IMG/VR virus record: IMGVR_UViG_3300027782_000078 | Location: 1-64,000 of that record | Strand: one strand, 5' to 3' | Length of the DNA stretch: 64,000 nt | Origin: a virus | Shown: positions 1 to 64,000 of the stretch, piece after piece | Numbering within the stretch: the first letter of the stretch is position 1 | Layout: the number at the start of each line of letters is the position of its first letter | Made by a program: the position numbers and the translations under genes | Notes under the pieces: model-generated | What the model was told of the DNA's origin: nothing | What the model saw: only the letters and a program-made list of their open reading frames with translations | Databases searched by the model: none

Positions 1-109
1 TTAATGAACGCGCAAGAAAATATCTTCTCTGCGCTTCATTCAGATCAGAAACGATGAGTGCGCCATTCACACTGGAAAACTCTGACGCCAACTTTATTTC
101 GCCACTCAT
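1..109 (-). CDS. Partial small virion-region protein, cut by window edge
   Basis: A leftward reading frame starts at ATG 109 with a good AGGAG ribosome binding site about 8 bases upstream, and stays open for 36 codons to the window edge (it begins MSGEIKLASEF). It follows the 91-residue gene ending at 138 in the same direction, so it is probably the next gene of the tail/fiber block. Nothing in the visible part identifies a function. Confidence 0.6.
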   Translation of the reverse strand, partial: MSGEIKLASEFSSVNGALIVSDLNEAQRRYFLARSL

Positions 110-137
110 AATAATCTCCTGAATTTATTCTATCATT

Positions 138-413
138 TTATGGTGCAGATGATGTAGTTGTATCAATACCCGCTGCTCTTGCCAAGGCATTCCTAGCGGC
201 TTGTGGAAGTGTTGATTGAGAAGCGATCCATGAAAGAAGTGATTGTCTTTCTTCTTCTTCTTGCGCCGCTTTTAAGTCTTTGGCAACGCGTTCCGCCTCG
301 GCGCGGGACACGTCCGCATTCCGTTGCGTGATCTCCTGCTCCGTCAACGGTCGGACGGTCTCCACGCCGGTTTCACAGTTGATCTCGATGGCGATGGGTG
401 GTTCAGTATTCAT
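138..413 (-). CDS. Small hypothetical protein of the tail block
   Basis: Predicted 91-residue charged, helical protein. It opens with an acidic segment containing NCETG, then a long Arg/Glu/Ala-rich helix (about residues 25-60). The start is fixed by a TAATG overlap with the stop of the upstream gene at 413, which implies translational coupling. The NCETG near the N-terminus also occurs in the 129-residue protein at 7508-7897, which likewise follows a fiber gene, so the two may be related accessory or assembly factors (inference). No known family recognised. Confidence 0.75.
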   Translation of the reverse strand: MNTEPPIAIEINCETGVETVRPLTEQEITQRNADVSRAEAERVAKDLKAAQEEEERQSLLSWIASQSTLPQAARNALARAAGIDTTTSSAP

Positions 414-910
414 TATGGGTATCCGTAGAGCGAAAGTGTTGTACCGCTTGTTAAGCCTCCACCCCCACTTTCAAACACCGTAATTGACGTGATTGCCGCT
501 GTATTTTTCCAATATCCGCTTGTAAGTCCTGACGTGATTAGTGTGGCAGTTGTAGAGGCGTTGTAGTTATATCCAGTTGTCAAAGCCTTCCATTTTGTAG
601 ATGAATTAGAATAACGTGATATATATGCTACTGCATCTGCCATCGATAATGGATAAAAGTTGCCGGATGAATGAGCGACTCCTAAAGTCAATGAGTTGGA
701 TGCTCCTCCTGCTGTTATGTAGTTCGATGCTGTATCTGTGTTAAATTGAGCCAACAACGTATTGCCCAACCCGCTACCCGCAGAATATGCAGATGCAATA
801 ATATTAAGGTGAGTATACGTTTGCGGTATACTGCTGAATGTGTAACTTGTTACAGTACTCCCCAAAGTGGTTGACGCCAGCAGCACCGGGACATCTGCTC
901 TGAATGCCAT
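413..910 (-). CDS. Putative tail/fiber protein, beta-rich C-terminal domain type
   Basis: Predicted 165 residues from ATG 910, which overlaps the stop of the upstream gene as TAATG. It begins MAFRADVPVLLAS and continues with a segment containing YTFSSIPQTYTHL, a pattern I associate with phage fiber tip domains. The 249-residue fiber at 7897-8646 has the matching ISFSNIPLTYKNL, so the two are paralogous. Rich in Ser, Thr, Gly and Tyr as expected for a virion adhesin. Role in host binding is inferred from type and location. Confidence 0.75.
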   Translation of the reverse strand: MAFRADVPVLLASTTLGSTVTSYTFSSIPQTYTHLNIIASAYSAGSGLGNTLLAQFNTDTASNYITAGGASNSLTLGVAHSSGNFYPLSMADAVAYISRYSNSSTKWKALTTGYNYNASTTATLITSGLTSGYWKNTAAITSITVFESGGGGLTSGTTLSLYGYP

Positions 911-1299
911 TACAACAAACTCCAATTCGCGCCATCAGAAACAACTACAAAATTATTATACTGTGTTGTAAACCCTAATGACGTGCTTCCATCTATGGTC
1001 TGGGAAGAAGTAGTAGCAATGGTAAGTGTATAGGCAGAAGTGCTGGTTTTCTTGATTTGATATATTCTTCCGGCGATTCCTACTGCGGTGGGAAGCGTGA
1101 CGGTATAACTTGATGTTCCGCCGCAAAGAACAATATGATGAGCGATGGTCAGAGTCAGGGCAGATGTAATGGAGAGAATTGCTGCGCTAAACGCACCGGC
1201 AACGGAAAGCGAACCAGCCAACGACACTGATCCGGCGTCAACGGATAATGACGTTCCGGCAGATCCTGTTATTTGTAATGATGCTGCACTTGTTGGCAT
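910..1299 (-). CDS. Small tail-fiber-like protein
   Basis: Predicted 129 residues, Ser/Thr/Gly-rich, with a GAGGAAA ribosome binding site before ATG 1299. The N-terminal 40 residues (MPTSAASLQITGS, then LSVDAGSVSLAGSLSV) match the N-terminus of the 1079-residue fiber at 4262-7501 (LSVDTGTVSLAGGLSV), so it is probably a shortened paralog carrying the same attachment module. The C-terminal part (TVTLPTAVGIAGRIYQIKK, then FVVVSDGANWSLL) is a repeat style common in phage fibers. Overlaps the next gene by one base. Confidence 0.75.
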   Translation of the reverse strand: MPTSAASLQITGSAGTSLSVDAGSVSLAGSLSVAGAFSAAILSITSALTLTIAHHIVLCGGTSSYTVTLPTAVGIAGRIYQIKKTSTSAYTLTIATTSSQTIDGSTSLGFTTQYNNFVVVSDGANWSLL

Positions 1300-1309
1300 G
1301 TCAATTTCC

Positions 1310-2356
1310 TCAGGATGTTCCTACACTAAATCCCACATGTGTAATGACAAGAGTATCATAATCTGATCGTTTTCCATTCCCTGTAGATACTGTTGTTCCA
1401 GAGGCAAACCACGATCCGTTTGTGTGGTTGTATGCAGATCCGGAACTTGAACCAAGAGGAAGTTGATACAATAATTGCCATCCAAGGGTGGCTGAAAATC
1501 CCCAGACTCTTCCTACTGTTACTCCTACGCCACCCGCTCCTCCGCTAGCACTACTCTCTCCCCCAAAAAATTGGTACCCCCCAGAATTTCCGTCAAAATC
1601 ATTACCGCCATTAGCAAAGCCAAAATTAATCACTGCCCAGTCCGAAGCATCAGCAGTTCCATCTCCGGCAATAAATTGTACGCGATTATACTGAGTAAAA
1701 TAATTGTTTGTAGCAATTGGGCTAGCAGTGTATGAAAGATTTCCACTATATGATGCATTCCATGTAGCCGATCCGGTATTTGACGACGTTCCAATAATTC
1801 CAAAACTTGTTATGTAATTGAGGAATGTCCTGCTTCCTCCCGGAATCGCAAGATAAGAAAACGCAGATGGAGAAGTTGCTGACACTGTAGAATATATTGA
1901 AGGAGTAAATGTTGGCTCAGTTGCTCCAGTGCTGATATCAGAAACTGTATAATTCTGTGTTGTTCCAATTGTTACAGATAAACTATTGGTAATAGTAAAA
2001 TTTATTACTTCAGTTCCTTCAGTAAATCCATCAAGTGCAAGAGTGGTAGTTCCTGTTCCCACGCCAGAAGAAACAACGATAGAAAAAGTTCTTACATTTG
2101 ATTGAAAATCACTAGCATTCAAGAAATTTCCAGATACTAAATTCGGAGTTGCCGTGTAGGTACCATCGGGAACTGCAATCAATTTAATACTGATTGTTTG
2201 TCCTTCATTAATAAATGCTTCAGAATTAATAATATTTACGGATGGCCACAACGTATTATAAAATATTTCTGTAATTTCGGATATTCCTGCAGAAGTTCTA
2301 CCCAGATCATCAGTACTTGTTCCCGATGAAAGTATTAATCCATTTTTTCTTTTCAT
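1310..2356 (-). CDS. Fiber/adhesin protein with Calx-beta-like domain
   Basis: Predicted 348 residues. Residues about 45-135 look like a Calx-beta-type sandwich: an INEGQTISIKL strand, an acidic loop, and DGFTEGTEVINFTITN near the end. The 350-residue protein at 14712-15764 has the same order (SSINETNSITVLI, then DAFTEGSEQFNVTI), so these are paralogs. The remainder is Gly/Ser/aromatic-rich with no motif I can name. Ribosome binding site is weak. Probably a virion surface protein; ligand unknown. Confidence 0.75.
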   Translation of the reverse strand: MKRKNGLILSSGTSTDDLGRTSAGISEITEIFYNTLWPSVNIINSEAFINEGQTISIKLIAVPDGTYTATPNLVSGNFLNASDFQSNVRTFSIVVSSGVGTGTTTLALDGFTEGTEVINFTITNSLSVTIGTTQNYTVSDISTGATEPTFTPSIYSTVSATSPSAFSYLAIPGGSRTFLNYITSFGIIGTSSNTGSATWNASYSGNLSYTASPIATNNYFTQYNRVQFIAGDGTADASDWAVINFGFANGGNDFDGNSGGYQFFGGESSASGGAGGVGVTVGRVWGFSATLGWQLLYQLPLGSSSGSAYNHTNGSWFASGTTVSTGNGKRSDYDTLVITHVGFSVGTS

Positions 2357-2387
2357 GATATATTCATACTTTTCATTGTAAAAAAAT

Positions 2388-3890
2388 TTACGTTACAACA
2401 GGAAGAATTTCTATAAATCCGTTTCCCCATGACGGAACATATGCAGTAGCAGTAGATGATTGTTCGAGTTGAAAACCCCAAATATATACAGTGTAATTTG
2501 GAGTTAGTGACCCAGTGTGAAAAGGAAAAAATTCCAAAGCAGAACCGCCAGTCGAAGTAAGTGTTGCAGTTGCCGAAAATCGCTGCCAACTTGTTGTCAA
2601 TGTGGGATTTGCCCCAGTAGCGTTATACGTATCAACAGAACCGTTTCTCCAAAGTTGATTATTGTTGAGGTTTGTGGAAGATCCAGAGGCAATACGCGCC
2701 CAATAGGAAACTGTGTAGGTTCCCGCAGGCAAAGCGGCTGCAGTATATGGATTTGTGGTAACGTACCAAGACCAGTACGTATAACTAGCAACAGTTCCGG
2801 TATAAAACTGCAGAACACCATTTCCTCCGGCAGGATTGGTTATTGCGCTGTTATACGTCAGCGTACTACTTCCGTTCAAATACAGACTATACCATCGAGA
2901 ATTAAATACTCCCGCTTGAGTATTGCCGTAAGAATATTGATACAAAAATTCTCCATTTCGTAGAAGATTTTTTGTATTGGCTGTGGAATTTGTAGTTGTA
3001 GAAACTAATGTTGCAGATCCATATGATTGCAAATAGTTTGATCCACCCCCTCCGGTTGGCCAGTTTGCTGCTCCGCCATACCATCCACCGCCACCACCTC
3101 CGGTGACCCAGCTACTACCGCTCCCTCCGTTTGGCCAAGCATATCCGGAGAAACTTGCCGATGAAGTGGTATATGAAGCTCCTCCTGTGCCGCTACCGCC
3201 AAATCCATATGCTCCATTGCCGGTATAAGTGGAACTCATATTATTTCCTCCATCTAGTCCAGCAGCAGTAGTGCTTGCTCCTGTACCAACGTGTCCCGCA
3301 TCCAGCGTTGAAGTGGTATTGGTAAACGCTGTGGTTGGACCACCACTTCCCGGTCGTTCATTTGGAGTATCGTAGTGCCCATAGGAGCCTCCATTAGCGC
3401 CGCCTCCACCTCCCGCCACAATGAAACGAGAATTTAATGACGCCGTTTCAATAAATGATGCTTGAGAAAATGTTGTTCCTCCGTTATATACAGTTCGTAT
3501 GTCTGATGATCCTCCTCCAGAGCCGCCGCTACCGCTGTATCCATTATTGCCACGTCCTGCAAATAGGTAATATCTTCCGACAGCAAGTGTATAAATTGCC
3601 TCTACATATCCTCCGGTTCCTCCTACCTGATTGACACCGCTATTGTATGTACCGGGTCCGCCAGCGCCGCCGACACAACGCACAATGCATTTTCCTGCAG
3701 TCGTCACGTCAATGTAGTCCATTGCGTTTCGAAAACCAAAAAAATATGTATTAACAGAAGTAGATCCTCCATTTACTGTAAATAAAACATCACTACTTAC
3801 TTTTGATAAGAATGCGTATCTCATTCCGCCGCTTCCAGAATTTCTTGTGGAAACTCCAATATAATTATTATTTCCTGAAAAATATCCCAT
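2388..3890 (-). CDS. Glycine-rich virion protein with C-terminal carbohydrate-binding-like domain
   Basis: Predicted 500 residues. Residues about 80-300 are very Gly-rich with GGAGGPG, LFAGRGNNG, SDIRT and FIVAGGGGGANGG, the pattern of the Gly-rich domain shared by some phage and bacterial surface proteins and the ALK receptor (PF12810 type). Residues about 315-480 (LLRNGEF, LPAGTYTVSYWARI, TTSWQRFSATATL, YIWGFQLE) match the layout of CBM4/9-like jelly-roll modules on phage tails. Its ATG overlaps the upstream stop as TGATG. Likely host-surface glycan recognition (inference). Confidence 0.8.
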   Translation of the reverse strand: MGYFSGNNNYIGVSTRNSGSGGMRYAFLSKVSSDVLFTVNGGSTSVNTYFFGFRNAMDYIDVTTAGKCIVRCVGGAGGPGTYNSGVNQVGGTGGYVEAIYTLAVGRYYLFAGRGNNGYSGSGGSGGGSSDIRTVYNGGTTFSQASFIETASLNSRFIVAGGGGGANGGSYGHYDTPNERPGSGGPTTAFTNTTSTLDAGHVGTGASTTAAGLDGGNNMSSTYTGNGAYGFGGSGTGGASYTTSSASFSGYAWPNGGSGSSWVTGGGGGGWYGGAANWPTGGGGSNYLQSYGSATLVSTTTNSTANTKNLLRNGEFLYQYSYGNTQAGVFNSRWYSLYLNGSSTLTYNSAITNPAGGNGVLQFYTGTVASYTYWSWYVTTNPYTAAALPAGTYTVSYWARIASGSSTNLNNNQLWRNGSVDTYNATGANPTLTTSWQRFSATATLTSTGGSALEFFPFHTGSLTPNYTVYIWGFQLEQSSTATAYVPSWGNGFIEILPVVT

Positions 3891-4249
3891 CAGGAAATTT
3901 CCTCATAACTGCAAAAAGCATGCAAAGAAGTTGCTGCACTGGCAAGTATGTACAGAACATCATTTTCTTCAAGATAAATACTTGTGTCTTTGCTTAATAC
4001 AACAAGGGACGATGTTGCCGGACATGCAATTGCATAAGCAAGATACACTGTAGTAGTAGCATTTTTTAGTACATACACGGTAGCAGATGCTGACGCTCCC
4101 GTAATATTGGAGAAAAGCAAGGTATTTATTTTTAGTACTTTTCCAGATGATGCCGCATTTGATAGAAGTGCCACAGCAGAAATGGTAGCTAGCAATCCTG
4201 TGGATTTAGCGGTGATGGTTGATACATTTACAACATTTGGCGCTGCCAT
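3890..4249 (-). CDS. Small virion-associated protein, MAAPNVVNV family
   Basis: Predicted 119 residues. It is a clear paralog of the 120-residue protein at 16549-16911: both begin M(A/T)APN, share SSGKVLK near the middle, and end with a VVLSKDTxIYLEENDxL segment and SYEEI. The predicted fold is all-beta. An AAAGGA ribosome binding site precedes ATG 4249. Each copy sits directly upstream of a fiber gene, so it may be a small coat or connector protein (inference). Exact role unknown. Confidence 0.75.
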   Translation of the reverse strand: MAAPNVVNVSTITAKSTGLLATISAVALLSNAASSGKVLKINTLLFSNITGASASATVYVLKNATTTVYLAYAIACPATSSLVVLSKDTSIYLEENDVLYILASAATSLHAFCSYEEIS

Positions 4250-4261
4250 GATTATTTCCTT

Positions 4262-7200
4262 TTATCCAAATACCATTGCCATGGCAATGGCTTTGCCTGT
4301 TGAGGCAACACTAGTTTCGGATCCAGCAGATCCACTTCGATAATATATCGAACCCGATTTGCTGTACAGAGTGGTAAGTCCAGATCCCGGAGCGGAGGGA
4401 GAAGATGACTGATCGGTAAATATAACTGTTGGAGCGCTAACAGATGTTGCACTTAATGACAGCCCAGTACCGCTTACCACTCCACTTGTAATTGTGGCAT
4501 CAGGAACAAATAAAAACGCTGATGCACTTCTGTCAAATCCAAAAAAACCTTTTTTGGCTGACGTTCCATTGTGCCACTGGAATGTAATTCCGCGATCATA
4601 GCCATCATCAATTGAGGGAGCAATGCCTCCCAGTCCGCCACCAATATCAATAGTAGGATTTTCTATCGTTGTTACCACCGAATTATAGGTGGTAAATGTT
4701 CCTAAAACAGTAAGATTTCCGGAAATATTTACCGTTGTTGCATTGAGTGTGGTAGCAGTAAGTGTTGTAATATTTCCATTTGTGGCGGTAATATCAGTTA
4801 ATGAGTTTGCCCAAGACATTGCTCCGCCCGTGGTGCTAGTAAGAAAATATCCCGTTGAGGCAGGAGCGCCAGACGGAAGAGTGTAGGTGACATTTGCTGT
4901 CGGTGTCGCCGCAGACTGAAGTTGCGTCCAGTTTGTCCCTGCGGTTGTGCCGTTGAGTCTCAATGTCCCAGCAACATCGAGTTTTGCAGCAGGGGCGGTT
5001 ATTCCAATTCCCACATTTCCGGAAGCAAGAACCGACAGTAGCGGTGACCCTCCCCAAAATGTCAAATCGGAACGATTGCTCGTGCTTCCAGATCCCGCAT
5101 TATAAAAGCCCCACGCGACAGAGTTGTTTGTACTATTTGCTTTTCCTATTCCAAAATACGCCGTATTGCCAACAGATAATGCGGAAGCAAGTCCCGTCAT
5201 GACATTGGTATACGTGACATTGTCGTTGGTAACAATATCCAGAGGAATGGTTGGAGTAGTACCAATTCCAAGACGCAATGGAAAAGACGTATATCCACTC
5301 TCGTCAAGAAGAGACGCTCTTCGGTTTAACGCTCCAAAGAATCCAGAATTTGGCCCAATGGTGTATGTTGCGCTTGCCACTGTCTGATTGACATCTACAG
5401 TCAACTGAGTGGTGCTGACAACGGCTTTGATTGTTCCTCCCCGAACAGGGGGAATGCTTCCGGTAAAAACAAACTCTGATCCGACCGGAGCGTTCGATAC
5501 TGTCCATCCTGTACCAGATCCGGTAATGGTGTTTCCAGATTGCGACGCTGTTCCTGTAGTATACGGAGCAACATACGTATATTGACTAACATAAATTGGC
5601 TCAGTTGCGCTGTCGCCTGTTGCAATCTCAAGATATCCATTATCTGCAGACATTGCAGTAGAAGTTGTTCCATTCCATCCAAGTGAGCGATTCCCAACCT
5701 GAAGGCGAAAGGAATCACTTCCTGTATACAGTGCATAGATTATGTCGGTGAAATTTGCCCGAGCTGCGGTTTCTGATGCATGAGTAAGAAATGTCAAACC
5801 CTTGCTGTTATTGATTTGCAATCCTCCGGTAGGAGGAATTCTAATTTGTTCTGATGCGGAAGTGTAAATTGAAAACGGCGTTGTTGTGGAACTAAGATAA
5901 ATATATGCTGCTTCTCCGCCAGAGTAGGTGGAGCTTCGAATGCCAAAATCCATCAATCTGTCATTGGAAGAAACGGAAATATTGGCATAACTGCCCGCAT
6001 TGCCATTCCCAAACCATCCACTGGTGGTGCTTCCGGATTGCCCAAATGCCGTAATAACTCCATAATTAACTGTTGTGCCAACGGCTAGAGCGCCTGTTGC
6101 ATGAAAATTAAAATATGGATTCCAGAATAACGTAGCAGCAGCACCACTTGCATTATTGACGGTACTAATTCCAAGAGTAACACCATAGGTCGTTCCGCCA
6201 AAATTATTGCCAAATCCCCACGCATATCCGTTTCCAGCAAATTTCCAAGACGTATCATAATAACTGTTACTCAATAAGGCTCCATACGTGGGAGTAAGAG
6301 TAATTCCATTTCCGCCAATGCTCAAAGTACTTCCCACGGGAGTTCCCGCTCCCATGCTGAAAAGATTTCCGGTAGTTATTTGAAATCCCGGAGCGGTAAA
6401 ACTGGAATCCGTAGCGTTTCCGCCGCCAATGGCGAAATTATTAGTATTATATGCGTACCCAATAGACCATACGGTATTGCCAGATCGAATCAAATTGATA
6501 TATTGACCAGAAGCAGTTGGTTTGGTAATGACTAAAGCCCCGTTATAGGCGTTATCTTTTCCTGTTCCGGAGGGAGCAATGGACAACTTTCCAGTTATGC
6601 CAGCAACTCCGGAAACGTCAAGTTGGTATCCAGAAACAGGATTTCCGGAGAACCCCACTTCGCCCGTGTTGTTCATTCGCATGCCGCCCGTTCCGTTGAA
6701 CCACGGAGCCAATACGAAATTTCCGGTTCCTGCCGATCCGGCGCTAAAGATAATCGCGTTGTCATTGGCGGAAACGAGATTATTAAATGACCCAGTTCCT
6801 GTTGTTCCGGGAAGAGCTAACATGAAGCGAGTTGAGTCAGTAAGAAATAATCCATCATTGCTTGCGGTGGTTCGCATATTCAATGCGTATCCGCCAGCAC
6901 TAAGATCGGAAGTCCACGTTCCCACCAAGACTTGTCCGCCTCTTTTGATGCGAAATGGCGTAGCAATAAGTGTCGATCCATCATCAGCATACGTGCTGAT
7001 GTAGAATTCCGACCCTGCATTTGCACCCGTCTCGGTAGTCAATGCTGTGCCTACTCGTATTCTAAGGGTCTGTGTGCCAGTCTTGGTAAAACTTGAATAT
7101 TCTTGAGATAGATTAGCAATAAGATTTGTGACCGTAAGAGTGGGAATGACTCCGGGAAGTCGAGCCGCGCTAATAGTGCCAGACGTAATGTTTGTTGCTA

Positions 7201-7501
7201 CCGTGGTGTCCGTAAATGCTGATGCGGAAAGTCCTACAGTATCCGCAATACGTTTCTCTGTTGCCGATGTTCCGGATTGGAAATAAAGATTTCCATCAGA
7301 TTTGGCGTAAATCCTGCTCTTCGAAGCACCCGGTGCTGCCGGTGTCGTCATGGCGGACAGCACAAGTCCGGTATCAAGAATATTGACGCCACTCGACACA
7401 GAAAGTCCGCCAGCAAGACTCACTGTTCCCGTATCAACAGATAGCGCAGTAATAGCCGAGCTTGCCGCGCTAATGCTTACTGACGTAGAAGATGCTGGCA
7501 T
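4262..7501 (-). CDS. Long tail fiber protein with modular repeats
   Basis: Predicted 1079 residues, Ser/Thr/Gly/Asn-rich. The N-terminus (LSVDTGTVSLAGGLSV) is shared with the 129-residue protein at 910-1299. Residues about 51-85 have a SRIYAKSDGNLYFQSG module and a similar one lies near the C-terminus. Residues about 945-1015 carry TIENPTIDIGG, DRGITFQWHNG and KKGFFGFDRS, a module I recall from cyanophage-like fibers and also present in the 773-residue fiber at 11499-13820. Probably a trimeric, beta-rich long fiber. Confidence 0.8.
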   Translation of the reverse strand: MPASSTSVSISAASSAITALSVDTGTVSLAGGLSVSSGVNILDTGLVLSAMTTPAAPGASKSRIYAKSDGNLYFQSGTSATEKRIADTVGLSASAFTDTTVATNITSGTISAARLPGVIPTLTVTNLIANLSQEYSSFTKTGTQTLRIRVGTALTTETGANAGSEFYISTYADDGSTLIATPFRIKRGGQVLVGTWTSDLSAGGYALNMRTTASNDGLFLTDSTRFMLALPGTTGTGSFNNLVSANDNAIIFSAGSAGTGNFVLAPWFNGTGGMRMNNTGEVGFSGNPVSGYQLDVSGVAGITGKLSIAPSGTGKDNAYNGALVITKPTASGQYINLIRSGNTVWSIGYAYNTNNFAIGGGNATDSSFTAPGFQITTGNLFSMGAGTPVGSTLSIGGNGITLTPTYGALLSNSYYDTSWKFAGNGYAWGFGNNFGGTTYGVTLGISTVNNASGAAATLFWNPYFNFHATGALAVGTTVNYGVITAFGQSGSTTSGWFGNGNAGSYANISVSSNDRLMDFGIRSSTYSGGEAAYIYLSSTTTPFSIYTSASEQIRIPPTGGLQINNSKGLTFLTHASETAARANFTDIIYALYTGSDSFRLQVGNRSLGWNGTTSTAMSADNGYLEIATGDSATEPIYVSQYTYVAPYTTGTASQSGNTITGSGTGWTVSNAPVGSEFVFTGSIPPVRGGTIKAVVSTTQLTVDVNQTVASATYTIGPNSGFFGALNRRASLLDESGYTSFPLRLGIGTTPTIPLDIVTNDNVTYTNVMTGLASALSVGNTAYFGIGKANSTNNSVAWGFYNAGSGSTSNRSDLTFWGGSPLLSVLASGNVGIGITAPAAKLDVAGTLRLNGTTAGTNWTQLQSAATPTANVTYTLPSGAPASTGYFLTSTTGGAMSWANSLTDITATNGNITTLTATTLNATTVNISGNLTVLGTFTTYNSVVTTIENPTIDIGGGLGGIAPSIDDGYDRGITFQWHNGTSAKKGFFGFDRSASAFLFVPDATITSGVVSGTGLSLSATSVSAPTVIFTDQSSSPSAPGSGLTTLYSKSGSIYYRSGSAGSETSVASTGKAIAMAMVFG

Positions 7502-7507
7502 TACGTA

Positions 7508-7897
7508 TTACTCCGAAGGCTTTTGTAGAGTATCAATAATTTGTTTGTTATATGATGAAAGAAGTCTGGATGCTTCAAGTTGAAATAATTCTTCCGCACG
7601 CTGAATGGTGATCAGTCCTTTGCCTTCGCCGTTAGGAGGCAATCCACCAGAAAAATCTGGCATCTGAATTTCAGGTCCGGCATTTGCAATAAGTGATAAC
7701 GAAGAAATGATGGATTGTTGCATTTCATTAATTTGCGATACTTTTTCTTGCAAGACAGAAAGTGCAGAAAGCAATGCAGCAGATTCTTGCTGTGCAACAG
7801 ATTCAATGATTGGAATTACATCGCTAGATTCCACCCATTCATCATGTTCAATTTCTTCAATTTCTCCCGTTTCGCAGTTTGCTACAATTTTTTTCAT
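7508..7897 (-). CDS. Small acidic/helical protein between fiber genes
   Basis: Predicted 129 residues starting MKKIVANCETGEIEEIEHDE. Residues about 25-70 form a heptad-like helix rich in Gln, Ser and Leu, and the C-terminal third is another helix (RAEELFQLEASRLLSSY). ATG 7897 overlaps the upstream fiber stop as TAATG. It shares NCETG near the N-terminus with the 91-residue protein at 138-413. A fiber chaperone or trimerisation partner is plausible but unproven. Confidence 0.7.
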   Translation of the reverse strand: MKKIVANCETGEIEEIEHDEWVESSDVIPIIESVAQQESAALLSALSVLQEKVSQINEMQQSIISSLSLIANAGPEIQMPDFSGGLPPNGEGKGLITIQRAEELFQLEASRLLSSYNKQIIDTLQKPSE

Positions 7898-8646
7898 TAC
7901 AATAATCCATACAGCGTTAATTTAGTATCTGTTGTCCAGTATTGCGTTCCAGCATCACTTCCGACCGAGGTTGTCCAGTACAAATCAAATCTATCAAAAC
8001 CCTGCCGTGATACTCCATTAACAAAAGAAAAATTTGATATGTGCGGGGCGGCGGAGTATCCATGATTATAAGACATAGTGCCCTGAGATCCAATTTGATT
8101 TACATAATCAGCAAATAGTATTTGAATTGCTCCAGCCATGCCTGCTGATGTAGTATAACCGCCACCATACCAGAAATATGCATAATTTTGACCGTTACCA
8201 TAAGTTCCATTATACCCTGAAGTACTGTAAAACTGGTAAAACATCCAATTAAAAGGCAATCTGGAGCCATTTTTATAGAAATCTACACAAAGATAGTAAC
8301 TTTGCGCATTATATGTTGTAGCAACACTTCCCGTTAATTGCAAATTTTTATATGTTAGAGGAATGTTTGAAAACGATATCCTGTTGGATAAATTTGTTCC
8401 GGCAATAGTGACAATGGATGCTATTGCTGCACTAGGAGTTGCAGCAAGTGCAGCGGAAATCGCCGATGATGTTCCTGAAGACACAGTTCTATCTTGTGAA
8501 AGTTCAAGCCACCTTGTTGTTGTTCCGCTATCAATAAGTCTTTTGTACAATTTATTTGTTGCAGTGTTGTACCACTCATCACCGGCCTGAGCGTCAGATG
8601 GCTCATTCGGCGATGAGTAGTGCTTGATGTAATCCCTTTTTGACAT
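7897..8646 (-). CDS. Tail fiber protein with receptor-binding-like C-terminus
   Basis: Predicted 249 residues. ATG 8646 overlaps the upstream stop as TAATG; an in-frame extension to 8721 is rejected because it would lie inside the neighbour. Residues about 10-40 (SSPNEPSDAQAGDEWYNTA, then KLYKRL) are a fiber module often seen before tip domains. Residues about 80-249 contain ISFSNIPLTYKNLQLTG and many Tyr/Trp/Gly residues, paralogous to the 165-residue protein at 413-910. Probably a host-contacting adhesin. Confidence 0.78.
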   Translation of the reverse strand: MSKRDYIKHYSSPNEPSDAQAGDEWYNTATNKLYKRLIDSGTTTRWLELSQDRTVSSGTSSAISAALAATPSAAIASIVTIAGTNLSNRISFSNIPLTYKNLQLTGSVATTYNAQSYYLCVDFYKNGSRLPFNWMFYQFYSTSGYNGTYGNGQNYAYFWYGGGYTTSAGMAGAIQILFADYVNQIGSQGTMSYNHGYSAAPHISNFSFVNGVSRQGFDRFDLYWTTSVGSDAGTQYWTTDTKLTLYGLL

Positions 8647-11477
8647 TACGCCTGTGCTTCCGTCCAAGACAGTCGAGAGATAAGCGACGCATTTGCTGTA
8701 GAAATAACCGGCGAAGCGCAAACGGTAATCACGTCAGGACCATCGGGAAATTTGTTCAACACACCCGCAAGCGAAGTGGTATTTCCTCCGCCAAGAATGC
8801 TGTTTCCCATATCCCGGACAAGTGCCAATTCCTGTTGTGTTACTCCGCCAAGATTGGTAAAAAATGTCAAAATGATTTCTCCAGAGACAACAGTATTGTC
8901 GGTATTGGTAAAATATGCAACTTGCGCAAGGCTACTGCCGCCAACGGCTGTCCACACAGGGAGTGTTCCTCCAAATGTTCCATTAAGAACAAGATCAATC
9001 TTGAAAGCGGCGAGCGTGGTATACACGTCCATTTGGCGCAAGATCAACTGCATGCGATTGACAATTTCTCTTTGGCCGAGAAGTCCAATAAATCCATTAT
9101 CCACACTAGGGGAAACTCGTAGCGCAATAAGCGGACGACGAACAGTCGTGCTATTGAATATAGCCGGTGTGTTTATACCAGCGGCAAACACAAGAGACTT
9201 GTCATCATCATATCTTCCGTCCATGGAAACGGCAGAACCCCAGTGAGAAATGGTGCTAGCCTGTGCAGGACTGTACAATTCCACTTTTTGTGGAGCAACG
9301 GCAGAATACGTAAACGTTTGCGCCGATCCAGTTCCTCCGGCTGCTGCGCGGCCTGTAATATTTAGCGCAGTACTGGTTTTCCCAGAATAGGTGATGTATT
9401 CGATTGCACCGGTTGTTGCGGTGTTGCTAGACACGATCACTGTTCCCGATGCAGGAAAACGCGATGTATCGGAAACAAAAAGATCTGATCCTGAAAGAGC
9501 AGTATTTGCCAGAGTTTGCGTCAAGTACGTATACGGAGCAATTGTATTTACTTCGTATCGGGCGGGAAGATTTCCAGATCGCATGTATGCTTCAGTGTTG
9601 ACATTATTATTGACCATTCTATGCACATACATAACTTCACCGCGGTTATTCTTGAATCCAAATCGAATCGCTCCAGCACCATACCAAGAATAATCAATAT
9701 AAAACATTTGCATTTTAGAAAGGTCAAGAGTAAATCCGCTATAGCCAGTTCCGTCCGCTTTGTCAATATTCCACTGCGACTGAGGAACGCGAATTTCGAG
9801 AGTTTTGGAAAGAATTCCTCTGGCAACAATGGTTGTACCTCGATATTCTGGATAAATATTCATGGCAGTATCAGTACTGATATTTGAAACAAGATAGGAC
9901 ATTCCGCGAATTACGACATAATCTCCGGGCTTCAATTGAGTTGAAAATGCGGTTCCCGTCCCAACAATTGATGAAGATCCGTTGGTAGCAGCAATTGTTC
10001 CACTTAACTGAGTCGTACTACTTCTTTTTACAACATAAAGGGTTTGTCCATCAAATTCAAAAAAGAAACCATTTTGATAATCAAACATTCCGACACGGTT
10101 GGCGCTCCCGTACCATGACGATGGAGCAACCGTAAAAATGCCGCTTGTTGCGTTGGATGTGGCTGTAGCCGCCGAAGGAGTGGTGGCAGCGGTATACGTT
10201 AATGTAAGTACGTTAGCCACCGTGGCAACAAGGAATATGCCGTTATATGCGGTTTCAATACATCCTGAAACACTGATATACGCTCCGGGAGCAAGTCCGT
10301 GTGGATATTTTGTCGTAATAGTGACAGTTGTTCCAGAACTGGTAATTGTATCAACTTGCAGAGAAGGCTTGAAAATTGTTCCAGTAGAAAACTGAATACC
10401 TTTTCCTGATTGATATCGAAAATACCTTCTTGTTTGTCGTGTTACTTGATATCCATGTGATGCCAATTGATTGCTGAACTGCACACCACCATCAAATGCT
10501 CTGTGTGTGACATACCCTTGAGTTCTTGAGTAAAGCGAAGTTGTCGTGGTTGTAATTGTTCCTGTAAGAGCAGTGGAGATAGTGAAGGTATTTTTCGTAG
10601 GAGTCGTGGCAACAGCCCACGTTCCATTGACTCCAGTAACACCAGTTGTGCCTACAATAAATACATGATTGCCGACATTCAGCCCATGCTCATTTGTTGT
10701 TGTGCAAGTCAGTATTGTTCCATTCAGCGTCATCGCAGTACCTGCATTTGCCGCAATAGGAATTGATGATCCAGTATAAAAAGTTCCAGCAAATACATAC
10801 GTTTTTGATGAATCAAGTAATGTAGAGGAAATTTGCGTAGGAGCAACGAATGTGCGATAGGTGAAAGAAACATTAGTTGAAATGGTATCTACTACCCACC
10901 ATCCATCGGCGTTGGCCGTGTCATACGTGCCAATGATAAAAAAGGGAGTTCCAACGGCTAGTCCGAGTGTGCTAGTTGTCGTCACCGTTACGGTAGTTCC
11001 AGAGGATGTAATATTGGAAATGCCGAGCAGCGCAACGGTTGCATCATAAAATGCGCTTGGTCGCAAATTCAATGTAGAAATACTTTCCCACTTGGTTGGT
11101 TGCGTGCCATACTCAAAGTCTGTATCAATCAGCGACTGAGGAGTGCTTGTCCGCATTTTGCCAACAGGGTCCATGAGCGTTTCTGACGGAGTAATTTCAG
11201 AATACGTCTCCTCAAAAAGAATGCTTAACTTGTCAGTCGAAGAATGAGCAGTCGTGTTATATGCCAGCACGATGGTGGTTGTTTCCACACCCAGCGTCGC
11301 TGTTGGCGTGCATGCGGTAAACCCCAGATCTGGATCACTAAAATTATAAATGACAATATTTCTCGTAACATTTGTCACAAGGAGAAGTTGTTCGGCACGG
11401 ATATATTTCCCATTTACTACAATGGTTCTTGTAGATGGAGTAAATGAGTATGATTCCAAAATTACATGCTTTGCCAT
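8646..11477 (-). CDS. Large virion structural protein (tail/baseplate region)
   Basis: Predicted 943 residues. The N-terminus (MAKHVILESYSFTPSTRTI) with LLLVTNVTRN, SSTDKLSILFEETY and PQSLIDTDFEYG resembles a large virion protein I recall from cyanophage-like myoviruses. The rest has repeated beta segments (VTVTTT, NITSSGTTVTVTT, TITSSGTTVTITTKYPHGL) typical of stacked Ig-like or beta-propeller modules. A GGGGAG ribosome binding site precedes ATG 11477. Baseplate or fiber-network position is inferred from resemblance and context. Confidence 0.78.
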   Translation of the reverse strand: MAKHVILESYSFTPSTRTIVVNGKYIRAEQLLLVTNVTRNIVIYNFSDPDLGFTACTPTATLGVETTTIVLAYNTTAHSSTDKLSILFEETYSEITPSETLMDPVGKMRTSTPQSLIDTDFEYGTQPTKWESISTLNLRPSAFYDATVALLGISNITSSGTTVTVTTTSTLGLAVGTPFFIIGTYDTANADGWWVVDTISTNVSFTYRTFVAPTQISSTLLDSSKTYVFAGTFYTGSSIPIAANAGTAMTLNGTILTCTTTNEHGLNVGNHVFIVGTTGVTGVNGTWAVATTPTKNTFTISTALTGTITTTTTSLYSRTQGYVTHRAFDGGVQFSNQLASHGYQVTRQTRRYFRYQSGKGIQFSTGTIFKPSLQVDTITSSGTTVTITTKYPHGLAPGAYISVSGCIETAYNGIFLVATVANVLTLTYTAATTPSAATATSNATSGIFTVAPSSWYGSANRVGMFDYQNGFFFEFDGQTLYVVKRSSTTQLSGTIAATNGSSSIVGTGTAFSTQLKPGDYVVIRGMSYLVSNISTDTAMNIYPEYRGTTIVARGILSKTLEIRVPQSQWNIDKADGTGYSGFTLDLSKMQMFYIDYSWYGAGAIRFGFKNNRGEVMYVHRMVNNNVNTEAYMRSGNLPARYEVNTIAPYTYLTQTLANTALSGSDLFVSDTSRFPASGTVIVSSNTATTGAIEYITYSGKTSTALNITGRAAAGGTGSAQTFTYSAVAPQKVELYSPAQASTISHWGSAVSMDGRYDDDKSLVFAAGINTPAIFNSTTVRRPLIALRVSPSVDNGFIGLLGQREIVNRMQLILRQMDVYTTLAAFKIDLVLNGTFGGTLPVWTAVGGSSLAQVAYFTNTDNTVVSGEIILTFFTNLGGVTQQELALVRDMGNSILGGGNTTSLAGVLNKFPDGPDVITVCASPVISTANASLISRLSWTEAQA

Positions 11478-11498
11478 TTGTTTCTCCCCGAAATATTT

Positions 11499-13820
11499 TC
11501 AATCGCCCAGCACTATTGTACAAGAACTGAACGGATATTTTCTGCTTGATTGTGCAATGCTTATTTTATTTATGACAGAATAGGAGCTTTCCCCAGCGTC
11601 GGGAGCATTGTATATCGTAATTCTACCATTTCTTACGCGATATCCACGAAATCCATCATAATCCATGATCCAAGGATATGAGATTTGCTTCACGTATGGA
11701 GTCAGTCTTCTGCCGCTGATGTACAGTTCCAAATCTTTTGAGTCAACAATTGATAGTATGTCTGATTGATTTCTTTTTAATGAAAAAACGGTTGTTCTTC
11801 CGTCAAATTTTGAAGATATGTCGTCAGGAATAATGGAGTCATAGATCAATCCGGGCGAAGGAGAGGTGCTGGTATTTCCCGAAATCCTGACTCCTGCACT
11901 GAAGTTCTGTTCAGCGGTCCATTGGTTTTGCGCCGAAAGAGAAATCTGTCCTTGGGTAACAGGATTGACGCCAACCACAGTTCCCTGTGTTCCCGAAACA
12001 ACGCCATCAGTTATTGTGGCATCTGGAATATAGACGAAATTCTGTGTTGTTCTTTGAAACCCAAAGAATCCCTTTTTTGCAATAGTTCCATTATGCCACT
12101 GAAAAGTAATTCCCTTGTCGTATCCATCATTTACGAGAGGGGTTAATCCACCGGTTCTTCCTCCAAGATCAATTGTAGGATTTTCAATAGCGGTTATTTG
12201 TACGCCATTGGTAATGAATCCGGAAGAGAACGTTTGCGCCGTTGTCCAAGTATTGGCATTGGCAAGATTGATCGAAATGGTTTTTGCAGCAGATCCGTCA
12301 AATGTTGTTCCGCTGTTAAAGAGTAATGAAGATCCAACAGAAAGGGATGCGCCTCCGCCACCTGTGCCGTTTGCCGCTGCGGTGATTCTTCCTTTTGCAT
12401 CAACAGTGATGTTCGTATTGGTGTACGATCCCGCAGTCACTCCAGTACTGGGAAGGTCCAAAGTGATGGCCTGTGATCCCGTCCATGTTGAAGTGGCTAT
12501 GGAAGTTGCAGTGTCATATGCAGAGATTGCAGCAGCAAAAGTGACCGATAGATTTGAAGTGCTTTGCGCAGAAACCAGCGATGACCAATATAAATTATTA
12601 CTTCCATCAGAACGAAGGTATTGTCCAGCAGACGGTGCGGAAGCAGGAAGGGTATAGGTAGTGTTGTCTCCCGTTGCCGGAGAGACTAATCCTACATATC
12701 CTGCTGTAGAGCCAATGAAGCGAACTGCACCTTTTCCTGTAATTCGCAATCGTTCCGCAGCATTTCCAATGCCGCTATATGTTAAAAAAACCAAATCAGT
12801 AGTTCCGGATCCTGAAGAAACGTTGCCGGTAAATGCACTTACATCGGTTTGAATTGCGCGTATTTCGGCAGAAAATGCGCTATTTAAAGCAAATCGTATT
12901 GCTACTGAACTTCCAGTAGATCCGTTAGTATTATTCAAAATCAAATTTGCGCCAAGTGTAGAAGAATTTTTGCGCACCTCCAAGGATGAAGAAGGCGCTG
13001 TTGTTCCAATTCCAACGTCTCCGTCAGGAGTGATTCGCATGCGCTCATGCGCAGAAGTCTCTGTCGTGCCACTGGTTATGCCAGCAGCAGCGGTGCGGAA
13101 GATGATTGCACCACCGGCAGCAGTTCCAGTGCTGGTTCCGCCAAGGAGCGTCAAAGGACTGCCAGCAGTATCAGTGACTCCACTGCCTGCATTGGCCCCG
13201 GAGATTTGCGTAAATATTTGATTTGCATTGACTGAAAGAGTTTTTGCGGCCGACCCATTAAACGTAGTGCCAGAATCAAAAGATAATCCAGTTCCAGCAG
13301 TGAGCGAGTTCGTTGTTGTGCCTACCGTACTTCCGCTAGTTGCTGAGGTAATGCGTCCTTTTGCGTCAACAGTGATGTTCGTATTGGTGTACGATCCTGC
13401 GGTAACGTTCGTATTCGCCAGCGTCAAGGTAATCGCTGACGCTCCGGAACCCGTGGCATCTCCGTCAACGGTGATGGACTGGTTTGCCGTCAGATACGTT
13501 GCGGTATCCAAGGCCCATGTATCAGCCGCGGTTTTCTTCAGGAAACCAGTCGTTCCTACGAGTCCTGCGATGGCAGTTAAATCAGCATCGAGAGACTGAG
13601 CATCCGTAATTCCGTAGCCCGATAGCGTCGTCGGATTTGTCGCGGCCGTGACTCTTCCCTTGGCATCTACCGTCACGCTCCGGTATGTGCTGGCTGCAAC
13701 TCCCGTATTCGCCAGAGACAGCGTTGTCGTTCCATTTGAAATGGACGCAGACAGCCCTGTTCCTGCCGCAATGTTTGCTGCAATAGTTAGCCCAGACGAA
13801 GAGAGCGTTCTGATCACCAT
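11499..13820 (-). CDS. Tail fiber protein with collagen-like and beta repeats
   Basis: Predicted 773 residues. The N-terminal half is made of fiber repeats such as TYRSVTVDAKGRVTAATNP, LSGYGITDAQSLDADLTAI and TTGFLKKTAADTWALDTAT, which recur in the 534-residue fiber at 16924-18528. Residues about 545-615 hold the TIENPTIDLGG, DKGITFQWHNG module shared with the 1079-residue fiber. The C-terminal 160 residues (SKFDGRTTVFSLKRNQSD, LYISGRRLTPYVKQIS) form a different domain. ATG 13820 overlaps the upstream stop. Confidence 0.8.
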   Translation of the reverse strand: MVIRTLSSSGLTIAANIAAGTGLSASISNGTTTLSLANTGVAASTYRSVTVDAKGRVTAATNPTTLSGYGITDAQSLDADLTAIAGLVGTTGFLKKTAADTWALDTATYLTANQSITVDGDATGSGASAITLTLANTNVTAGSYTNTNITVDAKGRITSATSGSTVGTTTNSLTAGTGLSFDSGTTFNGSAAKTLSVNANQIFTQISGANAGSGVTDTAGSPLTLLGGTSTGTAAGGAIIFRTAAAGITSGTTETSAHERMRITPDGDVGIGTTAPSSSLEVRKNSSTLGANLILNNTNGSTGSSVAIRFALNSAFSAEIRAIQTDVSAFTGNVSSGSGTTDLVFLTYSGIGNAAERLRITGKGAVRFIGSTAGYVGLVSPATGDNTTYTLPASAPSAGQYLRSDGSNNLYWSSLVSAQSTSNLSVTFAAAISAYDTATSIATSTWTGSQAITLDLPSTGVTAGSYTNTNITVDAKGRITAAANGTGGGGASLSVGSSLLFNSGTTFDGSAAKTISINLANANTWTTAQTFSSGFITNGVQITAIENPTIDLGGRTGGLTPLVNDGYDKGITFQWHNGTIAKKGFFGFQRTTQNFVYIPDATITDGVVSGTQGTVVGVNPVTQGQISLSAQNQWTAEQNFSAGVRISGNTSTSPSPGLIYDSIIPDDISSKFDGRTTVFSLKRNQSDILSIVDSKDLELYISGRRLTPYVKQISYPWIMDYDGFRGYRVRNGRITIYNAPDAGESSYSVINKISIAQSSRKYPFSSCTIVLGD

Positions 13821-14185
13821 TACGACATTTCCACACCAAATGCACTAAACGACACTGAAGCGCTACTTGCTGAAACAAGAAGATATTTATTCGTCGCGTC
13901 TAGAGTTACTCCGATGGTAAGGAATACCGAATCATTTGCGTTCACTGTTCCGTCATATGCAAGATATCCGTCATAAGCATTTGCTCCGGAACCTGTAGGA
14001 AAACTCGTGGACGCAGACACACAGACGCGATACGTAGCAGATGATCCGCTTGTATTGCATACAACGATGGTACTGGCAATGCTTGCTGTGCCAGTACATG
14101 TGTGCAGCAAGTTGGCGGTTGATCCAGCAGGACTACCGGTCGCTGTTGCGGTTATTGTTCCTAGTCTTTTGTATGCTTGCGCCAT
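13820..14185 (-). CDS. Small beta-rich virion protein
   Basis: Predicted 121 residues starting MAQAYKRLGTITATATG. The pattern (strand-rich, with TIVVCNTSGSSATYRVCVS in the middle and a hydrophobic C-terminus) resembles the small proteins at 3890-4249 and 16549-16911 in length and position before a fiber gene, although direct sequence match is weak. A GGGAAAC ribosome binding site precedes ATG 14185. Function not assignable beyond probable virion component. Confidence 0.7.
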   Translation of the reverse strand: MAQAYKRLGTITATATGSPAGSTANLLHTCTGTASIASTIVVCNTSGSSATYRVCVSASTSFPTGSGANAYDGYLAYDGTVNANDSVFLTIGVTLDATNKYLLVSASSASVSFSAFGVEMS

Positions 14186-14261
14186 TTTGTTTCCCTTACT
14201 TTAAATATATCATTCTCGGTCAGACTAGAAATATCTTGCCTATCGTTTTAAAAGACAAAAC

Positions 14262-14699
14262 TTACAATAACTCTGCGGGTTTTAGTGGCCATTCAATGGA
14301 ATATGGATCAGTCTGAAGAGTAATATCTCGCAATAATCTCCGATACTCAAGGATATCGGATCGTACAATTGACCCAGATTCCAAAGATTTAATGATCAGC
14401 CAATCACTTTGCATCAGCAGAATATTTCTATCTGAGCGAATTTGATGCCATTTATTGGAAATAATTATTGTTAATTCTTCAGGAGATTTTGGCGAAATTT
14501 TCCAATGGTCAAGTTCCCATGAAATATTCTCTGTTTGATCATTGTATAATGGAGGATTGTGAACACGAACATATCCTGCCAGCAAAATTTCTTCGTTAGT
14601 AAATGTTGTGGAATCTGTGCGAGTTAATCCATTGGGCATTCGAATGCTCTCAGGAAGAACAGAAGGATATTGTCCATTATAACTATACAATTCAATCAT
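14262..14699 (-). CDS. Putative tail assembly chaperone-like protein
   Basis: Predicted 145 residues. The C-terminal half contains WHQIRSDRNILLMQSDW, then YRRLLRDITLQTDPYSIEWP, which fits the conserved Trp, Arg-x-x-Arg-Asn, Asp-Trp and Tyr-Arg-x-x-Leu-Arg-Asp pattern of phage tail assembly chaperone proteins (PF16778 type). Such proteins help fold or cap fiber ends. The gene lies between two fiber genes, which supports the assignment. Ribosome binding site GAGAGAAAC before ATG 14699. Confidence 0.8.
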   Translation of the reverse strand: MIELYSYNGQYPSVLPESIRMPNGLTRTDSTTFTNEEILLAGYVRVHNPPLYNDQTENISWELDHWKISPKSPEELTIIISNKWHQIRSDRNILLMQSDWLIIKSLESGSIVRSDILEYRRLLRDITLQTDPYSIEWPLKPAELL

Positions 14700-14711
14700 T
14701 TTGTTTCTCTC

Positions 14712-15764
14712 TTATGTTGTAACAATATTGTATGCCGTTCCATCTGTAGGCACAGCAGAATTTCCTATAAATGTGGTGGAATTTTTTGCTACCACATATG
14801 ATCCGCTTCCAGATGCATCTTTAGCATTAATTGTTCGTAATTCCAATTTGATTGTATTAGACGCAGAAGTAAAAGTCATGTCCCAAATTCGATTGACGGT
14901 GGTTGTAGTGTATGGATAGCCTCCTTTCCATCGTATTTGAAAAACACCTGAACTAACTGTCCTGTATCCAACAAATTGATAATTTTCATCCGTAGAGCTG
15001 CCGGGATGAGCGCAAACTCCTATGCCCGGAAAAGCCGGTCCTGATGCGGTAAAAGAATAATAGGGATAAGTAAAAGCAGTAGCTGGTGAAGATACCCCAA
15101 AAACAACATACGAATTAGAATTAATGCCTACTCTACTGTATGTGCCGCCAAGAAAATTAAAACTAAACCCAACGTCCACCGATACATTTCCCTCATCTAA
15201 CGCAGCACCAGAGTATAGGACAGTAAATGCAAGATCTCCGGGGTCACTGCTCAGGGTAGTAGAGGTAAACGTCGCCGATGTTGCTGATCCTGTTAAACTT
15301 GTATCAAGAATTGTAATTGTAGGTGTTGTGGCAATTATTGTTCCAGACACGCTTCCAGATCGGATAGTGACATTAAATTGTTCAGAGCCTTCAGTGAAGG
15401 CGTCAGTAGTCGTCGAAAGAGCAATTGTTCCAGATGATGAGGCATACGTTCCTGTCAAAGAAAACGAACCACTAAGGGCACCAATTGCAAAATCGCCAGC
15501 AGTAATAGTGCCACTTACTGTCTCAATGCTAAAATAATATGTTCCCACCGGATACGCTCCAGCAGTTACGCTTATTAAAACTGTTATAGAATTGGTTTCA
15601 TTTATAGAAGATAAATTCAGTGATGTATTAATAAATTTGTTTTGCCAAATTCCGGACTTGCTGTACATGCATTGATCAAATAAATCAAAAATTCCAGAAT
15701 CAGAGAGCTCTGATTGAGCAGAAGGATTTTTTAATCCTCCTATAATAGATGAATTTCTTCTCAT
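14712..15764 (-). CDS. Fiber/adhesin protein with Calx-beta-like domain (paralog)
   Basis: Predicted 350 residues from ATG 15764, which overlaps the upstream stop as ATGA. A Calx-beta-like domain spans about residues 45-150 (INETNSITVLISV, DAFTEGSEQFNVTI). The C-terminal half (LAFTVLYSGAALDEGNVSVDVG, FRIRWKG-like segments, SNTIKLELRTINAKD) is beta-rich. Paralog of the 348-residue protein at 1310-2356 but with a diverged tip, suggesting tip exchange between fiber copies. Confidence 0.75.
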   Translation of the reverse strand: MRRNSSIIGGLKNPSAQSELSDSGIFDLFDQCMYSKSGIWQNKFINTSLNLSSINETNSITVLISVTAGAYPVGTYYFSIETVSGTITAGDFAIGALSGSFSLTGTYASSSGTIALSTTTDAFTEGSEQFNVTIRSGSVSGTIIATTPTITILDTSLTGSATSATFTSTTLSSDPGDLAFTVLYSGAALDEGNVSVDVGFSFNFLGGTYSRVGINSNSYVVFGVSSPATAFTYPYYSFTASGPAFPGIGVCAHPGSSTDENYQFVGYRTVSSGVFQIRWKGGYPYTTTTVNRIWDMTFTSASNTIKLELRTINAKDASGSGSYVVAKNSTTFIGNSAVPTDGTAYNIVTT

Positions 15765-16549
15765 CCTGTTGCACCTTGAATTGCCCATCCAGCAACAGCC
15801 CAGTTGTCCGAATTACTATCCATGGTCCCGGATACCGAAAAACTCGTAGAGCCACTCGGGGGAACATATTCATACTCCCACGTCCTCCATTGCGCGTCAT
15901 AAAGAGCTGACCATTTTGCCGTCCCCCATCCACTCGGAGAAGTAATAACAAAATTTTTGTTCCATCCGTTTAAATATGACACGACTAAGTTATGAGCAGA
16001 GTTCATTCCTGTGGTAATAGAATAACTCCACGTTGTTCCTCCAGCACCTCTATTTGAACCCGGAGTGCTTACTGGACTAGTTTGATGCACATTTTTCAAG
16101 CAATCAACCGCAGTTCCATAAAACGCACATCCATTTGTGTTAAATGTACAAGTACCAGAACTATCAGGATTAGCCAAATACCATGCAGCCATTCCTGCAA
16201 CGCCTGATGATCCAGTCAAATCCAAGAATTTTGTCATGCTGGTTGCAACTCCGCCAACCGGATACGTTGGAGGAGTGACAAAAAAACCACTCTGATTGGA
16301 AAATTGATACGCAAACAACATTCGATTTGATGCGGCAGGAATAGTGATGGTCAATGTGTTTGTAACACTTTGTCCTGATCCGCCAGCGCCCACGTTTCCC
16401 ATGCCAGAAACTGCTGGCGTAAATCCAGAAATTCTAGATACCTGAAGACTTCCTCCTACAGTTTGTGCATGCAAAATGTCATGAACTCCAGTTCGCGGTA
16501 CGTATTGCGATCCTATTATGCTTGATTGTTTTGTGTACCCAAAAGCCAT
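15761..16549 (-). CDS. Putative virion protein, Gly/Ser/aromatic-rich
   Basis: Predicted 262 residues starting MAFGYTKQSSIIGSQYVPR. The N-terminal 55 residues look like a virion-attachment arm; the rest is rich in Ser, Thr, Gly, Trp and Asn with TLTITIPAASNRMLFAYQF and a final WAVAGWAIQGATG, typical of beta-sandwich adhesins. ATG 16549 overlaps the upstream stop as TAATG. No family recognised. Confidence 0.7.
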   Translation of the reverse strand: MAFGYTKQSSIIGSQYVPRTGVHDILHAQTVGGSLQVSRISGFTPAVSGMGNVGAGGSGQSVTNTLTITIPAASNRMLFAYQFSNQSGFFVTPPTYPVGGVATSMTKFLDLTGSSGVAGMAAWYLANPDSSGTCTFNTNGCAFYGTAVDCLKNVHQTSPVSTPGSNRGAGGTTWSYSITTGMNSAHNLVVSYLNGWNKNFVITSPSGWGTAKWSALYDAQWRTWEYEYVPPSGSTSFSVSGTMDSNSDNWAVAGWAIQGATG

Positions 16550-16911
16550 TATGTAATTTCCTCATAACTTATTACTGCTTCTAAGTATGAATTTGCGCTT
16601 GCAGTCAATCGAATGCTGTCATTTTCTTCAAGATATATTCCAGTATCTTTGGAAAGCACTACAAGCGTTGCCTTGGCAGGAACACTAATAATATATGCCA
16701 AGCGATACGAGGTAGCTTGATTTTTGTATATATCAACAGTTATGTCTGCCGCAGCCGTTCCATTAATATTTGAAATAATTAACGAATTAGTCTTTAACAC
16801 TTTGCCTGAAGATGCGCTATTCGTAAGTATGGCAGTTGCAGCCGTGGTAACTGCTAAACCAGCAGTTTTTCCATATCCAGAAGCGGTATTGGCGATGTTT
16901 GGCGCTGTCAT
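16549..16911 (-). CDS. Small virion-associated protein, MAAPNVVNV family (paralog)
   Basis: Predicted 120 residues, paralog of the 119-residue protein at 3890-4249: M(A/T)APN start, SSGKVLK in the middle, VVLSKDTGIYLEENDSI and a C-terminal SYEEIT. AAAAGGA ribosome binding site before ATG 16911. The two copies lie about 12.7 kb apart, each next to a fiber gene. Probably a structural or connector component of the tail; no biochemical role visible. Confidence 0.75.
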   Translation of the reverse strand: MTAPNIANTASGYGKTAGLAVTTAATAILTNSASSGKVLKTNSLIISNINGTAAADITVDIYKNQATSYRLAYIISVPAKATLVVLSKDTGIYLEENDSIRLTASANSYLEAVISYEEIT

Positions 16912-16923
16912 TATTTTGTCCTT

Positions 16924-18528
16924 TTATGAAAAAATTGTTCGCATTCCAAAAACCTGCTGTTTTGTAACGCCGCTACCACCCGTGCCGTTCGATGCTGCAG
17001 TGATTCGTCCTTTTGCGTCAACCGTAATGTTAGCTGCTGTGTACGAACCCGCAGTTACTGCCGTTGTAGCCAGTGTCAGGGTAATCGCGGTTGTACCCGA
17101 ACCAGAAGCGTCTCCGCTCACGGTAATGGACTGGTTTCCTGTCAGGTACGTTGCGGTATCGAGCGACCACGTGTCGGCAGCCGTCTTCTTCAAGAGTCCC
17201 GATGTCCCGGCCAAACCGGCAATTGCCGTCAGGTCTGCATCCAGAGGCTGGGCATCGGTGATTCCGTACCCAGCCAGAGTGGTGGGGTTCGTTCCGGCAG
17301 TGACCCGACCCTTGGTGTCTACCGTGACGCTTCGGTATGTACTGGCGCTGACTCCCGTTGTAGCCAGTGTCAGGGTAATCGCGGTTGTACCCGAACCAGA
17401 AGCGTCTCCGCTCACGGTAATGGACTGGTTTCCTGTCAGATACGTTGCGGTATCCAGCGACCACGTGTCAGCAGCCGTCTTTTTCAAAAATCCCGATGTC
17501 CCGGTTAACGCGGCAATTGCTGTCAAGTCCGCGTCACCGGCCTGTTTTGCGTTGAACGTCGTCCAGTCGGCTGCACTCAATGCGCCTCTGTTCTCAGCAG
17601 ATGCTGTGGGAATGTTCAGCGTGATCACAGGAGTGGTAGTGCCGGTAGCAACCGACGATCCCACATCAGTACCTGTCGTACCGATGGTAAGTGCAGCCAC
17701 GCTCGTAACGGTACCCTTGTTGTTGAACGTCGTCCAGTCGGCGGAGCTCAAATAACCATTTGCACTGCTTGTGGCTGAAGCCATGCTTATTGTTGCTGCG
17801 CCATTAGTGATTGCGACGGATACTGGGGCCGTACCAATGACATTTGATAAAGTTGTTTTCTCAAGTCCGATGATTAATCCATCGCTGCTAATCGAGAATA
17901 CCGAACTATCGCCTGACCATGATGCTGTTCCGCTGGATGCAGAGGTGATTCTTCCTTGAGCATCAACGGTGATATTTGCGGCTGTATACGAACCTGCAGC
18001 GACAGTAGTGCTTGCCAATGCAATCGTCACTGAAGCAGAGCCGTTAAAGCTTGTTCCCGACAGCCCTGTGCCTATAGTCAATGCATTGGTGGTGGTGCCG
18101 GAACTTCCACCTCCGCCAGTGCCTGAAACCTGCGTCCATGTTCCCGGAGAGCCAGCAGTGGTGCATATCCATATCTTGCCTGTGCGATCAACGACCACAT
18201 CACCGACGAGATATGTGCCTCCGAGTGGAGCGCCACTGGCAATACCGCCGACGAATCTGGCTCCCGCATTGACATCAGAACTGATGCCAGTAAGAGACAG
18301 ATAAGGAACAGTTGCTGCTCCGGCAGAAACCGTTAGCCCCCCAGCGGATACCGTGGCTCCACCAAGCGTAACAGTCAATCCGCCGGAGTCAATGGTTGCT
18401 CCGCCTGTCGTGACCTTGAGGCCCGCGGCGACTTCTGTGCCTTGAGCAATGGCACCGATAGTCAGGCCGCCGGTGACTACCTGACTACCAACAACGTCAA
18501 CGCTGTTTGTGGCCGTAAAACTCGGCAT
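16924..18528 (-). CDS. Tail fiber protein with internal tandem repeats
   Basis: Predicted 534 residues. The N-terminus has short repeats of the form GGATxxxGGLTV (about residues 40-75). The C-terminal half has two copies of a 98-residue module built from TDAQPLDADLTAIAGLAG, LLKKTAADTWSLDTATYL and GNQSITVSGDASGSGTTAI; the DNA copies are almost identical (about 150 bases from 17061 and from 17355). The same module is in the 773-residue fiber. A short GGA ribosome binding site precedes ATG 18528. Confidence 0.8.
   Translation of the reverse strand: MPSFTATNSVDVVGSQVVTGGLTIGAIAQGTEVAAGLKVTTGGATIDSGGLTVTLGGATVSAGGLTVSAGAATVPYLSLTGISSDVNAGARFVGGIASGAPLGGTYLVGDVVVDRTGKIWICTTAGSPGTWTQVSGTGGGGSSGTTTNALTIGTGLSGTSFNGSASVTIALASTTVAAGSYTAANITVDAQGRITSASSGTASWSGDSSVFSISSDGLIIGLEKTTLSNVIGTAPVSVAITNGAATISMASATSSANGYLSSADWTTFNNKGTVTSVAALTIGTTGTDVGSSVATGTTTPVITLNIPTASAENRGALSAADWTTFNAKQAGDADLTAIAALTGTSGFLKKTAADTWSLDTATYLTGNQSITVSGDASGSGTTAITLTLATTGVSASTYRSVTVDTKGRVTAGTNPTTLAGYGITDAQPLDADLTAIAGLAGTSGLLKKTAADTWSLDTATYLTGNQSITVSGDASGSGTTAITLTLATTAVTAGSYTAANITVDAKGRITAASNGTGGSGVTKQQVFGMRTIFS
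17061..17504. repeat. Direct repeat of a fiber module, 294-base spacing
   Basis: The segment starting ccgttgtagccagtgtcagg at 17061 recurs at 17355 and the copies stay almost identical for about 150 bases. The encoded module is about 98 residues per copy. Near-identity at DNA level, including third codon positions, indicates recent duplication or gene conversion within the fiber gene. Confidence 0.8.
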
Positions 18529-18536
18529 TATTAATC

Positions 18537-21365
18537 CTATCCGGCTTCAGTGGTCTGGATATTGACTGTCCAGTTGATTGTCTTGGATGCAATGCCCTTT
18601 ACTTGAATATCAATGGAGTCCGAAACGACAGCATTATCCGATTGTACCGTAATTTCCAGCGCTGTCTGGCTTGCGTCAGCAGCAGCAATGACCACCGGGT
18701 CACCGAGCAACGTCAACGTTCCGCCAGTGGATGTCTTTCGAAACACTGCGGAGATTTCCCATGCGGCACCAGCGGAGTCGGTCGAATTCCACGCCGTAAT
18801 ATAAATCTTGGCAAACCACGTCGTGCCAACGGTAGTGGGTAGCGCAATGACGTTACTCGATGTTGGCGTCGTCACACCCGCACTTGTCAAACGAGTTACC
18901 GTTGCGTTTGTAGTTTGTCCATACAGAAGATAGACACCAACTCTGCGATAGCCTGCCGCAACGGTATTGCTGTTTGATCCCAAATTAAAGTACGTGGCGT
19001 TACCTGTGTGAAGAAGCTGATATTCCGCAGTGGTGTTTTGAACAAACAACGAGGAGGATTTGTTGTACAGTCGAAGATCGGTACTGGTCGGCGCTGCGAC
19101 CGATGCCTGCGACTTGAATACCTCAAAGATATTCTGTGTTGAGGAAGTTGCAAATATTGGAGAAGTGATTGTAGGGCTTTGATCAAGAACTGCTTTTCCT
19201 GTACCGACAATATCGCTAATCTGAGTGCCATTAATGCGAAACACATTTCCAGCACCAACCGTGTCAAACGTCTTGTTGGTGAACGTATCGGTCGTCGCCT
19301 TACCGACGAGCGTATCAGTGCTTGTGGGAAGCGTCAGTGTTCCCGTATTGACAATGGACGAGAAATTCGGCGTTGTCAGGGAGGGGCTGGTTGCAAGCAC
19401 TACCGATCCAGTTCCTGTTTTAGCGGTAATCGCCGTTCCAGCAATGCTGAATGAGTTGCCACTACCTCCGGTGTCGAACGTCTTGTTCGTGAACGTATCG
19501 GTCGTTGCCCTACCGACGAGCGTATCAGTGCTTATCGGAAGCGTCAGTGTTCCCGTATTGACAATGGACGAGAAATTCGGCGTTGTCAGGGAAGGGCTGG
19601 TCGCAAGAACTACCGATCCAGTTCCTGTTTTAGCGGTAATCGCCGTTCCAGCAATGCTGAATGAGTTGCCACTACCTCCGGTGTCGAACGTCTTGTTCGT
19701 GAATGTATCAGTCGTTGCCTTACCGACGAGCGTGTCTGTTGTTGACGGAAAGGTAATATTAATATTTGCCGCAAGCGAAGCGGGGGAAGCCAGTGTGATG
19801 GTCTTCGGCGTTCCTGTGTTGTCATTGAACAAAAGCCCGGAGTACGCAATGGTCTTTCCCGATAACGTCATCGTGTTGGAATTGGTTGCGACAACAGCGG
19901 TATCAATGCTCAGGGTATTTCCACTCTTGAGCAGGGGAGCAGTGACTTGTACCTGTCCCGCACCCGAGAACTGCGAGAAGGAGATAGCGGTTGTACCGAC
20001 ATTGATCGGTGCTTCTCCAGCCGTTTGCAGAACATAACCAATGGCCGCATTGACGGTACCGTATCCGGTGAAGACGAATGCACCCGGCGCAACGAACGAA
20101 GAAATTCCCGCAGGAAAATCAGCAGCACGTACCCATGCAGTTGTTTGCGCAATGTAGATACCATTTTGCGTTGCAGTGGTCTGATCCTTAACCAAGACCC
20201 GCATACCAGATGTCAATGATGTGGAAGCAACAGTCTGACTAACTGAGACTTGGTACGTTCCTGTTCCTCCAACGGTGCCTGTCAACTGCTGGACAATGTA
20301 TGTATTCGTCTGCGCAGAGCCGCCAAGAATAACATGTTCCGGCTCCAGTGTTCCTGCAGATATTGCCGTGACCGTCAGTGTTGTGCCACTGATCGCGCCA
20401 GTAAATACCGCCGCATAAATAACATGACCGTCGATGGTGAATGTTGACGCCGCTGCCGCGTTGGTGATAAGCGTAGAAATATCTGAAACCGTTGCAACGT
20501 GGACCGAGTCCTTGACATCAAGTCCTGTGCGATACGTATCCACATACGCCTTGTTGACGCCATCGGTGGATTGTGTAGGTGCGCCGACACTAGTGATTCT
20601 TGCTCCGCCGACATCAATCGTTCCGGTTCCGGTTGCAACAAGATTGACGTTCTGATTGCTTCCTCCTGCGGTGAATGTCAATGCTCCTGTACCAGTGATC
20701 GATCCAGTCGAAGTGCCCGTTCCGCCATACGCAACTGCAACGGTGGTTCCTTGCCACACGCCTGTTGCAATGGTTCCAACACTGGTAAGCGACGAGCTGA
20801 CAACAGCGGTGCCGAGTGCCGTTGCGGAAAGAGTGGTGACTCCGTTGATCTTGAACGTCTTGCCGGTAGCAATGCTCAGATCATTATTGACGGTAGTAGT
20901 TCCGCTAGACGCGCCAATGTTGAGTGTTGTTGCTGCTCCGGCGAAATTAATCGTGGTGGCATTTGTATTGACAAGATTGAACGATGCAGATGCTGTGTCA
21001 ATTGCTGTGCCAATTTTTGCGGCACCGGCAGCAAGTAGGGAATAATTGTCTGTTCCTGCTCCGGTTGGAGCGGCAAGAGCCAGCGTGTACGCATTGGTTC
21101 GTGTGCCTGCTCCAGCAGGAGCGGCAATGTACGCACCATATGCGTTCGTCAAGGTAAACGTAGAAGCAATGGCTGGACTATTTACATAGAGACCATAGGC
21201 ATCAGCGATACTTGCTCCAACCGCAAGGCTATTGACGGTCAATACCGCACTGCCAGTGGTATTCTGACTTGCCCGTGTTACTGTCAACCCACCTAGTGCA
21301 TCTGAACCTTCAATAGGTGTGGTAAATGTTGTTTGTTTTGCGGCGCTAAATGTTACGACAGCCAT
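18537..21365 (-). CDS. Long tail fiber protein with 70-residue tandem repeats
   Basis: Predicted 942 residues. N-terminus AKQTTFTTPIEGSDALGG, then TLSATALGTAVVSSSLTSVG, GVWQGTTVAVAYGGTGTST and VNKAYVDTYRTGLDVKDS, all typical phage fiber segments. Residues about 540-700 have tandem repeats with DTLVGKATTDTFTNKTFDT and NSFSIAGTAITAKTGTGSV, three partial to full copies with a 210-base DNA period. The C-terminal 180 residues form a distinct beta-rich region. GGAGG ribosome binding site before ATG 21365. Confidence 0.82.
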   Translation of the reverse strand: MAVVTFSAAKQTTFTTPIEGSDALGGLTVTRASQNTTGSAVLTVNSLAVGASIADAYGLYVNSPAIASTFTLTNAYGAYIAAPAGAGTRTNAYTLALAAPTGAGTDNYSLLAAGAAKIGTAIDTASASFNLVNTNATTINFAGAATTLNIGASSGTTTVNNDLSIATGKTFKINGVTTLSATALGTAVVSSSLTSVGTIATGVWQGTTVAVAYGGTGTSTGSITGTGALTFTAGGSNQNVNLVATGTGTIDVGGARITSVGAPTQSTDGVNKAYVDTYRTGLDVKDSVHVATVSDISTLITNAAAASTFTIDGHVIYAAVFTGAISGTTLTVTAISAGTLEPEHVILGGSAQTNTYIVQQLTGTVGGTGTYQVSVSQTVASTSLTSGMRVLVKDQTTATQNGIYIAQTTAWVRAADFPAGISSFVAPGAFVFTGYGTVNAAIGYVLQTAGEAPINVGTTAISFSQFSGAGQVQVTAPLLKSGNTLSIDTAVVATNSNTMTLSGKTIAYSGLLFNDNTGTPKTITLASPASLAANINITFPSTTDTLVGKATTDTFTNKTFDTGGSGNSFSIAGTAITAKTGTGSVVLATSPSLTTPNFSSIVNTGTLTLPISTDTLVGRATTDTFTNKTFDTGGSGNSFSIAGTAITAKTGTGSVVLATSPSLTTPNFSSIVNTGTLTLPTSTDTLVGKATTDTFTNKTFDTVGAGNVFRINGTQISDIVGTGKAVLDQSPTITSPIFATSSTQNIFEVFKSQASVAAPTSTDLRLYNKSSSLFVQNTTAEYQLLHTGNATYFNLGSNSNTVAAGYRRVGVYLLYGQTTNATVTRLTSAGVTTPTSSNVIALPTTVGTTWFAKIYITAWNSTDSAGAAWEISAVFRKTSTGGTLTLLGDPVVIAAADASQTALEITVQSDNAVVSDSIDIQVKGIASKTINWTVNIQTTEAG
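19261..19740. repeat. Tandem 210-base repeat in the fiber gene
   Basis: The block containing taccgacgag begins near 19301 and recurs at 19511 and 19721, an exact 210-base period. Copies one and two are nearly identical through most of the unit; the third copy is only partly retained. Each unit encodes 70 residues. Confidence 0.85.
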
Positions 21366-21366
21366 G

Positions 21367-21813
21367 CTAGACCTCCGTCAATACAATTGTTGCAATCCAA
21401 TTAATTACAGTATATTGAACTATTCCAGTACACTGTATGCTTAATGATCCATACGTGGTATTTTCAGAAAGCCGAACCTGCAATGCGGAGAGTTCCACAT
21501 CTGACATGGCATCAACCATCGAAACACCAACGATGCGTACACTGCTTTCGTTCACATAACGATGCACAAGCGCATTCATATTCCAACGAGCGGAATATTT
21601 GGGATTTGTATCGGTAGAAGCAACAATGGTTATTTGGCATGCATACGCAGCATTTGATCTAATGATTAATGAATTTAAACTGTTTTCAATGGCGTTCCCA
21701 TTTTTTGTAAGAAAAGTTGTGCCAGATCCTTGCGTTATTCCAGTAAGAATCAAGCCTTGATTACTTGCACTGGAGTCACTTGTGGCGCTTGTTACTCCAT
21801 AAATTTTAATCAT
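21367..21813 (-). CDS. Small virion protein, IYGVTS family
   Basis: Predicted 148 residues from ATG 21813, which overlaps the upstream stop as TAATG; a longer in-frame start at 21849 is within the neighbour and rejected. It begins MIKIYGVTSATSDSS and shares the IYGVTS start with the next upstream gene (MARIYGVTSVTN), so the two are paralogs. Mostly beta-strand composition with an Ile/Val-rich C-terminus. No known family recognised. Confidence 0.72.
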   Translation of the reverse strand: MIKIYGVTSATSDSSASNQGLILTGITQGSGTTFLTKNGNAIENSLNSLIIRSNAAYACQITIVASTDTNPKYSARWNMNALVHRYVNESSVRIVGVSMVDAMSDVELSALQVRLSENTTYGSLSIQCTGIVQYTVINWIATIVLTEV

Positions 21814-22097
21814 TATTTCATTTCCTTTATCCGGAAGTTTGCATTCCAATATAATTCGATATTTGGAGTTCCAGAAACGGAAATCATCAATGCGCCAATG
21901 CTGATATCCTCGTACACCTCTACGTATGTTGCAGCAAATTGCGGATCAGCAATAACGGCGGGAGGTGTCACGCCAACCAGCTTGGTGGAATAGGTTGTCG
22001 TTTCCCTTCGGATTACGCCCGAAAATCTCCACAGACCAGCAGCACTTCCCGATGTTGTCACTGCGCCAATGCTTACGTCAAAGATCAGTGCAGTATT
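21811..22097. repeat. Direct repeat copy 1 (partner at 22260-22546)
   Basis: A 287-base block that recurs 449 bases downstream with few mismatches, covering the duplicated C-terminal domain of two adjacent virion genes. Includes third-position identity, so the duplication is recent or homogenised by recombination. Confidence 0.85.
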
Positions 22098-22262
22098 GGA
22101 TCCAATAACAAATGTATTGCAAAGTTTTTCAAAAGTATCTCCGCCTGTCGTAAGAAACGTGGATCCAGTTCCTTGTGTTTTTCCACGAAGGAACACTCCC
22201 TCATTAACTCCATTGAAGCAATCTGCATTTGTGACGCTTGTTACTCCATAGATCCTAGCCAT
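21813..22262 (-). CDS. Small virion protein, C-terminal domain duplicated in neighbour
   Basis: Predicted 149 residues from ATG 22262 (TAATG overlap). Its last about 95 residues (TTSGSAAGLWRFSGVIRRET, then VYEDISIGALMISVSG) are almost identical to the C-terminus of the 376-residue protein at 22262-23392, and the DNA is also almost identical (21811-22097 versus 22260-22546). The N-terminus instead matches the 148-residue gene. It therefore looks like a recombinant of its two neighbours. Confidence 0.75.
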   Translation of the reverse strand: MARIYGVTSVTNADCFNGVNEGVFLRGKTQGTGSTFLTTGGDTFEKLCNTFVIGSNTALIFDVSIGAVTTSGSAAGLWRFSGVIRRETTTYSTKLVGVTPPAVIADPQFAATYVEVYEDISIGALMISVSGTPNIELYWNANFRIKEMK

Positions 22263-22546
22263 TATTTTATTTCCTTTATCTGGACGTTTGCATTCCAATA
22301 TAATTCAATATTTGGAGTTCCAGAAACGGAAATCATCAATGCGCCAATGCTGGTATCCTCGTACACCTCTACGTATGTTGCAGAAAATTGCCAATCAGCA
22401 ACAACAGTGGGAGTTGTCACGCCAATTAGCTTGGTGGAATAGGTTGTCGTTTCCCTTCGGATTACGCCCGCAAATCTCCACAGACCAGCAGCACTTCCCG
22501 ATGTTGTCACTGCGCCAATGCTCGCGTCAAAGATCAGTGCAGTATT
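22260..22546. repeat. Direct repeat copy 2 (partner at 21811-22097)
   Basis: Second copy of the 287-base block. It encodes the C-terminal domain of the 376-residue protein. Sequence diverges sharply beyond gtatt at 22546, marking a clean repeat border inside the gene. Confidence 0.85.
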
Positions 22547-23392
22547 CTGTGGCACAAAAATCAAATTATCAATGCAAGGAATGTTTCCATTGGTCGTCAT
22601 GATAACCGGAGCGAGTGATCCAAACGTCACTGCCGAGAGACTTACTCCCGGCGAATCTTTATAAACAGCGCTTTCAGATGAATCGAGAACTCTTTCGCCA
22701 TTTACAATCAGAGGATTTTGTTGCTCTTGTATTCCGTCCTCATAAATATCGCCAAAATCAACAGAGAACGCATAACCGTCTGTACCAAAAATTCTTCCTG
22801 ACCAATTGTGCGGATAGGTACAAGACACACTGAGCGTGCGAGCAAATGTTGATGTAGGAGCGTAGTTCTGGTCAGGACGTATGTCGCTTCCGCTATAACT
22901 TAATTCAGTTATTCCATAATGTTCAAAACTTATTATTCCCGTTTCATTGATAGGCGCAGATTCACCCTCATAAAGTGCTCGTTCCAGAAGACAGTACATG
23001 GCATTGAGCATGTCTGAATTTGGCGCAATCAAAACAAACAGGAATGTTCCTGTTTTCAATCGAACATTCTGCTGCCAATATTCCTGAGCAATTCCATCTT
23101 CGTTGTATGAGATGCCGTCATCAGCATAATTGCCAAGGACTTGTCCGGAAGGTCGGTCGTGATCTCCATCAACAACGAGGCTGATAAGCGGAGGAGGCTG
23201 CGTCAGGACAGAGTAACCACGACCGAGTGTCCATTTGTATCGTTCGTCCTGAATCCATCGCTTGACGATTTCCCTGCCTTTTTCGTCAATGAAATTCAGT
23301 GTTTCGTCGATTTTCCAAAGATTTTTTCCAGCACGAAGTTGGTCATAGAATTCCTGAACTCTGTGTATGAAGACATATTCCGGAATGGACAT
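22262..23392 (-). CDS. Virion structural protein (tail region) with repeated C-terminal domain
   Basis: Predicted 376 residues, AAGGTCATA ribosome binding site before ATG 23392. Residues 1-275 (MSIPEYVFIHRVQEFYDQL, VKRWIQDERYKW, FLFVLIAPNSDMLNAMYCL) are unlike fiber repeats and resemble a conserved tail or connector protein, though I cannot name the family. Residues about 280-376 are the domain shared with the 149-residue gene downstream. The fusion suggests that domain is an attachable adhesin or trimerisation unit. Confidence 0.72.
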   Translation of the reverse strand: MSIPEYVFIHRVQEFYDQLRAGKNLWKIDETLNFIDEKGREIVKRWIQDERYKWTLGRGYSVLTQPPPLISLVVDGDHDRPSGQVLGNYADDGISYNEDGIAQEYWQQNVRLKTGTFLFVLIAPNSDMLNAMYCLLERALYEGESAPINETGIISFEHYGITELSYSGSDIRPDQNYAPTSTFARTLSVSCTYPHNWSGRIFGTDGYAFSVDFGDIYEDGIQEQQNPLIVNGERVLDSSESAVYKDSPGVSLSAVTFGSLAPVIMTTNGNIPCIDNLIFVPQNTALIFDASIGAVTTSGSAAGLWRFAGVIRRETTTYSTKLIGVTTPTVVADWQFSATYVEVYEDTSIGALMISVSGTPNIELYWNANVQIKEIK

Positions 23393-23410
23393 ATTATGAC
23401 CTTATTGCTT

Positions 23411-23830
23411 TCATTCGCAGAACGCGAATCCCGAACGATGAGTGACAAGATACTCTGCAACAGATTCTGGAACTTCCGATTTTCCATTCGAGTCGATATT
23501 CAGGCAAAATCCCACACCATTTGGCATGTCAAACATCCATGTAGTTGCAGACGCATCAGCGCTCCAGTCAACAAGACGGACTTGTTTCATTGATTGACCG
23601 GTAAAGTCGTGGCGCAACGGCTCCACATATGGAGCAACAGGAGCTTCCTCCACAACAGGATTGGAGACAGCATTGGCTGCTTGCATCGCCAACGTAGCGA
23701 CCAATTCGGGATCTGCTCCGTTATCAATGGCCTTGATTGCTTGCTTCGCAATCTCTGCCTGAGCCCTTGCGGATTCCTCTAATTCTGCCTTTGCCCTTGC
23801 TGCACGAACAACTGCGCTTTCCCTTGCCAT
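23411..23830 (-). CDS. Hypothetical protein with Ala-rich helix, after capsid gene
   Basis: Predicted 139 residues. Residues 1-60 form an Arg/Glu/Ala-rich helix (MARESAVVRAARAKAELEE), followed by a Pro-rich linker (VEEAPVAPYVEPLRHDFTG) and a small C-terminal domain ending FAFCE. AAAGGA ribosome binding site before ATG 23830. It lies just past the terminator that follows the capsid candidate, so it heads the tail gene block. A head-tail joining or head accessory role is possible; not shown by sequence. Confidence 0.7.
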   Translation of the reverse strand: MARESAVVRAARAKAELEESARAQAEIAKQAIKAIDNGADPELVATLAMQAANAVSNPVVEEAPVAPYVEPLRHDFTGQSMKQVRLVDWSADASATTWMFDMPNGVGFCLNIDSNGKSEVPESVAEYLVTHRSGFAFCE

Positions 23831-23863
23831 GATAATTTTCCTTTTTCTTTTGACTAAAGCAAA

Positions 23864-23899
23864 GCCGCCGACACGCCTCGTGTTGAGGGCATCGGCGGC
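23864..23899 (-). terminator. Intrinsic terminator after the capsid gene
   Basis: Stem GCCGCCGA/TCGGCGGC with an inner GCCTC/GAGGGC stem, followed on the leftward strand by TTTGCTTT. It sits between the capsid gene stop (23937) and the next gene start (23830), where it would limit read-through from the abundant capsid message into the tail genes. Confidence 0.75.
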
Positions 23900-23936
23900 A
23901 TAGCCCGGTATGAATTATACCGCATTCAGAAGAATG

Positions 23937-25838
23937 TTATGTGAGCAGACCAACGTTCTTGAAGATGATCTGACGCTCCGGAGCCTTCACGACAAGCGTG
24001 TGATACAGGAGAAGCAGATATTCAAACGTCGTGCTGACAGGCGCCAACGGCATCTTGAGCAGCGGAGACATCTGAGCAACTACAAGGTCCGCAGGATTAC
24101 GGCACAGAAGTGGCGCAAGATTTGTATCAGGCATCGAGTTGTTGTACAACTCCGACGTGCCATTACGATCAATCCAAACCTGACGCGTTGTTGTGCTGCT
24201 CGCCTTACCGTCAATGTCGTATCCGACATAACGCCAATCGGGATCTGTAGCCGATGGCGTAATACCAGTCTTCTTGGTAATCCGGTAAATACGATAGACG
24301 CGAGCAGCTGAGGTGCCAGTTGATGCGCTGCGAGCATACTGCACGCGAACTTGCTTGTTGCTTCCACTCACAGTGACGCCGGTGGACGAAACGGTCATTA
24401 ATGATTCGCCTGAATCATTCACCGCAGAAACTCCATACCAGTACTTATCAGTACCACTGTAGGTCGAGAAATTGCTGGTATTGGCGTACGAGACCGCCAC
24501 AGATCCCTGATAGATGTTAGCATCCAGAACAGGCTTCACAGTACCACCAGTTACGCCCGCTCCGGTAGCAACAAACACCTTTCCAACTGCAGTACCATCT
24601 GCAGTCCCCACCAGTCCGGGGAATGTGGCGCTTCCACTAAAAGCCGTAACAATATACGTCGTGTCTGCAACAAGACTGCTGCTGCCAACGGGATCTGCTG
24701 AGCCGCTTACAAGAAGTCCCGGAATCGTGGATCCCATCGCAACAGAAGAGAGTGCATCAATGACGGTGGGAGCACTAGGAGATCCGGGATCAGCAGCACC
24801 ACCGGCGACATCCAGAGGCAGACCGCCCTCGACCGGCTCAGTGAAGATGGACCACTCGAAAGGAATGACTCCGAACGATGTCGCCTGACCAACCACCGAA
24901 AGACCGGCGATCAAATCGGTACGTGCTGAAGTAGTCAGGTCCGCACGATCAACACGGGTTCCGGGACCGTCAATGCTGTTGATGCCACTGAGAGCACCTT
25001 GGGCATCTCTGCCCTGCGAATAGATCGTGCTGTAGCGCAGCTTGCCAAGATCCTCGATGTTGCGAGGCGACATGAAAAGCGTCACATCATTGAAGGAAAG
25101 CAGCTTGCCTTCCGTCACCAGCCGTGTCGCCGCATTGGCAATCGCATCAAGCGTCAACGGCCTGCCCTGCAAGTCAATGATGCTCTTTGTGCGCTGAGTC
25201 GTGAGCTGCTTGAGGATTCCATCGTAGTTGGATTCCGTGCCGTCGCCGTCCTTGATGTCATCATCTCCATACATGATCGCGCGTTCGACGCGCTGCATGA
25301 AGTCCATCGTGCGGCCGAGCTGATCTTCAGCGACGGGATCCATGGACATTCCACCAAGAATGTTCGTCAAAACGACCGGATGAGTCACTCCACCCTTCGT
25401 TCCGAGGAACTTGATGTATGCCCCGTTTCTCGACCACTGACCCTTGCCACCATTGGGCAACCCACCTTCACGGAATCCGAAGAAACCACGGGTCGAACCG
25501 TAGCTCTCACGGCGATTCCACTGATAGAATGGCTGCTTGCTAGGCTCCTTGTGAAGGAATCGGAAGATCTTGAGATGCTCGGCCGTCGCGAGAACCGAGG
25601 TCATGGTGTTGTCAAGGTTTTCAAGACGCAACGCGCTGGCTTCGCCAGCGGGAAACGATCCGCCTGTTGTAATAGCTCCGTAGGTGTTGATACCGGTGCC
25701 AAGTGCCTTGCGAATTTCGTCAACAACCTCATCGCCACCGAACTGCTGACGCGACCAGTCCCGCACGATCATGTCAAACGACTTGTTGAGCGGTTCCGGC
25801 TTCTTATAGTGCTGGGGGAATTGTGTCAAAAGGGCCAT
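23937..25838 (-). CDS. Major capsid protein candidate with Ig-like insertion
   Basis: Predicted 633 residues. Third in the order protease, acidic protein, this gene, the classic head-module order. Residues about 195-300 (RVERAIMYGDDDIKDGDG, FMSPRNIEDLGKLRYS) and the C-terminus (YLLLLYHTLVVKAPERQI, then IIFKNVGLLT) look like HK97-fold capsid proteins. Between them about residues 340-560 form a Ser/Gly/Thr-rich beta module (KYWYGVSAVNDSGES) resembling an Ig or fibronectin domain, which probably projects from the capsid surface. GGAGGAG ribosome binding site. Strong but not proven. Confidence 0.75.
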   Translation of the reverse strand: MALLTQFPQHYKKPEPLNKSFDMIVRDWSRQQFGGDEVVDEIRKALGTGINTYGAITTGGSFPAGEASALRLENLDNTMTSVLATAEHLKIFRFLHKEPSKQPFYQWNRRESYGSTRGFFGFREGGLPNGGKGQWSRNGAYIKFLGTKGGVTHPVVLTNILGGMSMDPVAEDQLGRTMDFMQRVERAIMYGDDDIKDGDGTESNYDGILKQLTTQRTKSIIDLQGRPLTLDAIANAATRLVTEGKLLSFNDVTLFMSPRNIEDLGKLRYSTIYSQGRDAQGALSGINSIDGPGTRVDRADLTTSARTDLIAGLSVVGQATSFGVIPFEWSIFTEPVEGGLPLDVAGGAADPGSPSAPTVIDALSSVAMGSTIPGLLVSGSADPVGSSSLVADTTYIVTAFSGSATFPGLVGTADGTAVGKVFVATGAGVTGGTVKPVLDANIYQGSVAVSYANTSNFSTYSGTDKYWYGVSAVNDSGESLMTVSSTGVTVSGSNKQVRVQYARSASTGTSAARVYRIYRITKKTGITPSATDPDWRYVGYDIDGKASSTTTRQVWIDRNGTSELYNNSMPDTNLAPLLCRNPADLVVAQMSPLLKMPLAPVSTTFEYLLLLYHTLVVKAPERQIIFKNVGLLT

Positions 25839-25867
25839 TTTTTTCTCCTCCTAGTTTAAGACGTTGA

Positions 25868-27886
<2,019 letters not shown>

Positions 27887-27903
27887 CGGTTTCTCCTTTA
27901 TGC

Positions 27904-28854
27904 CTAGTGCAAGATTTTTAGTGCCAATGCCAGAATATCTGCTGCTTCATTTGGATCCATATTAGCACAATGTACCAAATGATCAAGTGCGCCACGTTTT
28001 CCAAAAACAAACCGGTCATTCTTTTTACAGTTTCTACCGTCTTTGCATTCAGTATAAAGTTTAGAAAGAATATATTCAGGGCTTGTTTTTTTATCTCTTG
28101 AGCTAGCAAGATATTCTTTTTTAAGCGCCCCAATATCTCCCAATCCGATTGTTTTTCTTATATTAGGTTCTATTGATTGTACCAAATGACCAAAGCTTTT
28201 GAAGATAAAATGCGGCACATTATTATCAATAACATCAACAAGAACGCTATCGTGAACTTTGAATCCTTGACTCTTGGCGACAACGCAGCGTGCAACTGAC
28301 TGGGCGTTGACGGGCTCGTGTGTTGCCGCCATGTGACGGACAACGGTCTCGACAAGCATGTGACCCTGTCTCATGCGAACGCCGCCTTCAACAGAAAATC
28401 CCAATGATCGGTCATTGCCAACACCCTGCGTGTCAGACAGCGCCTTGGCAAGTTGCCAAACAGCGTCGGCACGAGGAACTCCATCGAAGAGCAACGCACG
28501 AAAAAATGTGCACGGCTTGCCATTCGGTGTTGTTGGGCCACCTTCCATCTTGATGACTTCCAGCGGCTTGCCGATCTGATCCTCAGGAGAATGCGAGTGA
28601 TTCCAGTTCAAGTATCCCTTTTCCAACAAGTACGAGCAGTCCATCTTGTCCTGCATGACTATTTCGCCTTGCTGGTCCTTGTCCTCTGTTGATGCAATTC
28701 CTTCAATAATTTTTCCATGCTTCTTTTCGCCAGTATCATTGGTGTATTCACCAACATACGACTTTGAAAATCGCAATGGAAATTCAAACGTTGCATTCAT
28801 TCCTTCTGAAAGCAAAGTCTTACGATGTTGTTGAAGAGAAATTTGTGTAATCAT
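27904..28854 (-). CDS. Prohead protease (HK97 gp4 / peptidase U35 type)
   Basis: Predicted 316 residues. Motifs of the prohead serine protease family: GIASTEDKDQQGEIV near residues 52-66, NWNHSHSPEDQIGKPLEV with catalytic-type His86, and DRSLGFSVEGG with Ser150. The C-terminal half (KKEYLASSRDKKTSPEYIL) is extra. These enzymes cleave scaffold and capsid N-termini during head maturation, and the scaffold-like and capsid genes follow directly. ATG 28854 is preferred over GTG 28869; a TATAAT lies 12 bases upstream and there is no clear ribosome binding site. Confidence 0.85.
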   Translation of the reverse strand: MITQISLQQHRKTLLSEGMNATFEFPLRFSKSYVGEYTNDTGEKKHGKIIEGIASTEDKDQQGEIVMQDKMDCSYLLEKGYLNWNHSHSPEDQIGKPLEVIKMEGGPTTPNGKPCTFFRALLFDGVPRADAVWQLAKALSDTQGVGNDRSLGFSVEGGVRMRQGHMLVETVVRHMAATHEPVNAQSVARCVVAKSQGFKVHDSVLVDVIDNNVPHFIFKSFGHLVQSIEPNIRKTIGLGDIGALKKEYLASSRDKKTSPEYILSKLYTECKDGRNCKKNDRFVFGKRGALDHLVHCANMDPNEAADILALALKILH

Positions 28855-28869
28855 GATTTTATTATACAC

Positions 28870-28918
28870 AAAAAAATGCCATCGTTCCCTTTGTTTTTAC
28901 AAAAGGAAAGCGATGGCA
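28870..28918 (-). terminator. Intrinsic terminator between two leftward genes
   Basis: Stem TGCCATCG/CGATGGCA extended by T/A-rich pairs, followed on the leftward strand by seven Ts. It ends the 199-residue gene at 28943-29542 just before the protease gene, so the head genes likely have their own promoter. Confidence 0.8.
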
Positions 28919-28942
28919 CTATGAAAACGGAACAGCAGTTAT

Positions 28943-29542
28943 TTAAGAAGCGTTCTTCTCGTTATGATCACGCACTATTGCTGCTGCTTGGCGTCGTGTA
29001 AGCTCTCGCGCTTCATCAAGGGAAAGCGATGAGATCTTTATGATCTTTGCCGCAATTTCTTCGGTAACACGATCATCAGGACTTGAGACCTGAGCGGGCA
29101 CAGGAAGAGCCGCAACCGATAGCGCAGTAGTCTTGGCGCGTTCCGCGAAAACTTCCGAACGAATATTCTCTTCAAGCCCGTCGCCTCTGCCAAGCGCATC
29201 CATCCAAGCACGCTTCTTGGCGCGTGACTCAGCAACGTGCATGTAGAAAGCGGGATTGCTGACACCATGAATCACGCCAGCCCCGTTCTTGCGAGGATAG
29301 GCGGCTCCAAGTGACGTGTATCGACGAAGCGGATCGCCCTCGCGCAATGCAGGCATGACGCATACCGCCTTCACGACGCAAAGATACTCGTTATCCGCAA
29401 CAGGAGATACCTCAACAGAGGTTGCCGTCTCGATCATACCGGCCGTCCGAATCTCTTCCAGAACCTGATTATAGGAAGGGCCAGAATCACGAGGAGAATA
29501 CTGAGGCCGGGAAGAAGGAGAATAGGGAGTGCGTTGAGTCAT
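28943..29542 (-). CDS. Hypothetical protein with ssDNA-annealing-like motif
   Basis: Predicted 199 residues from ATG 29542 (MTQRTPYSP) with GGGAG eight bases upstream; a longer frame to 29596 lacks a good site. Residues about 85-115 contain YTSLGAAYPRKN then HVAESRAKKRAWMDALGRG, a Met/Ala-Glu-x-Arg-Ala-Lys-x-Arg pattern I associate with phage and plasmid DNA-binding or annealing proteins. The C-terminus is a charged helix. Single-strand annealing is only a hypothesis. Confidence 0.7.
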   Translation of the reverse strand: MTQRTPYSPSSRPQYSPRDSGPSYNQVLEEIRTAGMIETATSVEVSPVADNEYLCVVKAVCVMPALREGDPLRRYTSLGAAYPRKNGAGVIHGVSNPAFYMHVAESRAKKRAWMDALGRGDGLEENIRSEVFAERAKTTALSVAALPVPAQVSSPDDRVTEEIAAKIIKISSLSLDEARELTRRQAAAIVRDHNEKNAS

Positions 29543-29596
29543 AGGATGGCTCCCGTAAAAATGCAGGCATTGTTGCCTGCGAACAGCGTAACACAT

Positions 29597-29625
29597 TTGA
29601 CGGACGGCGACAATCGTGGTACGAT
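29597..29625 (+). promoter_or_regulatory. Promoter for the tRNA-Gly/Arg cluster
   Basis: TTGACG, 17-base spacer, TACGAT, ending nine bases before tRNA-Gly. Close to the sigma70 consensus. The -10 word TACGAT is also used at 55107 (leftward), suggesting one promoter class. Confidence 0.65.
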
Positions 29626-29633
29626 GTGGCCAT

Positions 29634-29709
29634 GCGGGGGTAGCTCAGTTGGTAGAGCATCTGCCTTCCAAGCAGATTGTCGCGGGTTCGAGTCCCGTCT
29701 CCCGCTCCA
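29634..29709 (+). tRNA. tRNA-Gly (anticodon TCC)
   Basis: Acceptor GCGGGGG pairs with CTCCCGC, T loop GGTTCGAGTCC, anticodon loop CTTCCAA. CCA is encoded in the DNA. 76 bases. Decodes GGA and probably GGG. Confidence 0.93.
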
Positions 29710-29710
29710 C

Positions 29711-29785
29711 GGCCCCGTAGCTCAGTGGATTACGAGCAGCAGGTTTCTACCCTGTAGGTCGCAAGTTCGAATCTTGCCGGGGTCG
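29711..29785 (+). tRNA. tRNA-Arg (anticodon TCT)
   Basis: Acceptor GGCCCCG pairs with CGGGGTC, anticodon loop TTTCTAC between GCAGG and CCTGT, T loop AGTTCGAATCT. CCA is not complete in the DNA (CCC follows), so host CCA addition is needed. Decodes AGA. Confidence 0.92.
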
Positions 29786-29817
29786 CCCACTATATTCACG
29801 AGAAGAAAAGAGCATAA

Positions 29818-29901
29818 ATGAGCACCTCGACAATCATGGTTTCCCTTGCTTGCATGATCTTTTTTCTCTTGTGGATTTCTCACTCACCAAAAGAGGAATG
29901 A
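29818..29901 (+). CDS. Tiny membrane peptide (27 residues)
   Basis: Small frame starting MSTSTIMVSLACMIFFLLW, ending before the next gene in ATGATGATG. It contains one predicted hydrophobic segment of about 15 residues. The ribosome binding site is poor (AGAAAAGAGC about 10 bases upstream). Its stop lies in the start region of the next peptide gene. Could be a toxin-like or holin-like peptide, or be non-coding; moderate confidence only. Confidence 0.45.
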   Translation: MSTSTIMVSLACMIFFLLWISHSPKEE

Positions 29902-29903
29902 TG

Positions 29904-30008
29904 ATGCTTTTTGTTTATCTTATGTTGTTTTTCAACGTTGTTACTCCATCACTACTAATTGTTTTTTTAAAAATTATCTCATCGAAACAAGTAAAAAATA
30001 ATGAATAA
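29904..30008 (+). CDS. Tiny membrane peptide (34 residues)
   Basis: Starts at the third ATG of an ATGATGATG run with AAAAGAGGA just upstream, and encodes MLFVYLMLFFNVV, LLIVFLKIISS and a charged tail. It overlaps the next gene at 30001 by eight bases. Two short hydrophobic stretches suggest membrane insertion. Earlier in-frame ATGs at 29898 and 29901 are equally possible. Confidence 0.5.
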   Translation: MLFVYLMLFFNVVTPSLLIVFLKIISSKQVKNNE

Positions 30009-30255
30009 TTCTCTTCGTATTGAATTTAATGAAGTTTCTACAGAATTTGCGAGTTATTTGATTAATAATAGAGAAAAATTATTCAATCAATTTTTTGCGA
30101 ATATTGGCCCGCAAGACATCAAGAGAATTGACTGGTCACATAATGTGAGAGAAAAAACCGTCATATTTGTTATATTTGATATTCAATGGCCGTATTCATC
30201 CGAACAACGTGTCATGGAAATGAAAGATGAAAGTGAAGTCCTGAGTTTCCAATAA
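30001..30255 (+). CDS. Hypothetical protein
   Basis: Predicted 84 residues (MNNSLRIEFNEVSTEFASYL). Mixed alpha/beta composition with aromatic positions in the middle (RIDWSHNVREK, FVIFDIQWPYSS). Overlaps the 34-residue peptide by eight bases and ends 13 bases before tRNA-Thr. Poor ribosome binding site, so translation is likely coupled. No family recognised. Confidence 0.6.
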   Translation: MNNSLRIEFNEVSTEFASYLINNREKLFNQFFANIGPQDIKRIDWSHNVREKTVIFVIFDIQWPYSSEQRVMEMKDESEVLSFQ

Positions 30256-30268
30256 TGCAATTCAACAT

Positions 30269-30344
30269 GCCGCTGTAGCTCAGGGGTTAGAGTAGCTGTT
30301 TTGTAAACAGCGGGTCGTGGGTTCGAATCCCACTGGCGGCTCCA
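30269..30344 (+). tRNA. tRNA-Thr (anticodon TGT)
   Basis: Acceptor GCCGCTG pairs with TGGCGGC allowing two G-T pairs, anticodon loop TTTGTAA, T loop GGTTCGAATCC, encoded CCA. The last A of CCA is the A of a possible ATG of the next gene at 30344. Decodes ACA and possibly others. Confidence 0.93.
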
Positions 30345-30346
30345 TG

Positions 30347-30508
30347 ATGAAAATAAAAAGTCCATGTATTAACGTATGTCGAGCCAAGAACGGAGTGTGC
30401 GTCGGATGCAAGCGCACCGTCGAGGAAATCAAGCACTGGCGAAGCTACTCAAATGCCGAGAAGCGAGCTATAATTGATCGTGTACAGAAAGAAGGACAAT
30501 CATCATGA
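30347..30508 (+). CDS. DUF1289-family small zinc-like protein
   Basis: Predicted 53 residues. SPCINVCRAKNGVCVGCKR with four cysteines then EIKHWRSYSNAEKRAII matches the DUF1289 pattern (PF06945). Function in phages is unknown. ATG at 30347, immediately after tRNA-Thr; ATG 30344 lies inside the tRNA CCA end. The stop overlaps the next start as ATGA. Confidence 0.82.
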   Translation: MKIKSPCINVCRAKNGVCVGCKRTVEEIKHWRSYSNAEKRAIIDRVQKEGQSS

Positions 30509-30585
30509 CTGATCCGCCAAAGCAATTGACACCCGGCAAGCCGTACCCCAAGCCGGAGAAGAAAGTCAAGAAAGGCAAGAAGTAA
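30505..30585 (+). CDS. Tiny Lys/Pro-rich peptide (26 residues)
   Basis: ATG 30505 overlaps the DUF1289 stop as ATGA and has AAGGA ten bases upstream. The product is MTDPPKQLTPGKPYPKPEKK with a basic KVKKGKK tail. Very basic peptide, possibly nucleic acid binding. Below usual gene length but start features are good. Confidence 0.55.
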   Translation: MTDPPKQLTPGKPYPKPEKKVKKGKK

Positions 30586-30591
30586 ATTGTT

Positions 30592-30918
30592 ATGCTGGTG
30601 CTGTTTTACGTAGCGATTGCCTTGGCGGTAATGCTCTTTGCAGCACCAGTCATCCGACACATCTATGAGCAACCCATGTCCACCACGCCGGTCATTGTTC
30701 GAGGAAGAATTCGCGACAAAACCCTTGTGGTAGATTCTGTCAGGGACGGCAAGATTCGTTTGGGAGATCAGATTCTCGGAACCCAGTCCGCTCTGTGTTA
30801 CATTGTCGGATTTGAATCCGGAAACGGCGAATTCGGAACGTACCTTATTGATATCTGGCAGTTTACTCCCAGAGATTCCTCGTTTATCGCTACCAGACCA
30901 GTGAAACTCATAATATAA
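30592..30918 (+). CDS. Hypothetical membrane-anchored protein
   Basis: Predicted 108 residues. The N-terminus MLVLFYVAIALAVMLFAAPV is a transmembrane segment, followed by a soluble beta-rich domain (VIVRGRIRDKTLVVDSV, FGTYLIDIWQFTP). Signal anchor with the domain facing either side is possible. Seven bases after the Lys-rich peptide stop. No known family. Confidence 0.6.
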   Translation: MLVLFYVAIALAVMLFAAPVIRHIYEQPMSTTPVIVRGRIRDKTLVVDSVRDGKIRLGDQILGTQSALCYIVGFESGNGEFGTYLIDIWQFTPRDSSFIATRPVKLII

Positions 30919-30920
30919 GG

Positions 30921-31076
30921 ATGACCGTAATAGTGTATGAATCATGGACGGGTTCGTGGTACCTCTGGATGGATGATGCCCCGCGAATGCGCATGGATAT
31001 CAGCGAGGAACCTGCATTGTTTCACATGGATATTACCGGAATGAAGGATCGTTGTCATGCCTCACGGATTTCCTGA
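30921..31076 (+). CDS. Small hypothetical protein (51 residues)
   Basis: Frame begins MTVIVYESWTGSWYLWMDD and ends inside the next gene (20-base overlap at 31057). An AAGG lies directly before ATG, too close for an ideal site. Met- and Asp-rich with Trp residues; no family seen. Coding status moderately supported by gene spacing. Confidence 0.5.
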   Translation: MTVIVYESWTGSWYLWMDDAPRMRMDISEEPALFHMDITGMKDRCHASRIS

Positions 31077-31659
31077 AAACTTCTCTCCTATTCCCGCTCA
31101 TGTTGAGCATGATGTGACCTTTGATGTTCATGCTTCTGAGATGGAGCGGGTCGGACCTTTTTGGAATCGCAAAATTACTTTGCGTCATTGCGGCTGTGTA
31201 GTCACTCTTCCTGCGAAAGCGGCCTTTTACGGTGTGACAGCCACATGGCATTTTATTTTTGCCGACATTGAACACAAGGATTGTCCGGTCAAGCATAGAA
31301 ATTCCGGGTTTGCGACCATTGCCCCCGAAGCGTTTAAGCCCACCAAGGAAGAGATTGGGCACATGATGAGGCATGATGATCCGTTTCAGTCGCATGCACT
31401 TCGTGCAATGGACGGATGCAAAATAGCGGAACTTGAGGCTGTCTGCGAGCATGGCCTACCCTCTTGGCCACTCTATCTGGATTATCTTCCAACAAAATGG
31501 AGTGATGTTCATTCGTTGCTGCCAAAGGGCAAGGAACATCCCGACGATGTTGCGAAACGAGCTTTTCGTGAGGCATCCGAATCCGAGAAGCGATTTGCAG
31601 AGTCTTTGGATGTATCAACTGATATCATTCTGCAGACCGAGCAATCATTCGATCAATAA
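31057..31659 (+). CDS. Hypothetical protein (200 residues)
   Basis: Starts MPHGFPENFSPIPAHVEH with AAGGATCG about nine bases upstream. A region with CGCVVTLP near residue 45 may be a Cys-containing core, and the C-terminal 40 residues are a charged helix. No recognisable domain. Followed by tRNA-Gln six bases later. Confidence 0.65.
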   Translation: MPHGFPENFSPIPAHVEHDVTFDVHASEMERVGPFWNRKITLRHCGCVVTLPAKAAFYGVTATWHFIFADIEHKDCPVKHRNSGFATIAPEAFKPTKEEIGHMMRHDDPFQSHALRAMDGCKIAELEAVCEHGLPSWPLYLDYLPTKWSDVHSLLPKGKEHPDDVAKRAFREASESEKRFAESLDVSTDIILQTEQSFDQ

Positions 31660-31664
31660 GTCAC

Positions 31665-31735
31665 TGGGGTGTGGCCAAGCGGTAAGGCTCGGGACTTTGA
31701 ATCCCGTATCCGAGGTTCGAATCCTCGCGCCCCAG
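31665..31735 (+). tRNA. tRNA-Gln (anticodon TTG)
   Basis: Acceptor TGGGGTG pairs with CGCCCCA, anticodon loop CTTTGAA, T loop GGTTCGAATCC. CCA not encoded (CCG follows). Decodes CAA. Confidence 0.92.
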
Positions 31736-31758
31736 CCGGTTCCTGAAAGGAGCAGTCA

Positions 31759-31980
31759 ATGACCGTCACGAAAAAGATGCAGAACTTTTTTGAACATGAG
31801 TTGCGTGACCTTGTTCTCAAATACGTTCGTCGCCACAAGCAAAAGAAAGACGTTCACGAGCGTTTTCTCGACACCATGAGAAACATTCCGTGGAAGCTCA
31901 AGACGTTGCGCGTACGAAACACAAAGCCGTATGCTGGGGCGTATCGCAAAGGTCGGGCAAAGTCTGCACGCAAGGACTGA
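31759..31980 (+). CDS. Basic small protein, possibly nucleic acid binding
   Basis: Predicted 73 residues, MTVTKKMQNFFEHELRD, ending KGRAKSARKD. Many Lys and Arg residues with predicted helices. AAAGGAG ribosome binding site before ATG 31759. Upstream of the dNMP kinase gene by four bases. Could bind DNA or RNA (inference). Confidence 0.65.
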   Translation: MTVTKKMQNFFEHELRDLVLKYVRRHKQKKDVHERFLDTMRNIPWKLKTLRVRNTKPYAGAYRKGRAKSARKD

Positions 31981-31983
31981 TCT

Positions 31984-32613
31984 GTGAATCTTTTGATCTC
32001 AAATCGCACAACACTGGAATTTCCCGAAGTTTCTCATAAAATCATGTTGATTGGCAGTGCTGGCTCAGGCAAGGACACCATGGCTTCGATTCTTTGCGAA
32101 AAGATTCCCAATTGCTTTCGTGTCGCATTTGCCGATCAACTCAAGCAGATTTGCCAATCCATGGTTGAGCATGCAATCAAGGAAAACGCAATTCCATTTC
32201 CTGTTTTTGACGACATGAGTGAAGTTCACCGTGATTTATTCCGTCCATTATGGCAATGGATGGGAACAGATTTTATTCGCAACAGGGTAAGTCCGAATTT
32301 CTGGATTGCACGTGTTGAGGATCGTGTGCATAGCATGGTGGATTACAATTTTTCGCAAGATCCAGTATCCATAGTCATAACCGACTGTCGTTTTCGGAAT
32401 GAGTACGAATGGGGAGTGAAGAACGGATATGCCATCGTGCGAATCAGTGGGTCTTGGAGAACGGGAAGCATGATTCCTGCACACTCCAGCGAAACCAGTC
32501 ATCTTAATCTTCAGGAAGATCTTCATTATGAAAATCATGAGGATATCGCTTCAATGGAAAAATGGATAGACACCATTTTGTTGCCGTACATGAAGAAAAG
32601 GATTCATTCCTGA
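31984..32613 (+). CDS. Deoxynucleoside monophosphate kinase (T4 gp1-like)
   Basis: Predicted 209 residues starting at GTG 31984, with AAGGA about seven bases upstream. P-loop GSAGSGKD at residues 24-31, and later DFIRNRVSPNFWIARVED and VITDCRFRNEYEW as in phage dNMP kinases. The enzyme phosphorylates dNMPs to dNDPs to feed phage DNA synthesis, together with the ribonucleotide reductase at 35.3-37.8 kb. Confident in the family, less in substrate range. Confidence 0.82.
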   Translation: MNLLISNRTTLEFPEVSHKIMLIGSAGSGKDTMASILCEKIPNCFRVAFADQLKQICQSMVEHAIKENAIPFPVFDDMSEVHRDLFRPLWQWMGTDFIRNRVSPNFWIARVEDRVHSMVDYNFSQDPVSIVITDCRFRNEYEWGVKNGYAIVRISGSWRTGSMIPAHSSETSHLNLQEDLHYENHEDIASMEKWIDTILLPYMKKRIHS

Positions 32614-32621
32614 TTTCTTAC

Positions 32622-32693
32622 GAGCCGGTAGCTCAATGGTAGAGCAACGGACTTTTAATCCGTTGGTTGAGGGTTCGAGCCCCTCCCGGCTCA
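32622..32693 (+). tRNA. tRNA-Lys (anticodon TTT)
   Basis: Acceptor GAGCCGG pairs with CCGGCTC, anticodon loop CTTTTAA, T loop GGTTCGAGCCC. CCA not complete (CCG follows). Decodes AAA. Confidence 0.93.
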
Positions 32694-32768
32694 CCGAGCA
32701 AGACATGAAGCGTCCAAGCATCAATCTTATCGGCTGATTGCCTAGTATTTCAAAGGAGGGCTTTTCTG

Positions 32769-32855
32769 TTGATATATGAAGATCAAATCCTGCATGGCGC
32801 AATAATATTGCTTGTGTTCGCAATAGTTCTTGTTCTTTCGTATTTTGCCCCATAA
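32769..32855 (+). CDS. Tiny membrane peptide (28 residues), TTG start
   Basis: AAAGGAGGG lies about eight bases before TTG 32769, an unusually strong site for a frame this short. The product contains GAIILLVFAIVLVLSYFA, one transmembrane segment, and ends in Pro. A small single-pass peptide; holin-like or regulatory role is speculative. Confidence 0.55.
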   Translation: MIYEDQILHGAIILLVFAIVLVLSYFAP

Positions 32856-32868
32856 GTAAGGACTCTCG

Positions 32869-33156
32869 ATGAATCTGAAGGAAAAAAATGAAAAACAAAT
32901 TACCGATTTGCAAGCAGCTTCGGTAGCAAACGCCATCAATCAAATGATGGAGCTTGACATATTGCTTCGCAGTGGCGAAACAGAAAAAGCGCAAGAATTC
33001 GCACAGTCATCCACAATTACTTCAGCGGTCATTCATCTGGTTGAGCATTTTCACAACACACATCCTGACCTTGATTTTGTGGCCACGAATCTTTATCAGA
33101 TTGCGATGACCAAGAAAGCGGAAATCGAGGGAATGGACAGCAGGAGCTGGAATTGA
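32869..33156 (+). CDS. Hypothetical helical protein
   Basis: Predicted 95 residues, mostly alpha helix (EKQITDLQAASVANAINQM, VIHLVEHFHNTHPDLDF). AAGG about ten bases before ATG 32869. Stop overlaps the next gene's TTG start. No known family. Confidence 0.65.
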   Translation: MNLKEKNEKQITDLQAASVANAINQMMELDILLRSGETEKAQEFAQSSTITSAVIHLVEHFHNTHPDLDFVATNLYQIAMTKKAEIEGMDSRSWN

Positions 33157-33593
33157 TTGTCACATGGCGTATTGGCGGTACGCGTTCTTCTGCACAATTC
33201 AGCACTTGGGTTCCAGCAGATGGCAGAACAGGATTTGTCAAAGGAACGCGAACCATTGAAGAGCCAAATCCACTGAGCATTGCCATTCGTGCGCAGCTCT
33301 CAAAAGGATCAAAGGCTTTTCTTGGACACAAGATATCCACCAATCTGCTGGATAAATCAGACGAGATTATCGAGCAGATTCTTGCAACATATTTTGCGCA
33401 ATCCGATAAGGACGCACCAATATTGGTACGTTTTGTTCCCGCCATCTGGCATTCGTCAAAAATTGTCGATACGCTTGAAGAATCTGACATGACGCTATTG
33501 CCTCATCTATGGATTTTGCCGAAGGGCAGAATGACTCTTCGGGAAAGTTGGATAATTAGCTCCAATTTCCTTGACATGCCTTCGCAGGACTGA
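33153..33593 (+). CDS. Hypothetical protein (146 residues)
   Basis: Starts TTG 33153 within the previous stop, with GGAG seven bases upstream. The product has a beta-rich N-terminus (MIVTWRIGGTRSSAQFSTW), a helical middle (DEIIEQILATYFAQSD) and a strand-rich end. Small phage protein with no domain I can name. Ends just before tRNA-Ser on the other strand. Confidence 0.62.
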   Translation: MIVTWRIGGTRSSAQFSTWVPADGRTGFVKGTRTIEEPNPLSIAIRAQLSKGSKAFLGHKISTNLLDKSDEIIEQILATYFAQSDKDAPILVRFVPAIWHSSKIVDTLEESDMTLLPHLWILPKGRMTLRESWIISSNFLDMPSQD

Positions 33594-33628
33594 TACGATA
33601 CTCTCGAATACGGACGGATTCGTGCAAA

Positions 33629-33718
33629 TGGCGGAGGAAGTGGGATTTGAACCCACGAATCCTTTCGGATTATCCGTTTTCAAGACGGACGCTTTCAACC
33701 AGACTCAGCCACCCCTCC
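33629..33718 (-). tRNA. tRNA-Ser (anticodon TGA)
   Basis: Class II tRNA on the minus strand. Acceptor GGAGGGG pairs with TTCCTCC, anticodon loop CTTGAAA, long variable arm with an AATCC/GGATT stem, T loop GGTTCAAATCC, encoded CCA. Decodes TCA. Confidence 0.92.
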
Positions 33719-33738
33719 ATTACGGAAGTAATCTTACC

Positions 33739-34233
33739 ATGAATAGATTTGTACTTGATCTCGATCCCAAATTGGCGGCAGAATATCATTGCAACAAACA
33801 CGTTGTGAAAATGATTGTCGAAGAATGCCAGATGCTTTCCACTGCACATCGCTTGTTGTCTGACGATCTTTCTTCCGAAGAAGACAAGATACTGTACAAC
33901 GCCGTATATATGAATCATCCTTGTGCAATTTGGGTCAGGCAAACGTCTGGAAATTATGAGTGGGCATACGCATTGTTGGAAAATCTATGTCAAGAATATA
34001 CGTTGCGCTATGAGCGCGTGCACAAGTCCTCTTTGCTTCTGCCTTATCTGCAATATCTTCCCAAAGGCATTGCAAAAAGTCCACTCACCGACTTTGCCCA
34101 AGCGGTTCCTGAAGACTGCAAGCACGACAATCCCGTTATTGCGTATCAGAAGTATTATCGTGAGCACAAGAGTTCATTTGCAAAATGGACTAAGCGTTCC
34201 GTGCCGACATGGTTTGGAGAACAAAATGTTTGA
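33739..34233 (+). CDS. Pyrimidine dimer DNA glycosylase-like protein
   Basis: Predicted 164 residues from ATG 33739; a longer frame through tRNA-Ser is rejected. FVLDLDPKLAAEYHCNKHVV, MIVEECQMLSTAHRLL, NHPCAIWVRQTSGNYEWAY and LCQEYTLRYERVHKS match a phage family often labelled pyrimidine dimer glycosylase (PF03013-like). It may excise UV-damaged bases. Catalytic role is not clear from sequence, so it is an annotation by resemblance. Confidence 0.6.
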   Translation: MNRFVLDLDPKLAAEYHCNKHVVKMIVEECQMLSTAHRLLSDDLSSEEDKILYNAVYMNHPCAIWVRQTSGNYEWAYALLENLCQEYTLRYERVHKSSLLLPYLQYLPKGIAKSPLTDFAQAVPEDCKHDNPVIAYQKYYREHKSSFAKWTKRSVPTWFGEQNV

Positions 34234-34522
34234 TAAGGGCGGAATAGCAAATCCTATCTGGACACGAACCCTTGACAGCGGAGATGATGATGACGCACCT
34301 GATCCGCAAGCATTCTGGGGTGTTCAATTCGGACTCCTGATTTTTATCATAGGAATAACTGCAGTTCTAGTATTGCGCTTGCCATTTACACTGCTGTTTC
34401 TAGTGGCTGGCTCCGCAGGCATTGGAGCGCTCATTCTGCCAACTTCAGTGACTCGCGCAGTGTCCGTATTGATTTATGTGGTAATAGCGATGCTTTGCGT
34501 GACGTGCGTTGCGTATTCGTAA
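34226..34522 (+). CDS. Small membrane protein, two to three transmembrane segments
   Basis: Predicted 98 residues from ATG 34226, overlapping the previous stop by eight bases, with GGAGA about six bases upstream. An acidic N-terminus (DSGDDDDAPDPQ) precedes hydrophobic segments around FGLLIFIIGITAVLVL, FTLLFLVAGSAGIGALIL and VSVLIYVVIAMLCV. Could be a holin or membrane anchor; not assignable. Confidence 0.68.
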   Translation: MFDKGGIANPIWTRTLDSGDDDDAPDPQAFWGVQFGLLIFIIGITAVLVLRLPFTLLFLVAGSAGIGALILPTSVTRAVSVLIYVVIAMLCVTCVAYS

Positions 34523-34533
34523 AGGATAAATAA

Positions 34534-34845
34534 ATGAATAACAAGTTTGAAGAAAAAGTGCTGTTTGAGTCCCGAAAAGATCTGATCGATTTTCTCTACT
34601 TTCACGTTTGCGCCATCATCACGGACTCGGAGAACGTGCACGGAGCACACAATCCCGTTAAGGTTATGGAAATTTGCAGGGATGTTTCCAACCAGTATGC
34701 GTATTTGTCATTCGCAGTGGTGGGCATGAATCGGTCTTCAGAATTACGGGCAATCGTGATGAATGCCTACAGGGCAGTCACTGGAAAGGAATGTCCACTC
34801 TCGGGGAGATATCCCTCAGCGTGGGATACGCTTCGCCAAAACTAA
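34534..34845 (+). CDS. Hypothetical protein (103 residues)
   Basis: AAGGATAA upstream of ATG 34534. Starts MNNKFEEKVLFESRKDLI, helical with FHVCAIITDSENVHGAHN and a Trp near the C-terminus. No family recognised. Last gene of the rightward cluster, followed by a terminator. Confidence 0.65.
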   Translation: MNNKFEEKVLFESRKDLIDFLYFHVCAIITDSENVHGAHNPVKVMEICRDVSNQYAYLSFAVVGMNRSSELRAIVMNAYRAVTGKECPLSGRYPSAWDTLRQN

Positions 34846-34847
34846 GG

Positions 34848-34875
34848 AAAAGCCCCGCGGTTGCGGGGCTTTTTT
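34848..34875 (+). terminator. Bidirectional intrinsic terminator
   Basis: Perfect 8-bp stem AGCCCCGC/GCGGGGCT with a GGTT loop, flanked by six Ts on the right and AAAA on the left, so it can work in both directions. It separates converging transcripts from the rightward cluster and the leftward reductase operon. Confidence 0.88.
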
Positions 34876-35261
34876 CATGCCTCTTGAGCAACTACTTTCT
34901 GCGTGATGGGAAGAACCATTTGAGGTTCATATCCCGAAGCAGGAACAGTCACCACCCAAGAAGCCGTGTACAATGTACCCACCTTGGAAAAGATGGCTGT
35001 GCTTGAAGCAGTGACTGTGTATGATCCCGGATAGACAGGGTCTGCAGGAACTGTCAACGCGCCTGTTGGAGGATACACTTGAACTCCAAGATCATTCTTC
35101 ACACGAAGCGTGACCGTGGCCCCCGAAACCGGAGAGCCACGGCGTGAAACAGAAATCGTGAACATGGGAGTTGCCCCAACAATCGGAAGGGCAGTCCATG
35201 TTGTCGCGCTTAATGCTGGTCCAATTTGCGGATGAACCAAAAGGCTCAAGGTATCTGGCAT
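34875..35261 (-). CDS. Small Ig-like virion protein
   Basis: Predicted 128 residues. TMFTISVSRRG-type and GSPVSGATVTLRVKNDLG, then VYPGSYTVTASS, VSWVVTVPA-like strands resemble small Ig-like or baseplate-decoration domains. It is downstream of the reductase by 17 bases with AAGGAAT before ATG 35261. A structural role is inferred; stop lies in the terminator. Confidence 0.65.
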   Translation of the reverse strand: MPDTLSLLVHPQIGPALSATTWTALPIVGATPMFTISVSRRGSPVSGATVTLRVKNDLGVQVYPPTGALTVPADPVYPGSYTVTASSTAIFSKVGTLYTASWVVTVPASGYEPQMVLPITQKVVAQEA

Positions 35262-35278
35262 GTCAAATCATTCCTTTC

Positions 35279-37849
35279 CTAAATCGAACAGACTCCATCC
35301 TTGCATCCATAAGTAGGCATTTCAATCGCCTCTGCAGATTCGTATTCGGAAGCATCCAGAAATTGAATGGCAACCTCAGGTTGCCGATGAACAAAGGCTG
35401 GCTGCTCTGAAGCTTCCTCGATACGATGCATGGGATTGACGCTCTTGCGGAAAATGGCTTCCACATCAAATTCCCTGCTTCCAAGATCGATGTTCTGCCG
35501 TTGCCGCAGGGCATCAGCCGAAGTGAACATCACCGATGCTGCCTTGCTGTTTGCTCGATACACGGCAATCGCCTTGAGTCCCAGATCATATCCATACAAA
35601 TATGCATCAGAGATGTCCTCTTCGGTTGCCTCTTCGGGAAGATTGACCGTCTTGGAAATAGCGCCGGAAAGAAATGGCTGGCATGCTGCCATCATCTCAA
35701 TATGAGCGCGTGGAGAAAGGAAACGCGCTCCCTTCTTGGCAGGAACGGCCGTATCGAAGACCGAATAGTGTCGACGAAGAAGACCCGGAGCGTTTTCCAC
35801 AACACCGTGCACATTGACATAAGCAAGAATGCCTGCAATGACTGAATCGGAATATCCGAGTCGCTTCAGGGAAGGTTCGATCAAGCGATTGACAATGACC
35901 GCATGACCACCGCCTGCCAGCGCCTTGTATTTGATCAGCGCGTAGTCAGGCTCGATGCCAAAAGTGTCGGCATCCATTGCAAAGCTGATCGTGCCAGTGG
36001 GGGCAAGAACCGTGACTTGAGCATTGCGGAATCCCCATGCGGTGCCGAGAGTCAATGCGGTATTCCAGCTCTCTTCAGCGTCATTGATGAGATCCCAATG
36101 ATCGCGAGGACAGATGTTCATGTCGAGCTCTTTCGGTCGCTTGGTAATGCGCTCGTATCCGAAAAGCTTGTTCAATGAATCAACACGACCGTGTGCTGCT
36201 TGACGATGGTTGCGAATGACACGAAGATGATCTTCGCGATTGCGCATGAACGCAGGATACGTGCCGAGTTCACGGGCAATGATTGAAGAAGCAACATAGG
36301 ATTCTCCTCCGAGAATCGCCGTGATTGCGCCAGCAATCTGCTGGCCTTCCTTGGATGCGTATCCATGGCCCATGAGCATCAATAATCCGCCGAGGTTGGT
36401 GTACCCCAATCCTGTAGTGCGATATTGCATGCTCTTCTGGCAAATGTCCTCAGCAGGATATTGTGCCATCGAAACGGTAATATCCAGTGCAATCTGCCAA
36501 ATGTGAATGGCATGCTTGAATCCGACGCGGTCGAATGCGTCTGGAGAACTCTTGGTGAGATCATAGAAACGAACAAGATTCAGCGAAGCAAGATTGCACG
36601 CGGTTTCGTTTAGAAAAAGATATTCCGAGCAGGGATTGCTTGCGACAATTCGGCCGTCCTTGGGGCAGGTATGCCACTCGTTGATAGTGTCAGTCACATG
36701 AATTCCCGGATCAGCCGAGAACCACGTTGAATACACTACAGTCTCCCAAAGCTCGCGAGCTGGCAGTGTGCGGGTAATGACGCTGGGGTCCGTAACCCGA
36801 CGCAAATGCCAATCGTCATTGTTCCGCAATGCGGCAAAGAAAGCATTTGAAAAAGAAATGGTATTGTTGGAATTCATGCCACGGACGGTGCGGTATGCTT
36901 CGTCTTCAAATCCGCCGGACATTCCAGCTTCGATGAGAATACGCACCATTTTTTCCTGACGCATCTTCCATTCGGCAAATTCGAGCACTTCGGGATGATT
37001 GTCGTCGCAGATATCCATCTTCGCAGCGCGACGAGTCTTGCCTCCGCTCTTGATCACTCCTCCGCCAACATCAAAGACATCAAGAAAGGACAGCATTCCA
37101 CTGGACACGCCTCCTCCGGTAACAGGCTCTCCCTTGCCTCGAAGCGAGCTGTAGTTTGATCCTGAGCCGCTACCGAAATAGAAGATCTGTGCCTCACGGC
37201 GAGCAGTATCAAAAATGCCGTTTGCTCCAAAAAGATCATCCTTAATACCAAGAATGAAACAAGCATGTGCTTGCGGATGCTCAAAACTGTCAGTAGACTG
37301 AACCGACTTGTCTTGCGCAAAATCGTAATACCATTGACCCTTTGCGTCGGAGGAAATGCCGTAAGCCCAATGAATGCCGGTATTGAACCATTGAGGAGAA
37401 TTCAGCGCACCGTACTGATGAATCATCATGTAGGCAATCTCATTGAAAAACGACAACGCTGATTCCTTGTTGCCGAAATAGCCGTATTGAATTCCCCAAT
37501 AGGTCAGCGCACCGGCCAAGCGATTGATTACCTGCTTCAACGACTTTTCCGGGCCAGATGGAAGCGACTTCCAGTCGATGCCAAGGGCTTCGGCCTTGTG
37601 CCGATCATAAACTCCCTTGGGAAATTGCGGAACATCTGCACGTCGGAAATACTTTTCGGCAACTTGAATGCGTGCGTTCTCACTCCAAAAAGTTGGAAAT
37701 TCTACATTTTCAATAACTTTGCCAGACCCTGTTGTGACAGACATGGTCTCCCATTCGACAGAGTCGAAAACATCCTTGACGTGCTCGGTATAGACTGGCT
37801 TGATAGTCAGCCCTCCGTGTTTCCGAAACGTTACATCGCCGTATTCCAT
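35279..37849 (-). CDS. nrdJ: Class II (B12-dependent) ribonucleotide reductase
   Basis: Predicted 856 residues. Start is ATG 37849 (MEYGDVTFRKHGG) with GGGGAGGAAA upstream rather than the longer frame to 37876. AHACFILGIKDDLFG (Cys197), GSGSGSNYSSLRG, NPCSEYLFLNETACNLASL and APTGTISFAMDADTFGIEP are class II NrdJ signatures. The C-terminus has a CKDGVC pair that probably relays electrons for disulfide reduction. It makes dNDPs or dNTPs from ribonucleotides using adenosylcobalamin. Works with the dNMP kinase and SSB. Confidence 0.93.
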   Translation of the reverse strand: MEYGDVTFRKHGGLTIKPVYTEHVKDVFDSVEWETMSVTTGSGKVIENVEFPTFWSENARIQVAEKYFRRADVPQFPKGVYDRHKAEALGIDWKSLPSGPEKSLKQVINRLAGALTYWGIQYGYFGNKESALSFFNEIAYMMIHQYGALNSPQWFNTGIHWAYGISSDAKGQWYYDFAQDKSVQSTDSFEHPQAHACFILGIKDDLFGANGIFDTARREAQIFYFGSGSGSNYSSLRGKGEPVTGGGVSSGMLSFLDVFDVGGGVIKSGGKTRRAAKMDICDDNHPEVLEFAEWKMRQEKMVRILIEAGMSGGFEDEAYRTVRGMNSNNTISFSNAFFAALRNNDDWHLRRVTDPSVITRTLPARELWETVVYSTWFSADPGIHVTDTINEWHTCPKDGRIVASNPCSEYLFLNETACNLASLNLVRFYDLTKSSPDAFDRVGFKHAIHIWQIALDITVSMAQYPAEDICQKSMQYRTTGLGYTNLGGLLMLMGHGYASKEGQQIAGAITAILGGESYVASSIIARELGTYPAFMRNREDHLRVIRNHRQAAHGRVDSLNKLFGYERITKRPKELDMNICPRDHWDLINDAEESWNTALTLGTAWGFRNAQVTVLAPTGTISFAMDADTFGIEPDYALIKYKALAGGGHAVIVNRLIEPSLKRLGYSDSVIAGILAYVNVHGVVENAPGLLRRHYSVFDTAVPAKKGARFLSPRAHIEMMAACQPFLSGAISKTVNLPEEATEEDISDAYLYGYDLGLKAIAVYRANSKAASVMFTSADALRQRQNIDLGSREFDVEAIFRKSVNPMHRIEEASEQPAFVHRQPEVAIQFLDASEYESAEAIEMPTYGCKDGVCSI

Positions 37850-37862
37850 GATTTCCTCCCCG

Positions 37863-37891
37863 AAAAAATTTGCCACTTCTTCCGAAGTGGC
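37863..37891 (-). terminator. Terminator/attenuator hairpin before nrdJ
   Basis: 8-bp stem GCCACTTC/GAAGTGGC with a TTCC loop at 37872-37891, followed leftward by AAATTTTTT and then the nrdJ ribosome binding site. It ends the neck-gene message, and it sits in the nrdJ leader, so it may also attenuate nrdJ. A TACGAT at 37908-37913 upstream resembles a -10 box. Confidence 0.72.
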
Positions 37892-37937
37892 TTAGTGAAT
37901 AGTGCCAATCGTATCAAAATTCCGCGCAAAAAAAAGG

Positions 37938-38615
37938 CTAGGTCCAGTTTCCGCTAGGCCACGGGAGGTGCACTTTGCGTAGTAGCACTCTGAATCCCAA
38001 ATCTCGTCCCAACTCCCATCTCGGTGCGGGCGGAGCCCAGCAAACGAACTCGAACCGCGGATCATATACAACCGAATATACCGTATCGTATTGGGGACCA
38101 TGGAGCGGCGTCCAGATCATTTGCTTACCGTTTGGACCACCGACCGTGAAGTCAACATCCTGCTTCCAGAGCGTTTCAATTCCGGTGTTGGGATCAACCG
38201 CATACACGCGCACGATCTTTCCTACTGGCTTGTACAGCAACGTGTCCTTCAATCCGCGCCTGAGCAATTCTCCGGGATATGGAAATCCCCGTTTCCATGT
38301 TGGAATCACCTTGTCGTAATCCCGAAATCCACGCGCATAACCGGGAAGTGGAGAGCAAGACATGTCTTCCGGCAATGCCACTCCATTCTGCAACCACATG
38401 CGTCCCATCCGGTCGGAATCAAGACCGGTAATCACTGCGGTGATGGTGACTGGATCATTCCAGAAAACACCCAATCCACTGCATTTCAGGCATTCAGGAT
38501 TGGCTTCTTCCGGCAATCCGGAATCCGAGCAAGGGCAAATTCTTCCCTTGTAATGAATGATCTTTTCTCCATGCGTCATGATAAGACGATTGTGCTGCGG
38601 AATGCTGATGGTCAT
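37938..38615 (-). CDS. Neck/connector-type virion protein with four cysteines
   Basis: Predicted 225 residues from ATG 38615 (TAATG overlap); an in-frame start at 38690 lies in the neighbour. The N-terminal region has ICPCSDSGLPEEANPECLK with C27, C29, C42 and C45, a short Cys cluster typical of a family of phage head-tail connector proteins. The rest (GIETLWKQDVDFTVGGPNG, VVYDPRFEFVCWAPPAPRW) is beta-rich. Exact role not shown. Confidence 0.7.
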   Translation of the reverse strand: MTISIPQHNRLIMTHGEKIIHYKGRICPCSDSGLPEEANPECLKCSGLGVFWNDPVTITAVITGLDSDRMGRMWLQNGVALPEDMSCSPLPGYARGFRDYDKVIPTWKRGFPYPGELLRRGLKDTLLYKPVGKIVRVYAVDPNTGIETLWKQDVDFTVGGPNGKQMIWTPLHGPQYDTVYSVVYDPRFEFVCWAPPAPRWELGRDLGFRVLLRKVHLPWPSGNWT

Positions 38616-40060
38616 TACGATGACCCAATGGTGCTGAAGAGCAGTCCGCCAAGCTTCTGCTTGATACGGGGACTTTCCGTGATGAGCCACTGACGATGTT
38701 CTGCGAGCGTCGACGCATACGGACCACCCGCATTGTAGGAGAATGAATTCGACAGTCCGTCACGTCCCGTGGACTGAGAGCCAAGACCTCCCTGATATCC
38801 ACGCTGCGCCTCAAGCAGAACGCTGATCGCAGCATGTCTGGCAATGAATTCCCGCATGATCATTCGATCAGAATCCTTGAGGTCTGGCAGCCCGAATGTT
38901 GCATCGTATTGCCAGAATCCTTGAATGTCGCGATGCATGTAAAATGGTGCAAGCATTGGATGAGTGAAGACGGTCCATCTGGCAAAGCTGGCCAGTGCGG
39001 GCACAAGCGTGACAAATCCGCTCATGCGATCCGTCGTGTTGTTCCACCAGTCTCCTTCCACTTCAATGATCTTGTCAACAGAGTGGAATCCATACAGTTT
39101 GTGAATCTTGATGCACCATTGGTAAGCCATACGGAAACTCGGCCACGCATATCCGTTGGTGGGCACAATATAGTCCGAAGGTCTGGCAACGCGATCCCAA
39201 TGATCGGTCTGGTGATTGTGCTCGCGAACCATTCCCGGATACATGGGCATGGTGGTATACAATGTCGGCTCAAGCGGAAAGCCCATGGTTGATTCCGCCA
39301 GATTTGCAGCGTTACGAATCTTTCTTGCAATGGATCCTTCTGTCATTTCTCCTTGCACGACCAGAATGCGTTCCGTCACATTGGCTTGCGGCAGCGCAGT
39401 GGCTGTTACTGTTGCCAATATGTATGAACTGTCCATTTCGTCCATGAGAAGATATTGTTTCTTTAAAAGAGGTGTAATGATGACAGGAAGCCCGTTATCC
39501 CAAGATAGAGTCCAAGCATTCGGTGATACATACGTAAGCGCAAGGGTTTTTGGCCCTGCGATAGTGTCGGAAGAAATTTCATCAATAACTACTCCTGTGA
39601 CGTTCTTTGGCTGAAACTTGGGTGAGAGTCCTTCGATTGAGCGAAGCGGCGCACCGAAGCACCAGTCCGTTTTCATTTCGGCAACAGTGACAAGCACAAT
39701 ACGAATGGACGTTGTCATTTCCCAAGAAAGCGTGCTATTTGCGTTGGAAACACGAACGTTGTATGATCCACTGATCGCTCGGGCAATGCCATCAGGATCG
39801 ACATCGTCGATGCCAATCTGAAAGGATGCCATGAGGAATGTCGCACCACTGCCTGAAGCAGTAACGGTTTTGGTCATGACTGACCGGTATTGTTCGGGCC
39901 AATTCGGCTGCGCTGCACGCAAAATTGAAAAGACATACCGCTCTCCGGAAACAATGGAGCCGCCAGTCGCATCAATGCGAACCGTTATTACATCCATTCC
40001 GGGATAATATCGACAATATTCCGTTGCGTCAGTAGTGACTATTCCTGTCGTGATTGCCAT
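38615..40060 (-). CDS. Virion structural protein (head-tail region)
   Basis: Predicted 481 residues, GGAGGCAAGA ribosome binding site before ATG 40060. An Ig-like N-terminal part (YYPGMDVITVRIDATGG, GATFLMASFQIG) is followed by a region rich in Trp, Met and His (WPSFRMAYQWCIKIHKLYG, FTHPMLAPFYMHRD) and a helical C-terminus. Position next to the cysteine-cluster connector gene suggests a neck or tail component. No family recognised. Confidence 0.68.
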   Translation of the reverse strand: MAITTGIVTTDATEYCRYYPGMDVITVRIDATGGSIVSGERYVFSILRAAQPNWPEQYRSVMTKTVTASGSGATFLMASFQIGIDDVDPDGIARAISGSYNVRVSNANSTLSWEMTTSIRIVLVTVAEMKTDWCFGAPLRSIEGLSPKFQPKNVTGVVIDEISSDTIAGPKTLALTYVSPNAWTLSWDNGLPVIITPLLKKQYLLMDEMDSSYILATVTATALPQANVTERILVVQGEMTEGSIARKIRNAANLAESTMGFPLEPTLYTTMPMYPGMVREHNHQTDHWDRVARPSDYIVPTNGYAWPSFRMAYQWCIKIHKLYGFHSVDKIIEVEGDWWNNTTDRMSGFVTLVPALASFARWTVFTHPMLAPFYMHRDIQGFWQYDATFGLPDLKDSDRMIMREFIARHAAISVLLEAQRGYQGGLGSQSTGRDGLSNSFSYNAGGPYASTLAEHRQWLITESPRIKQKLGGLLFSTIGSS

Positions 40061-40690
40061 TTATGTCTTGCCTCCGAAGGAAAATCCTCCCGATACCCAC
40101 GCATCGTAATCATCCGCCGGACTTTCCACAATTACCTCAACCATTTCTGGAAAATCCTCTTCTTCGTCTTCTTCAAGTTCTGCTTGATTATTTTCTTCTT
40201 CAATCATAGAATATACTTGCTTGGCAATTTGCTCTACCTTGTTTTCCAATGATTTCATGAGGCGACTGACACAATAGTCAGCATCTTGAATGATTTCCTT
40301 GCCATCAAAATGAAAAACGGTATAGCCCTTGTTCTGTAGCCATGCGTCTTTTCTTCGATCCTTCATTCTCGCTTTCATGCTACTGTGCCAATATTCTCCA
40401 TCGGCCTCAACGCATGCCATGTAATCCGGAAGCAAAAAATCAATCGACCATGGTCCAATAGATGCCTGTTCGATAAAATTAATGCCCTTGCGAAGAAGGG
40501 CATAACGAAGTTTGTTTTCAATTCCGGTTGCTTTTTGTGCTGCCGGATTCTTTGCGGAAGAAGCCATCCATGGATTTCCGCTCAAGTTCCGCTGTCGTGA
40601 TCGTTCCTGATCTTTCTTTGGAATGGATGCCATGCCGTATTTCGGAATGGATCTGGGTGAGCGAAATCCGGGTTTCTGACTATCTTCCAT
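40061..40690 (-). CDS. DUF559/Vsr-type endonuclease
   Basis: Predicted 209 residues from ATG 40690 (MEDSQKPGFRSPRS) with AAGGAACA upstream; overlaps the 1702-residue gene by 11 bases. GIENKLRYALLRKG (Glu58), GPWSIDFLLPDYMACVEAD (Asp84, Glu95, Asp97), EYWHSS, then YTVFHFDGKEII match the PD-(D/E)XK fold of DUF559 and Vsr nucleases. The C-terminal tail is acidic. Position in the virion gene block is odd and may imply a packaged or packaging-associated nuclease. Confidence 0.78.
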   Translation of the reverse strand: MEDSQKPGFRSPRSIPKYGMASIPKKDQERSRQRNLSGNPWMASSAKNPAAQKATGIENKLRYALLRKGINFIEQASIGPWSIDFLLPDYMACVEADGEYWHSSMKARMKDRRKDAWLQNKGYTVFHFDGKEIIQDADYCVSRLMKSLENKVEQIAKQVYSMIEEENNQAELEEDEEEDFPEMVEVIVESPADDYDAWVSGGFSFGGKT

Positions 40691-43600
40691 ATAGGAATGT
40701 TCCTTCCCTTGCTTTCTTGGATCCAAATGCACGCTCGACATTTCGGTGCAATTTTGCGTACATCAATGCCTTTTTGAGCGCAATCGATTCCTTGCTCTTA
40801 CGCAATGCAAATGCCAACGTTGGAATTGAAAAACTCATGGAACGAATAACTCTCAAGGGGGTGGTTGCTGTTGGCGGACGTTTAATTGGATCAAGAACTA
40901 TGTCTGCATGCGTTTTTCCAGCTACAGGATGCAGTGCAAGCTGCGGACGTTGTATTTCTGTTGGGCTAGCGAAAGTTGTATCTACTCTTCCGTGCATATC
41001 TATGCAAGGAGTGTCCAAAGTCTCTTCTGGTGTTGCAATGCCATCTTTCAATAAATATTTAAGTTTTCCATCTGTGTCATCAGCTTTTTTCCCCAAATTT
41101 TCGTGCACATGATTGTGAAGTGCTCTTGCCTCGTCAGTAAGGTACGTTGTTCCGCTCGATATTGTTTCAAACATTGGAACACTGTCTTTTACTTTTCCAG
41201 CCAAAAATTTTGCATTATTCGATCTTGTACTGCGTCCAAAACCGGTACTAGGAAGAATCTGTGATTTAGGGCCATTTGGCGAACCATTTTGTTCGCGCAA
41301 CCATCCTAATTGATAGCCCTTCCATGGATGACCATCATCAAATTCAAATTTTGTATCTTTCACAGTCATATCGTTGCCAGCGCTGTCCTTGATGGGAACT
41401 GGCGTTCCATCTCCGTCCTCGCCTACATGAAGTTCAGGAGGACCAGATGTTCCATCTAGCTTTTTTGTCAGTTTATCGTGTTCTATAGGTTTTGCGTCAA
41501 TAATTGACGTAAAAGTATCCTCACCGTCTTTTCCAAAAAGTCTGCCCAATTCTTTAAGCTTCTCAACATGCGCGTCTTTTTCTTGGTCAGTTGCCTCCGA
41601 CCACGGGCCGTGCGCATAAACAGCAGCCTCAAGAGCTGGATGAATCATGTCAAACACATGTCGCTTAACTTCTATAATGGGTGCTCGGGATCCCCTAGCG
41701 TCAAGGGGTCTCCTGTCTATTCTTGGAAAGGTTAATTTTATTTCAGAATCATTATTAATTCTTCCTGCTCGTACAGGCACACCGCCATTTAAAGTAATGC
41801 CAATTTTTCTGTTTTGATCATGCAATATTCTTTGCCAAGCATTGAGTGAATGATCTTCTGCCAAAGCAGTACTAAATTGTGCAGGAGCAATAACGTCTTC
41901 TGTGTCTTTTTTGTCGTGATCTGCAGGATTTCCCCAGAAGTGACGGACTAAATATTGTATGCCTTGAGTTGCTTGTATGTGAGAAGAAGTTTTTCCTACA
42001 AATTGATCTTGATCAAATTTGCCGTCAAAGTCTTTATTGGTATCATTTCTCATACTTTCATTAAATACATAATTGCCTTCTTGGTCTTTTGCGTTTTTAA
42101 TAAAATTTTGTGCAGCAACACGGAATCCATATGGAGTGGTTGTTGTGGTTCTTTTAGAGTCAAAAGGATTTCCCACCAATCTTGCAGATCTTTCCGGCGC
42201 ATGAAACGCTTTTAAAGAAGAATCAATTTTATCTGCTATTGTTCCAAGTTCTGCTTGTCTAGCCCGATAACTCAAAGTGCTAAAAAAATCATATGCAGAT
42301 TGATAATCACCGTTTAAAATATCTTTTTTTGCTTTTTCAAGTTTGGCCTCAGTTATTGCTGCTTCGTATGGTCCTCTTTTCTTTATTGATTTATCTGGAC
42401 TTAAATGATTTAATCTTTTCATTGCTTGTAATGCAGGAGCATTGATTTGATCCAATAGAGTAAAAAAATGATCTCTTATTGCTGGATGCAAATTTTCAAC
42501 ATGATTGTAAAAATTAACTTTCCTAATTTCGGTCGTGGGTGAAGGAGCGCTAGCGCTTGGCACATGGTATTGACTAATTGCGTCGGAAGTGCCCATTTTT
42601 GTTGCAGGATCGATTTTTATTTCTGATGTATCAGCTCCCGGATGAGGATGACTTCTTATTAAATCGTACGTGGACAACGACTTAGGGAAAAAATCTTTAA
42701 TTGATTCTAAACCTGCCGTTATTTTTTTTCCATCATCTATTTTAGTAAGGGGATTAAGTTCTTCATTATGTAAATAATTTCCTAATTCGTCTTTGTGTAA
42801 TTCTATGTATTTTCCAATGAAGGAATTTGATGTTTTAAGTTCTGGAGCAATATCAATTCTAGAGAAGGCAGTAGTATTGCTGATTTTTTTGGCAACCATG
42901 GCGCCGCTCATTGCTGCAGCAAAAACTTTTCCTCCTTTTTTGATTAAAGATTCATCAAAAGTAGGAAAATAAGTTCTGCTGTCACGTTTAATGAATTGTG
43001 CTATCTCTGAATTTTTAGCGCCTGCCATCTTCATATTTGTTGCAATAATATATAGCATTCTTATGTTTTTTGATATATCATTGTTTCTTGGAGCACGAAG
43101 AATATCAGTTTCTGAATTTAATGAGATTCCATGAGTTCCTGTAAATATATCAGGGAATATTCTTTTAAATTGCCCAACACTTAGTCCCAGACTTAAATCA
43201 GCACGTGTGGGTCCGGTCCCCGTACGTGCGCCACCGCTTCCCGGCCCTATTGTCCCATTTGAACTTACACTATAATTATTGAATTGACCAACAACTGCGT
43301 GCTGAGAGGCTAAAGATGGAGTACCAGCTCTAATTGATGCACTAGGATTTGCTGTTACTGCAGCACCTCCTGAAATATAGTCATTCATTTTTTTATTAAG
43401 TTCTGCATGCTGCTCAGAGGTCATTCGATTTCGCCTAACAGCTCCTGCAGTTCCAAGCGAATCTACTCTCATTGGTATAATTTCGGATAAATTTCTTGTT
43501 CGAGCTTCTGCGAGAAGACTGTTGATTGAAGTTATTTGATCAGCATGAATATTGTCAAAACGGCCAGTTTTGTTAAACATGTGCAGTAGCCGATTTTTAA

Positions 43601-45788
43601 TCTGATAATCCGGCAATCTTGCAACTGCTTCGGCTGCATGCCCCTTAAGCGCATCTGCGTCCCATGTGCCTGACTGAGCAAGAGCAAGATCTCCTATTGT
43701 TGGCTTATATCCTCCGGATCCTCCGGATGTTGTTGCAGGTTTTTTCTTCGTAAGTATGCTGTCTGCATCAATAATGGATGCCAATTCACGATGTTCGGGA
43801 AGATGAAGTTTTGTTGCTACGGAAGGATTAAGTATATTCACTCCCGCTTCATCAGCAGTTTCTTGCCAACCGAGTAATTTTTTTACCTTTAATGCAGCTT
43901 CCGTCTTTGCTTTAATTTTTTCAGCGTCACTTGCACTAGCAGTGCTAAGTCCTGAAATTCTTGTGTCATAATCTTTTTTTATTTTTGCGAGCTCGGCGTC
44001 AACATTCATGCCCTTTTTTGTTACGTATGAAGGAAGCGGATCTTTTGCAAACGAGAATTTTGCCGCTAGTGCATCTGCGGCTGTTCGAGTAGTGCCTTCT
44101 GAAGGAATTTCGGCTTCTTCGGTCCCTGTGGATTCTTCGGTCTCTGCGGGATCACGACGACGAGAAGGAGTTGCAGGCGCAAATTTTCTAATGTGATCGC
44201 CAGTTATAAAAATTCCCGCTAGTGCCATAGCACTCAATCTTGGTTGAGAAAATAGAGGATGTTTTGTATCCGGATCTGAAGATGTTTTGTCTCCTAATCC
44301 AAAAACTTCTTCAATATGTTGCAATTCGTTCAACGTTGCGCCGTCTCGCTCTGTATATATTTTTCGTATATATCTCCGAAAGTCATCAAATGTCATTTTA
44401 GTGTAATAAGAATAATCCTTATGTGCATACTCGCCGGAGGGAGATGCAGGCGCTGCTGTACGCGCTGCTTCTTCACGAGCAGTTCTTTCGGCTTCTTCAC
44501 GAGCAGTTCTTTCGGCTTCTTCACGAGCAGTTCTTTCGGCTTCTTCACGAGCAGTTCTTTCGGCTGCTTCACGAGCAGTTCTTTCGGCTGCTTCACGAGC
44601 AGTTCTTTCGGCTGCTTCACGAGTAGTTCTTTCGGCTGCTTCCTCTGCTGTTCTACGCGCTGCTTCGGCAGTATCCGGACCATCGCCCGGACCATCGCCC
44701 GCACCAGCGCCCGGACCATCGCCTGTTGATGTCGATGCAGAACTTAAAGAAGCAAGGTGATTCCTAATGGCATCAGCATGTTCAGTGTTAATTTTTCCAG
44801 ATTTAATTATTGCTTGTCTTTGTTTAAAAGAAATTCCTGAATTTTGCAAAATTGTAGATACTTGTTCTCTTATTTGATGTTTTTCTTCCGTTCCCTCATC
44901 TTCATCGGTTGCAAGATAATGAATAGCAAGCCCAAGGTCAGGTAAACTTTTGATGTCAGTAGCAGGAGGCACATCTGTTTCAGTAGCAGGAGTCTCAACA
45001 GGCACAGCAGGAGGCACATCTGTTTCAGTAGCAGGAGGCACAACAGGCACAGCAGGAGGCACAACAGGCACAGCAGGAGGCACAACAGGCACAGCAGGAG
45101 TCTCAACAGAAGGCCCAGCAGGAGCCTCAACAGGTGCAGCAGGAGTCTCAACAGAGGTCGAAGACTCAACAGGCCCAGCAGGAGTCACGGCAGGAGTAGT
45201 CACTTTACGCAGATAACGCATAATTTCCACAGGATCAATCTCGTTTCGTGAAGCATTATCTCCTTCGTAAACACTTCGTGCCTTTTTGGTGATATATGGG
45301 ACAATAGAATCCAATGCCTTTTTTCTGTCTCCTCCAAACAAACCTACAATTCCATGTTTTTCTAAAGTTGGATATAAAAAATCTGGCGTTTCCTCTGATG
45401 TTCGATTAACATATGCCTTCGCGCGAAGCCTGTTTTCCTCGTTGTTCAATGCTTCAGTAATATCTTTTGTTAATTGGTGCGCATCAATGCCAAGAGATTT
45501 CTTTAAGTATTTTTCACCTTGCTGTTTGTTTTCCACTGCATCAATGCGTTGTTCGATATTTTGACTAAAAAGTTTTACTGGAAAGTAGTCATATCCTCTG
45601 TATTGCTTGGGTGCGACATTATCGCGAACGCAGAGAAGATGGGCAAGATCATACTTGCCTTTCTTTGCAAGTTGCATGATGGTATTTTGATCATCACGTT
45701 TTTCCTCAGGAAGCCGTGATGCTACTCCGGAAAAATAACTGACAATTGCTGAATGCAAACGAGGCATTGTTTCGCGAATGTTTTTCAT
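40680..45788 (-). CDS. Giant 1702-residue protein with repeat regions
   Basis: No family recognised. N-terminus MKNIRETMPRLHSAIVSYF, then a Pro/Val/Thr-rich region (about residues 200-280) with repeated PPAVPV and PPATETD. Next is a Glu/Arg-rich heptad segment (about residues 380-445) of AAERTAREE units coded by a 24-base DNA repeat. The middle has long helices and Ser/Gly linkers. The C-terminal part (ASPTEIQRPQLALHPVAGK, SMSFSIPTLAFALRKSKES) ends basic. Located between structural and unknown virion genes; could be an injected internal virion protein. Confidence 0.8.
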   Translation of the reverse strand: MKNIRETMPRLHSAIVSYFSGVASRLPEEKRDDQNTIMQLAKKGKYDLAHLLCVRDNVAPKQYRGYDYFPVKLFSQNIEQRIDAVENKQQGEKYLKKSLGIDAHQLTKDITEALNNEENRLRAKAYVNRTSEETPDFLYPTLEKHGIVGLFGGDRKKALDSIVPYITKKARSVYEGDNASRNEIDPVEIMRYLRKVTTPAVTPAGPVESSTSVETPAAPVEAPAGPSVETPAVPVVPPAVPVVPPAVPVVPPATETDVPPAVPVETPATETDVPPATDIKSLPDLGLAIHYLATDEDEGTEEKHQIREQVSTILQNSGISFKQRQAIIKSGKINTEHADAIRNHLASLSSASTSTGDGPGAGAGDGPGDGPDTAEAARRTAEEAAERTTREAAERTAREAAERTAREAAERTAREEAERTAREEAERTAREEAERTAREEAARTAAPASPSGEYAHKDYSYYTKMTFDDFRRYIRKIYTERDGATLNELQHIEEVFGLGDKTSSDPDTKHPLFSQPRLSAMALAGIFITGDHIRKFAPATPSRRRDPAETEESTGTEEAEIPSEGTTRTAADALAAKFSFAKDPLPSYVTKKGMNVDAELAKIKKDYDTRISGLSTASASDAEKIKAKTEAALKVKKLLGWQETADEAGVNILNPSVATKLHLPEHRELASIIDADSILTKKKPATTSGGSGGYKPTIGDLALAQSGTWDADALKGHAAEAVARLPDYQIKNRLLHMFNKTGRFDNIHADQITSINSLLAEARTRNLSEIIPMRVDSLGTAGAVRRNRMTSEQHAELNKKMNDYISGGAAVTANPSASIRAGTPSLASQHAVVGQFNNYSVSSNGTIGPGSGGARTGTGPTRADLSLGLSVGQFKRIFPDIFTGTHGISLNSETDILRAPRNNDISKNIRMLYIIATNMKMAGAKNSEIAQFIKRDSRTYFPTFDESLIKKGGKVFAAAMSGAMVAKKISNTTAFSRIDIAPELKTSNSFIGKYIELHKDELGNYLHNEELNPLTKIDDGKKITAGLESIKDFFPKSLSTYDLIRSHPHPGADTSEIKIDPATKMGTSDAISQYHVPSASAPSPTTEIRKVNFYNHVENLHPAIRDHFFTLLDQINAPALQAMKRLNHLSPDKSIKKRGPYEAAITEAKLEKAKKDILNGDYQSAYDFFSTLSYRARQAELGTIADKIDSSLKAFHAPERSARLVGNPFDSKRTTTTTPYGFRVAAQNFIKNAKDQEGNYVFNESMRNDTNKDFDGKFDQDQFVGKTSSHIQATQGIQYLVRHFWGNPADHDKKDTEDVIAPAQFSTALAEDHSLNAWQRILHDQNRKIGITLNGGVPVRAGRINNDSEIKLTFPRIDRRPLDARGSRAPIIEVKRHVFDMIHPALEAAVYAHGPWSEATDQEKDAHVEKLKELGRLFGKDGEDTFTSIIDAKPIEHDKLTKKLDGTSGPPELHVGEDGDGTPVPIKDSAGNDMTVKDTKFEFDDGHPWKGYQLGWLREQNGSPNGPKSQILPSTGFGRSTRSNNAKFLAGKVKDSVPMFETISSGTTYLTDEARALHNHVHENLGKKADDTDGKLKYLLKDGIATPEETLDTPCIDMHGRVDTTFASPTEIQRPQLALHPVAGKTHADIVLDPIKRPPTATTPLRVIRSMSFSIPTLAFALRKSKESIALKKALMYAKLHRNVERAFGSKKAREGTFLYGR
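44463..44650. repeat. 24-base tandem repeat coding ERTAREEA
   Basis: The unit ttcttcacgagcagttctttcggc is repeated about seven or eight times with little change, coding a heptad-like ERTAREEA repeat. Long frames on both strands arise as shadows of this repeat. Confidence 0.88.
44957..45180. repeat. Pro/Val/Thr-coding imperfect repeat
   Basis: Reiterated gcaggaggcacaacaggcaca-like units of 21 bases with variation, coding PPAVPV and PPATET segments in the 1702-residue protein. A flexible linker or stalk is likely. Confidence 0.78.
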
Positions 45789-45823
45789 GCTATTCCATCT
45801 TTTCTGGGCAACGGTCTGTATTT

Positions 45824-46429
45824 TTATCGACTACGTCTGCGCGATAAATATGGCGCATTTAATTCCAATTTTGCAATTTTCATCGCTTTTGATAATAACG
45901 CAGAAGAGTAATTTTGCGAAAGTACGGAAAACAATCTTGGCGTGATCCGCACAGATCCTGACGCAACAGCTTTCACTTCCTCCACCGCCTGCCGAAGCAA
46001 GTTGGATGATTTTGAAAAACTTCCATTGGCAGCGAGTGGTCCATTCGGAAGTTCTGCAATGTCTTCCTCAAAATTTGCGCGATCCTGATCGTCGTAATCG
46101 ATGTTGGCATCTACATCGTTTTCCATGTCTTCGGTGTCAGCATCCTCGTCTTTTTCGAGCTTTGACGTATCCAAGTCGCGATTTGCAACATGCTTCGTGT
46201 GAGAATCATCTTCCGCAATCGAGTACAATCCATTCTGCATGCGATGCAACACAACAACGCGCCCCTTGAGTGGTCCATTGTCAATTGCATAACTGACATA
46301 TGCACCAACATCCGGAGCTTCCCAGTCAGGCATTCCCTCCGGAGTCATTGGCATCGGAAGAGGCTGAGAATACGAATGTCCCAGAGACATTGATTTTTGC
46401 ATGCGTCTTTTACGAGATTTCAGAGTCAT
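45824..46429 (-). CDS. Hypothetical protein with SH3-like segment
   Basis: Predicted 201 residues, GAGGACT ribosome binding site before ATG 46429. About residues 40-90 (VGAYVSYAIDNGPLKGRVV, MQNGLYSIAEDD) look like an SH3/KOW-type small barrel, also seen in the 540-residue protein at 52485 and the 84-residue protein at 57846. Then an acidic stretch and a helical basic C-terminus. Function unknown. Confidence 0.7.
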   Translation of the reverse strand: MTLKSRKRRMQKSMSLGHSYSQPLPMPMTPEGMPDWEAPDVGAYVSYAIDNGPLKGRVVVLHRMQNGLYSIAEDDSHTKHVANRDLDTSKLEKDEDADTEDMENDVDANIDYDDQDRANFEEDIAELPNGPLAANGSFSKSSNLLRQAVEEVKAVASGSVRITPRLFSVLSQNYSSALLSKAMKIAKLELNAPYLSRRRSR

Positions 46430-46435
46430 GATTGT

Positions 46436-47638
46436 TCAGTCCTCTTGCGGAACTGAATTCCGCAGTGTTTCACGGAGAACCATGATGGCTTCCTTGGGAG
46501 AAAATCCGGGATACCTGCTAGCCATCGCTTGCGACGCACGTTGCTTCAACTCATACTTGGCTCGTCGGTCCTTTGCGTCAAAGCCAACCGATTCCTTGAC
46601 CTTCAATGACTTGCCGATAGGCTTGTGCTCACCCTTGTCCGGAATGACCTTGCCTGTATCAGCAGCTGGACGATTCTTTTCTGTAGATGCCTTGGTTCCG
46701 GGCTGAACCTTGTCATCCCGATATCGTTCCGTAATTTTCTTTGTACCCGCAGATCCCATCAGGGTCTTCTTTCGCATGGATTCGACACTGGCAACATCAT
46801 CCGACTTGCCTTGTTCCTTCATCTTGTCAGCCCATGCCGTAAATTTCTGCTGCTGTCCGGGCCTAAGCCACGGAAACACCTTCCATTGCTTTTGTCCATT
46901 CTTGATAGCGGGAACTTGCTTGCGCCCAGTCATTTTCTCGGCAATGCGCACAGCCATCCAGTCATCCTTTGTCAGTTCGCTTTCCTTCATGTGCACGGGC
47001 TCGATGTACTCATGAGCGCTCTTGGGATTTGCAAATCCCGAAGTCTTGCCTGATGATGAAACTTTTCCAAGATTCTTTTGGGCAAACTTCTTCCATGTTT
47101 CCGTTTTGTACAAAGGAGTCACCCACGCTGCAGCGCCACTTTTGGATACCGCACGATGAAGCTGATAAATTCGCTTGGCCATGAGCAACTCGAACGACTG
47201 GTCTCCCGGAGATCCTCCCCGCTCGTTGGAGCCAAGTGCATCGGCCAGAGCCTTGCGAGAAACACCTGCGGGAGCAAGTCGCTGCAAAAGGTCTGCGGTC
47301 ACCATTCTTCCCGGAGCAAGGCTCTTCTTGATCTGTTTTTCAATCTTGAGAATCTGGGTTTGCTCTTCGTCAAGTTGAATGCCAAGTTGCTTCCATTCGG
47401 AAAGCTTCTTGCCATCAACTGCTGGATTGATCATGGGAAGCCGTGTTGATTCAGACCATATCCACACAATTGGATCAAGTTCCTTGAACTTTTGCTTGTG
47501 TTCCTTGTATGCATTCTTGTGCTTGGAATATCTTGTCAGAAGATCAATCCAATCTTCATCACTCTTGATGTCGTGAATTGTTTTCTCCGGCTTTTTGTCA
47601 AGGTCTTGTTTCTTCAGTGTGATCGATAAAAAGATCAT
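46436..47638 (-). CDS. Hypothetical virion-region protein (400 residues)
   Basis: GGAGGA ribosome binding site before ATG 47638. Strongly charged and helical: ITLKKQDLDKKPEKTIHD, HKNAYKEHKQKFKELDPIV, then AAWVTPLYKTETWKKFAQ. The C-terminal third is basic (VKESVGFDAKDRRAKYELK). No family I can name. Sits at the 5' end of the operon that runs leftward to the 1702-residue protein. Confidence 0.68.
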   Translation of the reverse strand: MIFLSITLKKQDLDKKPEKTIHDIKSDEDWIDLLTRYSKHKNAYKEHKQKFKELDPIVWIWSESTRLPMINPAVDGKKLSEWKQLGIQLDEEQTQILKIEKQIKKSLAPGRMVTADLLQRLAPAGVSRKALADALGSNERGGSPGDQSFELLMAKRIYQLHRAVSKSGAAAWVTPLYKTETWKKFAQKNLGKVSSSGKTSGFANPKSAHEYIEPVHMKESELTKDDWMAVRIAEKMTGRKQVPAIKNGQKQWKVFPWLRPGQQQKFTAWADKMKEQGKSDDVASVESMRKKTLMGSAGTKKITERYRDDKVQPGTKASTEKNRPAADTGKVIPDKGEHKPIGKSLKVKESVGFDAKDRRAKYELKQRASQAMASRYPGFSPKEAIMVLRETLRNSVPQED

Positions 47639-47649
47639 GGCTTCCTCCG

Positions 47650-47916
47650 TTATTCCTTTACAATTTTATCATAGTCTTTCATGGTTGCAGTTTTGCCATT
47701 TAAAGTCATTTGAAGAAGCCGCTCCGTGACATCATGCAAGTTCATGTCGGTCTTTGCGTCTTCTCGTGCGTACTCAAGAAGACGGATGAAAAGCGGAATG
47801 TCGCATTTGATTACATCAGGAATGTTCTCGTTCTGGCTTTTTTGAAATGTATCAATAATGCTCAATGTGCTTAGAGGAAAAGGTTTGCGTAATTTTTGAT
47901 AAAAATCTTCTGCCAC
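47650..47916 (-). CDS. Hypothetical helical protein (88 residues), GTG start
   Basis: GTG 47916 with TTGGAGAAAA upstream. Starts MAEDFYQKLRKPFPL, helical, with ERLLQMTLNGKTATMKDY near the end. First gene of the leftward operon; no function assignable. Confidence 0.6.
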   Translation of the reverse strand: MAEDFYQKLRKPFPLSTLSIIDTFQKSQNENIPDVIKCDIPLFIRLLEYAREDAKTDMNLHDVTERLLQMTLNGKTATMKDYDKIVKE

Positions 47917-47991
47917 TTATTTTCTCCAAGCAAAGTTTTTTTTATTGTATCATATGATTATTGACCATGATTGCTTGAAAGGAACAACAAC

Positions 47992-48177
47992 ATGAGTACT
48001 ACAGAAGCACCAAAATGCCGAAGCTGCGGAGAGGTGGCCGTCAAGGTCGTTCGCGTCGAGTCGAAGTTCAATCCCGAAATGGTGACCATTCACTATGCCT
48101 GTGATCCGTGCGTTCCTGAACTGACTCATCGGTTTGGCGGACGATCAGACCGGCAGATCATTGTCAAAAGCATTTGA
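47992..48177 (+). CDS. Zinc-ribbon-like small protein
   Basis: Predicted 61 residues, GAAAGGAACA site before ATG 47992. KCRSCGEV and HYACDPCVP form two CxxC pairs 26 residues apart, typical of a zinc ribbon. A nucleic-acid-binding or protein-contact role is likely for such folds but not specific. First gene of the rightward block and just divergent from the leftward operon. Confidence 0.72.
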   Translation: MSTTEAPKCRSCGEVAVKVVRVESKFNPEMVTIHYACDPCVPELTHRFGGRSDRQIIVKSI

Positions 48178-48194
48178 AAGAAAGGATTACTGTC

Positions 48195-48386
48195 ATGTCA
48201 CAGCTCGGAAAATGCTCATGCGGAACAACGTTGATCAAGTCTCGCGCCAAGGAGCCGTCATCGGGAAGAATGATCGAAGTGGATATCTGTCCACGTTGCG
48301 TCACTGAAGAATTACGCAAGGATATTGTTTCTCTGGTGAAAACCGTTCGTACTGACAAGTATGGAATGGAAGTTCTAGAAAAGTAA
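48195..48386 (+). CDS. Second zinc-ribbon-like small protein
   Basis: Predicted 63 residues from ATG 48195 with AAAGGATTA upstream. KCSCGTT and DICPRCVTE provide CxC and CxxC pairs. Neighbour of the 61-residue zinc-ribbon gene; the two may act together. Function unknown. Confidence 0.7.
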   Translation: MSQLGKCSCGTTLIKSRAKEPSSGRMIEVDICPRCVTEELRKDIVSLVKTVRTDKYGMEVLEK

Positions 48387-48434
48387 CGGATGCATCTGAT
48401 GCCTATTCGACAGATCACCAATCAGGAAAGTGCA

Positions 48435-49289
48435 ATGTTCTTGCAATCCGAAAGTATCGCTGGCACAACCATGCTTTCCGATAGGCATCCCAAAGCAGAA
48501 AATATTGGAAAAAGAGTGTACTTTGTTTCCGAATCCACGAGGGTGTACGGAAGAATCACCGCCATTTCAGGACGCAATGTCTCGATCAAACTTGAAACAC
48601 GATGGAATTACCGCACAAAGATCACCATGAATTGGACGCATTTGCGCATTTCAACAGATCAATCCGAAAAAAAGATAAAAGTTGCCAACGAAAATAACGA
48701 GGAACGCATACAGCAATTGAGAAGTTACGTTCAGAAAGCAACAGGGCGTGTCGAGATCACTGCAGAAACTGCGGAAAAACTTGCAGTGGCCGTGCATGCG
48801 TATCAGGAAATGCATGAATCGCTCATTCAGCAATTGCGGCAACTTGAAAATATCAAGACGCAGATTCGGGAAAACGCCGAGAAAACAAAAGCAAAGCATC
48901 AGGAATGTCTCATGCTGGGAGCAAGCGAGCACTCCCTGCTTCCCATGGTCGATTTTGAAACGGAATACGGCCTTGCAAGAAAAGGAAAACGACAGAAGAA
49001 CATGGAGCAGAAACGCAAGCTCCAGACAATCCGGGAGGAAACACGCAAGATGCTCGCTGCGCTATTGATTGCAGCAGGCGATCAAGGAGTGACCAGTACC
49101 GAGGTAATCGCCTCCATCTGCTCCATGTCGCCATTATTTGAAGGAAACATGGCGGTCACACAACATCGCGTCATGGGAATGCTGTCCGCGTTCTCCCGAA
49201 GGCAAGAAGCGGAACTGACGAACTCGAACCGATGGAAAGCCACAAATGCGCTTCGGGAATCCGGCAATTTTCCTCCTTCTGTGGCATAA
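48435..49289 (+). CDS. Hypothetical protein with SH3-like N-terminus and winged-helix-like C-terminus
   Basis: Predicted 284 residues from ATG 48435 (CAGGAAA site); ATG 48390 is also in frame. Residues about 25-65 (IGKRVYFVSESTRVYGRI, SGRNVSIKLETRW) resemble an SH3-like barrel. A long coiled coil follows (about residues 75-195), then TSTEVIASICSMSPLFEGN, AVTQHRVMGMLSAFSRR near the end, which looks like a winged helix. Possibly a DNA-binding regulator, but unproven. Confidence 0.62.
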   Translation: MFLQSESIAGTTMLSDRHPKAENIGKRVYFVSESTRVYGRITAISGRNVSIKLETRWNYRTKITMNWTHLRISTDQSEKKIKVANENNEERIQQLRSYVQKATGRVEITAETAEKLAVAVHAYQEMHESLIQQLRQLENIKTQIRENAEKTKAKHQECLMLGASEHSLLPMVDFETEYGLARKGKRQKNMEQKRKLQTIREETRKMLAALLIAAGDQGVTSTEVIASICSMSPLFEGNMAVTQHRVMGMLSAFSRRQEAELTNSNRWKATNALRESGNFPPSVA

Positions 49290-49328
49290 TGTAGTAGCAA
49301 AAAATTGCCCAAGGAGGGTTGTTCCAGA

Positions 49329-49916
49329 ATGAGCACGCAGGCATTGTCCGAAGACTCGGTTCGCAAGATCGTTGAATTGGCATTACGTGAATTTGCCAGT
49401 TCCGATGTCGAAATACAGATCAATTCGTTGCAGCAGGAGGCGCTGCAGATTGACGCCGACATTGAGAATGTCGAAGCCATGCACGTCAAGTTGTTGCAGA
49501 TCATCGAAGCGTATCTGCCAGAAGGCGAGGACGGCGAAGTGATCCGGCAGATCATGGAGGAATGGGTCAACCTTGGCAGGCAGGCAAAGCTTGGCGAGAT
49601 GATTCTGCGTCGTGATTCATTGTGGCGCTTGACCGAGCAACAGGTTTCGGATTTCTCCAAGAGCGATTCGTTACTGGATTTTGCGTCTGACTGGTCATCG
49701 TTGATTGCCCAGAGGGATCGTCGCGACAATATCGGGACACCCATTATTATCGAGCCACTTCCGGCTGCGGTGATCGAGGAACTGCCTCCGGCAACCAAGC
49801 CATTCTGGGGCAAGGGACCAAACCTGACGGATCATCATGCCAGCGGGGCAATTGCTGGGTTCGTCATGTCGCTGCTGGTTTGCCTGATCACGCTTTCGGT
49901 GCTGCTCGTCCGGTAA
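49329..49916 (+). CDS. Coiled-coil protein with C-terminal membrane anchor
   Basis: Predicted 195 residues from ATG 49329 with AAGGAGGG about eleven bases upstream. The first 130 residues are helical with heptad character (NSLQQEALQIDADIENVEA). The C-terminus GAIAGFVMSLLVCLITLSV is a single transmembrane segment ending in VLLVR. A tail-anchored helical protein; role unknown. Confidence 0.68.
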   Translation: MSTQALSEDSVRKIVELALREFASSDVEIQINSLQQEALQIDADIENVEAMHVKLLQIIEAYLPEGEDGEVIRQIMEEWVNLGRQAKLGEMILRRDSLWRLTEQQVSDFSKSDSLLDFASDWSSLIAQRDRRDNIGTPIIIEPLPAAVIEELPPATKPFWGKGPNLTDHHASGAIAGFVMSLLVCLITLSVLLVR

Positions 49917-49970
49917 CACGGTACGGACGTTTCGGGATACATCCTGATAAAACTAGAAAAAAAGGTAATT

Positions 49971-49997
49971 CCGTTACGGATTATAACGGAGGTTTTT
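49971..49997 (+). terminator. Possible rightward terminator
   Basis: CCGTTA with seven-base loop and TAACGG stem (49971-49989), followed by AGGTTTTTG. Short and weak, but placed right after the tail-anchored gene. Confidence 0.4.
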
Positions 49998-50008
49998 GTA
50001 ATTTTCGG

Positions 50009-50051
50009 TTTCTGCAACATTTTTTGCAGAAATTTAACCGAATTGTAATGT
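50009..50051 (+). promoter_or_regulatory. Hairpin and possible promoter before the nuclease gene
   Basis: TTTCTGCAA and TTGCAGAAA form a 9-bp stem (50009-50032), with CGGTT and AACCG flanking. TTGCAG at 50024-50029, 16 bases, TAATGT at 50046-50051 could be a promoter whose -35 lies in the hairpin. Other uses of the hairpin are possible. Confidence 0.35.
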
Positions 50052-50068
50052 GAAGGAGTCCGTTCGGC

Positions 50069-50998
50069 ATGCCTCCAATTGTTGCGGGAGAAGCCCGTTA
50101 CCTGTCGAATTCCCAAGTGGAACTGTTGCTGGAATGTTCGTGGAAACACAAGCTCAAGTACATTGACGACATTCCGGAGCCGATGAACGACCATCTCATT
50201 GTTGGCTCTGCGGTTCACAAGGCTGTTGAGGCATATCGTCATGCACAGATTTCTGGTGAGTCATTATTCTGGACTGAAACCGAGCGAAACGAAATCGTCC
50301 GAAAGTCTCTGGACGAAGAATTCGACAAGCTCGTTTCCGATGCACAGAACGGCTATGAGCGTGATGGAAAAATGTTGCCTCCTCCGGGAATGATCTGGAG
50401 CAAAGGCATTCACAAGGAAAATGCCCGCAAGCTCGGGCACAAGCTTGCGGAAGCGTATTTCTATCGCGCGGCGGAGAGCGACATACCGGGAACGCCGCGT
50501 GTTCCTCTTGCGCAAATTGATACTCCGGTTTCCATCGAGGAGGAGTTTTACGTTCCGATTCCGGGAACAAACAACTGGCACGCGCGAGGGCGATTCGACA
50601 TGCGAACCAAGGATGCGCTTGTCGATCTCAAGACGGCGAAGCAGCGCTATTCCCAGCGTGACATGAACAAGAAGACCCAGCCGAGTTTCTACCAGTTCGC
50701 ATGGAGGGAGATGACTGGTGAGTTTCTGCCGGAATTCCGGTATCACTTGCTGATCAAGCCGACACCGACGAACTGGTCACCGGCATCGGGAGATGCTCCT
50801 CCGGAGAGCATGAATGCCTATCGAGCAGCGTTGCAGCGCACTCACCGAATGAGTGCGGAGATCGACTGGTTTGGGGATTATCTTCGGCGCCAGATACGCC
50901 AGATCGAGCTTGGTGCGCAGGTGCCACGACAGAACGCGGATTTCTGCGATTTCTGCGGTGTCGCCCAGTTTTGCAAGCCGTGGCTGAAAAGGCATTGA
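50069..50998 (+). CDS. RecB/Cas4-like exonuclease with four cysteines
   Basis: Predicted 309 residues. PD-(D/E)XK motifs: GSAVHKAVEAY (His50), GRFDMRT (Asp177), LVDLKTAK (Asp186, Lys188) and QPSFYQF. Cys23 with Cys293, Cys296 and Cys302 near the C-terminus fit the iron-sulfur cluster layout of Cas4 and AddB-type nucleases. Likely resects or processes DNA ends in phage replication or recombination; next gene is SSB. Not part of any CRISPR locus here. Strong family call. Confidence 0.85.
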   Translation: MPPIVAGEARYLSNSQVELLLECSWKHKLKYIDDIPEPMNDHLIVGSAVHKAVEAYRHAQISGESLFWTETERNEIVRKSLDEEFDKLVSDAQNGYERDGKMLPPPGMIWSKGIHKENARKLGHKLAEAYFYRAAESDIPGTPRVPLAQIDTPVSIEEEFYVPIPGTNNWHARGRFDMRTKDALVDLKTAKQRYSQRDMNKKTQPSFYQFAWREMTGEFLPEFRYHLLIKPTPTNWSPASGDAPPESMNAYRAALQRTHRMSAEIDWFGDYLRRQIRQIELGAQVPRQNADFCDFCGVAQFCKPWLKRH

Positions 50999-51004
50999 CA
51001 TCGC

Positions 51005-51033
51005 TTGCGTTTCGTTTCCGGGTGGTGTATGCT
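51005..51033 (+). promoter_or_regulatory. Promoter before ssb
   Basis: TTGCGT, 17-base spacer, TATGCT. Would start the message about 58 bases before the ssb ATG. A TTGACA at 50995 is too far from the same -10. Confidence 0.5.
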
Positions 51034-51097
51034 TGAGGTGTCACAAGGCAGCGCGGTCACAAAGACGAGGCTGCAGGATGACAAGGGAGGTTTTAGT

Positions 51098-51550
51098 ATG
51101 GGTTCCTTGAACAAGATCATGTTGATCGGCAACGTCGGAAAGGATCCGGAGTTGCGCTTCTCGAAGACTGGGGATGCGTTCACCACGTTCTCCTTGGCCA
51201 CTTCGTACAATTACAAGCCTGCTGATGGCGAGCGTCAGGAGCAGACTGAGTGGCACCGCGTCGTGGCATGGCGTCAGCTTGCAGAGCAGGCTGGAAAGTA
51301 TGTCAAGAAGGGCCGGAAGGTGTACGTTGAGGGTCGGGTCCAGTCCCGCCAGTATACGGACAACAACAATCTGCCGAAGACAGCTTACGAGATTGTCGCA
51401 ACGCAGATCGAGTTCCTTGACTCGCCCAAGGATGCCGTTGCGAGTAATGGCGGATCAGAGATGCCATCGCGTGGCACTCATGTTTCCAAGTCGAAGTTCT
51501 CTTCCGACGAGGACAACATGCTTGCCGATCTGGACGACCTGCCCTTCTAG
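51098..51550 (+). CDS. ssb: Single-stranded DNA-binding protein
   Basis: Predicted 150 residues from ATG 51098 (GGGAGG site, eight bases). GSLNKIMLIGNVGKDPELRF, WHRVVAWRQLAEQAGKYV, GRKVYVEGRVQSRQYTD are the OB-fold landmarks of SSB, and the acidic tail ends DDLPF, which in bacteria binds partner proteins. It protects ssDNA in phage replication and may recruit the nuclease upstream. A strong terminator follows. Confidence 0.95.
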   Translation: MGSLNKIMLIGNVGKDPELRFSKTGDAFTTFSLATSYNYKPADGERQEQTEWHRVVAWRQLAEQAGKYVKKGRKVYVEGRVQSRQYTDNNNLPKTAYEIVATQIEFLDSPKDAVASNGGSEMPSRGTHVSKSKFSSDEDNMLADLDDLPF

Positions 51551-51572
51551 GGATAAGTGCGGAGAAGGAGAG

Positions 51573-51609
51573 AGGGGAGGGGTCTTCGGACCTCTCCCCT
51601 TTTTTTTTG
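51573..51609 (+). terminator. Intrinsic terminator after ssb
   Basis: A 12-bp G/C-rich stem (AGGGGAGGGGTC with GACCTCTCCCCT) closed by a TTCG tetraloop and followed by nine Ts. Very strong rightward terminator; it separates ssb from the next genes. Confidence 0.92.
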
Positions 51610-51669
51610 TGTCATCACAAAGTCCATGACTGTCATAGTGTTCTGTTATCATTCCAAAAGGAATGATGT

Positions 51670-52026
51670 ATGAATACTGAAAACAATTATGACGAAGTCG
51701 TTATTAAAGTTCACGGAAAAGTTCCCGCAATTCCGGATAAAGCTTGCAGGTCATGCAAGAAGCTTCAGGATTGTGGAATATTGCGGTTTTCCTTGAATTC
51801 CATGGATGCCATCGGATTGATTCCGAGAAGTCCTTCGTCATTATCGCATATTTCTGAAATGCCTTTTCCCATGCCTTGCCGAGGAGAGCAATGGGAAGCC
51901 ATGCCGTCACGATTGCTTGCCACCAATCCATTGGTGCAGCGACTGGGTCTTGTTGATGTAGGAGAACCCATGATGGAAAACACACGCTTTTCGGCGGCGC
52001 AAGAAGAAAATGAAAAAAAGGTGTGA
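51670..52026 (+). CDS. Cysteine-containing hypothetical protein
   Basis: Predicted 118 residues, AAAAGGAATG site before ATG 51670. ACRSCKKLQDCGIL supplies CxxC and another Cys, with a possible fourth at MPCRGEQW. A small metal-binding fold is possible. Ends with a TGA overlapping the next gene region. Confidence 0.6.
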   Translation: MNTENNYDEVVIKVHGKVPAIPDKACRSCKKLQDCGILRFSLNSMDAIGLIPRSPSSLSHISEMPFPMPCRGEQWEAMPSRLLATNPLVQRLGLVDVGEPMMENTRFSAAQEENEKKV

Positions 52027-52031
52027 CGATT

Positions 52032-52481
52032 ATGGCATGGGAAGAATTGCTGGGAGCGAGCGTCACTGGTGCGGTATTTACATTCATTGCGAACATGATC
52101 ATTTCGATCATACGCAAGTATCGTTCACAGACGACTCAGGAGAATGTTCTTGACAGAAAATTTTCCATAGAGGAAAAAAAGACACTTACCGAGCAATTCC
52201 GTACCTTGCTGAATGCCAGCGAGTCGTATCGTGAAGAGGTCCGGGTGGACATGGCACGCATCAAGAGTGATTTCGAAGCGTTGCAAGTTCATCATGAACG
52301 AGAAATGAACAAAATGAAAATTCATTATGAGTCCGAGATGTCTTCGATGAAACAGAAGATCACCAATTTGACGGAAGAAGTGCTGTCCTACCGCAGGGAG
52401 AACGGTGCATTGCATCTCTTGTTGCAGGACAGGAACATTGAAGTGCCCGATTGGGTCAAGGCTCCGAAAGCAGGAGAATGA
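52032..52481 (+). CDS. Membrane-anchored coiled-coil protein
   Basis: Predicted 149 residues from ATG 52032 (MAWEELLGASVTG); a GTG at 52023 is in frame too. The N-terminus has a transmembrane segment (VFTFIANMIISII) followed by a long coiled coil (about residues 50-125). The layout resembles an inner-membrane spanin or an anchored scaffold, but there is no lipobox partner nearby. Spanin is a guess only. Confidence 0.6.
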   Translation: MAWEELLGASVTGAVFTFIANMIISIIRKYRSQTTQENVLDRKFSIEEKKTLTEQFRTLLNASESYREEVRVDMARIKSDFEALQVHHEREMNKMKIHYESEMSSMKQKITNLTEEVLSYRRENGALHLLLQDRNIEVPDWVKAPKAGE

Positions 52482-52484
52482 TAA

Positions 52485-54107
52485 ATGGTTACTCCCGCAC
52501 CCGGATCACGCAGGCTTGATCCAAGAGACCAGAATCTGGAAGAACGGTCCAATCCCGAAGTGCTTGTTTCTCCGGATTCCATCCGAAACCGTGACGTACA
52601 GCGTCCGGGAGCGCGTGGTGGTCATTTCCGCAGAGTGTGGAGTCCGCGTCTTCACAAGTTCTACATCAAGTATGGCTCTGCGCCTGAATCCCATGGAGAA
52701 GTGAAGAATAGGGAAGCAGACGCAACTGGGCCTGCGTACAAGGAGGACGAGGGAGAGACTCGGGAATTGAAACAGCGATTTCGCAAGCCTGATCCGCACG
52801 GAACGCGCCACCTTGAGGAAGGAATATTCCAGAAGCTTCTTCATCATGTTCAATTTGAAGAGCCTCAGGAAAGCCGCGATATTACCATAATTCCCGTATC
52901 ATTTGGAGATATCACTCCGTTGCGAGCGGAGATCATTGTCAATGACAAGATGACCAAGTTCACATTGTTGAACAAGCGGGGAGAAGAGGTTGATTCGCAA
53001 GAGCGGAAAGTTCCCAAGCCAGAAGCTCAGGCACAATTTGTCAGTTTCATGGCGGCTGAATATGTCACTCGCGAGTATGTTCGCAAGACTACTGAGAAAT
53101 CGTTGTCGTTGCGCGTATCTGCGCATGAAATTCCTGTGGCTGACGAACTTCGAAAGGCGCTTCTCATGACAAGACTGAAGGAATTCACGGGTGCTCCTGA
53201 TGAAAATGATGATGACAGTGTGGAGTTTTCGGACGATGCATTTCGCAGTCTTGAAAAGAGTATTCGCAGATTAGAGAACGATACCGTTAGACATTCCATG
53301 GATGAGGATGATTTTGAAAATTCCAGATTGAAAAAGGCGGGAATGTCCGACGGGCAGCTAACAGCGAGTCGGTATTCGGGAAGGCGTTTCGGGCATGTTG
53401 GCAGTGGGCGGAAGTCTCCGCGATTGCCGGGTCGGCCGATTGGATCGAGCAAGGGGGCGAGCATGACTTCGCCGAACATGCCGTTCTCGGATTCGTCTAC
53501 GCCGCAGCCGAGGCCGAAGGCAGCGAGTGCGGAGAACTGGCAACATTCGAAGGCAGTGCGGGTTGGTTCATTCGTGCTTGTCCAGCATCCGTACCGACAT
53601 GAAACGCCGATCTGGGCAAGAGTGATTTCGTTGGGTAATCATGGAGTGTGTGTGCAGGAGGATGATGGTCGCCAGCATTACATTCGGTGGGCAGACATTC
53701 ACAAGGCCGAGCCTCCGGTGGAGAGCACTCGGGAGAATGCGAAGCATCTGGCGGCGTTGTCAATTCCGGTTGATGGATTGCCGAAGGTGCCGCATTACCT
53801 GAGGCAGCAGGCTGAGGATCGTATTCGCCAGCAGGGTATTCCGCTGTCTCGTGACCAGATTCATTCCAAGCATCCGGATCGGGTCGAGACCTACTCGCAT
53901 CTGATCGAGAGTGCCGTTCCCGTGGATCACATCGAGGCAACAACGCTGACGACACCGAGTGATGCAATCCTTGATCCATACAAGCGGAATATCATTCAGC
54001 AGGCACTTGCACAGCAATTACCGATTTCACCAGAATTGCTGGAAAAATTGCCACTAGAAAAAATTGTTGAAGTACTCAGTTATCATTTCCAGAACAAGAA
54101 TACCTAA
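52485..54107 (+). CDS. Hypothetical 540-residue protein with SH3-like module
   Basis: Starts MVTPAPGSRRLDPRDQNLE. N-terminal 250 residues are strand and helix rich (ITIIPVSFGDITPLRAEII). Residues about 250-380 are a charged low-complexity stretch rich in Arg, Ser and Pro. Residues about 380-430 (VGSFVLVQHPYRHETPIWA, NHGVCVQEDDGRQHYIRW) look like an SH3/KOW barrel. The C-terminus is helical. May be a virion or DNA-linked protein; not identifiable. Confidence 0.7.
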   Translation: MVTPAPGSRRLDPRDQNLEERSNPEVLVSPDSIRNRDVQRPGARGGHFRRVWSPRLHKFYIKYGSAPESHGEVKNREADATGPAYKEDEGETRELKQRFRKPDPHGTRHLEEGIFQKLLHHVQFEEPQESRDITIIPVSFGDITPLRAEIIVNDKMTKFTLLNKRGEEVDSQERKVPKPEAQAQFVSFMAAEYVTREYVRKTTEKSLSLRVSAHEIPVADELRKALLMTRLKEFTGAPDENDDDSVEFSDDAFRSLEKSIRRLENDTVRHSMDEDDFENSRLKKAGMSDGQLTASRYSGRRFGHVGSGRKSPRLPGRPIGSSKGASMTSPNMPFSDSSTPQPRPKAASAENWQHSKAVRVGSFVLVQHPYRHETPIWARVISLGNHGVCVQEDDGRQHYIRWADIHKAEPPVESTRENAKHLAALSIPVDGLPKVPHYLRQQAEDRIRQQGIPLSRDQIHSKHPDRVETYSHLIESAVPVDHIEATTLTTPSDAILDPYKRNIIQQALAQQLPISPELLEKLPLEKIVEVLSYHFQNKNT

Positions 54108-54121
54108 CAAGGACCATACCG

Positions 54122-54493
54122 ATGATGGATAGCAACAATGTCGAAACGTGGGAGATCACCTTGCCGGACGGAACGCGGATTGCGGATGAGATCGAGTACC
54201 GGTATGCGATGGATGTTACGGGAATCGTCTTGTCTCCGTACCTGAATCGCCGTGTCATCACTCATCCCGATGAGACCATCGATGTGGTTCCAGTCCCTGA
54301 GAACTTCAAGCAGAATCGTGCCGATCTGGAACAGTTGTGCAAGGAGTGGAAAGAGGCAGAGCAGGTGTTCAGCAAGAGAATCGAGGTACGGGAGAACCTG
54401 TATCCGTTGTACAAGATCTGGCTGGAAGAACACCTGAAGGGAAATGCGCTTTCCTCGCTCCTCTTCGCTTCGGCGGCAAAAAAAGAAACCTAG
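54122..54493 (+). CDS. Hypothetical protein (123 residues)
   Basis: AAGGACC site before ATG 54122. Starts MMDSNNVETWEITLPDGTR, with VPVPENFKQNRADLEQL and a helical rest. No recognised domain. Closely follows the 540-residue gene (14 bases). Confidence 0.65.
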   Translation: MMDSNNVETWEITLPDGTRIADEIEYRYAMDVTGIVLSPYLNRRVITHPDETIDVVPVPENFKQNRADLEQLCKEWKEAEQVFSKRIEVRENLYPLYKIWLEEHLKGNALSSLLFASAAKKET

Positions 54494-54519
54494 AATGTTG
54501 CTCCCTCTCACCAAAACCA

Positions 54520-54768
54520 ATGAAAACCACTATAGAGATACCACGAAACGGAAAACTCCACCGCATCCAGTTACGGTATCACGGAGATCACTTGATCACG
54601 ACAGGATGGGCTGCAAGACGCATGACCATCCGTCCCTCGGAACACGGCTGGATGTGCGCATCTGACGGATTGCCCTCAACCTACGGGCCAACCATCCGCT
54701 CTGTCGTGCTGTCCATGATGCATGCCATCGCACGCTTTCATGAACAGCACGGACGAAAGGTGCTATAG
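54520..54768 (+). CDS. Hypothetical small protein (82 residues)
   Basis: Starts MKTTIEIPRNGKLHRIQLR, mixed alpha/beta (HLITTGWAARRMTI), ends HEQHGRKVL. No clear ribosome binding site. It converges with the leftward cold-shock-like gene with a six-base overlap. Moderate coding support. Confidence 0.55.
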   Translation: MKTTIEIPRNGKLHRIQLRYHGDHLITTGWAARRMTIRPSEHGWMCASDGLPSTYGPTIRSVVLSMMHAIARFHEQHGRKVL

Positions 54769-54981
54769 CGGACGAATCCGCGTCGCCTTCATGTTGCGTG
54801 CAGATTTCTGCATTGGAAAGATCAGTTCCTTTTCGTAGGACACGCGCTGGTTCATGTAGAGCCGCTCGAATCCTCCGCTGACAACCGATTCCGAGAAGAA
54901 TGGCACCGTCATGCCGTCATCTCCAAGCACTCTTCCGAATTGCCTGTCCATGTCCATCTCCACAATTGTTCCATGATGCAT
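54763..54981 (-). CDS. Cold-shock-domain-like protein
   Basis: Predicted 72 residues from ATG 54981 (MHHGTIVEMDMDRQFGRVL). The pattern GTI, FGRVLGDDGMTVPFFSE, then NQRVSYEKEL and ARNMKA follows a cold shock domain: OB fold with a conserved DDG-x-x-VPFF-like core. Such proteins bind single-stranded nucleic acids and act as RNA chaperones. Its leader has two hairpins and a strong promoter upstream, so it may be controlled at the RNA level. Confidence 0.75.
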   Translation of the reverse strand: MHHGTIVEMDMDRQFGRVLGDDGMTVPFFSESVVSGGFERLYMNQRVSYEKELIFPMQKSARNMKATRIRPL

Positions 54982-55006
54982 TTCCTTGTTCCTTTCAATA
55001 TCAAAA

Positions 55007-55035
55007 CCCCCCATCCACAACAGGCGGATGAGGGG
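55007..55035 (-). terminator. Hairpin with T-run in cold-shock leader (attenuator candidate)
   Basis: Stem of 10 bp (CCCCTCATCC with GGATGGGGGG on the leftward strand) followed by TTTTG. It lies between the leftward promoter at 55107-55136 and the gene at 54981. A second hairpin, CCACTTCAT with ATGAAG..GTGG, is at 55061-55088. Together they could work as an attenuator or thermosensor. Confidence 0.6.
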
Positions 55036-55106
55036 TCTTGACAATCGGATTCCCGCATTTCCACTTCATCGTTATCATGAAGCAGTGGCTTGGACTCCAC
55101 TTCATC

Positions 55107-55136
55107 ATCGTATCATCGCGCCAGCCAGATTGTCAA
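55107..55136 (-). promoter_or_regulatory. Leftward promoter for the cold-shock-like gene
   Basis: On the minus strand TTGACA (55136-55131), 18-base spacer, TACGAT (55112-55107). Perfect -35. The predicted transcript starts near 55100, giving a leader of about 118 bases with two hairpins. Confidence 0.7.
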
Positions 55137-55188
55137 GGTTTGATTCTTCTCAATATCCCGATACATCTTTCCGGATTTATTATTGTTA

Positions 55189-55243
55189 CGGGGTGTTCTT
55201 TGTGTTGCGATCTTCCCCAATGCTGCGGGGTGTTCTTTGTGTT
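55189..55243. repeat. Two copies of an 18-base repeat, 37 bases apart
   Basis: cggggtgttctttgtgtt occurs at 55189-55206 and 55226-55243. The 338-base gap 54982-55319 otherwise holds the cold-shock leader and promoter and the -10 element of the next rightward gene. The repeat may be a regulator binding site. Confidence 0.7.
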
Positions 55244-55292
55244 ACGGGTCAAACCCCTCCCGTTCTCCCGTGCGCGTACGGGAAAAATTTCG

Positions 55293-55298
55293 TATAAT
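55293..55298 (+). promoter_or_regulatory. Perfect -10 box before the 189-residue gene
   Basis: TATAAT, 21 bases before ATG 55320, with an AGGAGG ribosome binding site between. No good -35 at the right distance, so an activator may be needed; the upstream 18-base repeats are candidates for it. Confidence 0.5.
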
Positions 55299-55319
55299 GA
55301 AGTATAGGAGGAATGCATA

Positions 55320-55889
55320 ATGCGTATTTGGCTCACAGTGGTGGCATTTGTGGGAATAGTGCTGGGAAAGACGTATCAGGCATTTTTCGAAGGAATGACG
55401 TTATCCCTGAAGAAGGGACGTGGTGAGGGAACAGAGGTTTCTGCGTTACAGATGATGGGACAGCAGAACATGATGTTGATACAGGGGTTGATTGAAGCAA
55501 ACAAGAGTATCATGAAGGAGTTGGTATTTGAGGCAGTAGACAAGGATGATGAGAAGTCGCATGAGATTTCGTGCAAGACCGAGCATATTGATGTGGTGCG
55601 GGCGATGATGGATAATGATGCAGAGTCGATTGTGCGTGAAGTGGCGTCATGGGCACACGGAGTACTGGGGCAGTATGACTTGAAGTTGCGTTCGGTGTCA
55701 TTGGAGCCGGAGATGTCGTCTGATCCGGGAATGAGGACAAACGACATTGCGTTGATATTCCACGTAACGGGAATTGGGGATGATGCGTTGCGGTTTCAGG
55801 CAGAGGCATCGCGGAAGTTACGGGAGATTGTGCAGTCATCCGATGTCAAGTCGGGTGAGATTCTGCGTACCGATGTACGTTGGAATTAA
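55320..55889 (+). CDS. Hypothetical membrane-anchored protein (189 residues)
   Basis: ATAGGAGGA site before ATG 55320. N-terminal segment MRIWLTVVAFVGIVLGKTY is a transmembrane or signal anchor. The rest is soluble and charged: helical in the middle and with strands at the C-terminus (DIALIFHVTGIGDD). Short codon bias toward G-ending codons is visible. No family recognised. Confidence 0.65.
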   Translation: MRIWLTVVAFVGIVLGKTYQAFFEGMTLSLKKGRGEGTEVSALQMMGQQNMMLIQGLIEANKSIMKELVFEAVDKDDEKSHEISCKTEHIDVVRAMMDNDAESIVREVASWAHGVLGQYDLKLRSVSLEPEMSSDPGMRTNDIALIFHVTGIGDDALRFQAEASRKLREIVQSSDVKSGEILRTDVRWN

Positions 55890-55919
55890 ATAAAAACATA
55901 ATGTTGATATAAAAAGAAA

Positions 55920-55981
55920 ACATAAATGCCCCGAAACGTCGCGTTTTGCCGGGAAAACGTGACGCTCCGGGGCATTTATGT
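55920..55981. terminator. Long bidirectional terminator hairpin
   Basis: ACATAAATGCCCCG pairs with CGGGGCATTTATGT, with an inner CGTC/GACG and CGTTTT/AAAACG stem, giving a very long hairpin. It lies between convergent genes ending at 55889 and 56004, so it probably stops both transcripts. Confidence 0.82.
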
Positions 55982-56003
55982 CTAATATGATGAATTCTTT
56001 TAA

Positions 56004-56414
56004 TTATTCAATCATGAATTGTGGATCACAGACACCCGAAGCGCAGGTAAGTTTGCTGCAGGTGGGAAGTTTGCGATGGACGATATAGGCCATGGTGCGC
56101 ATGAGCGAGGATTGTTGTTGTTCGGTGAGGCCGTCGATGTGATGGATGGCCATGGAGATGGCGCGACGGAGACCCATGAGGCGAATGGAGGCATCATCCA
56201 GCGGAGGCTTTTCCATGCCGAAGTACCATTGGGATGCGCAGTATTCGATTCCCTGCCGCGTTGACAGCGTGGTGGCGTATCGCAGGGTTGTTTCGATGAG
56301 ATGAAACGACGGCCATTTGCGACAATAGGATTTCCACTGGCGATTGAGACTTTCGTCATCATCGCCTTCCGGCTCGAAGCGGTCAGCAGTCAACATGGTG
56401 AAATCCGTTGACAT
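56004..56414 (-). CDS. Hypothetical protein (136 residues)
   Basis: From ATG 56414 (MSTDFTMLTADRFEPEGDD) with GGAGGAATAGG upstream; the longer frame to 56456 is less likely. Helical with a Trp/Tyr-rich middle (NRQWKSYCRKWPSFHLIET) and cysteines near the C-terminus (CSKLTCASGVCDPQF). Ends at the shared terminator. Three bases after the HTH gene stop, likely the same operon. Confidence 0.65.
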   Translation of the reverse strand: MSTDFTMLTADRFEPEGDDDESLNRQWKSYCRKWPSFHLIETTLRYATTLSTRQGIEYCASQWYFGMEKPPLDDASIRLMGLRRAISMAIHHIDGLTEQQQSSLMRTMAYIVHRKLPTCSKLTCASGVCDPQFMIE

Positions 56415-56416
56415 TC

Positions 56417-56743
56417 CTATTCCTCCTGTGTTTCTTTCTTGTCCTGCATGCGCCACGGCACGGGACGGCGGCCGCGGGTGCTACTCTGGGGAAGCATGAT
56501 ATACTCGATGATATCCTCGCGTCGCATGTAGAGGGACTTCTTGTTGATGCCGCCGATCCACAGGCCGGAGAGCTTCTTGGTCAGGACGGCGTCACGCAGT
56601 GCGGTACGGCTTACTCCATACCGGTCCATTGCGTCATACAGGGAGAGCATGTCTTCCATGTTCTCTCCTTCGACGAGTTGGACGCGGTCCTTCATTTCTT
56701 CTGGCGTGCGTGTGGGCTTGGATATGGTGTCAGAGGTACGCAT
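56417..56743 (-). CDS. Excisionase/MerR-like HTH protein
   Basis: Predicted 108 residues from ATG 56743 (AAGGAG site). LYDAMDRYGVSRTALRDAV then NKKSLYMRREDIIEYI resembles the winged helix of excisionase and MerR-type DNA-binding proteins. No integrase is in the window, so it may be a small regulator rather than an excisionase. Divergent from the MazG-like gene with a 24-base gap. Confidence 0.68.
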   Translation of the reverse strand: MRTSDTISKPTRTPEEMKDRVQLVEGENMEDMLSLYDAMDRYGVSRTALRDAVLTKKLSGLWIGGINKKSLYMRREDIIEYIMLPQSSTRGRRPVPWRMQDKKETQEE

Positions 56744-56767
56744 CTTATTCTCCTTGGAGGTTGTTGA

Positions 56768-57187
56768 GTGGAAAAGCATCAGGCGATGGTACGGGAGTTC
56801 ATGCAGGTCTTCGGACAGGAAACACCGGAGTCCTTTTCGCCGGACAGGTTTCCCAAGTCATTGCGGGCAAACCTGATCATTGAGGAAGTGAAAGAGTTGG
56901 TTGCGGCGATTAACGCAGAGGACTGGGTCGAAGTCGTTGACGCACTGTGTGACATTCTGTATGTCACGTATGGTGCGGCAGTCGCACTTGGTGTAGACAT
57001 CGAACCATTCCTTGCGGAAGTGCACCGTTCCAACATGTCGAAGCTTGATCCCGAAACCGGACGGCCAATCTACCGTGAGGACGGCAAGGTCATCAAGCCG
57101 CCCACATGGTCACCACCAGATCTTGTCCGCATTCTTCTTTTGCAAACATCACGGGACTTCCTGAATTCCGCGATGAATGAATTGTAA
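56768..57187 (+). CDS. MazG/HisE-like NTP pyrophosphohydrolase
   Basis: Predicted 139 residues starting at GTG 56768 with GGAGG upstream. EEVKELVAAINAEDWVEVV, then DALCDILYVTYGAAVAL gives the EExxE and ExxD helical pair of the all-alpha NTP pyrophosphatase superfamily, with the C-terminal SKLDPETGRPIYREDGKV segment typical of a phage and bacterial branch. It hydrolyses (d)NTPs or related nucleotides. Could clean the nucleotide pool or blunt (p)ppGpp-linked signalling. Confidence 0.85.
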   Translation: MEKHQAMVREFMQVFGQETPESFSPDRFPKSLRANLIIEEVKELVAAINAEDWVEVVDALCDILYVTYGAAVALGVDIEPFLAEVHRSNMSKLDPETGRPIYREDGKVIKPPTWSPPDLVRILLLQTSRDFLNSAMNEL

Positions 57188-57205
57188 CGGTTTCGTCTCT
57201 ACGTG

Positions 57206-57895
57206 TCAACTCGTCGTCGGGGGTAGCTCGGGTTTGTAGCCCATTGCCATGCAGGTTCGCATGATGAGCATCCGCACTCTCTGGAGACTGCGGATGCCTC
57301 CCTCATGGCATCGTAGCGTGCGTCGACTCATTCCTGTTTTCTTTGCCAGTTTGGTCTGACTGAGATTCAGGTCTGTGCGGGCACGGAGAATGTCGTCGGC
57401 AGATGGCCAGTCCGGATCGTTGACAACGAACTCGGAAACTGGTTCGACGATGTCTCCCTCCCGTGTGGCAGGAAGTGGATCGGAACGAATGGGTGCTGGC
57501 TTTTTCGGGCCAGTAGAAAAAAGATACCGTGTGGTCATTCCGATGTTGCCACCGAAATGACGGTCAGCAATTTCCACCAGTTTCTCATGTTCCTCTGCGT
57601 TGACACGAATCATGATGGTGCAGACGGAATCGCGATCCGGTGGCGCTACCGAATCGTTGACAGGCTTGCGCAGCGCAAGTCGCAACACTTCAACAGCCAG
57701 TTCGTTGACGAGCGTGCTGCGTGCCTGCAGGCGCTTGTAGGTAGTGACGGGAATGAGTGCGGAGATGAGCCGTGATGGCCTTGGCTGCGTAGACAGCAGA
57801 ACCTTTCCGAGCTCAGGCCGGACATGCTGGTAATGATCCGTTGACTCAGTCCACTTTGAGAAATCGATGTTCTCTGAGGAAGACTTCCTTGTCAA
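57206..57895 (-). CDS. Putative XRE-family HTH regulator
   Basis: Frame open to 58048 but its first 67 codons overlap the 84-residue gene in another frame, so a start near TTG 57895 (229 residues) is preferred; uncertain. The C-terminus (RARTDLNLSQTKLAKKTGM, SRRTLRCHEGGIRSLQRV) is a Cro/CI-like HTH, residues about 170-229. The middle (VCTIMIRVNAEEHEKLVEI) resembles a ligand or dimer region. It lies next to many GTTGACA words and is a candidate for the protein that binds them. Confidence 0.62.
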   Translation of the reverse strand: MTRKSSSENIDFSKWTESTDHYQHVRPELGKVLLSTQPRPSRLISALIPVTTYKRLQARSTLVNELAVEVLRLALRKPVNDSVAPPDRDSVCTIMIRVNAEEHEKLVEIADRHFGGNIGMTTRYLFSTGPKKPAPIRSDPLPATREGDIVEPVSEFVVNDPDWPSADDILRARTDLNLSQTKLAKKTGMSRRTLRCHEGGIRSLQRVRMLIMRTCMAMGYKPELPPTTS

Positions 57896-58100
57896 TGGAG
57901 TAGATTTTTTCTCTATGTTGATGGACCAGCTTCGATAGGCTGCGGACCCTGAGGCTGGTTCCGTTTTTGTTGACGCCGACGATTTTGCGGATGTGCCCTT
58001 TGTGGCTTTTGGTTCTGGTTTCCCAGATGCTGCCGATCTCGGGTTCATACGTCGTGATTACCTCGCTCTCCGGTTTGTTGACAAATCTTCGTTGACCCAT
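57846..58100 (-). CDS. Small SH3/KOW-like protein
   Basis: Predicted 84 residues, GGAGCAGG site before ATG 58100. IGSIWETRTKSHKGHIRKIV followed by NGTSLRVRSLSKLVHQHRE has the shape of small actinophage-type SH3-like barrel proteins. Overlaps the HTH gene's frame extension. Two GTTGACA words lie in its upstream region (58127 and 58141). Confidence 0.7.
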   Translation of the reverse strand: MGQRRFVNKPESEVITTYEPEIGSIWETRTKSHKGHIRKIVGVNKNGTSLRVRSLSKLVHQHREKIYSIDKEVFLREHRFLKVD

Positions 58101-58150
58101 TGTCCTGCTCCATCGGAAATGTTTCTGTTGACAATCATTCGTTGACAGTA

Positions 58151-58549
58151 TCAGAAACTGAATGTCTTTGGAACGGTTACCCAGAATCCGTAGTCACCGG
58201 ATCCTTCCTCGCGAATTCCAAAGCGGTAATTGGGAGGACAGTGTTCGTTGATACTCTGGATGACTTTCGGCATTGCCCGAGTCTCGGTCTCGAATTCCCA
58301 CGCGATCATCGCATAGGCCGTCATCTTGTTCTCTGTTGTCATCGCCGTCTCGGCAGTGATCTCCTTTCCTCGCAAGGCAAGGAAGATATAGAAATCAATA
58401 TGATTCACCACCCTTTCGAACAACTCGTCATTGGTGATGTAATCCGCACAGGCAAGCAACTGTTCTGCCGGTCCCATCTTTTTCGTGAACACTGTTCCCT
58501 GCGAGGGAATTGCATCCAGTGCAATCAGTCGTCCTTCATCTGTTGACAT
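58151..58549 (-). CDS. Hypothetical protein (132 residues)
   Basis: Start ATG 58549 (MSTDEGRLIALDAIPS) is preferred; 58552 is adjacent and a longer frame runs into tRNA-Leu. TTGGAGGC gives the ribosome binding site. Helical N-terminal part (NDELFERVVNHIDFYIFLA), beta-rich C-terminus (YRFGIREEGSGDYGFWV). No family recognised. Confidence 0.65.
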   Translation of the reverse strand: MSTDEGRLIALDAIPSQGTVFTKKMGPAEQLLACADYITNDELFERVVNHIDFYIFLALRGKEITAETAMTTENKMTAYAMIAWEFETETRAMPKVIQSINEHCPPNYRFGIREEGSGDYGFWVTVPKTFSF

Positions 58550-58561
58550 CATGCCTCCAAG

Positions 58562-58647
58562 TGCCGGAAGTGGGAGTCGAACCCACACGGCGGATTAGCC
58601 GCCTCCTGATTTTAAGTCAGGTATGTCTGCCATTTCATCATTCCGGC
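58562..58647 (-). tRNA. tRNA-Leu (anticodon TAA)
   Basis: Class II tRNA on the minus strand. Acceptor GCCGGAA pairs with TTCCGGC, anticodon loop CTTAAAA, variable arm GGCGG/CCGCC, T loop GGTTCGACTCC. CCA not encoded. Decodes TTA. Confidence 0.9.
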
Positions 58648-58660
58648 ATGTGCCTGCTAC

Positions 58661-58909
58661 CTACGCCTTGGGCGGACTGTCCGGAGCCGGAGTGGGTCCG
58701 GACTTTCCTTCCCGCTGAGCCTTCGTCTCGTTGCCATAGGATTTTGGTGTAAGGAAGTAAGAAGACACCGCACCCGTCAACCCCACCAGCGCTACTTGCG
58801 CCTGCTCGCTTCCATTCCACACCGCCGCGTAAATCGTTGCCACAATGGTCAGAATGGCAATCGTTGACGCAATCACCTCGACGATTGACGGATCATCATG
58901 CAGCTTCAT
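58661..58909 (-). CDS. Putative holin-like membrane protein
   Basis: Predicted 82 residues from ATG 58909 with GGGAGG upstream. Hydrophobic segments VIASTIAILTIVATIYAAVW and VALVGLTGAVSSYFLT, then a charged Pro-rich tail ending PPKA. The layout of a short two-segment holin; none of the usual lysin neighbours are seen, so this is a weak call. Confidence 0.55.
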   Translation of the reverse strand: MKLHDDPSIVEVIASTIAILTIVATIYAAVWNGSEQAQVALVGLTGAVSSYFLTPKSYGNETKAQREGKSGPTPAPDSPPKA

Positions 58910-58911
58910 TC

Positions 58912-59021
58912 GTTGACACCTCCCAATGAATCAATGATAAAGGGAGTTGACAATTCGACGCGGCTGTTGACACGACTCCGGTTGACCCAAGCCGTACCGT
59001 TGACAGCCCGGATCGTTGACA
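58912..59021. repeat. Cluster of six GTTGACA words, same orientation
   Basis: GTTGACA or GTTGACC begins at 58912, 58946, 58966, 58981, 58999 and 59015, with the last intervals 20, 15, 18 and 16 bases. All read on the + strand. The noncoding stretch between the holin-like gene and the 105-residue gene holds little else apart from a GCCCGGA/TCCGGGC hairpin (about 59006-59030) that spans the last word. Confidence 0.8.
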
Positions 59022-59040
59022 CGTCCGGGCCGTCTTGCGG

Positions 59041-59358
59041 CTACTCCGCCTTGGCCTTCGCCGCCACGGTTGCCTTTGCCTTGGCCACTCGACGGGCAAT
59101 CTCCTCGGCAGGAATGTTGAGCTTCCGGCGCTCCGTGCGTCCGATCCGGAATACCACCTTGGTCGAATCGGAAGGAATCCGGACCAGTCTCTTGCTCAGC
59201 CTGTCCGCTGCACGGTTCAGACTGCGCATCACCTTGCGTGTCGTCTCGCCGCTCTCAATCGTCTGCTCAACCCGCTGCCCGTACACCAGTGGCTCCAGAA
59301 ACTTCATGTATGACGTGAGATCTTCCGAGCTATTGGAGATCTTCGCCTTCTCAAACAT
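59041..59358 (-). CDS. Basic hypothetical protein, probably DNA-binding region gene
   Basis: Predicted 105 residues from ATG 59358 (MFEKAKISNSS); GTG 59364 has a better-spaced AAAGGAAG. Helical with Arg/Lys-rich stretches (RKVMRSLNRAADRLSKRLV, RRKLNIPAEEIARRVAKA) and an Ala/Lys tail. May bind nucleic acids. It is the first gene downstream of the phased GTTGRYA array and its promoter. Confidence 0.65.
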   Translation of the reverse strand: MFEKAKISNSSEDLTSYMKFLEPLVYGQRVEQTIESGETTRKVMRSLNRAADRLSKRLVRIPSDSTKVVFRIGRTERRKLNIPAEEIARRVAKAKATVAAKAKAE

Positions 59359-59626
59359 TGGCACGTTCGTGCTTCCTTTCTTGTTGTGACAGCTGCCCGT
59401 GTTGGCAACCATCCTTCTGCAAGGTAATGGTAGACGATCCCGGCGAACCTGTCAAGCCGTAGGACCATTCATGTTGACTCCGTTCGGATTTGCAATCCGT
59501 TGGCAGTCAGCACTTTTTTCCAATTGTCATTTTCTTTGCCTGCATGCTTTTCCATTGCGCTCTTTTGCGCGTTGACTGCAGCTCCGGAAATGACACGATG
59601 ACCATTTCACCTTGCCCGCATGTTCC

Positions 59627-59749
59627 GTTGATACACCGGATCACCACGTTGAGTTGATACTCTCGGTTGGCACATTCCGTTGATATATCTGGTTGGCACA
59701 TGTAGTTGGCACATCCTAGTTGATATGCACTTTCTTTATGAAGTTGTCA
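59627..59749. repeat. 13-bp-phased GTTGRYA array
   Basis: GTTGATA or GTTGGCA begins at 59627, 59653, 59666, 59679, 59692, 59705 and 59719. Spacing is 13 bases (26 for the first pair, with a degenerate unit in phase at 59640; 14 for the last). GTTGTCA follows at 59743. Within a unit the fifth and sixth bases covary (AT or GC). No coding frame is credible here. Looks like an iteron or multi-operator array. Confidence 0.85.
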
Positions 59750-59852
59750 ATGTGCAATTTGCCCATGAAGGTTTGTGGTATGCAATTCAGCTAACCACAA
59801 ATTCCTCGAACAGGCTTTCTAGTCCGGACGCTTCCGTTCGAACCGATGTTCT

Positions 59853-59880
59853 AGTATACCAGCTCCAGCTCAGTTGTCAA
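59853..59880 (-). promoter_or_regulatory. Strong leftward promoter upstream of the array
   Basis: On the minus strand TTGACA (59880-59875), 16 bases, TATACT (59858-59853). The transcript would start near 59846, cross the 13-bp array, and reach the gene at 59358 after a long leader of about 490 bases. A TTTGTGGT/ACCACAAA inverted repeat lies between promoter and array. Confidence 0.7.
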
Positions 59881-59915
59881 TGACGGAATTGCATAAATGA
59901 TTGAATAGAGGAACG

Positions 59916-59968
59916 GCACCTACGACATTAACGACTCGGGAGCCGAAGGTCGTTAATGTCGTAGGTGC
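59916..59968. other. 20-bp perfect inverted repeat (hairpin family 2, copy 1)
   Basis: GCACCTACGACATTAACGAC (59916-59935) and its reverse complement (59949-59968) enclose a 13-base loop. No T-run on either side. The outer 11 bases CACCTACGACA recur in another hairpin at 61461-61496. Confidence 0.88.
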
Positions 59969-59984
59969 GATCTTTGTAAAGAAA

Positions 59985-60013
59985 CCCTCCGGGTAAGGGG
60001 GTTACCCGGAGGG
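59985..60013 (-). terminator. Leftward intrinsic terminator of the 60-61 kb operon
   Basis: 12-bp stem CCCTCCGGGTAA/TTACCCGGAGGG with a five-base loop, followed leftward by TTTCTTT. It ends the leftward transcript coming from 61379, about 180 bases past its last stop codon. Confidence 0.85.
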
Positions 60014-60061
60014 CGGCGGGAAAATCGCATCATGCACATCAATCACTACAGGTGCAGAGAT

Positions 60062-60138
60062 GTGACAAGGTAGGCAGTTCCTGCCATCGTTATCATGACA
60101 GGAAGGCTTCGCTTGCGTTCATGATGCTAGCCTGTCAC
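60062..60138. ncRNA. Possible structured RNA element (three-way junction)
   Basis: Outer stem GTGACA (60062-60067) with TGTCAC (60133-60138), extended by GG/CC around a bulged A; inner stems GGCAG/CTGCC (60073-60085) and ATCATGA/TCATGAT (60092-60125). All three nest without conflict. It lies in the 3' untranslated region of the leftward operon, upstream of the terminator. Structure is by eye, and may be a DNA feature. Confidence 0.4.
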
Positions 60139-60192
60139 TACATGCCACAAGGCGGCAGCATGATTGGTGGGGGAAGCACCTGTGACAGATTT

Positions 60193-60567
60193 CTATGGGG
60201 ACTCGGCCCCGAAATGTTGTTCCTCAGTTTTCTTGCGAAGAAAGAATGTCTCAATTTCAACATTGAGTTGTTCTACTATCTGAGGGGTAACGTAGTCAGA
60301 CAACGCTTCTTCGGCTGCGTTGCATATTTCACGCTTGTCATCATATGAAAACGGATAATTTTCATATTCGTCAGGAACAGAGGCAGATGAAACCAAGTCA
60401 TCCCAAGTGTGGAATACCATTACCGCTGGAATCTTGTGATACAAATACAATACCTGAATAATGTCCACCACTTCATCGTGTGACATCTCGGACAATTGTT
60501 TCTTGAGGGCTTCCAAGTCAAACATTTTCTTCTCAATCGGAATGCTTATCTTGCTTGTTTGCGACAT
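60193..60567 (-). CDS. Hypothetical acidic protein, last gene of operon
   Basis: Predicted 124 residues from ATG 60567 (MSQTSKISIPIEKK); ATG 60525 (MFDLEALKKQLSEM) is an alternative. Helical, with DIIQVLYLYHKIPAVMVFH and a charged end. Overlaps the previous gene by 35 bases. No family. Last of four genes from the 61379 start. Confidence 0.6.
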   Translation of the reverse strand: MSQTSKISIPIEKKMFDLEALKKQLSEMSHDEVVDIIQVLYLYHKIPAVMVFHTWDDLVSSASVPDEYENYPFSYDDKREICNAAEEALSDYVTPQIVEQLNVEIETFFLRKKTEEQHFGAESP

Positions 60568-60829
60568 GTTCGCCGTAGTTTCCCATGAGCAGCAAGTTGT
60601 GTTTTTGCATTTCATGAGTCATCATTTTTGATGACAAGACGAGTTCTTCCATTCCCGCTATGTAATCAAACTCATCGTCATCAGCAGAACGTTCATTAAT
60701 CAATGAAAAATCAGCGATAAGATTGACAATCTGATTGAGCAACACCGTTGCATCGTAATCTTGTTGCAGATATTTCTCGCAGAGAATGGCAACGTTGCTG
60801 TTTTGTTGGTTAAGATCTAGTTCTTCCAT
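60533..60829 (-). CDS. Hypothetical helical protein (98 residues)
   Basis: From ATG 60829, which overlaps the upstream stop as TAATG. Begins MEELDLNQQNSNVAILCEK; helical and acidic, ending in HVANKQDKHSD. No recognised domain. Part of the four-gene leftward operon. Confidence 0.62.
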   Translation of the reverse strand: MEELDLNQQNSNVAILCEKYLQQDYDATVLLNQIVNLIADFSLINERSADDDEFDYIAGMEELVLSSKMMTHEMQKHNLLLMGNYGEHVANKQDKHSD

Positions 60830-61092
60830 TATTCTATCCTCATGATTCTGCAAGTATTCACGCACCATCCGTGCGCGTCGCTGAGTTGATCAACAACGTC
60901 TTCAATAATTTCTTCGTACATGCGCTCATTACTAAGCACGGTGTCCAATGGAGGAATCGAATCATAGTTGTCATCGAGTTTTACCAACAATGTCTTTGGC
61001 AAGTCACTAAAATGATGACACGAACAACATTCTGGCGCGTCACCATCATCAGTCTCAGTGTCCCAGTAAATCTCTGTTACCTTGAATATCAC
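60829..61092 (-). CDS. Hypothetical Cys/His-containing protein (87 residues), GTG start
   Basis: GTG 61092 with GGAGAAAA upstream, overlapping the previous stop by four bases. The N-terminal half has ECCSCHHF which may bind a metal. Acidic and helical at the C-terminus (EEIIEDVVDQLSDAHGWC). No family recognised. Confidence 0.62.
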   Translation of the reverse strand: MIFKVTEIYWDTETDDGDAPECCSCHHFSDLPKTLLVKLDDNYDSIPPLDTVLSNERMYEEIIEDVVDQLSDAHGWCVNTCRIMRIE

Positions 61093-61379
61093 TGTGATTT
61101 TTTCTCCATTTTTGACAAACCAAAGCGGTCAAGGTATTCTATCTGATTTTCCAAGACATCCTGCCCCTGATCTCCGCATATCTCTTGCAACAGTTCGGCG
61201 CATTCCATGAGAATGCTGATTGCAGCCTCGTGAGTAATTGGCTTGTACCCTAAGACCGCTATGCTTTTATGCACATCTTCTGCCGACCAGACAATTGCAA
61301 CAAGATCGTTTTTCTCTGCAATCCTGAAGATTCTGTCACTTGCCTCGTTGGCATCCTTCTCTGTTGATACGTCGGACAT
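61089..61379 (-). CDS. Hypothetical helical protein, operon first gene
   Basis: Predicted 96 residues from ATG 61379 (MSDVSTEKDANEASDRIF) with AAAGGA upstream; the frame to 61463 is rejected because it crosses the promoter. Helical throughout (AAISILMECAELLQEICGD). First gene after the promoter element at 61401-61415. Confidence 0.65.
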   Translation of the reverse strand: MSDVSTEKDANEASDRIFRIAEKNDLVAIVWSAEDVHKSIAVLGYKPITHEAAISILMECAELLQEICGDQGQDVLENQIEYLDRFGLSKMEKKSQ

Positions 61380-61400
61380 GAGTCCAGATCCTTTCTGCCT

Positions 61401-61415
61401 TAAGTATACAGACGG
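61401..61415 (-). promoter_or_regulatory. Conserved promoter element, copy 1
   Basis: TAAGTATACAGACGG on the + strand, that is CCGTCTGTATACTTA leftward with TATACT as -10 (61408-61403). Repeated at 63891-63905. A gttgcaatccggttgca sequence lies upstream at 61432-61448 and at 63040-63056 in the neighbouring operon. -35 is not clear. Confidence 0.65.
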
Positions 61416-61460
61416 CAGCGATTGACAACAAGTTGCAATCCGGTTGCAGTCACTCTCTCC

Positions 61461-61496
61461 CACCTACGACACTTTCGAGAGAAAGTGTCGTAGGGG
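61461..61496. other. Hairpin family 2, copy 2
   Basis: CCTACGACACTTTC and its reverse complement GAAAGTGTCGTAGG flank a GAGA loop; the outer CACCTACGACA matches the inverted repeat at 59916. Placed after the last stop codon of the 62956-to-61528 operon and before the next promoter, so it may be an RNA 3' end or a barrier. Confidence 0.85.
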
Positions 61497-61527
61497 CGAC
61501 ACTTCTCGAACTATTGGAGCTGTGGTT

Positions 61528-61929
61528 TTAATTCAACACAAACGGCACAAGATCAGCATCATCATCCTGCATATCGGAAATGATATGCATGAATAATTCC
61601 TGAAAGATCTTTTCCATTTGCATGTGAGCAAGAAGATGTCCTTCGGCGATGGTCTTGGCGCACATTGCATCATCACGAAGTCGGATCATTGTATCGGACA
61701 TCTTGTCTGCCGACTCTTGCAATTCTTCGATGCCATCATCAACATTGGCTTCTTCAACAATCTTGCAAAACATGTCGTGACGAGCGAGAGCCGCAGTAAG
61801 TCCGATGCGCTTATAGGTATCTTTCGGATTGGAAGGATCGGTTTCCATAAGCATGCTGCGCATTTCTTCCCTCGTCTTTGAGGCAAGCGTCAAAAATCTG
61901 TGGAATGTGGTATCTGAGTTACTGTTCAT
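61528..61929 (-). CDS. Hypothetical helical protein (133 residues)
   Basis: ATG 61929 lies inside the previous gene (11-base overlap). Starts MNSNSDTTFHRFLTLASKT. Long helices with acidic patches (EEANVDDGIEELQESADKM) and an Asp-rich C-terminus. Third gene of its operon. No family recognised. Confidence 0.62.
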   Translation of the reverse strand: MNSNSDTTFHRFLTLASKTREEMRSMLMETDPSNPKDTYKRIGLTAALARHDMFCKIVEEANVDDGIEELQESADKMSDTMIRLRDDAMCAKTIAEGHLLAHMQMEKIFQELFMHIISDMQDDDADLVPFVLN

Positions 61930-62251
61930 TGCGATTCTCGGAGCTTTCTAAATCCGACTTGATTGATTCAAGCTCAAGCAATGCATTCTTCATTGCGTTC
62001 ATTGTGCGGTCATTGTCAGGGTGAATACTGATCGTAACCCAGACTTGCACCATTTCGTCGTTTTTTCTGTCACGATGAAATACCTTGGGCATTGACTGTG
62101 CTTTCTGAATGTGATATGCGCCAACTCCGGGGCCATCAATAAACTTTGACGGAGTGAACTTGGAGCGATAGATCGCGTGCTTCTTGTTCTCAATACGATG
62201 ATATAGCGTGTCTGCTATTCTCTCGTATTTTTTTGGATCGTTATTCCACAT
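61919..62251 (-). CDS. Hypothetical protein (110 residues)
   Basis: ATG 62251 (MWNNDPKKYERIADTLYHR) with GGAAAG seven bases upstream is preferred over a TTG at 62296. A His/Arg/Lys-rich N-terminal half, a strand segment (VQVWVTISIHPDNDRTM), then a helical acidic tail. Function unknown. Confidence 0.62.
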   Translation of the reverse strand: MWNNDPKKYERIADTLYHRIENKKHAIYRSKFTPSKFIDGPGVGAYHIQKAQSMPKVFHRDRKNDEMVQVWVTISIHPDNDRTMNAMKNALLELESIKSDLESSENRNEQ

Positions 62252-62305
62252 AATGCGCTTTCCATTTTGATTGGCAGTTTTGGAGGGGTCTGCCAACCCT
62301 GTGTC

Positions 62306-62956
62306 TTACTGAACAACCTTCCAGTTGTCTTCGGTCTTGACCCATGTCCTTGGCAACATCACGTCGATCATCTGCTGTTGCTTCTCTGGAGTGACGCCGC
62401 TTGCCCTGTGCAAGTCGTTGAGAATGCCGCGAATTTCCCGTAGCGACATTTCAATGCGCTCAAGTGTTTCCGTGTGTGCGTTGACGGTGCTGCTCATCTC
62501 GGCAATGGCCGTGCTGGTGTTGTCAACTTCGGTACTCATGGCATCAAGGGAGTGACCGTAATCGTCAGCAAAGCTGCAACTGACAGAGCTGTCTTCGAGA
62601 ACATCTCGAAATGAGAAATCGTTCAATGTGGATTCGACACTGGCTGCAACGGTTCGCCTGATTGCACTCAGGTCAACAAGGTCTCGTTCATACAAGTTGT
62701 CAACGATCTTTTGTACGGTCGTGTCAATCTCTGCCAGCGCGGGAGCATTTTGAATGAAGTCGTGCAAGGTGACATCAACCTGAAACAAGCGATCCTTGAC
62801 AACCGAAACATTGCGTCCAAGGTTCTCGATTTTTTCGTTAGCAGCAACGATTGACGTTTCGTACTTGGTAAAGGTTTTCGTCAAATCGGTGATGCCGACA
62901 AACGATGATACCTTTGCGCGGATGCTGCTAAGACTTCCGGTAAGCGTAGAGAGCAT
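62306..62956 (-). CDS. Coiled-coil protein (216 residues)
   Basis: AAGGAGGGG site before ATG 62956. Long heptad-like stretches (EIDTTVQKIVDNLYERDLV, ALDAM..VDNTSTAIAEMSS, AHTETLERIEMSLREIRGI) in the style of methyl-accepting-type or tail-tape-like coiled coils. No catalytic motif. First gene of a three-gene operon. Confidence 0.68.
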   Translation of the reverse strand: MLSTLTGSLSSIRAKVSSFVGITDLTKTFTKYETSIVAANEKIENLGRNVSVVKDRLFQVDVTLHDFIQNAPALAEIDTTVQKIVDNLYERDLVDLSAIRRTVAASVESTLNDFSFRDVLEDSSVSCSFADDYGHSLDAMSTEVDNTSTAIAEMSSTVNAHTETLERIEMSLREIRGILNDLHRASGVTPEKQQQMIDVMLPRTWVKTEDNWKVVQ

Positions 62957-63001
62957 TTTGCCCCTCCTTGTTGTTTCTGGTCACATCCTGACCACACATG
63001 A

Positions 63002-63007
63002 ATAATA
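63002..63007 (-). promoter_or_regulatory. -10 element before the coiled-coil gene
   Basis: TATTAT (leftward) in a context GCCGTTGGTATTATTC that resembles the CCGTCTGTATACTTA elements at 61401 and 63891. The leader to ATG 62956 is about 40 bases. Confidence 0.5.
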
Positions 63008-63050
63008 CCAACGGCAGAGACAGAACGCCAGTTGCCAGTGGTTGCAATCC

Positions 63051-63110
63051 GGTTGCACCGTTATGTGCGCAACGGAATAATCGTGACCACCGACGACGCG
63101 CATGCGTCGT
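63051..63110 (+). repeat. 60-bp repeated element, copy A
   Basis: Matches 63941-64000 in 57 of 60 bases. Differences are at positions 8, 11 and 15; the last 45 bases are identical. It contains a rightward promoter-like TTGCAC (63053-63058), 17 bases, AATAAT (63076-63081). Confidence 0.92.
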
Positions 63111-63135
63111 CGGGGCCGGTCTCCCGGCCCCTTTT
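63053..63135 (+). ncRNA. Possible rightward small RNA: promoter, two hairpins, T-run
   Basis: TTGCAC-17-AATAAT would start a transcript near 63088, running through stem 1 CGACGACGC/GCGTCGTCG with a GCAT loop (63091-63112) and stem 2 GGGGCCGG/CCGGCCCC with a TCTC loop (63112-63131), then TTTT. A predicted RNA of about 48 bases. The neighbouring leftward gene ends at 63137, so this is noncoding DNA. Prediction only. Confidence 0.5.
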
Positions 63136-63136
63136 G

Positions 63137-63364
63137 TCATTGCGCTTTTTGTCGATTGATCCATTTCTGACAGACAATTGCAGTGTATTTTTCGAAGTCA
63201 GAATAGGCAACGTCTACGATGTCGTCATATCCTCCGTACTCTTCTATCTCGTGCATGATCGCTGCAACCATCGCTGGAGGAATATCGAGTTCGTATTTAT
63301 GAACGAAATCATCAATGCTGTCCGTGTCCCAGACAAGTTCTTTTTGGAACAGTACTTTGTCCAT
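63137..63364 (-). CDS. Hypothetical acidic protein (75 residues)
   Basis: ATG 63364 (MDKVLFQKELVWDTDSID) with AAGGATG upstream; a longer frame to 63403 has no better site. Helical, ending WINRQKAQ. Last gene of the right-end operon, followed by the small RNA-like element on the other strand. Confidence 0.62.
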   Translation of the reverse strand: MDKVLFQKELVWDTDSIDDFVHKYELDIPPAMVAAIMHEIEEYGGYDDIVDVAYSDFEKYTAIVCQKWINRQKAQ

Positions 63365-63365
63365 G

Positions 63366-63596
63366 TCATCCTTCCTTGTTGAACGAAATGCCCACATCGG
63401 CATGCTTTACCCACAAGTCGAAAATCTTACCTTCGGTACCATCGACGATTTCTTTGATTTCCGTCAAGCGATGCTCAATGTTCTCAATGCGATCATCATT
63501 GACAATCGCGTCCTCGATCATATTGAGTTGTTGGGAAATCTTGTCGATTGCCTTGGTAAGTTCCAGTACGGCATGCGCTAATTCATCGTTACTCAT
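63366..63596 (-). CDS. Hypothetical coiled-coil protein (76 residues)
   Basis: ATG 63596 (MSNDELAHAVLELTKAID) with GAGGACGA upstream. Heptad-like helix (KISQQLNMIEDAIVNDDR, IENIEHRLTEIKEIVDG). Overlaps the upstream gene stop. No family recognised. Confidence 0.65.
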   Translation of the reverse strand: MSNDELAHAVLELTKAIDKISQQLNMIEDAIVNDDRIENIEHRLTEIKEIVDGTEGKIFDLWVKHADVGISFNKEG

Positions 63597-63861
63597 CTGT
63601 TTCGTCCTCTGCCTCGTCGTCCGTAATCCAGTTGTCAAACGCTGCCTGTGCAAGTTCGGCGTTGGGAAAAGCTTGCACGTCCTTGAACCCGTAGTTGTCC
63701 ACAGCGAGGATGAACGACAAACCCTTCCACTCCGGCCAATCAACTGGCTCTATCAACAAGGTGGCGTGTCCGTCACCATACTGCACGTCTCCGGTTGTGG
63801 GCCATGAGCCATCAAGTGACAACTCATACAAGTGATCCATGAGCGTTGAAAAGTTGTTCAT
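63589..63861 (-). CDS. Hypothetical acidic protein (90 residues)
   Basis: ATG 63861 (MNNFSTLMDHLYELSLDGS) with GGAGGACT upstream. Middle has SWPTTGDVQYGDGHATLLI and EPVDWPEWKGLSFIL, then an acidic tail DDEAEDETDE. The first gene after the conserved promoter at 63891. Function unknown. Confidence 0.65.
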   Translation of the reverse strand: MNNFSTLMDHLYELSLDGSWPTTGDVQYGDGHATLLIEPVDWPEWKGLSFILAVDNYGFKDVQAFPNAELAQAAFDNWITDDEAEDETDE

Positions 63862-63890
63862 TGTCAGTCCTCCGCGTTGATGTCCTGTCA

Positions 63891-63905
63891 TAAGTATACA
63901 GACGG
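63891..63905 (-). promoter_or_regulatory. Conserved promoter element, copy 2
   Basis: TAAGTATACAGACGG, identical over 15 bases to 61401-61415, 30 bases before ATG 63861 (leader about 25 bases from the predicted start). -10 is TATACT leftward at 63898-63893. Confidence 0.65.
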
Positions 63906-63940
63906 ATGCGTTCAGACGCTAGCAAATGAGGTCTCAGTTT

Positions 63941-64000
63941 GGTTGCATCGCTATATGCGCAACGGAATAATCGTGACCACCGACGACGCGCATGCGTCGT
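63941..64000 (+). repeat. 60-bp repeated element, copy B (continues past window)
   Basis: 57 of 60 matches with copy A. Promoter-like TTGCAT (63943-63948), 17 bases, AATAAT (63966-63971), then most of the first hairpin; the rest lies beyond the window edge. Confidence 0.9.

Follow-up and report, generated by a model that had tools for sequence, protein, structure and literature searches.

Unidirectional GTTGAC words and a 13-bp GTTGRYA array, possible sites for a DNA-binding protein, in one operon of an uncultured tailed phage

The stoperators of Cluster A mycobacteriophages are 13-bp asymmetric sites, 24 of them in L5 and 34 in Bxb1, which lie mainly between genes and are oriented with transcription (PMC3029335). 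Most are not associated with promoters, and they block elongation (PMC6550527). Reversal abolishes their activity, and the protein that binds them is a two-domain monomer (PMC9283540). Direct repeats at near-constant spacing also characterize the iterons of plasmid and phage replication origins. The operators of omega/ParR-type ribbon-helix-helix regulators are asymmetric 7-bp words in direct repeat, and these heptads abut or sit about 10 bp apart. A literature search on direct repeats of 13 bp, or of GTTGAC, in phage genomes gave nothing relevant.

The window analysed here, a stretch of 64 kb, is part of a 70,475-base IMG/VR virus record. The source is an uncultured tailed phage, with a major head protein that distantly matches SPO1-type phages. 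The record contains a ribonucleotide reductase gene, tRNAs and a MazG-like gene. The record and the relatives searched yielded no integrase and no ParA, so that nothing points to a lysogeny-type repressor.

The repeats lie in a leftward operon of which all features named here are on the minus strand. A terminator-like hairpin (59984–60014) closes the preceding leftward unit. It is followed by a distal promoter-like site, TTGACA-16-TATACT (59853–59880, 11 of 12 positions), and by a proximal one, TTGACA-17-TACCAT (59427–59455), both predicted by consensus match only. The proximal site precedes the gene for a basic protein (59041–59412), which probably has its true start near 59364. Next come an 82-aa small hydrophobic protein, holin-like by eye (58661–58909), tRNA-Leu(TAA) (58561–58647), a hypothetical protein (58151–58553), an 84-aa protein (57846–58100) and, overlapping it, a protein with a C-terminal XRE/HTH_3-like helix–turn–helix (HTH) domain (57206–58048, start uncertain). 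The HTH protein matches Pfam HTH_3 with an E-value of 2.7e-4, under the gathering score. Only its C-terminal HTH is confident in the predicted structure (blocks with pLDDT 73–90), the remainder being poor; N-terminal ribbon-helix-helix units were suspected by eye and are unproven. TAL effectors among its PDB matches were discarded as short and repeat-driven, with no passing stretch.

Three further observations concern the surroundings of these genes. Past its TAG stop, the reading frame of the basic gene continues for about 45 codons without another stop (58906–59043), through a group of GTTGAC words (PQDGPDVSTIRAVNGTAWVNRSRVNSRVELS...), and the homologue of the basic protein in the related record G009 is longer at this C-terminal end; stop readthrough or a decayed C-terminus is possible. 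The MazG-like and HTH genes converge, and the space between them contains a strong match to a leftward promoter, TTGACA-17-TACAAT (57181–57209, 11 of 12), whose −35 element is the sole minus-strand GTTGACA of the stretch. A leftward cassette recurs at about 61438, 63047, 64931, 66936, 67661 and 69551 in record coordinates, the positions within 64001–70475 being taken from L009. It consists, in this order, of GC-rich hairpins (CGACGACGC...GCGTCGTCG), TTGCAAC/TGCAACC repeats about 11 bp apart and a sigma-70-like promoter, with CCGTT-N8-AACGG present in some copies, and looks like a shared promoter–operator–terminator module.

The initial annotation had described a 13-bp-phased array of GTTGRYA units. 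Seven such units (four GTTGATA, three GTTGGCA) are indeed located in noncoding DNA at 59627–59725, all on the plus strand, as found by pattern count; TRF also detects the array. They start, as annotated, at 59627, 59653, 59666, 59679, 59692, 59705 and 59719 (offsets 0, 26, 39, 52, 65, 78 and 92). The 13-bp phase holds for six of the seven; the last unit is one base out, at a spacing of 14. With 7 GTTGRYA per 100 nt, the array exceeds the maximum of 3 seen in 300 whole-record shuffles and 2000 local shuffles. A coding repeat is ruled out, since the 13-bp period is not divisible by three and the units lie in noncoding DNA. The degenerate unit proposed for the gap at 59640 reads ATCACCA, which matches at three of seven bases, the chance level. 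Coupling of the fifth and sixth bases, AT or GC only, is present (p ~0.016 under independence) but is a pattern noticed post hoc; more simply, every unit departs from GTTGACA by a single transition (C to T in four units, A to G in three). The array does lie downstream of the distal promoter-like site and before the basic gene, but the proximal site intervenes, so that the array is flanked by two predicted promoters.

A larger feature had been overlooked, of which the array is only one end. GTTGAC occurs 20 times on the plus strand within 57419–59576, against 0.9 expected. When all hexamers were ranked over 2.5-kb windows of the 70 kb record, it was the most strongly clustered of all, ahead of tandem repeats in structural genes, and 300 shuffles gave at most 7 GTTGAC in any 2.5 kb. 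The clustering is confined to one operon; elsewhere in the record the word is at background. Between 56 and 60 kb, 23 copies are on the plus strand and 3 on the minus strand. As the genes of the stretch run leftward, the transcript of the operon reads GTCAAC.

Together with the seven array units, the operon has 31 GTTGRY sites, 24 of them downstream of the array (20 exact GTTGAC). All are given here on the plus strand. Between the array and the basic gene (59401–59576) there are GTTGGC at 59401 and 59499 and GTTGAC at 59473 and 59571. An intergenic group of six GTTGAC (58912–59020) starts at 58912, 58946, 58966, 58981, 58999 and 59015, with spacings of 34, 20, 15, 18 and 16. Two isolated copies (58542–58868) lie at the start of a 145-aa gene (58542) and in the 82-aa gene (58863), and four copies in two pairs, each spaced 14, surround the start of the 84-aa gene (58077–58146). 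The remaining six, at 57419, 57599, 57656, 57704, 57840 and 57969 (57419–57974), are in the HTH and 84-aa genes and mostly read GTC AAC. Four annotated starts have a GTTGRY site no more than 14 nt away: three belong to the 82-aa gene, the hypothetical gene and the 84-aa gene, and the fourth is the upstream ATG (59412) of the basic gene.

The density of GTTGAC is 21.9 per kb outside genes and 5.1 per kb inside (4.3-fold), with ten copies in each. Even the ten wholly genic copies are in excess of synonymous-codon resampling, which gave a mean of 1.4 and a maximum of 6 over all genes of the stretch; six of them are read in frame as GTC AAC (Val-Asn). None of the 18 one-mismatch neighbours of GTTGAC is strongly raised in the region, the top one being GTTGCC (4 versus 1.1), and the word is thus sharp. 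Its flanks carry little information, and the conserved core is 6–7 bp long. Two simple accounts of the word were discarded. Among the HincII-type sites (GTYRAC), GTTAAC occurs 0 times and GTCGAC once, neither being raised, and a palindromic enzyme gives no strand bias; as for GTTGACA as the −35 element of rightward promoters, a promoter scan shows no plus-strand site within the cluster.

None of the seven array units is an exact GTTGACA or GTTGAC; the hexamers are GTTGAT (four) and GTTGGC (three). If they had been drawn from the downstream pool (20 GTTGAC among 24 GTTGRY), seven departures in seven would have a probability of ~4e-6, by our own arithmetic from the list of GTTGRY sites. The array therefore looks like a separate class, made up of closely spaced near-consensus sites set apart from the scattered exact ones. 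The array sites would be weak and the exact sites strong; any reason for the avoidance of exact GTTGAC in the array is a guess.

Stoperators and iterons had been suggested as precedents from the outset. Like the Cluster A stoperators, with their roughly 20–34 sites, the about 30 short asymmetric sites of the operon share one orientation with respect to transcription and are denser in intergenic DNA; several are at or beside gene starts. Cluster A stoperators are served by an HTH repressor, and the operon here includes an HTH gene. The final bases of the L5 consensus are TGTCAAG, to be compared with TGTCAAC as the sense word of the operon. In contrast to the 13-bp Cluster A consensus, however, the core here is 6–7 bp; the sites are confined to one operon instead of being distributed genome-wide; half of the exact words are inside genes; there is a contiguous array; and no integrase or ParA was found. 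Allowing up to three mismatches, the L5 consensus GGTGGMTGTCAAG gave 27 matches versus 29 expected and the Bxb1 consensus GTTACGWDTCAAG 54 versus 66, which is chance level. No Cluster A repressor was listed up to E 5 in a phmmer search of the HTH protein against PDB sequences. What survives of the stoperator precedent is the way of working; by consensus and distribution, the repeats are not members of the Cluster A stoperators. The array shares with iterons its direct repeats at near-constant spacing, but no initiator or AT-rich stretch was recognized adjoining it, and the words run on through 2.3 kb of genes. The words resemble omega/ParR heptads as short asymmetric direct repeats, although they are spaced by at least 13 bp here, and the model of the HTH protein (57206), at low confidence, gives no more than a hint of a ribbon-helix-helix fold.

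Conservation in related phages was one check set by the initial annotation. Relatives were collected by a head-protein scan of IMG/VR (54–78% identity, the nearest records 76–78%), and homologues of operon genes were found in three of them, G009, G005 and G006. Neither the HTH protein nor the basic protein, used as query in scans of viral contigs, revealed a closer relative; an alignment of the basic protein again had homologues only in G009 (51%) and G005 (40%), and a search with the MazG-like protein gave distant contigs only. G009 keeps, in the same order, the basic gene, the small hydrophobic gene, an apparent tRNA-Leu and the HTH gene. In G006 the MazG-like gene and the HTH gene are retained, the latter still overlapping a homologue of the 84-aa gene, and G005 retains the basic gene. 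The array is absent from all three. This does not refute a function in the present lineage, because the HTH homologues share only about 25% identity.

No sense-strand cluster of GTCAAC was found at the homologous operon of G009. G005 has seven sense-strand GTCAAC in 3.55 kb (p 5e-4, with region bounds chosen post hoc) and G006 three in the HTH region (p 0.01), which are weak hints of an excess. The present lineage apparently acquired the GTTGAC words, since the HTH homologue of G009 has other residues at the positions aligned to those encoded by GTTGAC. No other over-represented word at the relatives' homologous operons was convincing; in G005, the words that cluster most strongly are repeats with spacings of 15–21.

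Similar words occur in other viral contigs. The 13-bp array pattern itself had 14 matches in IMG/VR, all of them unrelated to this phage and most of them minisatellites with near-perfect repeats, and these were set aside. At 13 of 120 triplet-pattern loci, the GTTGACA cluster had a VapE-type (PF05272) primase/helicase gene no more than 1.5 kb away, compared with 0 of 119 loci for the reversed word, in both cases among the matches listed. These 13 clusters on IMG/VR contigs (L071, L074, L096, L100, L105, L107, L111, L117, L129, L152, L162, L165 and L174) are mostly located at the 3′ end of the gene and look like iteron-type origins. In five other contigs (L078, L082, L134, L140 and L161), GTTGACA arrays are located directly upstream of a gene or at its start, and in several of these the gene adjoins a terminase-like gene, a family assigned by eye.

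We tentatively consider, at somewhat less than an even chance, that the array belongs with the dispersed GTTGAC words to a single set of asymmetric direct-repeat sites at which a phage DNA-binding protein would form roadblocks within the operon. The main functional rival, itself rather unlikely, is that the elements act in RNA: repeated (U)GUCAAC, UAUCAAC and UGCCAAC would be targets of a small RNA or of an RNA-binding phage protein, for which the basic protein is a possible candidate, and would govern translation or termination along the operon. The strand bias is equally compatible with action on the transcript, the array would be transcribed from the predicted distal promoter, several start codons have a site no more than 14 nt away, and the first operon gene encodes a basic protein. 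However, there was no Rfam match, folding of the leader is unremarkable (z −1.7), and the tight 13-nt phase is less expected for recognition of single-stranded RNA. Nor do the repeats need to be regulatory at all. Local spread of short repeats by slippage, template switching or gene conversion, together with bits of flank, would account for the longer flanks common to some copies (CCGGATCGTTGACA twice, TCATTCGTTGACA twice) and for the absence of the repeats from relatives; yet the dispersed sites show no enrichment of decayed copies with one mismatch, nearly all sites face the same way and most copies have nothing in common outside the core, and we regard this explanation as unlikely.

A replication origin, with the array as initiator iterons and the dispersed words as additional initiator sites, is quite unlikely at this locus, although the direct repeats are tight and, in other viral contigs, VapE-type primase/helicase genes have clusters of the GTTGACA heptamer at their 3′ ends. 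No replication or initiator gene was recognized near the repeats by PHROGs and Pfam searches of the neighbouring proteins, several of which match nothing. The cluster region is GC-rich (0.52–0.56) with a cumulative GC-skew maximum nearby, and neither measure revealed an AT-rich unwinding stretch or a skew minimum. Moreover, the sites extend through 2.3 kb of genes, with a strict one-way bias that tracks transcription. A centromere-like or terminase-binding array, serving partition or packaging, is very improbable: arrays upstream of a gene adjoining a terminase-like gene are known from some unrelated viral contigs, but here there is no ParA, and no terminase was recognized near the array.

The favoured reading, a set of operator and roadblock sites, has as its target the leftward operon at 59.9–57.2 kb, and the candidate binder is the HTH protein encoded there. 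Lying downstream of the distal promoter and upstream of the proximal one, the array would be a tight row of near-consensus, probably weaker sites that fills cooperatively once the binder passes a threshold; filled, it would stop RNA polymerase arriving from the distal promoter. Further downstream, the exact GTTGAC sites would serve as roadblocks in one direction only, whether they lie at a gene start, in an intergenic gap or inside a gene. With the HTH protein as binder, this would amount to negative autoregulation with stoperator-like logic. Such sites would explain the orientation, the sharpness, the extragenic excess, the gene-start sites and the confinement to an HTH-encoding operon, features from which we infer protein binding, the identity of the binder, the weak and strong classes, cooperativity and roadblock action. 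The short core of 6–7 bp and the absence of the array from relatives that keep operon genes argue against it.

It is possible, though doubtful, that a virulent-type myovirus has evolved in its own lineage a stoperator-like control of elongation in one operon, by combining roadblock words with a concentration-sensing array of transition variants. If so, transcription control by many asymmetric sites would have had an independent origin outside actinophage lysogeny. The copies within genes, mostly at Val-Asn codons, point to selection or some copying process acting on the DNA word through coding sequence. If the sites do block elongating polymerase, stoperator-like control would not be tied to actinophage lysogeny, and the operon, with 31 GTTGRY sites and one candidate protein, would offer a compact test bed for arrays of asymmetric sites.
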